Translations under genes and position numbers: made by a program | Shown here: piece by piece, positions 1 through 37,074 of the stretch | Numbering within the stretch: position 1 is the first letter of the stretch | Layout: each line of letters begins with the position of its first letter | NCBI GenBank assembly: GCA_945869405.1 | Contig: CAMBPD010000006.1 | Coordinates: 1 to 37,074, forward strand | DNA: 37,074 bases | Source of the DNA: Chryseobacterium gleum | GTDB taxonomy: Bacteria; Bacteroidota; Bacteroidia; Flavobacteriales_D; Sanyastnellaceae | Direction: 5' to 3' | The notes under the pieces: generated by a model | The model's database searches: none | Told to the model about the DNA's origin: nothing | What the model saw: the letters and a program-made list of their open reading frames with translations, nothing else

Positions 1-1
1 A

Positions 2-400
2 ATTCCGTTTATTATATTCGACAAAATCGCACAGCAATATGCAGGCAGCACGCGCTACTATCAACTCAATAGCCATCACGGTAGGCTGGCCATTGGTTAC
101 AGTTGGTTGGGCAATGCCTTCAAGCAGACAGGACTGAATGCACATATAAAGTACCTCATGCTGATGCATGCCTTTGAAAAGATGGCGATTGAGCGAGTTG
201 AATTCATGGCCGACACACTCAACGAGCGCAGCATCCGCTCTATGATATCGTTGGGAGCCACTCGCGAGGGAACACTTCGAAGCCATGCAATTAGACCCGA
301 TGGTTCACGGCGTGATACAGCAGTATTGAGCATAGTGAAAAAAGAATGGCTTGAACAAGTCAAGCCATCCCTTCAAATTAAAATTCAATCTCTCGGATAA
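2..400 (+). CDS. GNAT family N-acetyltransferase, C-terminal part (5' end outside window)
   Basis: The reading frame is open from the window edge and ends at a stop at 398-400, so only the last 132 residues are visible. They read like the C-terminal half of a RimJ/RimL-type GNAT acetyltransferase: an aromatic, glycine-rich beta strand (IGYSWLGNAF), then a helix with the LMLMHAFE segment, then the pattern typical of this subfamily, RVEFMADTLNERSIRSM, followed by LGATREGTLR. In that family the segment forms part of the acetyl-CoA-binding core and the substrate is often the N-terminus of a protein or a small amine. The substrate here cannot be told. The gene is convergent with the next one, with only 2 bp between the stop codons. 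The N-terminus is missing because of the window boundary, not because of visible damage. Confidence 0.75.
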   Translation: MPFIIFDKIAQQYAGSTRYYQLNSHHGRLAIGYSWLGNAFKQTGLNAHIKYLMLMHAFEKMAIERVEFMADTLNERSIRSMISLGATREGTLRSHAIRPDGSRRDTAVLSIVKKEWLEQVKPSLQIKIQSLG

Positions 401-402
401 AT

Positions 403-1131
403 TTACGAGTGCGCATCAATCTTTTTAGCACGCTCATACATATTGTCCCAATACGCTGCACGCAAGTTGAGTGCCTTGAGCATTCCTTTACGCAATTGAA
501 GCGCTGCGACTTCGCTTTCGCTAGCCATCTCCTCGGCGATCTTCAACAAAATGAGTCCGTGCGCATCGTCGACCTCTGTATGGAGCGGAAAGAAAACGTA
601 ATCTTCCAGGGATAGCTTGGTGTGTTTTTCGATAGCCTCAATAAGATGGCGATACACAAACTTTACAATGGACTCTGTGCCAAGACCAATCGCACCAACG
701 GCTTCAACAGACGAACCATCTTGTATAAGGCTCAAAAACTGTTCGCGCCAAATTTGCACTTCAATACCAACAGGTTCGTTGCGATTGATTCCCATAGCGT
801 CTTGAAAACGTCTAAACAATTTAGGATGCGGTATACCTTGCACCCATTCTTCTTTAATGCCTAAAGCAGCTATTGCTTCAAGATCGTCGTCGTGAAGCGT
901 TCCGCTTTCTTCGGCTAAGTTATCGAGCAAATGTTCGCGATGTTCTGGGTTCTCAAGCTTGGAAATCACGCCTGTCAAATAACGCGGAAACCAAGTGCTG
1001 TATGCACCGTATTGAAGAGCAAAGTCCTTCATTACGGAATCCATGTTTTTGAACTCGCCATTTTTGAGGGCCAATAGATAGGGGTGGTTTATAGCACGGT
1101 GATTAAGTGCTTCGTCAATAAGTTTTTCCAT
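403..1131 (-). CDS. Heme-oxygenase-like (TenA/PqqC fold) putative di-iron oxidase or oxygenase
   Basis: 242 residues from ATG 1131. A longer frame to 1185 exists, but its first 18 residues look like untranslated leader. The protein is all-helical and matches the iron-containing redox enzyme group of the TenA/PqqC/heme-oxygenase-like fold. Candidate metal ligands are visible: E74 or E75 and H80 (AEESGTLH), E153 (GLGTES), and the signature H184-x3-D188-x2-H191 (HTEVDDAH). Proteins with this set (for example CADD, UndA and the SznF central domain) use a di-iron centre to oxidise small organic substrates. The substrate here is unknown. It is the last gene of a leftward group after an alpha/beta hydrolase (82-nt gap). 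Fold confidence is good; reaction confidence is low. A TenA-like thiaminase is less likely because the H-x3-D-x2-H pattern is a metal-site signature. Confidence 0.7.
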   Translation of the reverse strand: MEKLIDEALNHRAINHPYLLALKNGEFKNMDSVMKDFALQYGAYSTWFPRYLTGVISKLENPEHREHLLDNLAEESGTLHDDDLEAIAALGIKEEWVQGIPHPKLFRRFQDAMGINRNEPVGIEVQIWREQFLSLIQDGSSVEAVGAIGLGTESIVKFVYRHLIEAIEKHTKLSLEDYVFFPLHTEVDDAHGLILLKIAEEMASESEVAALQLRKGMLKALNLRAAYWDNMYERAKKIDAHS

Positions 1132-1213
1132 AGAATTAGTTGTGGTTATTATGAAAAGCAATATAGTTGAATTCGCAACGAACAAACTAGAAACTCAAAA
1201 AAAAAACGGAACC

Positions 1214-2008
1214 TTAACTCACCTTTCCGAATGTTCTCAGGAACTCGAGGCAACGGCGATTAAATTCCTCCGGTTTTTCGAGGCTTACAAGGTGCCCACA
1301 CCGTTGCACCACCTCGAGGCTTATAGCCTGAAACCGATTCGCGTACATCATGGAAGGTTTTAGGAAGAGATGGTCTTGGCCGCCGACCATGATGAGCATG
1401 GGAATGTGAGGCTGGAAACTGAAGAGTTTTCGCAAGGTATCATCCAAGTACTTCCCATACATAGCGGTCCATTTCCGGTATTCCATTAGGCTCAAAAATT
1501 TGGATTCTCGAACGAAAATCTCTCTTGATTTTTTGTGGTTTTTCCGCGGTAATACGACTTTAGCCATAAGGCTATAAAAATTACGAAAGCCAATAATCTT
1601 AGCAATAAAAAGCCCTGAGCGAGCAAGCATACGGAGCTTAACGCTCAACGACACAATTGGCCCGGCAAACAGCAGAGCTGAAATTCCATGCGGACGCAGC
1701 GCATACATCTGCATAGCGATGATACTTCCCAAAGACACAGCTACAAGATGAATAGGCTGCTGCGTATGTATATCGACGACTTCCCAGATGCGCATTGAAA
1801 TCCATTCGAAATCATATTTTTCCTGGTCGCGTGTCGCTTCTGCCGAACCAGCATGACCAGGCAAGTCTATGATGAGAAGATGATAATGCCTTCCAAATTC
1901 CTCCACCTGTTTGCGCCAAGTGCGAGTGCTCCCCCCTGCTCCGTGTACCATAAGCACCCAAGATGCATCAGGATTTAAACAGCGATGTATTTCGTGGTGT
2001 AATTGCAC
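1214..2008 (-). CDS. Alpha/beta hydrolase fold protein
   Basis: 264 residues. The complete catalytic set of an alpha/beta hydrolase can be read: oxyanion-hole loop HGAGG (22-26), strand and turn IIDLPGHAGS (46-55), nucleophile elbow VSLGS with S92, acid D212 in GGQD, and H239 in CGHLV. The region between about 120 and 195 is the helical, Lys/Arg-rich cap domain that decides the substrate, and it does not reveal one. No signal peptide is seen, so a cytoplasmic enzyme is likely. It lies 44 nt downstream of the 492-residue conserved protein and upstream of the heme-oxygenase-like protein on the same strand, so the three may be co-transcribed. Esterase, C-C hydrolase or acyltransferase activity are all possible. 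Confidence 0.8.
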   Translation of the reverse strand: MQLHHEIHRCLNPDASWVLMVHGAGGSTRTWRKQVEEFGRHYHLLIIDLPGHAGSAEATRDQEKYDFEWISMRIWEVVDIHTQQPIHLVAVSLGSIIAMQMYALRPHGISALLFAGPIVSLSVKLRMLARSGLFIAKIIGFRNFYSLMAKVVLPRKNHKKSREIFVRESKFLSLMEYRKWTAMYGKYLDDTLRKLFSFQPHIPMLIMVGGQDHLFLKPSMMYANRFQAISLEVVQRCGHLVSLEKPEEFNRRCLEFLRTFGKVS

Positions 2009-2052
2009 TATCTATTGTATGTGTAAAACCCTGTCGGCAGATTGATATCCGT

Positions 2053-3531
2053 TTAATTCGGATTCAATCGTTGCTCGCTTTGTTTTTTTGGAGGCTGGTA
2101 GTTTGGGTTTTGGGGAATGTCCGGGCTGTAGCCAAACAGTCGGTTGTCTTTGATTATGGTATCTACATAGGTTGGAACCAATTCCTCCCAACCCGAGTAC
2201 CCATTTTGAATCATATCTAGTGCGTCTTTCGAATACACATCCAATACTTCCGGGTTGTAATCCGAGATATCGACCAACCGCTTGTTGTATATCAAATAGT
2301 CATAAAGCGGTTTAAGGCGCGGATGCACAGGACAATTCTTCGTAGTGAGCAATTTCCCTGTCTCGGCATCCTTGAAGGGATACACATAAATCTTCAAATC
2401 TCTACTAAACAATATCCCAAACGCTTCGAGTATACCACCATTCAAGTCGCGGTAATACTTCTCGTCGAAGAGTTCCATAATCATGTTGGTACCCACGATG
2501 ATTCCCATGCGCCGGCTTGTGTGTTTGCTAAAAAACTCAACCAACTTGTAATACTTCGAGTAATTTGAAATCAACACCGTTTGGCCGAGTGAGCAAAGAA
2601 TCTCGGCACGATGAAGAAAATCCTGTTCATCGATATCACCCTGAGCACGCAGATTATTGAGCGTAATTTCAAAGAGTACTTGCACATTGCTATGATCGAC
2701 ATTATACTCCTTTTCGAAGAGCTTGAAGCCCTTCATAATCATATCGATGTTCACCTTGGTGACGGGGCGGAAACTGCCGCGTAGCGCCAGGATATTCTTT
2801 TTGTATAGTATATCTGCTGCTTGAATGTTTTCGCCATCGGGAGAAAAAATTACGGCATCAGTCATTCCGTTTTTCACCAAATGCAGTGAAAGCAAACGGT
2901 TATCGACATGGTCGAAATCTGGACCGCTCATTTCCACCATGTCAATCTCGACTTGGTCTCTGCTCAAGTTATCATACAGCGACAAGAGGAGTTCTTTGGG
3001 CTTGGCATAAAAAAAGTAGCATCCGTACAGCAGGTTTACACCGAGCAACCCAACGGATGCTTGCTGAGCGAGAGCATCCATCTCGTGCAGGCGCATGTGC
3101 AAAATGACCATGTTGGGTGCTTTGTCAGGCGCCGTCTGAAACTTCAGGCCCATCCAACCATGGCCGTGAACCGTTTTTTGATAATTAATAGTGGCTACTG
3201 TATCGGCGAATGCGAAAAACTTCTTCGACGCATGTTCACTTCTCTTCAGCCGCTCTTCCATGAGGCGATACTCATGATTGAGCATGTGCACAAGCCTTGG
3301 CTTGCAGACGTATCTCCCGTTCTCTTCTTTCCCGTAGATAGCATCGCTGAAGTCCTTATCGTAGGCGCTCATCGCCTTGGCGATTGTGCCGCTTGCCCCA
3401 CCCGCTCGAAAGAAATGACGCACTACTTCTTGTCCTGCCCCAATTTCAGCAAATGTGCCGTAAATCTCTGGGTTGAGGTTTACGCGTAATGCCTTTTGAC
3501 TGGCAGAGAGTATGACGTGTTCGAGTTCCAA
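2053..3531 (-). CDS. Conserved protein of unknown function (about 490 residues)
   Basis: I recognise this as a widespread, strongly conserved family in Bacteroidota and some cyanobacteria whose members begin with a pattern like SQKAL..NLN..IYGTFAEIGAGQEV, followed by GGASGTIAKAMSAYDK. Database names given to it, such as TonB-dependent receptor or nicotinate-nucleotide adenylyltransferase, do not fit: there is no signal peptide, barrel or nucleotidyltransferase HxGH motif. It looks soluble and cytoplasmic. The open frame runs to an ATG at 3627, but the first 32 residues are unlike the family. A TTG at 3531 gives the expected start (ELEHVILSASQKAL), and a -7-like element (TACTTTTG on the minus strand, 3562-3555) lies between the two, supporting the shorter form. 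It is the first gene of a leftward group with a hydrolase and a di-iron-type protein. Confidence 0.75.
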   Translation of the reverse strand: MELEHVILSASQKALRVNLNPEIYGTFAEIGAGQEVVRHFFRAGGASGTIAKAMSAYDKDFSDAIYGKEENGRYVCKPRLVHMLNHEYRLMEERLKRSEHASKKFFAFADTVATINYQKTVHGHGWMGLKFQTAPDKAPNMVILHMRLHEMDALAQQASVGLLGVNLLYGCYFFYAKPKELLLSLYDNLSRDQVEIDMVEMSGPDFDHVDNRLLSLHLVKNGMTDAVIFSPDGENIQAADILYKKNILALRGSFRPVTKVNIDMIMKGFKLFEKEYNVDHSNVQVLFEITLNNLRAQGDIDEQDFLHRAEILCSLGQTVLISNYSKYYKLVEFFSKHTSRRMGIIVGTNMIMELFDEKYYRDLNGGILEAFGILFSRDLKIYVYPFKDAETGKLLTTKNCPVHPRLKPLYDYLIYNKRLVDISDYNPEVLDVYSKDALDMIQNGYSGWEELVPTYVDTIIKDNRLFGYSPDIPQNPNYQPPKKQSEQRLNPN

Positions 3532-3641
3532 GTATTTTTTAATTACAAGAGTGACAAAAGTAGCGGAAAGCCAAGGAGTATGACTCAACATTTTACCAAA
3601 CATAACCAAAGAGCAATAGCGTTCCATGGATCTCCCTGGTG

Positions 3642-3649
3642 TAATTTCG
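3642..3649 (+). promoter_or_regulatory. Predicted -7 promoter element (TAATTTCG) of the MBL-fold gene
   Basis: TAATTTCG matches the Bacteroidota -7 pattern TAnnTT(T/C)G and ends 5 nt before ATG 3655. If it is functional, the transcript would start at or next to the start codon, giving a leaderless or nearly leaderless mRNA. Confidence 0.45.
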
Positions 3650-3654
3650 CCCGC

Positions 3655-4422
3655 ATGATCATCACCTTTCTAGGCACGGGCACATCCCAAGGCGTTCCCC
3701 TTATCGCCTGTTCGTGCGCGGTATGCTCCTCGGCCGATGTGCGTGATAGCAGACTGAGAAGTTCCGTGATGATTTCCGAAAAAGGAAGTAACTACATAAT
3801 TGATACAGGTCCCGATTTTCGTCAGCAGATGTTGCGCGAAGAGGTAAAGTCTATTGAGGGTATTTTGTTTACACATGAACACAAAGACCACATCGCAGGG
3901 CTCGATGATGTGCGGGCCTATAACTACATCAACAATTGGCGTGCGCAGGTGTACTGCACCGAGCAGGTGGCCGATGCGCTTAAGCGGGAGTTTGCCTATG
4001 CTTTCTCCGACAAGAAATACCCGGGTGTTCCGGAGATCGATCTCAACATCATCGATGACCGCCCATTCGTTGTGGGCGACCTTCAATTTCAGCCCGTTCA
4101 GGTGTATCACTTTCGGCTGCCTGTGTTGGGATTTCGAGTTGGAAATTTTGCCTACATCACTGACGCCAATGTGATACCCGAAGAGGAGTACGCGAAGCTT
4201 CAAGGCCTTGAGGTAGTTGTCTTGAATGCGCTTCGAAGGGAAAAACACCCTTCACATTTTACGCTTGAGGAGGCCATCAAAATAGGTGAGCGAATAGGAG
4301 CTCGACAAACGTGGTTTACGCACATTAGTCACCAATTGGGATTACATGAAGAGGTTGAACAGGAATTGCCCCCGGGGATGCACCTTGCATTCGATGGCCT
4401 TAAACTGGAGGTTATGCTATGA
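3655..4422 (+). CDS. PhnP-like metallo-beta-lactamase-fold hydrolase
   Basis: 255 residues. The start (MIITFLGTGTSQGVP) is the standard N-terminal strand of PhnP-type MBL hydrolases, and a promoter element sits 5 nt before it; a longer in-frame start at 3496 is therefore rejected. The metal-binding motif is H74-x-H76-x-D78-H79 (THEHKDH). A Cys cluster C19-x-C21-x2-C24 resembles the extra zinc site of PhnP phosphodiesterases. Later metal ligands are probably in ITDAN and in FTHISHQ near the C-terminus. The family hydrolyses phosphodiesters, for example cyclic ribose phosphates in phosphonate breakdown, but no phosphonate genes are nearby, so the substrate is open. The stop overlaps the next start (ATGA, 4 bp), implying translational coupling to the acyltransferase. 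Confidence 0.85.
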   Translation: MIITFLGTGTSQGVPLIACSCAVCSSADVRDSRLRSSVMISEKGSNYIIDTGPDFRQQMLREEVKSIEGILFTHEHKDHIAGLDDVRAYNYINNWRAQVYCTEQVADALKREFAYAFSDKKYPGVPEIDLNIIDDRPFVVGDLQFQPVQVYHFRLPVLGFRVGNFAYITDANVIPEEEYAKLQGLEVVVLNALRREKHPSHFTLEEAIKIGERIGARQTWFTHISHQLGLHEEVEQELPPGMHLAFDGLKLEVML

Positions 4423-5288
4423 TGTCCGGATTACTCTACTGGCTCGTCATAAAACCCATCAGCTTGCTGCCCTACCCCGTGCTGTATGCGTTTTCAGATT
4501 TTTTCTATGTCATTCTTTACCATTTGGTAGGGTACCGCAAAAAAGTGGTACGGGGCAATTTGATGCAGTCATTTCCACAAAAAACAAGGTTGGAGCGCAG
4601 CACCATTGAAAAGGCTTTTTACCGTCATTTTTGTGACTTGGTGCTTGAAAGTCTGAAAAACTTTAGTATCGGGGAAAACGACATCCGCAAACGATTTACA
4701 CATCGAGGCACTGAGATACTTGACCGTTTGCATTCGCAAGGCAAAAGTGCAATACTCGTGGGTGGACATTATGGCAATTGGGAGCTTTGGGCGGTTTCAG
4801 CCCCTCCTCATTTCAGACATAAACTAATGGCAATTTACAAGCGGTTGAGCAATCCATTTTTCGATAAAAAGATGAGGCAAACACGCGGTCGTTTTGGACT
4901 CGAGCTTGTTTCGACGAGAGAAACTGCCACATGGCTAAAAGAGCACCAAGCTGAGCTTTTCATGAGTGTTTTCGCCATTGACCAATCCCCCAGCAACCCA
5001 CACAAGGCACATTGGATAGACTTTATGGGGCAAGAAACCGCAGCCTTATTTGGTACAGAGAAGTATGCGAAAGAATTCAATTTACCCATTGTGTTTGGAC
5101 ACCTTCGTAAAGACAGCCGTGGCATGTACTCCATCGATTATGAGTTGTTTACGGAAAACCCGAGAGATTTTCCTCATGGCGAACTCACTCAGCAACTGAA
5201 CAAAATACTTGAGACCGACATTCAAAAAGATCCGCGCTATTGGCTGTGGACGCACAAAAGGTGGAAGCACAGACGCCCTACAGACTAA
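4419..5288 (+). CDS. LpxL/HtrB-type lysophospholipid acyltransferase family protein
   Basis: 289 residues. An N-terminal hydrophobic stretch (about 5-37) would anchor it in the inner membrane. It is followed by the family pattern R45-GNL, and by the catalytic H117-x4-E122 motif in GGHYGNWE, characteristic of lipid A late acyltransferases (LpxL/LpxM family, PF03279). Further conserved parts are IYKRLSNPFFDK and FAIDQSP. The likely role is transfer of a secondary acyl chain from acyl-ACP to lipid A or an aminolipid precursor on the cytoplasmic side of the inner membrane. It overlaps the MBL-fold gene by 4 bp and is followed by 96 bp before rplS. Family confidence is high; the exact acyl acceptor is inferred. 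Confidence 0.85.
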   Translation: MMSGLLYWLVIKPISLLPYPVLYAFSDFFYVILYHLVGYRKKVVRGNLMQSFPQKTRLERSTIEKAFYRHFCDLVLESLKNFSIGENDIRKRFTHRGTEILDRLHSQGKSAILVGGHYGNWELWAVSAPPHFRHKLMAIYKRLSNPFFDKKMRQTRGRFGLELVSTRETATWLKEHQAELFMSVFAIDQSPSNPHKAHWIDFMGQETAALFGTEKYAKEFNLPIVFGHLRKDSRGMYSIDYELFTENPRDFPHGELTQQLNKILETDIQKDPRYWLWTHKRWKHRRPTD

Positions 5289-5338
5289 AAAGCAGATTTT
5301 TTTTTTCGATCACGAGATTATCGAAAGGAGAAATGTTG

Positions 5339-5346
5339 TAAGTTTG
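5339..5346 (+). promoter_or_regulatory. Predicted -7 promoter element (TAAGTTTG) of rplS
   Basis: TAAGTTTG fits the TAnnTTTG consensus, 38 nt before the rplS ATG. A short inverted repeat (TTTCGAT 5304-5310 / ATCGAAA 5320-5326) sits in the -35 to -15 region. No clear -33 TTTG is present. Confidence 0.6.
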
Positions 5347-5384
5347 CGCCCCCTTGGGGATTTTTCAATTTAAACGAACGTATC

Positions 5385-5756
5385 ATGAACCGTATAAAAG
5401 AACTCGAAAAAAAGCTAAACCCTTCGAAAGAACTTCCAACCTTCGCTGCGGGAGACACAATCACTGTTAGCTACAAAATTGTGGAAGGCACCAAAGAGCG
5501 TGTCCAGGAGTTCGCAGGAGTAGTTATACAACGGAGAGGAACGGCTGCAACTGCAACCTTTACTGTACGCAAAATTAGCGGTGGTGTTGGCGTAGAGCGT
5601 ATCTTCCCTGTTTCCTCACCTTTCATTGAAAACATTGCAGTAAACAAGCGTGGTAAAGTTCGTCGTGCACGTATATTCTACTTACGTGGGTTGACGGGTA
5701 AAGCTAGTCGCATCCAAGAGCGAAAGCGCTTTGTGCCTGTAGCTGCAAAAAAATAA
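5385..5756 (+). CDS. rplS: 50S ribosomal protein L19 (bL19)
   Basis: 123 residues, the usual length for bL19. The family signature is plain: [20 protein letters not shown], then [34 protein letters not shown], and [18 protein letters not shown]. The protein lies in the large subunit at the interface with the small subunit. Here it is a single-gene unit with its own promoter and a strong terminator, rather than being joined to rimM-trmD. The C-terminus ends in a basic tail, as expected. Confidence 0.97.
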
Positions 5757-5783
5757 TACCGTAATCGGTTATTTGTGAAATAA

Positions 5784-5808
5784 AAAAGGCGGGTTTTCCC
5801 GCCTTTTC
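5784..5808 (+). terminator. Rho-independent terminator of rplS
   Basis: A stem AAAGGCGGG / CCCGCCTTT with a TTTT loop is followed by a T-rich run, 27 nt after the rplS stop. Confidence 0.9.
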
Positions 5809-5810
5809 TT

Positions 5811-6073
5811 ATGCCATACACATTGACTGCGGCATCATGATAACTCATCACCAACGTCGCCAACGTCACAAGCTTCTGCCATGTTCTCAACCACAAAACC
5901 ACTAACCCATGAGAAACATGATATTCGATATAGAAAACCTTGATTGTGTTGGATGCTGTAATAGTGTTCGTCATGTTTTACTTCATCAGCACTAGGAATA
6001 AAAGCTGAGGCGCATCAACGCGATAGCTGACAGTTGCCTGAAGAGCGTATGTTCTTACGATTAGGAGCGCGCA
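5811..6073. other. Intergenic stretch without a recognisable gene
   Basis: About 260 bp between the rplS terminator and the next promoter. I see no tRNA-like TTCRANNC loop, no coding frame with plausible composition and no strong hairpin; only a small tandem CCAACGTC(G/A) pair near 5853-5870. A remnant or a small RNA cannot be excluded. Confidence 0.4.
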
Positions 6074-6103
6074 TTTGTCGAACAACGCTCATCACTACAT
6101 TTG
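6074..6103 (+). promoter_or_regulatory. Predicted promoter TTTG-N18-TACATTTG
   Basis: Both Bacteroidota sigma-A elements are present: TTTG at 6074-6077 and TACATTTG at 6096-6103, separated by 18 bp. The -7 element ends 4 nt before ATG 6108, predicting a nearly leaderless mRNA. It also rules out the upstream in-frame start at 6075. Confidence 0.7.
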
Positions 6104-6107
6104 CTCT

Positions 6108-6509
6108 ATGACTGTAGATAAAAACATCGAGCTCGCCCAATTGCAGGCCGAGATTGGCAAATACATTGGATTAGGACAACACAGTCTCGTCTTTCAATTC
6201 GAAGATGCTCTTTCTGGTCTATTGCTGCGTTTGATAACGATAAGCCCAATGCACAACCAGAGTTTTCTTTTTCACACCTGCACGGGCGAAACCAAGACCG
6301 ATGCATTAAAGCAAATGCTCGAGTATGTGAAAAGCTACAAAGAAGAGGAGAGCAGTTTTACGATACAATGGATGCTTAAAGGCGAAAACGTGCTGCACAC
6401 CTCCTACTTCCGCGCTAAGAATATCTTGGGTGGCCTCGACAAACTGTATTTCGACCGCGACCCCAACAGCATCACAGTATTCAGTGTGATGATGAATCCT
6501 ATTTCTTGA
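6108..6509 (+). CDS. Hypothetical protein, first gene of the yigZ operon
   Basis: 133 residues, not recognised. The protein has no signal peptide, membrane segment or Cys cluster. It alternates hydrophobic beta-type stretches (SLVFQFEDALSGLLLRLITISP, then SFTIQWMLKG) with one amphipathic helix (ALKQMLEYVKSYKEEES), suggesting a small soluble alpha/beta protein. The start at 6108 is chosen because a well-formed promoter ends 4 nt upstream. The stop is immediately followed by the TTG start of the YigZ gene, so the two are likely translationally coupled and may act together. Confidence 0.75.
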   Translation: MTVDKNIELAQLQAEIGKYIGLGQHSLVFQFEDALSGLLLRLITISPMHNQSFLFHTCTGETKTDALKQMLEYVKSYKEEESSFTIQWMLKGENVLHTSYFRAKNILGGLDKLYFDRDPNSITVFSVMMNPIS

Positions 6510-7115
6510 TTGTCGACCTACCGCACCATTTCTGCCCCTACTACCTCTCAATACCGTGTATTGGGCAGCCGACATATCGGTTATGCTTTCCCCGTTCGTT
6601 TGGAAGAAGAGGTCAAGGCGAAGATTGACGCCTTATGGAAGGAGCATCACAACGCGACTCATATTTGCTATGCGTGGCGCTTGGGCTGGGACTATGGTGC
6701 GCACAGAATCAACGACGACGGTGAGCCTTCCGGTACTTCCGGAAAACCAATCTATGGGCAAATACAGTCGGCTGAGTTGACCAATATTCTCATTGCTGTT
6801 GTGCGCTATTACGGCGGCACAAAACTCGGCACAGGAGGACTTATCGACGCCTACAAGAGCGCAGCAAAACTCTGTATAGAAGCCGCCCATATAGAAGTGC
6901 GCTCCGTGAAAGATCGTTACCGTATCACTTTTGGGTATGGAGATATGCCCTCTATTATGAAAGTACTGAAAGACCTTGATATGGAAAAAAACACAATGAT
7001 CACAGAAGTCGAGTGCGTATTAGACTTTAGCCTGGCCATGACGCAATCGGAGGCACTGCTCCATGCGTTAGAGCATTGGTCGACCGCAGAACTTGTACAT
7101 TTAGGGCGAACTTAA
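6510..7115 (+). CDS. yigZ: YigZ/IMPACT family protein
   Basis: 201 residues. N-terminal domain hallmarks are all present: the start pattern YRTISAPTTSQYRVLGSRH, then THICYAWRLG, NDDGEPSGTSGKPIYG, and VVRYYGGTKLGTGGLIDAY. A smaller C-terminal domain (about 130-201) corresponds to the ferredoxin-like DUF1949 domain. The molecular role of bacterial YigZ is not settled; the eukaryotic relative IMPACT regulates the Gcn2 kinase through translation. The only start that keeps the family N-terminus is TTG at 6510, directly abutting the upstream stop. The downstream lipoprotein gene follows after 11 nt. Confidence 0.92.
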   Translation: MSTYRTISAPTTSQYRVLGSRHIGYAFPVRLEEEVKAKIDALWKEHHNATHICYAWRLGWDYGAHRINDDGEPSGTSGKPIYGQIQSAELTNILIAVVRYYGGTKLGTGGLIDAYKSAAKLCIEAAHIEVRSVKDRYRITFGYGDMPSIMKVLKDLDMEKNTMITEVECVLDFSLAMTQSEALLHALEHWSTAELVHLGRT

Positions 7116-7126
7116 TTTTTTCATTA

Positions 7127-7567
7127 ATGAAGCCAATATTCTACAGCTTAGTTGCGCTCCTGCTTTTGGCATGCCAAACAAGTACACTACCGCTGGATAA
7201 GACCGAGGCGTTACGCTCCATTCAACAGGTGATGGACGAGCAACAACAAGCGTGGAATAGCGGAGATATTGAGGGTTTCATGAAAGGCTATTGGGCAAGC
7301 GACTCATTGCGCTTTATTGGAAAACGCGGCATCACGTATGGCTGGAAATCCACACTCGACAACTACAAAAAAAGCTACCCAAGCAACGCAGCGATGGGCC
7401 GTTTACAGTTCTCCAATCTTAGCGTGGAACTCACGGGCGATTCCTCTGCCTATGTGATTGGCAAGTGGGAATTATTTCGGGCAAATGATACACTTTCAGG
7501 GCATTACAGTCTGCTTTGGAAATGCATAAACAAACACTGGCTCATAGCCGCTGATCATTCCAGTTAA
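7127..7567 (+). CDS. Small lipoprotein with NTF2-like (SnoaL/DUF4440-type) domain
   Basis: 146 residues from ATG 7127, chosen because it begins a lipoprotein signal peptide: Lys2, a hydrophobic core, and lipobox LLAC with C16. The upstream frame extension to 7076 runs inside yigZ. The mature part starts with a helix (ALRSIQQVMDEQQQAWNSGDIEGFMKGYW) followed by four beta strands and ends in WLIAADHSS. This is the arrangement of NTF2-like proteins of the SnoaL/DUF4440 kind, in which WNSGDIEGFM is a recurrent pattern. Such proteins either bind small ligands or act as simple enzymes; nothing here decides. It is anchored to a membrane by lipidation and lies in an operon between yigZ and a rhomboid protease. 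Confidence 0.75.
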   Translation: MKPIFYSLVALLLLACQTSTLPLDKTEALRSIQQVMDEQQQAWNSGDIEGFMKGYWASDSLRFIGKRGITYGWKSTLDNYKKSYPSNAAMGRLQFSNLSVELTGDSSAYVIGKWELFRANDTLSGHYSLLWKCINKHWLIAADHSS

Positions 7568-7582
7568 CGCAATACTTTTCCT

Positions 7583-8209
7583 ATGGCAACAACCCCTCTC
7601 ACTTTTATTATACTCGCCGCCACCATCATCATTTCATGGCGGGCGATGGAACAATCGTCTCTGTTTGAGAAACTCCTTCACAATCCTTACCGAGTGAAGC
7701 ACCAAAAGCAATACTATCGGCTATTCTCGCACCTACTTGTGCATGCCGATGTGATGCACCTGGCGCTAAACATGTTTGTTTTTTACTCCTTTGGGCGCGT
7801 GCTGGAATCGATATTCAAAGCAACTTGGGGCGTTCAACAAGGCGGGTTGCTTTTCATTGCCCTTTATGTGCTCGGTGGTGTGGCTGCCACGTTGCCGTCT
7901 ATGCGAAAGCACGCCGACAATTATGGCTACAACTCCGTGGGAGCGAGCGGTGGCGTAAGTGCTTTGCTGATGGCCTACATGATCTTATTTCCCTTGAATG
8001 AAATTGCCTTTTTCTTTATACCCATGCCCGCGTTTATTGGTGTATTCGTTTTCTTTTTACTCGAACATTTTATGAAGCGCAACGTGCGCTCCAACATTGC
8101 TCACGACGCTCACATTTGGGGAGCGTTATTTGGGATAGCATTTGTGGCCCTTGTGGTGCCATCATCCATACCGCGATTTGTTACTCAGGTGCTAGGCTCG
8201 TTTCTTTAA
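7583..8209 (+). CDS. Rhomboid family intramembrane serine protease
   Basis: 208 residues with six predicted membrane segments. The rhomboid catalytic dyad is visible: S122 in GASGG (120-124) and H177 in AHDAHIWG. The structural motif H59-LALN-63 (HxxxN) in the second segment and the L1-loop region (YYRLFSHLLVHAD, 44-56) are also present. Rhomboids cleave transmembrane segments of other proteins within the membrane. No substrate is evident, although the preceding gene makes a lipoprotein. It is the last gene of a four-gene operon (15 nt after the lipoprotein gene). The family assignment is firm. Confidence 0.93.
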   Translation: MATTPLTFIILAATIIISWRAMEQSSLFEKLLHNPYRVKHQKQYYRLFSHLLVHADVMHLALNMFVFYSFGRVLESIFKATWGVQQGGLLFIALYVLGGVAATLPSMRKHADNYGYNSVGASGGVSALLMAYMILFPLNEIAFFFIPMPAFIGVFVFFLLEHFMKRNVRSNIAHDAHIWGALFGIAFVALVVPSSIPRFVTQVLGSFL

Positions 8210-8251
8210 GCGATTTGGCTTTGGACCTACATGCACCCAATGCCTAGACCG

Positions 8252-8259
8252 TATATTTG
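8252..8259 (+). promoter_or_regulatory. Predicted -7 promoter element (TATATTTG) of the thiolase gene
   Basis: TATATTTG followed by C, 20 nt before ATG 8280. No well-spaced -33 TTTG is present; the nearest (8220-8223) is 28 bp away. Confidence 0.6.
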
Positions 8260-8279
8260 CGGCCTAAAAAATTTTCTCA

Positions 8280-9458
8280 ATGAAAGAAGTTTTCGTAGTT
8301 GCCGCCGTGCGTACTCCGCTAGGAAGTTTTGGCGGGTCTTTAGCCTCCGTTTCTGCCACCAAATTGGGCGCTGCAGCAATCAAAGGAGCAATGGATCGTA
8401 TTCAACTTGATCCGAGTGAAGTAAACGAAGTTATCATGGGATGTGTGCTGCAAGCCAATCTTGGCCAGGCACCCGCCCGACAGGCGGCTAAGTTTGCCGG
8501 ACTGCCCGATGGCGTTGCGTGCACAACAGTAAATAAAGTGTGTGCCTCGGGCATGAAAGCCATCATGCAAGGTGCGCAAAGCATTCTGCTCGGAGACGCA
8601 GACGTGGTGGTTGCAGGCGGCATGGAAAACATGAGTCAGGTACCCTTCTATTCTGAGCACCTGCGCTGGGGAAACAAATATGGAAACGTAAGTATGATTG
8701 ATGGTTTGGCTAAAGATGGTCTTACCGATGTATACCACAACTACGCCATGGGCGTGGCTGCCGACATGTGCGCGACTGAGTGCAACATTTCGCGTGAAGA
8801 CCAAGATGCCTTTGCTATTGAGAGCTACAAGCGCTCTGCATCCGCCTGGGCTGAAGGCAAATTCAGCGCGGAGGTTATACCTGTGCAAATAACCGGTCGC
8901 AAAGGAGATGTTGTCACCTTCAGTGAAGACGAAGAATTTAAGAATGTCAATTTTGATAAAGTCGCTGGCCTTCGCGCAGCGTTCACAAAAGAGGGCACGG
9001 TGACAGCCGCCAACGCGAGCACTATGAACGACGGTGCCGCTGCCCTTATCCTCATGAGTGGAGAAAAAATGAAAGCCCTTGGATTGAAGCCATTGGCAAA
9101 AATACGTGGGTATGCAGATGCAGAACAAGCACCAGAGTGGTTCACCACTACTCCATCGCTGGCCCTTCCCAAGGCTGTGGCAAAGGCAGGTCTGAGCATG
9201 AGTGATCTGGATTTTGTAGAGCTCAACGAAGCCTTCTCCGTTGTGGGTCTGGTGAACATACAGAAGATGGGGCTCGATGCTTCGAAGGTGAACGTCAACG
9301 GCGGCGCTGTATCCCTCGGACATCCACTGGGCTGTTCAGGTGCGCGTATCCTTGTGACTCTCATCCATGTGTTGGCTCAAAACAACGCCAAGATCGGTGG
9401 TGCGGGTATCTGTAACGGCGGCGGTGGAGCCAGTGCAGTGGTGGTGGAGCGTGTGTAA
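8280..9458 (+). CDS. Acetyl-CoA acetyltransferase (thiolase)
   Basis: 392 residues, the standard thiolase length. Catalytic residues sit at the classical places: acyl-accepting C88 in NKVCASGMKA, H348 in GGAVSLGHPLGCSGAR, and C378 in GICNGGGG. N-terminal VRTPLGSFGG and the loop ENMSQVP are also typical. It catalyses reversible condensation of two acetyl-CoA to acetoacetyl-CoA, or thiolysis in beta-oxidation and in ketone-body or leucine breakdown. Sequence reading cannot separate biosynthetic (AtoB/PhaA) from degradative (FadA) members, though the residue spacing is closest to the acetoacetyl-CoA type. It is a single-gene unit with its own promoter, with no fatty-acid or polyhydroxybutyrate genes beside it. 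Confidence 0.95.
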   Translation: MKEVFVVAAVRTPLGSFGGSLASVSATKLGAAAIKGAMDRIQLDPSEVNEVIMGCVLQANLGQAPARQAAKFAGLPDGVACTTVNKVCASGMKAIMQGAQSILLGDADVVVAGGMENMSQVPFYSEHLRWGNKYGNVSMIDGLAKDGLTDVYHNYAMGVAADMCATECNISREDQDAFAIESYKRSASAWAEGKFSAEVIPVQITGRKGDVVTFSEDEEFKNVNFDKVAGLRAAFTKEGTVTAANASTMNDGAAALILMSGEKMKALGLKPLAKIRGYADAEQAPEWFTTTPSLALPKAVAKAGLSMSDLDFVELNEAFSVVGLVNIQKMGLDASKVNVNGGAVSLGHPLGCSGARILVTLIHVLAQNNAKIGGAGICNGGGGASAVVVERV

Positions 9459-9535
9459 TTTAGGTGGGGCGTCGATTTAAAAAAAAGATATCGAGGGATA
9501 ATGCATTAATCATCGTCTTAATTCTAAACAAGAAC

Positions 9536-11905
9536 ATGGATAACATCATTTTGCACCCGCGACAATCGTACGATGTGATTCGATACCTCTCTCATAGCTT
9601 CCTAACCCTATTTTTTTTACTTGCCACCCTATGCAGCGGAGCTCAGAACTACTCCATTAGCGGCACAGTAAAAGATGCCAGCAACGGTGAAGACCTTATT
9701 GGTGTCCTCATTGGCATATCTGAAATGCCCGGCGTAGGAACAGCTACCAACAGTTATGGCTTTTACTCGCTGACGCTGCCCGAAGGAAATTATACGATTA
9801 TCTTTCAATCGCTAGGCTACCAAACGCGCAAGGAGCGCATCGAACTCAAAGGCAATCTATCCCTCAAAGCTGAATTGAAATCGGCCGAGAGCGAGTTGAG
9901 CGAGGTGCAAATCACTGATGTGCGCACCAATGACAATGTGCGCAAGAATGAGATGGGCGTGATGAAGATTGATCCAAAAGCCGTGGAATCCGTTCCGGTG
10001 CTTTTTGGCGAGCGCGACATCATCAAGATTTTCCAGATGACACCCGGCGTGAAGAGCGCGGGTGAAGGCAACGCGGGATTTTTTGTGCGCGGTGGGAGCG
10101 CTGATCAGAATCTTATATTGCTTGATGAGGCCCCAGTTTACAACGCCTCTCACCTACTCGGTTTTTTCTCCGTATTCAACTCCGACGCACTCAAAGATGT
10201 GACCCTCTACAAGGGCGGCATGCCTGCGGAATATGGCGGACGTTCCTCGTCGGTGATGGACATAAAGATGAAAGACGGTAACGCTAAGTCCTTTGGTGCA
10301 CAGGGCGGCATTGGCATCATTGCCTCCCGCCTCACTATCGAAGCGCCGATTGTGAAAGACCGCGGCTCGTTCATCGTGTCAGGCCGACGCACTTATGCCG
10401 ATATGTTTCTGAAGCTATCCAAAGACACCGTAACCAAAGAGTCGAGCCTGTATTTCTATGACCTCAACATGAAGGCCAATTACCGCATCAACGATAAGAA
10501 CCGCATCTACCTTTCGGGCTACTTCGGCCGCGATAACTTCGGACTATCCGATATTTTCGGGTTTGATTGGGGAAACAAAACGGGCACCCTGCGTTTCAAC
10601 CACATCTTCAACAACCGCTTGTTTTCCAATACGTCTATCATCTACAGTGACTACAGTTATAGGTTTTCATTCAGCCCGAGCGGCAGTGAAATCAAGTTTT
10701 CATCTTCCATACAAGACGTGAACGTAAAGCAGGATTTTTCCTTTTTCCCCAATCCCAACCACAAAATCAAATTCGGGTTGAATGCGATTCACCACACGTT
10801 TGTACCCGGCGAGATTACCAGTGATATCGCATCTTTTAGCGACCTCAAACTGACCAACAAATTCGCTCTGGAGAATGCCGTTTACTTGCAAGACGACATG
10901 AGTATAAATGAACGCCTTGGCCTGCAATACGGACTGCGTTATTCCTTCTTCGATTATATGGGTGAAGGCACTGCCTACACTTTCGACGATGAGGGAAATG
11001 TGCTTACCTCAACCGATTATGCGCAATGGCAAACCATCAAAACCTATGGGGGCTTCGAACCCAGATTGGCGTTGCGTTATGACCTCGAGAAGAATAGTTC
11101 GATAAAGGCATCTTACAACCGTTCGTTGCAATACCTGCATTTGCTCTCAAATTCTACGTCTTCGCAGCCTACCGATATTTGGGTTCCAAGCAGCAACAAC
11201 ATTAAGCCGCAAACGAGCAACCAAGCCTCTGTTGGGTATTTCCGCAACTTCAAAGACAATACCTATGAATTGAGTTTAGAAACGTATTACAAGACCATGA
11301 AGAACGCCATCGACTATAGGAATGGCGCAAATTTGTTTTTCAACGACCAAGCCGAGGGCGAATTGGTGTTTGGCAAGGGGCGGGCCTATGGTGTGGAGTT
11401 ATTGTTTCGCCGGCAAACCGGCAAGCTCACCGGTTGGGTGAGCTATACCTGGTCGCGTTCGTTGCGCACTTTCGACCAGATCAATAGCGGCTCAGAATAC
11501 CCGGCCAAGCAAGATCGCATTCATGATATAGCCATTGTGGCCATGTATAAGATCAATGATCGGGTGAATGTCTCTGCCAATTGGATTTACTATACAGGCG
11601 CAGCGGTAACGTTCCCCTCGGGAAAATATGAAATTGAAGGTATAACAGTGCCTCTTTACACGGAACGCAACGGGTACCGTATGCCTCAATATCACCGCTT
11701 GGATGTGGGCGTAACAATAGATGCCAAAACCAAGAACCCCAAGTTTGAATCGTCTTGGAATTTCTCGGTTTACAACGCTTATGCACGACGCAACGCTTAC
11801 GCCATCACGTTTCAGGGGAACATAGACAATCCTGAGCAAACCGAAGCAGTGCGCACTACCCTATTTCGCATTGTGCCATCGATTACTTACAACTTCAAAT
11901 TCTAA
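9536..11905 (+). CDS. TonB-dependent outer-membrane receptor with carboxypeptidase-regulatory-like N-terminal domain
   Basis: 789 residues from ATG 9536. An earlier in-frame start at 9464 adds a Lys-rich, non-signal sequence and is rejected. The order is: signal sequence (about 16-36, ending CSGAQ); a CarboxypepD_reg-like beta domain (about 38-115: ISGTVKDASNGEDLIGV..., SLGYQTRKERI); a plug domain with RDIIKIFQMTPGVKSAGEG, GFFVRGGSADQNLILLDEAP and MPAEYGGRSSSVMDI; and a long beta barrel ending in the aromatic terminus TYNFKF. It imports a large or scarce ligand across the outer membrane using TonB energy. The ligand is unknown. The partner is a DUF4249 lipoprotein rather than SusD, starting 4 nt after the stop. 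No FecI/FecR-type regulators are adjacent. Confidence 0.93.
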   Translation: MDNIILHPRQSYDVIRYLSHSFLTLFFLLATLCSGAQNYSISGTVKDASNGEDLIGVLIGISEMPGVGTATNSYGFYSLTLPEGNYTIIFQSLGYQTRKERIELKGNLSLKAELKSAESELSEVQITDVRTNDNVRKNEMGVMKIDPKAVESVPVLFGERDIIKIFQMTPGVKSAGEGNAGFFVRGGSADQNLILLDEAPVYNASHLLGFFSVFNSDALKDVTLYKGGMPAEYGGRSSSVMDIKMKDGNAKSFGAQGGIGIIASRLTIEAPIVKDRGSFIVSGRRTYADMFLKLSKDTVTKESSLYFYDLNMKANYRINDKNRIYLSGYFGRDNFGLSDIFGFDWGNKTGTLRFNHIFNNRLFSNTSIIYSDYSYRFSFSPSGSEIKFSSSIQDVNVKQDFSFFPNPNHKIKFGLNAIHHTFVPGEITSDIASFSDLKLTNKFALENAVYLQDDMSINERLGLQYGLRYSFFDYMGEGTAYTFDDEGNVLTSTDYAQWQTIKTYGGFEPRLALRYDLEKNSSIKASYNRSLQYLHLLSNSTSSQPTDIWVPSSNNIKPQTSNQASVGYFRNFKDNTYELSLETYYKTMKNAIDYRNGANLFFNDQAEGELVFGKGRAYGVELLFRRQTGKLTGWVSYTWSRSLRTFDQINSGSEYPAKQDRIHDIAIVAMYKINDRVNVSANWIYYTGAAVTFPSGKYEIEGITVPLYTERNGYRMPQYHRLDVGVTIDAKTKNPKFESSWNFSVYNAYARRNAYAITFQGNIDNPEQTEAVRTTLFRIVPSITYNFKF

Positions 11906-11909
11906 GCGC

Positions 11910-12731
11910 ATGAGAAACGTTCAACAACTGGTGTTGCTCGCGATGACGACCATTGTATTGGGATCGTGTCAGGACGTAATCGACATCGATTTGCGCGACG
12001 CCGACCGCAAGTATGTCATTGAAGGCAAGGTGGTGCAAGGCGTCGACAGCGTGATGGTTCGCGTGTCGCGCACCACCAGTTTCTTCGAAACAACAGGCCC
12101 CGAGGCCATTACCGATGCAGAGTTAGTGCTCACCCTGCCCGATGGCAGCGAACGCGTGCTCGAGCACGTATCGGACGGGTATTACAAAGCATTGGGCATC
12201 GATGCCCAACCCAACGCCATGTATAGACTTTCGGTAAGCGCAGGTGGCGAAACGTTCACTGCCACCACGTTTATGCCAGAGGCGGTTGCGATTGACTCCT
12301 TGAGCTACCGTCCGGAGCAAAATCTATTTGGTCCACCACCCGAAGGCCCGCCCAAGTTCAATGTGTTTTTGAACTTCCAGGACCCCCAATCGCGCAATTA
12401 TTATAGAGCCGTATACGAGCGCAATGGCAATGAGCAGGACAACCTTGGCGACATCCAGCTCTTCGACGACGAGCTCACCAACGGCAACTACATCGAGATT
12501 CCCATTTTCAATCAGAACTACCGTATGGGCGACACCGCCTATGTGGCACTGCTCACGATGGATTCCGATGTGTATACCTTCTTAGAAACCTTCACATCGG
12601 CTGCATCGGCCGATGCTGGCAGTCCATTTTCAGCCGCTCCAGACAACCCCATCAGCAACATTGAAGGCGGGGCATTGGGCGTGTTTGCCGCCTATGCCAG
12701 AACAGAAAGGGTTGTGGTGATTGGAGAGTAA
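11910..12731 (+). CDS. DUF4249-type lipoprotein, partner of the TonB receptor
   Basis: 273 residues from ATG 11910, 4 nt after the receptor stop, so the two are translated as a pair. A lipoprotein signal with lipobox LGSC (C20) is clear. After it comes the DUF4249 opening CQDVIDIDLRDADRKYVIEGKV, a beta-sandwich-like region with the recurrent pattern MVRVSRTTSFFETTGPEAITDAELVLT and the GGETFTATTFMP element, then a C-terminal part with LETFTSAASADAGSPFSAAPDNPISNIEGGALGVFAAY, which is strongly conserved in the family. Genes of this type regularly follow TonB receptors with a regulatory-like domain. They are thought to sit on the outer membrane and help ligand capture, but the biochemical role is not established. 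Confidence 0.88.
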   Translation: MRNVQQLVLLAMTTIVLGSCQDVIDIDLRDADRKYVIEGKVVQGVDSVMVRVSRTTSFFETTGPEAITDAELVLTLPDGSERVLEHVSDGYYKALGIDAQPNAMYRLSVSAGGETFTATTFMPEAVAIDSLSYRPEQNLFGPPPEGPPKFNVFLNFQDPQSRNYYRAVYERNGNEQDNLGDIQLFDDELTNGNYIEIPIFNQNYRMGDTAYVALLTMDSDVYTFLETFTSAASADAGSPFSAAPDNPISNIEGGALGVFAAYARTERVVVIGE

Positions 12732-12741
12732 TAGCGCTGGG

Positions 12742-12861
12742 CTACTTTGTTTTTCCGCAGTTTCCGCACTTGCCATTCTTTGCAGACCATTGGCCATAGA
12801 ACACTTTCGCCACATAAAGAGCGGCGAGTAGGACCACACAACTAACAAGCATTCGTTGCAT
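12742..12861 (-). CDS. FeoB-associated Cys-rich membrane protein (39 residues)
   Basis: A very short gene found by reading the strand after feoB: ATG at 12861 overlaps the last base of the feoB TGA, stop TAG at 12744-12742. The product has one membrane segment (about 5-22, MLVSCVVLLAALYVAKVF) and a short tail ending in K31-C32-GN-C35-GKTK. One membrane helix plus a C-terminal C-x2-C directly after feoB is the description of the FeoB-associated Cys-rich family (PF12669). Its role is unproven; binding or redox handling of ferrous iron at the FeoB exit is the usual guess. Overlap with feoB implies coupled translation. It is below normal gene-caller length limits and easily missed. Confidence 0.85.
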   Translation of the reverse strand: MQRMLVSCVVLLAALYVAKVFYGQWSAKNGKCGNCGKTK

Positions 12862-14819
12862 CAACTGAATAAATTAAAGGTGATGAATGCAGCCCCATAG
12901 GCCAAAACGCCCATATACAACAACTGGATTAGCGGCCATTTCCACGACTTAGTCTCCCGACGTACCACGGCAAAAGTCGCCATGCACTGCATCGCGTACA
13001 CATAAAAAACCATGAGAGAAAGACCAGAGGCCACCGTATAAATAGGTGCTCCACTTTCCTCCCAGCGTTCATCGCGAAGCCGATCGATCAAAGCCGCATT
13101 CTCCTCAAAATCCTCTCCCACACTGTATATAGTGGCCATACTTCCCACAAACACTTCGCGCGCTGCAAAGGAGGTAATGAGCGAAATACCCATTTTCCAG
13201 TCGTAGCCCAACGGTTTTATCGCGGGTTCAATCCAATGTCCCAGTATACCGATATACGAATTTTCCAAGCGCGCCGCAGCCAAGCGCTGGTCAACATCAT
13301 CAGTTGAAGTACTGACCAGAATCTGCTGTTCCGCATGCTGAATACGTTCAGATGGGCCATAGCTGGCCAAAGCCCATAGCAAGATGGAAATTGCGACGAT
13401 TACACGACCAGCATCCCACGCAAAAATGCGCACCTTCTCGAGCAGGTTGATACCAACCTCTTTCCACCTTGGCCATTTGTATGCAGGCATTTCAAGTATA
13501 AGAAAACTGGGCTCACCTGTTTTCACAAACCGTTTCATTACCCAAGCCACAGCCAGTGCTGAAAACAATCCCAAGGCATACAACCCCAACAAAACCAAAC
13601 CCTGCATATCTATAACACCCCAAATCCTTTGGTCTGGAATAACCAGTGCAATTAGAAGCGTGTATACCGGAATGCGCGCCGAACAACTCATAAGGGGCGC
13701 TACCATGATGGTCACGATACGGTCTTTCCATGAAGAAATTGTGCGGGTTGCCATAACCCCGGGTATGGCGCATGCCACACTCGACATCAGTGGCACTACA
13801 CTTTTTCCACTCAACCCGAAAGGGCGTACAAGTCTGTCCATCAGAAAAACAACACGCGCCATATAACCCGACTCTTCTAGGATAGAAAGGAAGAAAAAAA
13901 GAATGGCTATTTGAGGCAAAAAAACCAACACGCCTCCGATTCCGGGTATCAAGCCCTCAGCAATTAGATTCGTGAACACACCTTGGGGCAGGGATTCCAT
14001 AACTAGAGCCGATAATTGTAGAAACCAACCATCGATAAGATCCATCGGAATGGCGGCCAATTGAAAGATAAATTGAAAGATCAAGAGTAAAACAGCCAAA
14101 AAAATTCCGTAGCCCCAAACGCGGTGCACAAGTATCGCGTCTAGCGCTCGCGTAGCGCTTTTCTTTGTTTGTGGGGCAACACGCACCACACCAATAAGCA
14201 ATTGACCAATGGCGCGCAAGCGCATCTCGGCATCAACACCTTGAGCTTTAAGATCATTGCTTAACTGTGCTAGAGGGGTATCTGAAAAACGATTGGCAGG
14301 CCCATTTTTTCCCAACAGAGTTATTTGTGCTTTTAAACGCTCCACGCCTTCACCTGTGCGAGCATTTATGGAGACAATCGGGGTTCCACCCAGTCGTTTC
14401 GACAACAATTGCTTGTCGATCTGAGTGCCTCGTGCCCGATTTACATCGTCCATGGTAAGCACAAGCAACGTGGGGATGCCCATATCATGCACTTGTGTGT
14501 AGAGCAATAGATTGCGTTCAAGGTTGGTCGCATCGGCCATAACTACGATAGCCTCTGGAAAATCGGGATGTGCCTTGTCGGAGAGGATTTCCATAACCAC
14601 GCGTTCATCATTTGAACGAGGAAAGACACTGTAAACACCGGGTAAATCGAGAATGTGAACGGTCTCATTGGCACTGACCTTACACTCACCCCATTTCTTA
14701 TCAAGCGTAATTCCCGGGTAATTACCCACATGCTGTCGTAGACCGGTGAGGTGATTGAACAGTGAGCTCTTCCCGGTATTGGGGTTTCCTATGAGTGCTA
14801 TTTTACGATTCTTTATCAC
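12861..14819 (-). CDS. feoB: Ferrous iron transport protein B
   Basis: 652 residues. The N-terminal G domain has G1 GNPNTGKS (11-18), switch I around NYPGITLD (33-40), G3 DLPG (58-61) and G5-like SINARTGEG. The membrane part carries the FeoB Gate motifs, including GFLPQI-type VLVFLPQIAILFFFLSILEESGYMAR and PLMSCSARIPVYTLL, with the conserved Cys thought to line the iron path. It moves ferrous iron into the cytoplasm. Odd point: the G4 motif, normally NxxD, reads T122-M-D-D125 (codon ACC where AAC would give Asn), so guanine specificity may be altered. It overlaps feoA by 4 bp and the Cys-rich gene by 1 bp. No Fur box was identified. Confidence 0.96.
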   Translation of the reverse strand: MIKNRKIALIGNPNTGKSSLFNHLTGLRQHVGNYPGITLDKKWGECKVSANETVHILDLPGVYSVFPRSNDERVVMEILSDKAHPDFPEAIVVMADATNLERNLLLYTQVHDMGIPTLLVLTMDDVNRARGTQIDKQLLSKRLGGTPIVSINARTGEGVERLKAQITLLGKNGPANRFSDTPLAQLSNDLKAQGVDAEMRLRAIGQLLIGVVRVAPQTKKSATRALDAILVHRVWGYGIFLAVLLLIFQFIFQLAAIPMDLIDGWFLQLSALVMESLPQGVFTNLIAEGLIPGIGGVLVFLPQIAILFFFLSILEESGYMARVVFLMDRLVRPFGLSGKSVVPLMSSVACAIPGVMATRTISSWKDRIVTIMVAPLMSCSARIPVYTLLIALVIPDQRIWGVIDMQGLVLLGLYALGLFSALAVAWVMKRFVKTGEPSFLILEMPAYKWPRWKEVGINLLEKVRIFAWDAGRVIVAISILLWALASYGPSERIQHAEQQILVSTSTDDVDQRLAAARLENSYIGILGHWIEPAIKPLGYDWKMGISLITSFAAREVFVGSMATIYSVGEDFEENAALIDRLRDERWEESGAPIYTVASGLSLMVFYVYAMQCMATFAVVRRETKSWKWPLIQLLYMGVLAYGAAFITFNLFS

Positions 14820-15049
14820 GCAGATTTTTCATCCTCTACCACTACCATCTCCGCTTCATCGAGGCGCAACGAAAGCACTGATGTACCAAGGTCAATAGCC
14901 ATCGGACCATTGAATGGAGCGCGAAAGAGAACGGCTACTTTGCAGCCCTTAAACAAACCCATTTCAACTAGTTTAGGCGCCAACATACCTTCCCGAATTG
15001 CCACGACGGTAGCTATTGAGCGCGAAGGCAAAGAGGCGAGTGACTTCAT
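14816..15049 (-). CDS. feoA: Ferrous iron transport protein A
   Basis: 77 residues, typical length, predicted SH3-like small beta barrel. Recognisable pattern: LASLPSRSIATVVAI, then KLVEMGLFKGCKVAVLFRAPFNGPMAIDLG and a final strand LSLRLDEAEMVVVE. FeoA is cytoplasmic and is thought to interact with the FeoB G domain. It is the first gene of feoA-feoB-Cys-rich, overlapping feoB by 4 bp. The promoter must lie in the 124 bp shared with the divergent ABC-F gene; no strong -7 element was found on this strand. Confidence 0.95.
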   Translation of the reverse strand: MKSLASLPSRSIATVVAIREGMLAPKLVEMGLFKGCKVAVLFRAPFNGPMAIDLGTSVLSLRLDEAEMVVVEDEKSA

Positions 15050-15059
15050 GGGGCATTAA

Positions 15060-16808
<1,749 letters not shown>

Positions 16809-16964
16809 ATTCAACACAACCCACGCTCGTAGCCTTACCTCGGAGCGATGAAAATCCGTTGAACTCAACCCGCATCTTGTGTGGGCTTTCGCCTCTCTTT
16901 TGCAAAGCCCTTGTGCATATTCCGTTGTAAAACTTTAACCTACCTCTCCAAGAATACACACCGA

Positions 16965-17002
16965 AATTCGTTAGCATTGCTACTGAAACATTGCAACGAA
17001 TT
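16965..17002 (+). repeat. Inverted repeat just upstream of the 1491-residue protein gene
   Basis: AATTCGTT (16965-16972) and AACGAATT (16995-17002) are perfect complements around a 22-nt loop that itself holds two ATTGC copies. The structure ends 7 nt before ATG 17010. It could hide or expose the start region in the mRNA, or be an operator. Confidence 0.4.
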
Positions 17003-17009
17003 ACCGGCT

Positions 17010-20000
17010 ATGCCATTCAACAAAATCTTTATAGTGTGTGCCTTGATGCTTTGTGCATCAATGGGTATTGCTCAGAAATTTGACAAATTCACTCGCTCGG
17101 AGGTCGCCTGTGCAGAGCAGCTCCTCGACCTCTTCGAGTCGGCGCGTCAAGATCGGGGCAAAGAAATCATCGAAGGACAATTTGGACCTGTATGGCTGCA
17201 GGCCTCTTCCTTCACACCCGAACAGCGCGAGCAGGTGTACTCAATGCTCGATGCATTATTGAAAAACAAGAACAAGGTCTTCCCCGATTTTCATGAATAC
17301 ATCAAAGCGCTCACGGCTTTTCCAACCTCGGGTAAAACAACTGCTGATTTCATGCAATGGCACGACGTTCTGATGCGAGTAATTGTAGACAAAAAAAACA
17401 AGAAGTTCACCTCTGAACTACTGGAATGCTCTGCGTTACTTTTTCGAGACCACAGTTTTTTTCAAAACGAAGTTATTCATTGGCAAAGCAGCACAAACGA
17501 TTTTCACTTTGAGTTCGACTCGTTACCAGCCATTGTCTTCAACACCATGAACTTGCGTTGCTACAGCAAAGGCGATAGCAGTATCATTTTCAATACCTCG
17601 GGTGTCTACTTTCCGGGCAACCAACGTTTCATAGGAAAGTCTGGTAAAGTGACCTGGGAACGCGCTGGTTTTGATGCTACAAAAACCTATGCTGAGCTTG
17701 CCGATTATTTCATTCGAGTGAAAAGCAGCACATACAGTGCTGACTCGGTAATCTTCCATACCGATTTTTTTCAGCAAGCATTGCAAGGCCGACTCACAGA
17801 TAAAATTCTTGCCGACAAAAGCACCGAAACCGCTACCTACCCTCGTTTCGAGTCTTATTTCAAGCGACTTCAGATACAGAACATCGATAAAAACATGGAC
17901 TACGATGGTGGTTTTACCATGGCAGGCACACAACTCATTGGCAGTGGTTCGCCCGAAGAACCAGCGACCATAACGATTTACCGCGACAACAAAAAATTCT
18001 TCACCGCCCAAAGCCTTGAGTTTGCCATCAAGCCAGACCGCATCAACACGGCACATGCACGCATCTTATTTGTAATAGACGAAGATTCCATCACGCACCC
18101 CGACATCAACTTCTCTTACGATCGCAAGGCACGTCGACTCGTTTTATTAAGAAGTGATGAGGGCATTTCTAAGTCGCCCTTCCAAAACACTTACCACAAT
18201 GTGGACATGTATTTTGAAGCACTCACATGGAATATGGATGACCCAACGCTGAAAATGGGGGCTCTCGAAGGGGGCATGCAACGCTACGCTGCTTTTGAAT
18301 CGAATACCTATTTCAAGAAAAAGCGTTACGATGCCATGATGGGGATATCCTTTTCCCACCCTTTGTACGAATTAAAACAGTATGCAGATCATGTCAAAAG
18401 CAATGCATTCTCGGCGCACGAGTTGGCTGTATACCACAAATACAGCGAAGAGCAAGTAAACACCATTCTCATTGACTTAAACAACAAAGGCTTCATCGAT
18501 TATGACGTTAATACGCACGACATTCTAGTGCGTCCCAAGTTGTATTGGTACATCGAAAACAACATCGGTAAACGGGACTACGATGTCTTACAATTCAGCA
18601 CGCAAGTTGAGTCGGGGCACAACGGACAACTCAGTCTGCTCAACTATGACCTTATGCTGAAGGGGGTCGACAATTTTCAGCTATCCGATTCACAGCAGGT
18701 GAACATCATTCCACTCAATAAAGAGGTCGTGCTGAAGAAGAACCGTGACTTCATTTTTGGAGGGCGTGTCAACGCGGGTAACTTCGAATTCAACGGACCA
18801 GAGTATTTCTTTTCGTATGAAAAGTTTCAGCTCGACTTAATTCAGGTCGACTCATGCCGCATTTATGTTGAGGATGAATCTGTAGAGCGTAACCAATTCG
18901 GGCAACTGCAAAAAACCCGTGTCAAGAGTGTCATTCGAGATGTGTCGGGCTACCTCAAAGTAGATGCCCCCACCAACAAAGGAGGCTTCCATAGTCGCAC
19001 CTATCCGCAATACCCAATTTTCACTTGCACAAAAACATCTTTTGTTTACTGGAGCGACCCAGCCATTCAACAAGGTGTGTACAAAAAAGACAAGTTTTTT
19101 TATCAGTTACAGCCATTCACCATTGACTCTCTCGACAACTTCAGCAAGAAAGATCTGCGTTTTGAGGGCACGTTGGTGAGCGGAGGCATCTTCCCCGACA
19201 TCACTGAGCCCTTGGTGCTCATGGAAGACAACTCACTTGGTTTTACACGCAAAACGGGCGCCGACCTTCCCTCCTATGGCGGCAAAGCCAAGGTTACCGC
19301 TGAGTTGAAACTGGATTACTCCGGTTTGAAAGGCGGCGGCGACTTCAGCTACCTCACGGCTACGGCCTCTTCGAAAGAGTTTACTTTTTTGCCTGACTCC
19401 ATGCTTGGGCGCACCTACAAATTCAACAACCGTGAACTCACCGGAAAGGTTGAAGTGCCCAAGGCGCATAGCGACTCAACACTACTTGCTTTTCAAGCCA
19501 AACGCGACAACCTCGACATTTCAAGTATCGACAAGCCTATCGATTTCTTCAACGATGAGGCGAATCTAACGGGCACATTGCACCTCAAGCCAACGGGCAT
19601 GACGGGAAATGGATACATGGATTTCAGCGGGGCGAAACTCACCTCTGATCTCATGAAGTACTCGCGTAGGAAAATCCTTTCCGATACATCTTCCTTCCAA
19701 ATGCGCGGTGTAGGCGAAGAGCTCGGTTCTGGGCTAGCCTTCAAAACAGACAATGTAAATGCCGATGTGGATTTCGACCGCCGAGATGGTATCTTCAAGA
19801 GCAACGGAGGCGAGACAAAGATTGAGTTCCCAACCAATCAGTACGTCTGTTACATGGACCAGTTTACATGGTATATGGATCGTGATGAGCTCGATCTTTC
19901 TTCCAATCGCAAACCCACAGGCGACGACCTCATGATTGATACATCAGAAGACTCTAAACGATCCAATTTTTATTCTATAGCCGAAGGGCAAGACTCGTTA

Positions 20001-21485
20001 AACTTTCTTTCCCCTAAAGCCAAATTTGATTTAAGGCATGGTAAGCTTTATTGCCAAAAAATCAAGTACATCATTGTGGCTGACTCAAAAATAACTCCTG
20101 ACTCGGGCAAGGTTACCATTGAGCGCTTTGCGAATATGCTTCCCCTTAAACGCTCGCAAATTTTGAGCAACTATGTGACGCAGTACCATCAGATATACAA
20201 TGCTGACATTAAGATAAAAGGTCGACGCGAATACAACGCATCGGGCGACATTACCTATGTAGACGAGCAAAAGAAAGAACAGGTCATTCACATGGAAGAC
20301 ATACAAGTAGACACTTCCTATCAAAGCGTTGGTAAGGGTAAGATAGCAGAGGGCTCGCAGTTTTTCTTGTCGCCAGCCTTCGAATACTACGGAGAGTTTG
20401 AGATGCAAGCCAACAATCGTTACCTCATTTTTGATGGTGGGGCGCGCCTACTGCACAACTGTGATTTGATGCCCGCGACCTACTTCAAGTTCCGTTCGGA
20501 AATTAATCCGGAAGAAATTTACATACCCGTTGACTCTTCTCTTCGCGACATGACCATGACCAAACTTGGCGTTGGTGTAATGATCACAGGCGATTCGCCC
20601 ATGACGGTTTACCCGGCATTCTTGAGCGACATAAGGGAGAAAAGCGACCGCTCCATCATACAAGCGGAAGGTTTCTTGACGCACGAGAAATCGACCGGAC
20701 GCTACCTCATAGGCCCGAAGGATAAGATTAAGCAACCCAAACTTCCTGGAAACCTGCTCGCATTGAATACTTCGAATTGCGAGATGAATGGCGATGGACG
20801 GATGGACTTTAATGTGGATTATGGTGTAATGAAATTCACCAACGTTGGGGATGTGTTCTACCGCACCAAGGAAGACGCCATAAGCACAAGTGGTGTATCG
20901 GTCATAAACTTCCCTATCGATGAGAGTTCATTGAAGAACATCTATGAGCAAATTGAAAAATGGCCAACCCTTCAACCGGTCGACATCACCCGTACGAAGT
21001 ATGAAAAAAGTTTGGTGGAAATACTTGGGACAGAGAAGTCGGATAAACTTGTTTCGGAACTTGGTCTGAGCGGACAAATGAAGAAGATTCCCGACGAGCT
21101 ATTGGCAACCTTCTACCTGGCCGATGTGAAGTTCAAGTGGAACCCCATCGATGAGACTTTCCAAAGCCAAGGACTCATTGGTATTGCTAGCATCGATAAG
21201 AAGCAGCTGTTCAAATACGTGAAAGGCAAAATTGAAATCGAAAAGAAACGCGGTGCAGATGTGCTACGCATGTATATAGAACTAGACCCAACCATATGGT
21301 ATTATTTCGAATACAAACTTGGCATCATGAGCATTTTAAGTAGCGACAAAGAATTCGGTGCAAAAATGAGCGAGATAAAAGACGACAAGCGCCGCTTCGA
21401 TGAAGGGCGCAACAAGTACGCCTACCTATTCATCAACAACAAAAAGAAGCGCGACGATTTTGTAGCTCGATTCTCCGACTTGTAA
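17010..21485 (+). CDS. Very large exported beta-rich protein of unknown function (1491 residues)
   Basis: Start at ATG 17010 is chosen because it opens a clear signal peptide (NKIFIVCALMLCASMGIAQ, cleavage after about A21); the earlier in-frame start at 16881 adds 43 unrelated residues. The rest has no membrane helices. An N-terminal helical part (to about 150) is followed by long beta-strand runs with DS, DT and G-rich turns. A compact helical insert (about 467-512: FSAHELAVYHKYSEEQVN..., NNKGFIDYD) looks like a winged-helix-type fold. The second half (about 750-1300) repeats strands such as LTGTLHLKPTGMTGNGYMDF, which resemble AsmA/OstA-like beta structures involved in envelope lipid transport, though this is a guess. 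It is a single-gene unit ended by a strong terminator. I recognise it only as a Bacteroidota-type conserved hypothetical. Confidence 0.8.
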   Translation: MPFNKIFIVCALMLCASMGIAQKFDKFTRSEVACAEQLLDLFESARQDRGKEIIEGQFGPVWLQASSFTPEQREQVYSMLDALLKNKNKVFPDFHEYIKALTAFPTSGKTTADFMQWHDVLMRVIVDKKNKKFTSELLECSALLFRDHSFFQNEVIHWQSSTNDFHFEFDSLPAIVFNTMNLRCYSKGDSSIIFNTSGVYFPGNQRFIGKSGKVTWERAGFDATKTYAELADYFIRVKSSTYSADSVIFHTDFFQQALQGRLTDKILADKSTETATYPRFESYFKRLQIQNIDKNMDYDGGFTMAGTQLIGSGSPEEPATITIYRDNKKFFTAQSLEFAIKPDRINTAHARILFVIDEDSITHPDINFSYDRKARRLVLLRSDEGISKSPFQNTYHNVDMYFEALTWNMDDPTLKMGALEGGMQRYAAFESNTYFKKKRYDAMMGISFSHPLYELKQYADHVKSNAFSAHELAVYHKYSEEQVNTILIDLNNKGFIDYDVNTHDILVRPKLYWYIENNIGKRDYDVLQFSTQVESGHNGQLSLLNYDLMLKGVDNFQLSDSQQVNIIPLNKEVVLKKNRDFIFGGRVNAGNFEFNGPEYFFSYEKFQLDLIQVDSCRIYVEDESVERNQFGQLQKTRVKSVIRDVSGYLKVDAPTNKGGFHSRTYPQYPIFTCTKTSFVYWSDPAIQQGVYKKDKFFYQLQPFTIDSLDNFSKKDLRFEGTLVSGGIFPDITEPLVLMEDNSLGFTRKTGADLPSYGGKAKVTAELKLDYSGLKGGGDFSYLTATASSKEFTFLPDSMLGRTYKFNNRELTGKVEVPKAHSDSTLLAFQAKRDNLDISSIDKPIDFFNDEANLTGTLHLKPTGMTGNGYMDFSGAKLTSDLMKYSRRKILSDTSSFQMRGVGEELGSGLAFKTDNVNADVDFDRRDGIFKSNGGETKIEFPTNQYVCYMDQFTWYMDRDELDLSSNRKPTGDDLMIDTSEDSKRSNFYSIAEGQDSLNFLSPKAKFDLRHGKLYCQKIKYIIVADSKITPDSGKVTIERFANMLPLKRSQILSNYVTQYHQIYNADIKIKGRREYNASGDITYVDEQKKEQVIHMEDIQVDTSYQSVGKGKIAEGSQFFLSPAFEYYGEFEMQANNRYLIFDGGARLLHNCDLMPATYFKFRSEINPEEIYIPVDSSLRDMTMTKLGVGVMITGDSPMTVYPAFLSDIREKSDRSIIQAEGFLTHEKSTGRYLIGPKDKIKQPKLPGNLLALNTSNCEMNGDGRMDFNVDYGVMKFTNVGDVFYRTKEDAISTSGVSVINFPIDESSLKNIYEQIEKWPTLQPVDITRTKYEKSLVEILGTEKSDKLVSELGLSGQMKKIPDELLATFYLADVKFKWNPIDETFQSQGLIGIASIDKKQLFKYVKGKIEIEKKRGADVLRMYIELDPTIWYYFEYKLGIMSILSSDKEFGAKMSEIKDDKRRFDEGRNKYAYLFINNKKKRDDFVARFSDL

Positions 21486-21505
21486 AGGGAACCCGAATGG
21501 TCTTA

Positions 21506-21536
21506 GGACAGGTTTCGCAAACCTGTCCATTTTTTT
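21506..21536 (+). terminator. Rho-independent terminator of the large-protein gene
   Basis: Stem GGACAGGTTT / AAACCTGTCC with a short CGC loop, followed by A and a run of seven T, 20 nt after the stop. Confidence 0.92.
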
Positions 21537-21592
21537 GTAACCTTTAGTTCTTAGCTCCCGTTCAAAGACCACATACCTAAACACTACAAGAC

Positions 21593-21790
21593 ATGAAAGC
21601 GAACGACAGAAAAGATGCTCAGTTGAACCAAGTGGCCGATTTGATGAACACACTCGCCGATATGCAACTGAAAATGTCGCGAGTGAAATCGATGTTTCCG
21701 AACTATCACCAGCAACTACAACATACATACAATCAAATCGTCACTCAAGCAAGACACAATAAAGTGTTGCCACCTTGGATGACAGCCTGA
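21593..21790 (+). CDS. Small helical hypothetical protein
   Basis: 65 residues, not recognised. Nearly all of it is predicted helix, with regularly spaced Leu/Met (LMNTLADMQLKMSRVKSMF) and a Gln-rich second helix, ending in PPWMTA. It is charged and soluble, without a signal peptide. It stands alone between two strong terminators (21506-21536 and 21834-21859), which supports a real, separately transcribed gene. No clear -7 element was found; the nearest match (TAACCTTTAG at about 21538-21547) is imperfect. Confidence 0.6.
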   Translation: MKANDRKDAQLNQVADLMNTLADMQLKMSRVKSMFPNYHQQLQHTYNQIVTQARHNKVLPPWMTA

Positions 21791-21833
21791 TTGAACCGTC
21801 TTACACTGATAAACTAAAGTCTATATTGAAAGA

Positions 21834-21859
21834 CCCCGACAATTGTGTCGGGGTTTTTT
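21834..21859 (+). terminator. Rho-independent terminator
   Basis: Perfect stem CCCCGACA / TGTCGGGG with ATTG loop and six T. It ends the 65-residue gene and faces the end of fdhD; on the minus strand the U-run is weak. Confidence 0.92.
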
Positions 21860-21864
21860 CATAA

Positions 21865-22647
21865 CTAACTGTAACGTGTACTGCGCCCCTCTCGACAAAA
21901 GCCGTAGAGTGTAATCCCCAATTCCTTACAAAAATCAACCGCCAATGAAGATGGTGCGGAGACCGCCAACAGATTGGGCACACCTGCGGCGAAACACTTC
22001 ACTACAATTTCATAGGACACGCGCCCACTCACCAACAAAAACTGACCCTCACTCAGAGAGTTCTTGTTGAGCAGCGCGCCGATTGCCTTGTCTACCGCAT
22101 TGTGACGTCCGATATCTTCGCGTAGCACCAACATTTCGTATTCCTTACTGAAAATCGCCGCCGCATGGCTGCCTCCGCCAGAGAGATATGCGCCCTGCTT
22201 TTCCTTCATTGCGGCAAACATGCTCGTGGCGGCAGCCACATCGAGCGGCGAAGCAAGGATAGCCAATCGCCCCGCGGGCATAACCAACTCGGTCTTGCCG
22301 CAAATTCCGCAGCTCGCCACTGAGAGCAGACTGCGTTTATTCAGTTGAATAGATTGCATGTCGACCTCTTCTCCCACCACGTTCACCACAGAAATATATC
22401 CACGCGTATCGCGCTCAATGACCTCCATGTCTATGTGCCCATGTTTCTTGCGAACAACACCTTCTGTGTATAATAGCCCGCGCACCAAATCGGCTTCATC
22501 AGCAGGGGTATGCATAGTGAGTGTAAATGCCTCTCCAGCGATGTGGATGGCCAGTGGATGCTCCAATGTGAGTTCATCGCGCACCTTTTGCGATGAATCG
22601 CAAGTAAGCTTCACCCCTTCATAATATCGTGTACCAGTGGAGCTCAT
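21865..22647 (-). CDS. fdhD: Formate dehydrogenase accessory sulfurtransferase FdhD
   Basis: 260 residues from ATG 22647, which overlaps the last base of the symporter stop; a longer frame to 22689 runs inside the symporter gene. FdhD hallmarks: DELTLEHPLAIHIAGEAFTLTMHTP, DLVRGLLYTEGVV, the conserved C113-GI-C116 pair in SVASCGICGK, GGGSHAAAIF, LREDIGRHNAVDKAIG and VSGRVSYEIVVKC. FdhD takes sulfur from a cysteine desulfurase and passes it to the molybdenum cofactor of formate dehydrogenase through the paired Cys. No formate dehydrogenase or molybdopterin genes are in the window. Placement behind an amino-acid symporter is presumably just operon membership. Confidence 0.95.
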   Translation of the reverse strand: MSSTGTRYYEGVKLTCDSSQKVRDELTLEHPLAIHIAGEAFTLTMHTPADEADLVRGLLYTEGVVRKKHGHIDMEVIERDTRGYISVVNVVGEEVDMQSIQLNKRSLLSVASCGICGKTELVMPAGRLAILASPLDVAAATSMFAAMKEKQGAYLSGGGSHAAAIFSKEYEMLVLREDIGRHNAVDKAIGALLNKNSLSEGQFLLVSGRVSYEIVVKCFAAGVPNLLAVSAPSSLAVDFCKELGITLYGFCREGRSTRYS

Positions 22648-24464
22648 TATTTGTATCGGACGAGCTTGCCAGTCTTCAAATCGGACCAATAGGCTTTAAG
22701 ATCGGTTTTTACTTCTTTACTCATGATGAGCAGTCCAATGATATTGGGAAATGCCATACCCAAAATCATCATATCGCTGAAGTCTACTACAGCTCCCAAA
22801 CCAGCAACAGTTCCTATGACTGTGCACACCATGAAAACGATATTGAATGATTGCTTAATCCAGTTCTTTTCACCAAACAGATAGGCCCACGATTTCATGC
22901 CGTAGTAGCTCCAAGAAATCATCGTAGCGAATGCGAATAGAATAATGGCAAACATCAACACCCAATCGAACCACGGAAAAACACTAGTGAATGCTGCGTT
23001 GGTGAGTGTTGACCCTGTGAGGCCTTGTGGGTCGGCTGCATAACCAGTGAAGACAAGAACTAAAGCCGTCATCGTGCATACAATCACCGTATCAATAAAC
23101 GGCTCTAGGAGCGACACCAAACCTTCGCTGATGGGACGATCGGTTTTGCTTGCGCTATGCGCAATACTGGCCGAGCCTATGCCAGCCTCATTGCTAAAGC
23201 TTGCGCGTCGAAAGCCCATCATCATCACACCGATAAAGCCACCTTTCATAGCATCTGGGTGAAACGCCCCGTTCCATATCTGCGTAAAGGCAGCACCGAT
23301 ATTGCCCACATTGGCGCCAATAATTAGCAATGAAAACAAACAGTAAACGACCACCATGAACGGCACTATTTTATCCGTTACACGAGCGATACTCTTGATG
23401 CCTCCCATGATTACCAGACCAACGGCTACCGCCATAATGATCCCGAAAGTGAGCGATGATATACTATTGGCGCCCATGGTTTGTGCAACTTGCGCATAGG
23501 CCTGGTTGGCTTGTATCATGTTACCTCCACCCAACGTTCCACCAACGCACATAATCGCAAACAAAATTGCCAAGAACTTGCCCAACCCCTTCATGTTGCG
23601 CAGTGCAAGTCCTTTCGAGAGATAATACATAGGGCCTCCGCTTACTTCCCCGTTGGAATCTATTACTCGATATTTCACTCCCAACGTGCACTCGATAAAC
23701 TTACTGCTCATGCCCACGAGGCCAGCCACAATCATCCAAAATGTTGCTCCCGGACCACCAACAGCAATAGCCACGGCAACCAACGAAATGTTGCCCAGGC
23801 CAAGGGTTCCGCTGAGCGCAGCCGTAAGTGCCTGGAACTGCGAAACCTCACCACGATCTTCTGGCCGAGCATACCTTCCGCGCGTTATGTCTAATGCATG
23901 TCTAAATCCACGCACACTTATAAAACCAAAATAAAACGTAAACCAAGTGGCTGCCGCAATGAGAAGCACAACCACCAACCAACAATCTTGCGTGACAGGA
24001 TCGCCGTTGGGATAGAGTACAGCTCGACCGCTCGCGTCGTACACCACAGGATCATAAATTCCGCAAGCTGCAAAAGGATCCCACAGCAACACCAAAGCCA
24101 GTGCGTCGACCAACGGCGTAAAGCCACAGTTGAGTTTTTCCTCCAGAGATTTGGCGGGCACCATCACCTTGGTTTCCGATCGCAGCCCAATCACATCCGT
24201 TACCGTTAGGGTGTAATCCGTGCCCTCTAGCATAGCAGAACAGACCTCACTTTGAAGCGGTATGTCGCGCTTCGACCATTGAAAGGTGTATGGCGGAGTA
24301 CCTCCGTGCACGACGACAGCGCAAGAGGCGTCGCCTATTTCATCTGTCGGATTGCTTATCGAAACAGCTACCTGAAGCTGTCCATGGGCAAATGGAATGA
24401 AAACGAAAACCAGAAAAACCACAAGAGAACTTGCGCGGAGAAAGCGAGTTAAAAATGAAATCAT
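22647..24464 (-). CDS. AGCS family sodium/amino-acid symporter with exported N-terminal domain
   Basis: 605 residues, about 120 longer than usual AGCS carriers (sodium:alanine/glycine symporters). The transporter core begins near 160 and shows the signature SGTLGLGNI (218-226), GPGATFWM, GMSSKFIECTLGVKYR, GGPMYYLSKG, and FRRASFSNEAGIGSASIAHSA, with about ten membrane helices. It would take up small amino acids with sodium. The extra N-terminus has a signal-peptide-like segment (14-28) and a beta domain (about 32-103) with GGTPPYTFQWS and YTLTVTDVIG, the pattern of SprB/PKD-like repeats of Bacteroidota surface proteins. A second exposed segment (about 129-160, with Cys at 134 and 161) precedes the core. 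It is coupled to fdhD by a 1-bp overlap and follows the FISUMP lipoprotein gene by 43 nt. Confidence 0.88.
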   Translation of the reverse strand: MISFLTRFLRASSLVVFLVFVFIPFAHGQLQVAVSISNPTDEIGDASCAVVVHGGTPPYTFQWSKRDIPLQSEVCSAMLEGTDYTLTVTDVIGLRSETKVMVPAKSLEEKLNCGFTPLVDALALVLLWDPFAACGIYDPVVYDASGRAVLYPNGDPVTQDCWLVVVLLIAAATWFTFYFGFISVRGFRHALDITRGRYARPEDRGEVSQFQALTAALSGTLGLGNISLVAVAIAVGGPGATFWMIVAGLVGMSSKFIECTLGVKYRVIDSNGEVSGGPMYYLSKGLALRNMKGLGKFLAILFAIMCVGGTLGGGNMIQANQAYAQVAQTMGANSISSLTFGIIMAVAVGLVIMGGIKSIARVTDKIVPFMVVVYCLFSLLIIGANVGNIGAAFTQIWNGAFHPDAMKGGFIGVMMMGFRRASFSNEAGIGSASIAHSASKTDRPISEGLVSLLEPFIDTVIVCTMTALVLVFTGYAADPQGLTGSTLTNAAFTSVFPWFDWVLMFAIILFAFATMISWSYYGMKSWAYLFGEKNWIKQSFNIVFMVCTVIGTVAGLGAVVDFSDMMILGMAFPNIIGLLIMSKEVKTDLKAYWSDLKTGKLVRYK

Positions 24465-24507
24465 CTCTTTTTTGTTGCTATGTTAATGTGAGTACTACAG
24501 GAGAGTT

Positions 24508-26529
24508 TTAGTCGTGCAAGCAACGAACGGATAACCCTTGAGGACGATTTAAATCTTGATTGAATACCGAGTTAGAAAAGCTATACACCCCGCGAGTGAA
24601 GTAAGTATCATTTACTGTAAGCGATGATGTCCACCACACGGTGCCGTAAATCTGCGTCGGAAATGTGCCATCTAGATTGCGGAAACCCGCCGGCTGGGCC
24701 GAAAAACCGCTTACGTTGTTGGACACAACATTGTCGAAGGGCCAAAAACCATTTCCGTCGGCAATGGTGCCCGTTGTGCGCATGGCCGAAGCAGCGACAG
24801 AGGCACCACCGAGGGTTGTAATAAGTGTTTCCCATTCGGCATTGGTTGGCACATGCCAGCCCGTTGGGCAAATGTTGCGAGAATCTTCAGCCGCGAATCC
24901 GTTGTAGAGTTTTCCGAAAATCACACTATTGCCGGGGTTATTATTCCAATAGCACCAGGCAGGGAGAGTGGTTGATGCCCAAAGCGCATCATTAGGAACC
25001 TCGACAATGGGATCGCCATTGGAAAAGTGGATGACATTCAGGTTAGAAGCCATCCACTCCTGATCGCCGTTGATAACGGTTGGATAGTTATTCCCATCCA
25101 CATCGCTCACACCGCCACCCGGGGCGCCAATTGGAAAGCAATCCTCGCATACCACCGTTAGGGCCGACACACCGCTGCTCACATTTACATCGGTTAAAAA
25201 TCCATTGCCGGCGCTACCGTTATTGACACAATACGCCCTCAAACTATTCGTCCCTGTGCAGGTGGTAAGTTGAAAGGCACCACTCTGGACGAGGACCACA
25301 TCGTTGTCATTCAACCATACGTAGCCATTGCTCGGGCTTCCATTGCAGTCTTGCAATGTACCTTGAATGGTTGCTAAATAAGGCAGAGCATTAATCTCAA
25401 CCACTTGGGATATGTCGGCAGCAAATGGTCCAACAGTGGTGCTGTATACTTCCTGAAAACCTCCTGCGCATGGCAAGAGCACCTGCAAAACCATGGATTC
25501 ATTTAAAGGCACAAGACCTGTTATTTGCCCGTTGGAACCGGTTGTACCTGCAATAGTTCCTACTGTCGAACCCGTGAGCATAAGCAATGCATTGTCGAGC
25601 GGATAAAACCCAATGGGCAATTCGCTATAGTTCACAGTTACCGTGTAGTTTACCCCTAGAGTTTCCACATCAAAATTCCAGAAGGAAAAATGGGTTACCT
25701 GCCCCACATATTCGTTACCTATTCGCACAGCATCGCCTTCATACTGCCAAAAACTCGTGGCCTCGTTGAACGACCAGAGCGGAATACTGCTTGGCGCCAT
25801 GCCCTGCATTTCTGAAGGAATCGTGCAGCGCATTTCAACAGAAGTATTGGGTGCAAGCCGCAGTAGTTCACCGCTTTCGCTGCGTAGCTCAATGGCGGCC
25901 ATGCCAAATGACCGCAGCACCATCCAATCACTGTTGTGCCTACCTGTTAATGTGCCCGGCATCTCCATACTCACATCAAGCGCTGACGTGGCATCGATTG
26001 CATTTATGGCTACTTGAACTAAGCCAGCATAAACTCCATTCTCTTGCTCAATAGCATTGGGCGGGAAGTTTAATGTGAATGTTTCGAACTGCACACTCCC
26101 TCCATTGCTCGCCGAAAAACTACCCACTGCTGCGTTGGAAAGAAGTTCGACTACGACGCGGTTATTCCCATTATCTGTGGGAATCCATGTGCGCGAACCC
26201 TCAAAGAAACCCGTTTTCGTGATGCGCACGTAGGCACTTTTTTCATAACATACCAAGCCATCAAAAAGGAACAATCCCCTCTCATCTGACACGGTTTGCT
26301 GGCTGCTCCAACCGCCGTTCACTAGTGCCCCTGCGATAGGGTTGCCGTCTTCATCGCGCACAATGCCAACGACGTCCACGGAGAGCAATTCTCCAAGATC
26401 CAAGCTATCGGGCGACGGAAAAACAGTTTCATCGGCAGGGAGCACAAGACCAACGTCCTGATTATCTTTTTTACAGGCGTTCAAGGCCATTAACAGGGCC
26501 AAAAGCGTGCATTTCACGATAAGCTTCAT
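24508..26529 (-). CDS. Lipoprotein with carboxypeptidase-regulatory-like and FISUMP domains
   Basis: 673 residues from ATG 26529, which opens a lipoprotein signal with lipobox LNAC (C19). A -7-like element ends 5 nt before this start. Order of domains: a carboxypeptidase-regulatory-like domain (about 50-115: VVGIVRDEDGNPIAGALVNGG, RITKTGFFEGSRTW); a ZU5-like beta domain (GGSVQFETFTLNFPPNAI); further beta-sandwich parts; and a C-terminal Fibrobacter succinogenes major paralogous (FISUMP) domain from about 490 (DQEWMASNLNV, ICPTGWHVPTNAEWETLI, GFSAQPAGFRN, WWTSS, LSVRCLHD). Such proteins are surface-exposed and their exact role is unknown; adhesion or matrix functions are commonly supposed. It is the first gene of the leftward operon with the AGCS symporter and fdhD. 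Confidence 0.85.
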   Translation of the reverse strand: MKLIVKCTLLALLMALNACKKDNQDVGLVLPADETVFPSPDSLDLGELLSVDVVGIVRDEDGNPIAGALVNGGWSSQQTVSDERGLFLFDGLVCYEKSAYVRITKTGFFEGSRTWIPTDNGNNRVVVELLSNAAVGSFSASNGGSVQFETFTLNFPPNAIEQENGVYAGLVQVAINAIDATSALDVSMEMPGTLTGRHNSDWMVLRSFGMAAIELRSESGELLRLAPNTSVEMRCTIPSEMQGMAPSSIPLWSFNEATSFWQYEGDAVRIGNEYVGQVTHFSFWNFDVETLGVNYTVTVNYSELPIGFYPLDNALLMLTGSTVGTIAGTTGSNGQITGLVPLNESMVLQVLLPCAGGFQEVYSTTVGPFAADISQVVEINALPYLATIQGTLQDCNGSPSNGYVWLNDNDVVLVQSGAFQLTTCTGTNSLRAYCVNNGSAGNGFLTDVNVSSGVSALTVVCEDCFPIGAPGGGVSDVDGNNYPTVINGDQEWMASNLNVIHFSNGDPIVEVPNDALWASTTLPAWCYWNNNPGNSVIFGKLYNGFAAEDSRNICPTGWHVPTNAEWETLITTLGGASVAASAMRTTGTIADGNGFWPFDNVVSNNVSGFSAQPAGFRNLDGTFPTQIYGTVWWTSSLTVNDTYFTRGVYSFSNSVFNQDLNRPQGLSVRCLHD

Positions 26530-26534
26530 GAACA

Positions 26535-26542
26535 CGAAAGTA
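26535..26542 (-). promoter_or_regulatory. Predicted -7 promoter element (TACTTTCG, minus strand)
   Basis: On the minus strand TACTTTCG ends 5 nt before ATG 26529 of the FISUMP lipoprotein gene, again predicting an almost leaderless mRNA. It lies back to back with the rpsU promoter. Confidence 0.5.
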
Positions 26543-26580
26543 GTCGCGACCAGCAAACTCTTTCAGCATTGTGAAAAAAG

Positions 26581-26613
26581 TTTGGTTTCACCACAACATC
26601 CCTACTACATTTG
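26581..26613 (+). promoter_or_regulatory. Predicted rpsU promoter TTTG-N21-TACATTTG
   Basis: TTTG at 26581-26584 and TACATTTG at 26606-26613. The -7 element is 29 nt before ATG 26643, which leaves room for a leader containing the strong Shine-Dalgarno sequence. Confidence 0.75.
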
Positions 26614-26625
26614 CCATCCAAAATG

Positions 26626-26632
26626 AAGGAGG
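26626..26632 (+). promoter_or_regulatory. rpsU: Strong Shine-Dalgarno sequence (AAGGAGG) of rpsU
   Basis: AAGGAGG, 10 nt before ATG 26643. It is the only strong SD I noticed in front of a housekeeping gene in this window and it fixes the rpsU start. Confidence 0.85.
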
Positions 26633-26642
26633 TATATCCATT

Positions 26643-26837
26643 ATGTTGATTATTCCAGTAAAAGAAGGCGAAAGCATCGACCGTGCCCTGAAGAAATTCA
26701 AAAAGAAATTTGAAAAAACAGGTGTCATCAAACAATTGCGTCGACGTCAGGCCTACACAAAGAAGTGTATTACACGCAGAGAAGAAATTAAAAAGGCTGC
26801 TTATGTCACTAAGATGAGACGCGAGGAGTTGTTATAA
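26643..26837 (+). CDS. rpsU: 30S ribosomal protein S21 (bS21)
   Basis: 64 residues from ATG 26643 (MLIIPVKEGESIDRALKKFKKKFEKTG...). An in-frame extension to 26571 covers the promoter and leader and is rejected. Length, the basic helical pattern, and KKCITRREEIKKAAYVTKMRREE match bS21. In Bacteroidota ribosomes bS21, with bS6 and bS18, helps hide the anti-Shine-Dalgarno end of 16S rRNA. Ribosomes lacking bS21 would expose it, so the strong SD here fits a feedback control in which low bS21 favours its own translation. It is followed by a strong hairpin and then xerC. Confidence 0.96.
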   Translation: MLIIPVKEGESIDRALKKFKKKFEKTGVIKQLRRRQAYTKKCITRREEIKKAAYVTKMRREELL

Positions 26838-26858
26838 CACTCTCTTGTTCACAATACC

Positions 26859-26899
26859 AAAGGTGAGTTTTCGGTTCTAACCGATTACTCACCTTTTTT
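26859..26899 (+). terminator. Two-tier terminator/attenuator hairpin between rpsU and xerC
   Basis: Outer stem AAAGGTGAGT (26859-26868) / ACTCACCTTT (26887-26896) encloses an inner stem TCGGTT / AACCGA, followed by T residues. The xerC ATG begins only 4 nt after the T-run, so the hairpin both ends rpsU transcription and borders the xerC start. Confidence 0.85.
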
Positions 26900-26902
26900 G
26901 TT

Positions 26903-27817
26903 ATGGTGCACACTGAAACATTTTTAAACTATTTACTCACCGAGAGGCGCAGCTCGCAGCACACCATCGACTCGTATAGGGTCGATCTCTCTCAGTTTGC
27001 GCTATACTGCAGCCAACAATTCGATATTCGTTCACCCACCGAGGTGAGTCATCAGGTGGTTCGTTCGTGGATGGCTTCCTTGATGGAAGAAAAATACCAC
27101 CCGGCATCGGTACATCGCAAGCTGTCGGCTCTGAATGCATTCCTGCGATTTCTCATGAAAGAGGGGGTGATTTCTGCCAATCCAGCCCGTAACATACCCA
27201 AACCTAAGAAGCCAGCGCGCCTGCCGCTTTTTGTGGAAGAGTTGGGTACACAGGCGCTTTATCACATCGAAAGCAGTGAGCAGTTTGTGCGTCCGTCAAC
27301 TGCCGATGCGTTTACATTAAAAAGAGATGAGCTCATTGTAACCCTTTTATACGAAACAGGTATAAGGCAAGCAGAGTTGCTCGGATTGAAAGACACCGAT
27401 GTGGACTATTCGATTGGACAGATTAAAGTACTTGGCAAAAGGAATAAAACACGCTACGTGCCGTTAGGCAAAGCAATGATGGGAAAGATTGACACTTATA
27501 CAACACTACGAAATGAGCGCTTTGGGACAAAATCCTTTGAAAGCCTTATCACTACTGATAAAGGTAAAAAAGTGACAAAATCCCTTGTGTATACGAAAGT
27601 TAAGTTTTACCTTTCTCAGGTAACCACTATTCAGAGGAAAAGTCCTCACATACTTCGTCACACTTTCGCAACGCACATGCTAAACAACGGAGCCGAATTA
27701 AATGTCATAAAAGAAATACTCGGGCACTCGAGTTTGGCGGCTACGCAGGTATACACCCACAACAGTATTGAGAAATTAAAAAGCATCCATTCTCGGATGC
27801 ACCCCAGAAATAATTGA
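26903..27817 (+). CDS. xerC: XerC/XerD-type tyrosine recombinase
   Basis: 304 residues. The N-terminal SAM-like core-binding domain (1-85: FLNYLLTERRSSQHTIDSYRVDL) is followed by a catalytic domain with the full set of residues: R155 (TGIRQAELL), K179 (LGKRNK), H249 and R252 (HILRHTFATHML), H275 (LGHSS) and nucleophile Y284. Xer recombinases resolve chromosome dimers at dif with FtsK. In Bacteroidota the rpsU-linked gene is commonly called xerC or xerD-like; which partner it is cannot be decided here. It has no visible promoter of its own; the only upstream element is the rpsU promoter and the hairpin just before it. No IntI-specific insertion is seen, so it is not an integron integrase. Confidence 0.92.
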   Translation: MVHTETFLNYLLTERRSSQHTIDSYRVDLSQFALYCSQQFDIRSPTEVSHQVVRSWMASLMEEKYHPASVHRKLSALNAFLRFLMKEGVISANPARNIPKPKKPARLPLFVEELGTQALYHIESSEQFVRPSTADAFTLKRDELIVTLLYETGIRQAELLGLKDTDVDYSIGQIKVLGKRNKTRYVPLGKAMMGKIDTYTTLRNERFGTKSFESLITTDKGKKVTKSLVYTKVKFYLSQVTTIQRKSPHILRHTFATHMLNNGAELNVIKEILGHSSLAATQVYTHNSIEKLKSIHSRMHPRNN

Positions 27818-27844
27818 AGTTAAACCCTTAAAACGTTTTGAATT

Positions 27845-28138
27845 ATGCAAGTTCAAGTTCAAAGTATTCATTTCGATGCCGATGTCAAATTGATTCGCTT
27901 CATCGAGGAAAAGGTCAACAAGCTCAACACATTTCATGATCGCATTATCAAAGGCGAGGTCTTTCTTCGCCTGGATAAGTCGGATGTCAATGAAAACAAA
28001 ATCGCTGAGGTGCGACTCTCCATTCCAGGCAAAGAACTCTTTGCGAAAAAACAATGCAAATCGTTCGAGGAGGCCACAGATTTTGCGGTAAGTGCGCTTC
28101 GAAAGCAAATCGATAAGCATCGCACAAAAAACCCATAA
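27845..28138 (+). CDS. hpf: Ribosome hibernation promoting factor, short form
   Basis: 97 residues, matching the short HPF/RaiA class without the C-terminal dimerisation domain. The beta-alpha-beta-beta-beta-alpha pattern is seen: VQVQSIHFDADVKLIRFIEEKVNKLNTFHDRI, GEVFLRLDKS, EVRLSIPGKELFAK, and SFEEATDFAVSALRKQIDKHR. It binds the decoding region of the 30S subunit in slow growth and inactivates ribosomes. It follows xerC by 27 nt, probably in the same transcript. The usual Bacteroidota continuation of this cluster (tRNAs, tuf, secE, nusG) is not found; the next gene is phoH on the other strand. Confidence 0.92.
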   Translation: MQVQVQSIHFDADVKLIRFIEEKVNKLNTFHDRIIKGEVFLRLDKSDVNENKIAEVRLSIPGKELFAKKQCKSFEEATDFAVSALRKQIDKHRTKNP

Positions 28139-28147
28139 GCACTCGTC

Positions 28148-28196
28148 ATTAGAAATTGGGGGTTGGGTAATAGGAGTTAGAGATTAGGGAATAAAA
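28148..28196. repeat. Degenerate purine-rich short repeat
   Basis: Between hpf and phoH the plus strand has several imperfect copies of a TTAG(A/G)-(A/G)ATTRGGG-like unit (TTAGAAATTGGGGG, TTGGGTAATAGGAG, TTAGAGATTAGGGAA). The function is unknown. The rest of this 129-bp gap has no gene. Confidence 0.5.
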
Positions 28197-28267
28197 GTTG
28201 TCGTGAGCCATTAAGAATGTGCTCCAGCCGCTTAACCACTCTGCACCTACTACTCGACCCCTTTTTT

Positions 28268-29215
28268 TTAATCCTTATTTTCAAACGCTTCGATGATGCG
28301 TTTCACCAATTTGTGACGCACCACATCGGCCCCCGTGAGTTCAATAACTGAGATACCCTCAATATTGCGCACCAAATCAACAGACCGGAGCAACCCGCTC
28401 GGCGCATTGCGAGGCAAGTCGACCTGCGTGGGATCACCCGTAATGATAAACTTGGCATCACGCCCCATGCGCGTCAAGAACATTTTCATCTGAGGCACTG
28501 TAGCGTTTTGAGCCTCATCTAATATCACAAATGCCTTGTCTAGCGTTCGTCCGCGCATGAATGCTAGCGGTGCGATTTCTATCACATTCTTCTCGATATA
28601 GTCCGCAAGCTTTTCATAAGGAATCATATCCATGAGCGCATCATACAACGGCTGCATGTATGGGTCGAGCTTTTCTTTCAAGTCGCCTGGAAGAAAACCC
28701 AAGTTCTCGCCTGCTTCTACTGCCGGACGTGTGAGGATGATACGCTTCACTTGTTTCTCTTTTAAAGCGCGCACCGCAAGCGCAACGGCTGTATAAGTCT
28801 TTCCAGATCCCGCAGGGCCAATGGCGAAAACCATATCGTTGGTATCGCATGCTTCAACCATGCGCTTTTGATTTACTGTGCGCGCAGTAACTTTTTGACC
28901 CCCCGGACCAAACACCAGCACGTCGCCAGCTCCAGAAAATTGCTTTGCCGCATCACTTTCCACATGACCATCGAGAATATTCTCTAGCGTGTTCAGAGCA
29001 ATGGAGCTGTATTTCGCCATGTGCGTGAATATCTGCTCGAGCTTTCGCTCGAATCGATCGATTTCTTCGTCTTCGCCGTTGACCTTGATATGATCGCCCC
29101 TAGCTATGATTTTAAGTTTGGGGAAGCGGCTTTGTATGAACTTGAACTTGTTGTTGGTGGGACCAAAAAACTCAAGTTGGTCGATATCCGGTAGGATGAT
29201 TTCTTTCTCTGTCAA
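28268..29215 (-). CDS. phoH: PhoH family P-loop ATPase
   Basis: 315 residues. An N-terminal KH-like part (about 10-65, with KLKIIARGDHIKVNGEDEEI) is followed by the PhoH ATPase domain: VNQKRMVEAC, Walker A GPAGSGKT (133-140), LTRPAVEAGENLGFLPGDLKEKLDPY, Walker B ILDEAQN, then MGRDAKFIITGDPTQVDLP. The long form with a KH-like N-terminus is the PhoH/YbeZ type, usually associated with the YbeY endoribonuclease and RNA handling. ybeY is not in the window. It is convergent with hpf; a possible minus-strand -7 element (TACTTTTG, 29273-29266) lies about 50 nt upstream. Confidence 0.93.
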   Translation of the reverse strand: MTEKEIILPDIDQLEFFGPTNNKFKFIQSRFPKLKIIARGDHIKVNGEDEEIDRFERKLEQIFTHMAKYSSIALNTLENILDGHVESDAAKQFSGAGDVLVFGPGGQKVTARTVNQKRMVEACDTNDMVFAIGPAGSGKTYTAVALAVRALKEKQVKRIILTRPAVEAGENLGFLPGDLKEKLDPYMQPLYDALMDMIPYEKLADYIEKNVIEIAPLAFMRGRTLDKAFVILDEAQNATVPQMKMFLTRMGRDAKFIITGDPTQVDLPRNAPSGLLRSVDLVRNIEGISVIELTGADVVRHKLVKRIIEAFENKD

Positions 29216-29248
29216 GCGTTAATTCCTTTATTGATAAGTTTATTGACA

Positions 29249-30118
29249 ATGGTGTTTTTACAGGCCAAAAGTAGATTGATTTTTGTGCTGTTGGGCATAA
29301 TTACATTAACATCAGATCTTGGCCTGCGCGACCACTACGTCGCGTCGGTAAAGGCGTCTATTCTTTCGCAGGCTCCGCAAGCCGTTATTGTGGATATCAG
29401 TCATGAAGTGCGTTCGTTTGATCTCAATGCCGCATCCTTTCTCATACGCAATGTTTGGCAACAGTTCCCCATTGGCACTGTGCATATTCTGGGTGTGAAT
29501 CCGGAACTTACTTCACGCACACCACACCTTGCAGTGCAGTACATGGGGCATTTCTTTGTTGGAGCCGACAACGGCATCTTTGCGCTCATTTTCGAACAAG
29601 AGCCAGAAGATCTTATCGAAATAAATCTGCAGCAAGGCGAGGAATGGGTATTTCCTATGAAAGGTGTATTCGCCAAAGCTGCTGCTCACCTTTCCCGAGG
29701 TGGATCAATCGATTTTCTTGGACCACGTGTGGCATCATTTAACCATGCGCTTCTGCCCTCGCCCAGCCTCGAGGGCGATCTATTGAAAGGCCACGTAGAG
29801 TATATAGATCACTATGGCAATGTGTACTGCAACATTTCCAAGCATCTCTTTGAGCAAGTCTGCAAGAAGCGCAAGTACAGCATCCTATATAAACGTGTTG
29901 GCTTTGCCATTTCAAAAATCAGCAACTATTACACCGATGTAGTTGAAGGGGAACGGCTAGCCATGTGGTCGTCTGGGGGGCGATTGATGATAGCCATCAA
30001 TGGGGGCACTACCTCGCACGGCGGCGGTGCCGCTGATTTGTTTGGTTTGGCAATTGACAACGTAATACGCATTGAATTTCATGGTGACGCGAATAGTGAA
30101 GATGACCTTCCGGAGTGA
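29249..30118 (+). CDS. SAM hydroxide adenosyltransferase (SAM hydrolase, DUF62/fluorinase superfamily)
   Basis: 289 residues from ATG 29249. The family N-terminus normally begins at IITLTSDLGLRDHYV, so TTG 29291 is an alternative and TTG 29231 is also open; the start is uncertain. Motifs of the SAM-dependent chlorinase/fluorinase/hydroxide adenosyltransferase fold: TSDLGLRDHYVASVK, VDISHEV, AASFLIRNVW, GTVHILGVNPE, ADNGIFALIF, AAAHLSRGG, and IDHYGNVYCNI. These enzymes split S-adenosylmethionine into adenosine and methionine using water. The usual (G/K)-(R/D)-D-IF stretch before AAAHL reads KGVFAK here, a deviation near the active site. It overlaps the next gene by 38 nt. Confidence 0.88.
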   Translation: MVFLQAKSRLIFVLLGIITLTSDLGLRDHYVASVKASILSQAPQAVIVDISHEVRSFDLNAASFLIRNVWQQFPIGTVHILGVNPELTSRTPHLAVQYMGHFFVGADNGIFALIFEQEPEDLIEINLQQGEEWVFPMKGVFAKAAAHLSRGGSIDFLGPRVASFNHALLPSPSLEGDLLKGHVEYIDHYGNVYCNISKHLFEQVCKKRKYSILYKRVGFAISKISNYYTDVVEGERLAMWSSGGRLMIAINGGTTSHGGGAADLFGLAIDNVIRIEFHGDANSEDDLPE

Positions 30119-30368
30119 TGCCACAGAGCTCTTCTCGGAGATTTTCGAACAATATAAAACACGCATACGCTCTGCCCCGGGGTGCACCCATGTATCGTTG
30201 TTGCGCGACGTGAAAACACCTACTGTTTTCTTCACTTATTCGATTTGGGAAGCTGAGCATCACCTGGAAGCCTATCGGCTATCGGCCACTTTCAGCGAAG
30301 TATGGCCTCAGGTGAAGCGCCTATTTGCGGCACAAGCAGAAGTGTGGACGCTAGAAACAGTGTCGTAA
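30081..30368 (+). CDS. Small antibiotic biosynthesis monooxygenase (ABM)-like protein
   Basis: 95 residues from ATG 30081; a TTG at 30072 is also possible. The layout is a dimeric alpha-beta ferredoxin-like ABM fold: strand IVKMTF, helix DATELFSEIFEQYKTRIRSAPGCTHVSLLRDV, strand TVFFTYSIWEAEHHLEAYRLSATFSEVWPQVKRLFAAQAEVWTL. The signature segment S-I-W-x-x-x-x-x-x-x-x-Y and the PGC turn are typical. Members are small monooxygenases or heme/aldehyde handling proteins, many with no known reaction. It overlaps the SAM hydrolase gene, so the two are translated together. Confidence 0.8.
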   Translation: MVTRIVKMTFRSDATELFSEIFEQYKTRIRSAPGCTHVSLLRDVKTPTVFFTYSIWEAEHHLEAYRLSATFSEVWPQVKRLFAAQAEVWTLETVS

Positions 30369-30426
30369 GGCTATTCGCTTGCCCGCTCAGACACGAGGTA
30401 AGGCCTCCCCTGTTTCAACTTATTCA

Positions 30427-30434
30427 TAACTTTG
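30427..30434 (+). promoter_or_regulatory. Predicted -7 promoter element (TAACTTTG)
   Basis: TAACTTTG followed by C, 22 nt before GTG 30457. No clear -33 partner is present. Confidence 0.6.
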
Positions 30435-30456
30435 CACTACTAGATTATTCTGAACG

Positions 30457-32283
30457 GTGCATAAGGGCAAACTTCTTTTCATTTTTTTCGCTATTGGCCT
30501 CGGCCTTTCTAGCTATGCGCAAGATTGCTCAGAGCTAAAGAACGAAGCGCCCAACAACCGCAAAGAACTCGTTTCAACTTCAAGTGAGAAATTGCAAACC
30601 CGGTCTGCGCAAGCGGTCGACGAGGCCGAAGAATCCATGAAGAAGGACCTACTGGTAAAGCTTTCAGAAAAAATACTTATCGATGTTGAAAACACCAGCG
30701 TGAATTTCGTGCAGGACGACGGCAGTGCAATCACACAACTGTTTACCTCCGAGACGAAAATCAATAGCAATACCCGTTTAGGTAATCTTCGCTTTGAGTT
30801 TTGCTTCGACAACAAACACAAAACACTTTTTGGACGGTGTCGGCTCGACAAAACGGGTCTTGCAGAGTCCATTGCAAAAGATTGCACCACGCGGCTCATT
30901 GCGCTCAACGCAGAAATATCGGGCGTTGTAAAATCGGGCAACAGCAGTAATGTGCGACCACTGGTGCGCAAGTATGAAGCGATTACGCGCGATTTTCAGA
31001 GTGCATTGTTTATCAACTATGAAATAACCACCAACGAGTGGAACCAACATGTGGCGGACTATAACAAAACCATTAGCTCCATTGCCAATTCCGACGAAAA
31101 TCTGAACCTTAAATCGTCCCTTGATCATGTCTACGATTTGATGACCGCAGACGATTTTGAGGAGGCGATATCCATTCTCAAAAACCTGAGAAACCGTTAC
31201 AAGTCGAACGACGATGTCGAACACACCCTCGAACAATGCTATGATCGCTATTTGACACATGTTCGATTGCTTGCTGCTAAACTTATTCAGCAACACGATT
31301 ACCCTTCGGCACTCGAACTCATCGACAACTATTGTGCATCGGCAAGGTGCGGTGCAGATGCCAAGGAACTGCGCAACGAGTTACGTCGTGGATATTTCGA
31401 TGAATCAGAGGAAAAGCTCATCGCATACATACGCGCCAAGCAAGACGACATGGCAGCGACTGTTTATGCCACGCTCAGCGGCCTTTCGGATGTTCGCACA
31501 AACAAATTCAAGGATCTTTCTGCGCGTTACCAGCAGTATAAAATTGACCGCATGATCGAGAAAGCGCGCATTGAAAATGACAAGCGTAATTATTGGGAGG
31601 CCTACAGTTTACTCCGAGCCACAGAACTCACCTATGGGTTCAATGATGGTGAACTCAGCAGTTTGAAAGAATCTATATTTAGAAAAATTGCTGCACAAGA
31701 AGTGCGAGAAGAAAAAAAAACAAGGCCACATCTCCATTCTTTTCGCATGGGTCCTGAGGTGCTTTCCAATGAAGTTGACCTATCCAAAGCGGGTTCATCT
31801 AAACTCAACTACATGCACTTGGCATTCGGTGCTGGGGTGTATTTCAAGTATAATTTTGGTCCCGACAATGTGCGTAAGGGATATCCCGTGCGGTCGGATG
31901 TTGTTGGAATAAAAGCGCGTTTCATTGACCTGCCTAGCTATGTGCTCCTCGACAACACTTCAGATGATCGCCTAATCCCAAAAACAGGGCATATCCTTGA
32001 GTTAGGTGGCGATGGAGTCTTGATGCGCATTTTTCATTACAATGTGAGCGCGGTATACAACCAAGATTCACATGCAGACAGCCCTCTTGGGGTGAGTGCA
32101 TCCTTTGGGGTCCGCATACCCATCGCTCGAGTTTCGATTGGCGTCGATGGTCGGTATTACAATCAATTCAATGCCTATACAGCCATTAACGCAGCCGCTT
32201 ATCTGCAGGGCAACTTCGACTTCAATAGGAAATTCAATCGTGCAGACAAGCGAAAGGTGCGAGCACGGTTGAAGGATTACTGA
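30457..32283 (+). CDS. Exported protein of unknown function, helical repeats plus C-terminal beta domain
   Basis: 608 residues from GTG 30457. A signal peptide is clear (KLLFIFFAIGLGLSSYAQ, cleavage after about A21). Part 1 (22-150) has a long charged helix and a beta segment (DVENTSVNFVQDDGSAI...FCFDNKHKTLFGRCRL) reminiscent of LPP20-type exported proteins. Part 2 (about 150-420) is helical with TPR-like pairs such as DDFEEAISILKNLRNRY and HDYPSALELIDNYC. Part 3 (about 430-590) is beta-rich, with alternating strands like GVSASFGVRIPIARVSIGVDG and YNQFNAYTAINAAAYLQG, which could be a small barrel or an outer-membrane-associated sandwich. It ends in a basic tail. It is a single-gene unit with its own promoter. 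Not recognised; it may be an envelope assembly or motility-associated protein, but nothing specific supports that. Confidence 0.8.
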   Translation: MHKGKLLFIFFAIGLGLSSYAQDCSELKNEAPNNRKELVSTSSEKLQTRSAQAVDEAEESMKKDLLVKLSEKILIDVENTSVNFVQDDGSAITQLFTSETKINSNTRLGNLRFEFCFDNKHKTLFGRCRLDKTGLAESIAKDCTTRLIALNAEISGVVKSGNSSNVRPLVRKYEAITRDFQSALFINYEITTNEWNQHVADYNKTISSIANSDENLNLKSSLDHVYDLMTADDFEEAISILKNLRNRYKSNDDVEHTLEQCYDRYLTHVRLLAAKLIQQHDYPSALELIDNYCASARCGADAKELRNELRRGYFDESEEKLIAYIRAKQDDMAATVYATLSGLSDVRTNKFKDLSARYQQYKIDRMIEKARIENDKRNYWEAYSLLRATELTYGFNDGELSSLKESIFRKIAAQEVREEKKTRPHLHSFRMGPEVLSNEVDLSKAGSSKLNYMHLAFGAGVYFKYNFGPDNVRKGYPVRSDVVGIKARFIDLPSYVLLDNTSDDRLIPKTGHILELGGDGVLMRIFHYNVSAVYNQDSHADSPLGVSASFGVRIPIARVSIGVDGRYYNQFNAYTAINAAAYLQGNFDFNRKFNRADKRKVRARLKDY

Positions 32284-32316
32284 TTTTGCTTTCTGCAAAG
32301 CTATCCTTCCCTACTT

Positions 32317-32451
32317 GGCCATTCCGCTTTGCGGGTTTAAGAAGTTGGCGATTTCGGTGCACAAAACTGTCTGCTATCACAAATGTTTCTTTGGAAAACC
32401 GACTTCCTGTAAACACTGATCCGCCAATTTCTTAAACCCGCTGTTATAGCC
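32317..32451 (-). repeat. attC-like folded repeat (site A)
   Basis: Read on the minus strand: core GGCTATAAC, then CAGC, left arm GCGGGTTTAAGAAATTGGCG, a variable loop, right arm CGCCAACTTCTTAAACCCGC (19 of 20 positions complementary), spacer AAAGC, core GGAATGGCC. It is homologous to the sites at 36018-36153 and 36676-36810 (shared ATAACAGC, TTGGCGG, GACAGTTTT, CGAAATCGCCAACTTCTT). The last core does not match the first, so the site is degenerate. Confidence 0.65.
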
Positions 32452-32468
32452 AGTGCTTTCAGCTGTCA

Positions 32469-32771
32469 TTATAATTGAAGAGTCAATTTTAAGTGTCCAC
32501 CAAGTCCTTGCTGAATTATTTTCATAAGTGTCGAAAGGCGAATGTCAGAAGAATTGTTTTCAATGCGTGAAATGTAAGATTTGTTTGTCCCGCATTTTTC
32601 AGCAAGTTCTTGTTGTGTCATGCCGAGTTTAGTTCGAGCTTCCTCAAGCAAAACACCAAGTCTAAACGCTTCAAATTGTTGTTCCCATTGTTCGCGTTTG
32701 GGTTGTCCTTTTTTACCATACTTTTTGTCAAGTATTTGGTCTAGTGTCGTGATATTACTTTTTGTTTTCAT
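32469..32771 (-). CDS. higA: HigA-type antitoxin, XRE helix-turn-helix
   Basis: 100 residues. An N-terminal linker helix (to about 45) is followed by a Cro/C1-type HTH: ARTKLGMTQQELAEKCGTNKSYISRIENN (45-73). The C-terminal segment (DIRLSTLMKIIQQGLGGHLKLTLQL) fits the HigA family closely. It binds and neutralises the adjacent toxin and represses the operon. It overlaps higB by 17 bp, downstream of the toxin gene as is usual for higBA. Base composition is much more AT-rich than the neighbouring accA, consistent with acquisition. Confidence 0.9.
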   Translation of the reverse strand: MKTKSNITTLDQILDKKYGKKGQPKREQWEQQFEAFRLGVLLEEARTKLGMTQQELAEKCGTNKSYISRIENNSSDIRLSTLMKIIQQGLGGHLKLTLQL

Positions 32772-33102
32772 TTTGATATTCCTCCATTATTTTAACTGCT
32801 TTTTCTAATTCTTGTCTTGGTGTCTTTTGAGTTTTCTTTTGAAATGCGTTTCCAAGAACTACCAAATTTCCCTTGTCGAAGAATGAGAAAATTCGGTAAA
32901 TATTTCCAGCTACTTCAACTCTAATTTCATAAAGTCCTTTTGTGCCTTCTAAATGCTTAAAATACTTCTCTGGAACTTGTCGAGTTACACGAATTAAGTT
33001 TAATGTCCACTCAATTTTAGCTTGAACGTTGACAGGTAAATTCTCGTAAAAGTCGAGAAAATAGTTTTTATAAGCAATCACTTGTCTGTCGTAAGTCACC
33101 AT
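32755..33102 (-). CDS. higB: HigB/RelE-superfamily toxin
   Basis: 115 residues. The HigB-type pattern is visible: RQVIAYKNYFLDFYENLPVNVQAKIEWTLNLIRV, KYFKHLEGTKGLYEIRVEVAGNIYRIFSFFDKGNLVVLGNAFQKKTQKTP, and a helical tail ALEKAV-like ELEKAVKIMEEY. Members cleave mRNA on the ribosome. The annotated ATG at 33102 is only 1 nt from a TAACTTTG promoter element, so the mRNA is probably leaderless; GTG at 33099 is an alternative first codon. It is upstream of and overlapping higA. Located in a cassette-like insertion between accA and the 608-residue protein gene. Confidence 0.9.
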   Translation of the reverse strand: MVTYDRQVIAYKNYFLDFYENLPVNVQAKIEWTLNLIRVTRQVPEKYFKHLEGTKGLYEIRVEVAGNIYRIFSFFDKGNLVVLGNAFQKKTQKTPRQELEKAVKIMEEYQNENKK

Positions 33103-33103
33103 G

Positions 33104-33135
33104 CAAAGTTAACTATTCAGACAACTATTTCCAAA
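33104..33135 (-). promoter_or_regulatory. Predicted higBA promoter TTTG-N20-TAACTTTG (minus strand)
   Basis: On the minus strand TTTG (33135-33132) and TAACTTTG (33111-33104) are separated by 20 bp. The -7 element ends 1 nt before the higB ATG. The cassette therefore carries its own promoter. Confidence 0.7.
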
Positions 33136-33191
33136 TTTATTTTCGGTCTGTTTGTCGTTTTACGGAAGTCTCTTAGCATTGGCCATTCCGA

Positions 33192-34148
33192 TTAGCTAGC
33201 CGCTACCACACCCATGGCACAAAACTTCTCTTGACGCATGCGCATGCGGGTGGTCGGATCGAGCTTAAGCAGTTCGTGTAGCTCATTTTTGATTACCTCT
33301 TTCACAGTATTGAATGTGGTTTCCGGATCGGTATGAGCCCCGCCTATGGGTTCGCGAATAATACTATCGATGAGTTTATTGGCTAGCATATCGTCGGCAG
33401 TGAGTTTCAGCGCCTTGGCAGCAGTAACCTTGTGATCCCATGTGCGCCACAATATCGATGAGCACGATTCGGGTGAGATGACGGAATACCAGGTGTTCTC
33501 GAGCATCATTACACGATCGCCTATACCTATACCCAACGCCCCCCCTGAGGCGCCTTCGCCTATGATTACGCAAATGACAGGCACCTTCAGCTTCATCATT
33601 TCAAACAAGTTGCGAGCGATGGCCTCACCTTGGCCGCGTTCCTCGGCCTCTAACCCGGGAAACGCCCCCGGCGTATCGATAAAAGTGATAATGGGCTTAT
33701 TAAACTTTTCTGCCAACTTCATGAGGCGCAATGCCTTTCTATAGCCCTCGGGATTGGCCATACCGAAATTGCGGTATTGCCTCATCTTGGTAGAGTTTCC
33801 CTTTTGCTGGCCAATAAACATCACACTCATATCGTCTAGAAATCCGAAACCACCCACCATAGCTTTGTCATCTTTCACGGTGCGATCTCCGTGCAGCTCT
33901 ATCCAATTATTGCCTGTGAGGTGCTCGATATATTGCAGTGTATATGGACGGTCGGGATGGCGACTCACCTGCACTCGCTGCCATGAATCGAGATTGCTGT
34001 AGATTTCTTGCTTCTTCTTTTCAGCTGCATCGTGCAACTCGGCGATAGCAGCCGACATGTCGACCCCTGCCTTTTTTTCGCTCTCGCGCAATTTTACAAT
34101 TTGCGAGTGTAGCTCCTTTATGGGTTCTTCAAAATCAAGATAATTCAT
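33192..34148 (-). CDS. accA: Acetyl-CoA carboxylase carboxyltransferase subunit alpha
   Basis: 318 residues from ATG 34148 ([20 protein letters not shown]), the normal AccA start; an in-frame extension to 34232 adds an unrelated hydrophobic stretch. Family patterns: [120 protein letters not shown], and [12 protein letters not shown]. With AccD it transfers the carboxyl group from carboxybiotin to acetyl-CoA, giving malonyl-CoA for fatty acid synthesis. A weak -7-like sequence (GCTAATTTGCG on the minus strand) lies about 20 nt upstream. The stop is directly followed by the boundary repeat of the higBA cassette. Confidence 0.96.
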
Positions 34149-34250
34149 TGCGGTCGGTTTGAGTGCGCAAATTAGCAAAAACAAGACGAACGGCGGCGAG
34201 AAATGAAAAGCGGACACACTCGTATTGAGCACGCATGAAGAGACAGTGTT

Positions 34251-34985
34251 TTACTCTTCGTCTTGCTCTATGGTCTCGGAGGTGGAACGTGCTGTAAGAC
34301 CGCGCAAATGATCGAGCTCTCGTTCGGTGAGGTTGCGCCACTTCCCAACGTCTGTATCGAGTTCAATGTTCATTATGCGTATTCGCTGCAAACGTGTTAC
34401 CGCAAAACCCAGGTATTCGCACATTCTTCGAATTTGTCGGTTTAGCCCTTGCGTTAGGGTGATGCGAAATGTATGGTTGCCAATTTTCTCTACAATGCAC
34501 GCACGCGTGACTGTATCGAGTATGGGGACACCCGAAGACATTTCTCGAACGAACCGATCGTTGATGGGTTTGTTGACCGAAACGATATACTCCTTCTCGT
34601 GGTTGTTGCGCGCCCGCAAAATTTTATTCACGATATCGCCATCGCTCGTGAGCAATATCAGACCCTCACTTGCCTTGTCGAGACGACCAACCGGAAAAAT
34701 ACGTTTGGGGTGACCAATAAAATCGACGATATTATTTTTCTCAAATCGATTATCCGTGGTGCATACGATGCCCACTGGCTTGTTGAGGGAGATATAGACG
34801 TGCTGCTCACCCGTTGGACGGATGGATTTGCCATCTACGCGCACGTCATCGCCTTCCTTCACTTTGGTGCCCATTTCCGGCACGTTACCGTTGATAGTAA
34901 CTCGGCCATCCTCTATGAGCGTATCTGCAGCTCGACGCGAGCAATAGCCAACTTCCGAAAGGTATTTGTTGATGCGCGTTTCCAC
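34251..34985 (-). CDS. rluF: 23S rRNA pseudouridine synthase, RluF-like (RsuA family)
   Basis: 244 residues. An N-terminal S4 RNA-binding domain ([29 protein letters not shown], 5-33) precedes the synthase domain with [32 protein letters not shown] and the catalytic D103 in [10 protein letters not shown], then [23 protein letters not shown] and [18 protein letters not shown]. The [20 protein letters not shown] and [16 protein letters not shown] segments are those of RluF, which modifies U2604 of 23S rRNA in E. coli; RluB/RsuA are less likely. It is upstream of accA on the same strand with a 102-bp gap. The C-terminal tail is acidic and short. Confidence 0.92.
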
Positions 34986-35060
34986 GGGTGCGAAGGTAGG
35001 TTTTTTTTAGGGATGAAGAATTATTGGGGGCGCGAAAAACTCAATCTTATTCGGAATAAA

Positions 35061-35110
35061 TTGAAAGTTGAAGGTTGAAGGTTGAAAGTTAAAGGTTGAA
35101 AGTTGCAAGG
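35061..35110. repeat. Seven-copy degenerate heptanucleotide repeat
   Basis: Seven consecutive 7-bp units of the form TTGAAAG / TTGAAGG (variants TTAAAGG and TTGCAAG) run from 35061 to 35109. The tract sits upstream of rluF, on the border between housekeeping and accessory DNA. Slippage-type origin is likely; the function is unknown. Confidence 0.85.
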
Positions 35111-35129
35111 CGCGCCATCCTACAATCCA

Positions 35130-35422
35130 TCACCTATCATCCTCTTCCATTGCATCGGACGCGGCGGGTGCACTCGCCGTGTTGATCTCTGTATGCCCAA
35201 ACTGTCGGCCAGAATAAGCTAGGCGCCGCACCACCACAAACAAAAAGCAGCGATCACCGGCACGATGCGCGCGGTGGTGAATGTGAGTTTTGCTTTCGTG
35301 CGGGTGCGGTGAACGGCCAACGAGGCAATTGTGCCCAGTATCCACAGATTCACAAATGCGCAAAACCGTGTGTCTTGGCGCACAACAATGGCGCTTACCA
35401 AAACACCTAGAGTGTTCTCCAC
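35130..35422 (-). pseudogene. Probable remnant of a membrane-protein gene
   Basis: From GTG 35422 a frame reads 67 residues with three hydrophobic stretches (TLGVLVSAIVV, FVNLWILGTIASLAV, RIVPVIAAFCLWWCG) and a basic loop, then stops at 35219. In the next frame the sequence continues without a break as YSGRQFGHTEINTASAPAASDAMEEDDR, an acidic tail ending at 35130. This looks like one C-terminal part of an integral membrane protein broken by a frameshift near 35220. The N-terminal part is absent. The family is not recognised. Without a homologue, a real small gene remains possible. Confidence 0.35.
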
Positions 35423-35465
35423 CGCTTGGACGTTAAAAAATAAGTCGCAACACTACCCCTTGCGA

Positions 35466-35505
35466 GTTTCGACTTACTTCGTATATTCGTATGTAAAAGC
35501 GAAAC
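35466..35505. repeat. Imperfect inverted repeat before the first cassette
   Basis: GTTTCG (35466-35471) and CGAAAC (35500-35505), with partly complementary inner bases (CTTAC / GTAAAAG). It lies 30 nt before the core GTTATGGGC. It may be a worn recombination site or a terminator-like fold. Nothing else recognisable lies in 35423-35535. Confidence 0.3.
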
Positions 35506-35538
35506 GAATAGGGATTTTGTGGCGCATATAAAGGAGTT

Positions 35539-35700
35539 ATGGGCAAGTTTATTAAAAGACAGCCAAACGAAAAACGACAGACAAGAGAGCCGCCAAAGGA
35601 TAACTTTGATAGTTCCTTAAAGATATTTTGTAAAATTGATAATCAAAATTGGAGACCAGAAACCAATATAAAAACGGGGCGTATTCCGAAAAGCCTATGA
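35539..35700 (+). CDS. Small conserved cassette-leader reading frame (53 residues)
   Basis: ATG lies inside the core GTTATGGGC, preceded by AAGGAG at 35531-35536. The product begins MGKFIKRQPNEKRQ and contains TREPPKDNFDSS, FCKIDNQNWRPE, ending IPKSL. A homologous frame of the same length starts at 36148 in the next unit; the two share TREPPK(D/E)NFDSS, FCKID(N/K)Q(N/K)WRPE and PKS, with mostly conservative or synonymous changes and one in-frame 12-nt length difference, which favours coding. Against it: a single-base difference near the end changes the C-terminus, and the second copy lacks an ATG at this place. The peptide is basic and soluble and is not recognised. It precedes the lipoprotein gene by 27 nt. 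Confidence 0.5.
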   Translation: MGKFIKRQPNEKRQTREPPKDNFDSSLKIFCKIDNQNWRPETNIKTGRIPKSL

Positions 35701-35727
35701 GTAGGAACAAATTTTAAATTTTAAAAA

Positions 35728-36012
35728 ATGAAAAAAATAATTAGATTTTTTGCCTTAATGATTTTTGCTTCTATTATTATTACGTCATGCAGCTTATCGA
35801 CAAATGATTTAGCAAAAGAAGTTGAAAAAAGCATGAAAGAAAGTGAACAGTTTAAAACAAATTCAATAACAATCAAAAGTTTAATATTGACAAAAAAGTC
35901 AGGAAACGAATATAATGGTATATTAGAAACAACAGAACCTAATGGAGCATTTACATATAGTGTTGAAGTCATATACGATGGTAACAACATGACATGGAAA
36001 ATAATTGAATAA
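35728..36012 (+). CDS. Small lipoprotein of cassette 1
   Basis: 94 residues. Lipoprotein signal peptide: KKIIRFFALMIFASIIITSC with C21 in the lipobox ITSC. The mature part has a helix (LAKEVEKSMKESEQFKT) followed by three or four beta strands (SITIKSLILTKK, EYNGILETTE, FTYSVEVIYDGNNMTWKIIE). This resembles small NTF2-like or DUF4878-type lipoproteins, but I do not assign it. Codon use and composition are strongly AT-rich, unlike the chromosomal genes of the window. The stop is 5 nt before the attC-like site, as in integron cassettes. Confidence 0.75.
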   Translation: MKKIIRFFALMIFASIIITSCSLSTNDLAKEVEKSMKESEQFKTNSITIKSLILTKKSGNEYNGILETTEPNGAFTYSVEVIYDGNNMTWKIIE

Positions 36013-36017
36013 AACCT

Positions 36018-36153
36018 GCCAATAACAGCACCTACAAAAAATTGGCGGTTAAGTGGTTAAATGATACTTTGTGCTTCGTATCAAGTTCACTGGTGGTAGA
36101 CAGTTTTCGTCTTCGAAATCGCCAACTTCTTGTAGCTGCAAAACGTTATTGGC
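36018..36153 (+). repeat. attC-like folded repeat (site B)
   Basis: 136 bp. Outer cores GCCAATAAC (36018-36026) and GTTATTGGC (36145-36153) are perfect complements. Inner arms GCACCTACAAAAAATTGGCG (36028-36047) and CGCCAACTTCTTGTAGCTGC (36120-36139) pair at 17 of 20 positions. The right spacer is AAAAC, and the 72-nt centre holds a further small hairpin (TGATAC / GTATCA). R''-L''-loop-L'-R' with a GTT/AAC core is the attC plan. Confidence 0.75.
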
Positions 36154-36309
36154 AAGTTAAACAAACATAGCGGACAAACAAGAGAGCCACCAAAGGAAAA
36201 TTTTGATAGTTCTAAAAATTTATTTTGTAAAATTGACAAACAAAAGTGGAGACCAGAACCCACTCAAAAAAACGGGGCGACACCGAAAAGCCATATGAGT
36301 AGGGATTAA
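36148..36309 (+). CDS. Second copy of the cassette-leader reading frame
   Basis: The frame homologous to 35539-35700 is open for 53 codons (from ATT 36148 in the core GTTATTGGC to TAA 36307-36309). Conserved parts are GQTREPPKENFDSS, LFCKIDKQKWRPEP and TPKSH. In place of the ATG of copy 1 it has ATT, and no other ATG occurs before codon 50, so translation would need a rare ATT start. It may therefore be non-translated here, with the conservation reflecting descent or a leader function. It ends 13 nt before the membrane-protein gene. Confidence 0.3.
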   Translation: MGKLNKHSGQTREPPKENFDSSKNLFCKIDKQKWRPEPTQKNGATPKSHMSRD

Positions 36310-36322
36310 AAATTAATTCAAA

Positions 36323-36670
36323 ATGGCAATAATGATCGTAATTTATCTAGCAATCATAATATTAATGATTGCTTCATTGTGGACAACCTTTTCTAAAGCA
36401 GGTAAACCTGGGTGGGCAGCAATTGTACCTATTTACAACTTAATTGTGCTTTTAGAAATTGTAGGTAAACCTTGGTGGTGGCTATTTCTTATGTTGATTC
36501 CAATTGTAAACCTTGTAATTCTAATCATTGTTTATCACAACCTCTCTTTATCATTTGGAAAAAGTGGTGGGTTCACAGTTGGTTTGATTCTGTTGGGTTT
36601 TATTTTTCTTCCAATACTAGCCTTTGGTGATGCAAAGTATGTTGGTCCAGGTGGAAACCAAGTGAATTAA
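36323..36670 (+). CDS. Small DUF5684-like membrane protein of cassette 2
   Basis: 115 residues with three to four hydrophobic segments. The pattern WTTFSKAGKPGWAAIVPIYNLIVLLEIVGKPWWWLFLMLIPIVNLVI, then FGKSGGFTVGLILLGFIFLPILAFG and a short hydrophilic tail DAKYVGPGG, matches the small DUF5684-type family of inner-membrane proteins, often found beside or within signal peptidase I-like genes. The role is unknown. Composition is AT-rich like the other cassette. The stop is 5 nt before the next attC-like site, exactly as for the cassette 1 gene. Confidence 0.8.
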   Translation: MAIMIVIYLAIIILMIASLWTTFSKAGKPGWAAIVPIYNLIVLLEIVGKPWWWLFLMLIPIVNLVILIIVYHNLSLSFGKSGGFTVGLILLGFIFLPILAFGDAKYVGPGGNQVN

Positions 36671-36675
36671 AACCG

Positions 36676-36810
36676 GCCCATAACAGCACATTTGCGAATA
36701 TGGCGGGTGCATTAGTTAATCAAACATTCGCGCTTCAATCAAATTTTGATGGTAGCTTGACAGTTTGGTGCTTCTAATCCCGCCACATCGCAAATCTGCA
36801 AAACGTCAGG
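36676..36810 (+). repeat. attC-like folded repeat (site C)
   Basis: Core GCCCATAAC (36676-36684), left arm from 36686 (GCACATTTGCGAATATGGCGGG), variable loop with GACAGTTTGGTG, right arm CCCGCCACATCGCAAATCTGC (36779-36799), spacer AAAAC. The arms pair with one unpaired extra base, a hallmark of attC. The second core is expected as GTTATGGGC but reads GTCAGG, so the right end is changed or fused to foreign DNA. Confidence 0.65.
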
Positions 36811-36893
36811 TTGTGAAAAAACCTCATTCCTCAGCCGATTAGCTAATTTTCGGACTATTAGTTTGGGCCTGGGTTTATTAGAGAACGAATCTA

Positions 36894-37073
36894 CTACCCA
36901 TTTTTTTGCAGGGAATATTCTATTTGGAAAAATGACAACGCCATTGTTGAGCCTATAAGGTTGTTTTTGCAAAAGGCCAGAATGATCTTATCATAATCCG
37001 GCTTCCAATTTTTGAGTTTCTCCAGAAACAGATCAAATTTCAAAATGTTTAGCACCCGTTTGAAATTGTAAAC
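36894..37073 (-). pseudogene. C-terminal fragment of a possible IS transposase (runs off the window)
   Basis: On the minus strand a frame is open from the window edge to TAG 36894-36896, 59 residues: it opens VYNFKRVLNILKFDLFLEKL, followed by KNWKPDYDKI. The Y-N-(F/L)-K-R-x-(L/I)-N-I-L string is typical of the last helices of DDE transposases of IS1182/IS4-type elements. The tail after about residue 35 is less typical. Without the rest I cannot say whether the gene is intact upstream. No terminal inverted repeat was identified between it and site C. Confidence 0.4.
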
Positions 37074-37074
37074 A

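Follow-up and report, generated by a model that had tools for sequence, protein, structure and literature searches.

The window (the whole stretch of 37,074 nt analysed here) very probably carries a decayed chromosomal integron that has lost its integrase gene and belongs to a class found in Bacteroidota, in which the integrases are devoid of the insertion characteristic of IntI and are co-directional with the cassettes. This reading draws on the fold and conservation of the attC sites, the conservation of attI, the linkage between integrase, attI and attC, the match of cassette ends to their own starts, the bias towards bottom-strand folding, the insertion-sequence (IS) end at the array's border, and the absence of an integrase from a genome that is 86% complete. 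Two cassettes make up the array, which spans positions 35537-36804 and is bordered by an attI-like relic on the left and an IS1182-like end on the right. Its features, with scores of a covariance model (R1) built from eight attC sites, are:

35424-35536, plus strand: attI-like relic of 113 bp, 80, 77 and 84% identical to three same-genus loci
35460-35489, plus strand: candidate promoter in attI, TTG-N19-TATATTCG (Bacteroidota -33/-7 type), a sequence match only
35537-36145, plus strand: cassette 1 (TTATGGGC ... G), with limits set by attI and attC site B
35576-35695, plus strand: leader repeat copy 1, 81% identical to copy 2
35644-35711, plus strand: DUF805 RNA (RF03081) in the cassette 1 leader, 76.1 bits (cut-off 51.1)
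35728-36012, plus strand: cassette 1 gene for a putative lipoprotein of 94 aa, with a homologue in G052/L006 behind the same leader and attC
36017-36154, plus strand: attC site B, R1 144.8 bits (training sequence)
36146-36804, plus strand: cassette 2 (TTATTGGC ...), truncated on the right by the IS
36173-36292, plus strand: leader repeat copy 2, 81% identical to copy 1
36241-36310, plus strand: DUF805 RNA (RF03081) in the cassette 2 leader, 82.1 bits (cut-off 51.1)
36323-36670, plus strand: cassette 2 gene for a DUF5684 membrane protein of 115 aa (PF18936, 3.9e-30)
36675-36804, plus strand: attC site C, R1 121.3 bits (training sequence), with the IS end in place of its own R' core
36805-37074, no strand given: end of an IS1182-like insertion sequence (DDE_Tnp_1), 98.5% identical to the IS end in G005:C69; the contig stops inside it

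The original prediction had described two tandem units with folded, attC-like repeats, and both folds stand: a structure scan scores site B at 15.3 and site C at 15.8, above all of 200 dinucleotide shuffles of window positions 34800-37074, in which the top score was 13.3 and none reached 15. As single-stranded DNA, site B folds at -32.8 kcal/mol on the bottom strand (z -7.65) and at -23.3 on the top, and site C (36675-36814) at -26.8 on the bottom versus -25.5 on the top (z -3.3 and -3.1). The successive cassettes carry different genes in the orientation of their attC, and the stop codon lies exactly 5 nt ahead of the R'' core in both (TAA-AACCT-GCCAATAAC and TAA-AACCG-GCCCATAAC), just as had been noted before. 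A 53-aa open reading frame at 35539-35700 was rejected as a gene, as it is not kept in cassette 2 or in L054. Sites that fold well and follow stop codons at 5 nt could instead be transcription terminators or RNA stability hairpins, with cassette movement incidental or brought about by homologous recombination. We regard this as highly improbable, because it is the bottom DNA strand that folds better, because the R cores vary with the start of the cassette and not with the end of the gene, and because the sites are arrayed next to a recombinase and attI; moreover, 58 of 61 cassettes in related phage arrays have their gene antisense to attC, opposite to what bacterial arrays show, and the sites are therefore not 3' terminators in phages.

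In cassettes from relatives, the cores follow the rule expected of integron cassettes. The start cores of the window cassettes (GTTATGGGC in cassette 1 and GTTATTGGC in cassette 2) are each matched by the end core of the same cassette (GCCAATAAC and GCCCATAAC) at 8 of 9 positions, with one base swapped. The core mismatch reported in the original prediction is thus real, at one base per cassette relative to its own start; we read it as cores that differ at a single base, and as weak evidence for any rearrangement. A crossover point other than G/TT, proposed at the same time, finds no support in the 103 cassettes of relatives, which obey the classical G/TT. Across these, 5.25 of 6 positions of the end core agree with the start of the same cassette (74 perfect) and 3.10 of 6 with the next start (p=2.7e-13), a comparison that does not lean on the model even though the placement of sites does, R1 covering the cores. 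Such a match to the own start is predicted, because circular cassettes would cross over at G/TT. Of the two strands, the bottom one folds more stably in 75 of 101 sites from bacteria and in 78 of 84 from phages, versus 26 of 101 control segments, and gene and attC share their orientation in 65 of 75 cassettes from relatives.

Sites of this family recur well beyond the array. On this genome R1, whose E-values are rough, finds six sites: the two from its training set (B and C) and four outside it, namely one in the window at 32316 and one each in C146, C53 and C168. Over 150 nt, site B shares 86.8% identity with a Chryseobacterium plasmid site that has a TauE cassette on one side and a MazEF pair on the other; a multi-cassette Emticicia plasmid has a site 72% identical to it. 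In L054, which holds a four-cassette array and comes from a different family of the same order, two cassettes end in a core exactly complementary to their own start. The genes that precede attC copies are as varied as the integron interpretation of the original prediction anticipated, with products that include a lipoprotein, DUF5684, toxin-antitoxin, type III restriction-modification, TauE, zeta toxin and TraB. The exact 16-base core pattern has 17 matches in IMG/VR, most of which we read as chance, L038 and L042 alone proving real; no similar DNA was found in cultured phages.

The right border of the array is the work of an insertion sequence. GTCAGG, which follows site C and had been taken for an odd core, is the end of the inserted IS. 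It was also considered, and rejected, as a secondary insertion site or attI, since it occurs within a gene and at other loci: the IS copy in G005:C69 has a near-complete transposase and an end that lies inside a gene, without an attC, and the same end is found at C53, C185, C205 and G005:C54. The presence of a multi-copy IS on the right flank and of a repeated leader might suggest that the units belong to a single transposon or to a dispersed repeat family and are not integron cassettes. This is the least credible of the alternatives and already contradicted, given that the sites follow unrelated genes, that the IS lacks an attC neighbour in G005:C69, and that the own-start core rule holds in 103 cassettes. 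Separately, the IS1182-like element ends exactly at the attC R' in three loci (window 36805, C53 and L107 10384), and may favour attC as a target.

The left border ties the array to an integrase. In a search of the genus with the left and right flanks of the array joined as query, the left flank matches three same-genus loci over 56-114 nt at 77-84% identity, and all matches stop one base before the TT of the first cassette. In a same-genus genome (L109), this sequence starts at the 3' end of a gene for a tyrosine recombinase of 352 aa and is followed by attC cassettes, forming a complete integron; as it adjoins the recombinase 3' end there, we conclude that 35424-35536 is an attI and that the window has lost its integrase. 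The relic opens with about four final codons of the lost integrase gene, adjoins the first cassette and ends in GCATATAAAGGAG right before the crossover with TT, resembling the consensus CATATAAACAAG/TT of 66 attI sites. The proposal of an attC cluster lacking an integrase therefore stands as regards the attC-type sites and the missing integrase, but not as regards a merely loose set of attC, as the array begins at an attI relic. This left sequence had gone unremarked in the original prediction, as had the repeated leader with its DUF805 RNA and a third attC in the window. A promoter may lie within attI, judging from its match to the Bacteroidota consensus. Copies of attI without an integrase recur in L058 (about 1100-1330), L110 (4673) and L107 (3439), each beginning near the last codons of an integrase, as if such platforms spread or form repeatedly. 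In L107 (G005:C54, 3439-10524), a single cassette position between attI and attC holds a type III restriction-modification system of 6.3 kb.

The L109 recombinase represents a large family with the same genetic neighbourhood. It is 53% identical over its length to the recombinases of two Chryseobacterium plasmids. The Chryseobacterium plasmid NZ_CP041688 carries a complete integrase-attI-attC arrangement, composed of the recombinase, an attI of about 105 nt and several attC cassettes, and a C. oryzae plasmid combines the integrase and the same attI with a VOC cassette in which end core and start agree. A scan of GTDB genomes returned at least 504 relatives of the recombinase, the best 80 of which were taken for locus analysis, with R1 matches accepted at E 0.05 or better. 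Around these 80, all 132 attC matches lie on the integrase strand and 131 of the 132 on its 3' side. Where at least 1.5 kb is available 3' of the integrase, attC is present in 40 of 49 loci, the other 9 giving no match. Contigs break less than 300 nt from the 3' end of the integrase in 17 cases and at its 5' end in one, a pile-up that would be expected next to a repeat array. In 66 loci, the region after the integrase stop ends near CATATAAACAAG/TT, mostly 80-110 nt away, and these regions are enriched in a TAnnTTTG box within 50 nt of the stop (31 of 66 relatives, 2.1 expected) and in an inverted repeat of at least 7 (29 of 66 loci, 4.3 expected).

By sequence, these enzymes are set apart from IntI. 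They lack the IntI-specific insertion of about 41 residues near patch III, and the distance from KGxKDR to HxLRH is 58-59 residues in the Bacteroidota integrases (59 in the L109 type) and 53-54 in those of phages, versus 100 in IntI1 of plasmid R46. The IntI model TIGR02249 matches the recombinase with 206.6 bits and a gap in the match (cut-off 265), and the best curated family is the XerA-like NF040815, with 215 bits (cut-off 220). In a small tree that includes a single IntI, the Bacteroidota and phage integrases group separately from both IntI1 and XerC/D, although their group also takes in some recombinases that have no visible array. Residues 1-65 of the L109 integrase form an N-terminal extension of about 65 residues (KWD..LRAWLVPDT), which we take to resemble a HARP-like domain and which is apparently duplicated in a 524-aa integrase of G141 (L118). 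In the window's own genome, the search for an IntI that the original prediction had suggested returned only XerC/D-like recombinases, 32-33% identical, in a draft of 220 contigs that is 86% complete and where an integrase could be missed.

A second location in the window, between accA and the next gene, bears an isolated toxin-antitoxin cassette:

32315-33190, minus strand: isolated cassette neighbouring accA, with the 12-bp repeat CGGAATGGCCAA at its borders
32316-32452, minus strand: attC of the isolated cassette, R1 84.5 bits, E 1.5e-13, outside the training set
32469-32771, minus strand: antitoxin (HTH_3)
32755-33102, minus strand: toxin (Gp49/HigB-like)

The orthologous place in the same-genus G005 lacks the cassette and has a gap of 136 nt. 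The 12-mer CGGAATGGCCAA at the cassette borders is likewise present within the accA gene of a relative. That this cassette looks like an off-target insertion speaks for a further explanation of the main array, namely that it is an ordinary CALIN whose cassettes would be off-target insertions made by a classical IntI from another location. Such an origin of CALINs is known (PMC8618304), and IntI1 experimentally recombined an attC of the Bacteroidota phage Polaribacter phage P12002L (PMC9892861). We nevertheless consider it improbable: the array begins at the conserved attI of another integrase, its type of attC tracks the insert-less integrase across dozens of loci, and TIGR02249 at E 1e-60 had no match in 399 genomes of the order, a set that held no positive-control genome.

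The same kind of system is found in viral sequences. In L042, a 126.8-kb IMG/VR contig with genes for a T4-type RNA ligase and kinase, about ten attC lie beside a related recombinase, and in 28 such contigs all 107 attC matches are located 5' of the integrase and point away from it. The phage integron contigs (L042, L206-L285), which combine an insert-less integrase with long attC arrays, reach 362 kb; their viral status comes mainly from the IMG/VR classification, as the terminase phrog_2 is clear in one of eight of these records. No relatives of the phage integrase were found in cultured phages at 1e-40.

Both window cassettes carry a leader of 120 nt ahead of their genes, duplicated at 81% identity. 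Copy 1 is 83% identical over 180 nt to a cassette leader in another family, in the L054 array, where one of the four cassettes bears the same leader and DUF805 RNA. The RNA also lies directly behind attC in other families (L006 1275-1560, minus strand, and L054 3255-3440), once together with a homologue of the window lipoprotein. The idea that every cassette of this kind has the leader as a constant component was rejected, as it is absent from eight other arrays. Both window leaders score above the curated cut-off of the DUF805 RNA motif (Rfam RF03081), but differ from it in setting, as they lie within mobile cassettes and before genes other than DUF805. The RNAs may serve a regulatory role in the cassette leaders.

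Under the decayed-integron reading, a tyrosine recombinase gene would once have stood immediately left of window position 35424 and pointed to the right, its stop codon followed directly by attI. Circular cassettes would have entered at attI, the recombinase joining attI to the bottom strand of attC, folded as a single strand, with the crossover between G and TT; both catalysis by the L109-type recombinase and a single-strand mechanism for attC recombination are inferred here. The recombinase gene would then have been lost but for its last few codons, leaving two cassettes, and the IS1182-like element would have truncated the array where the second attC has its R'.

More broadly, we think it likely that Bacteroidota and their phages use a distinct class of integrons, with recombinases devoid of the IntI insertion, that hundreds of genomes carry, that escapes detection by tools which demand the insertion, and of which the window holds a relic with RNA-leader cassettes. 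The insertion has been termed essential for integron function (PMC8138268) and is used as a defining feature (PMC9668308), and published surveys report hardly any complete integrons from Bacteroidota, with a single genome, Salinibacter, in IntegronFinder 2 (PMC9024848). No paper on this class was found among openly accessible journal papers, and the class is apparently widespread in Bacteroidota but overlooked so far. If so, hundreds of insert-less Bacteroidota integrases would exist, which in the loci tested accompany arrays that obey the core rule, be they chromosomal, plasmid-borne or in phages, a large unseen pool of cassettes (restriction systems, toxin-antitoxin pairs, transporters) would open, and what an integrase needs in order to read a folded attC would become directly testable.

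Compared with the classical class 1 integron (IntI1, with plasmid R46 as control), the Bacteroidota class shares attI, cassettes, the R''-L''-loop-L'-R' plan of attC, the G/TT crossover, the cassette-borne R'' and the bias towards bottom-strand folding. It differs in the spacing between KGxKDR and HxLRH (59 residues versus 100 in IntI1, for want of the insertion of about 41), in the attC spacers (about 1 and 5 nt versus 5 and 6 in the orfD site of R46), and in an integrase that is co-directional with the cassettes and has attI at its 3' end; R1, built from Bacteroidota sites, had no match in R46. The reverse integrons of Treponema likewise have an integrase that reads the same way as the cassettes, and their integrases are counted as IntI. 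With CALINs, whose origins have been reviewed (PMC8618304) and which have been described in phages (PMC9892861), the window has in common two attC in a row and no integrase nearby, but it retains an attI relic with the last codons of the integrase and has an IS end as its flank. The CALIN of Polaribacter phage P12002L, in which no integrase was reported (PMC9892861), is similar in belonging to a Bacteroidota phage and in having genes opposite to attC, with spacers of 3 and 6 in our scan and a weak R1 score of 24.1 bits. Finally, the recombinases of the class share their catalytic fold with XerA, XerC and XerD, to which they add about 65 N-terminal residues and a linkage to attI/attC arrays.
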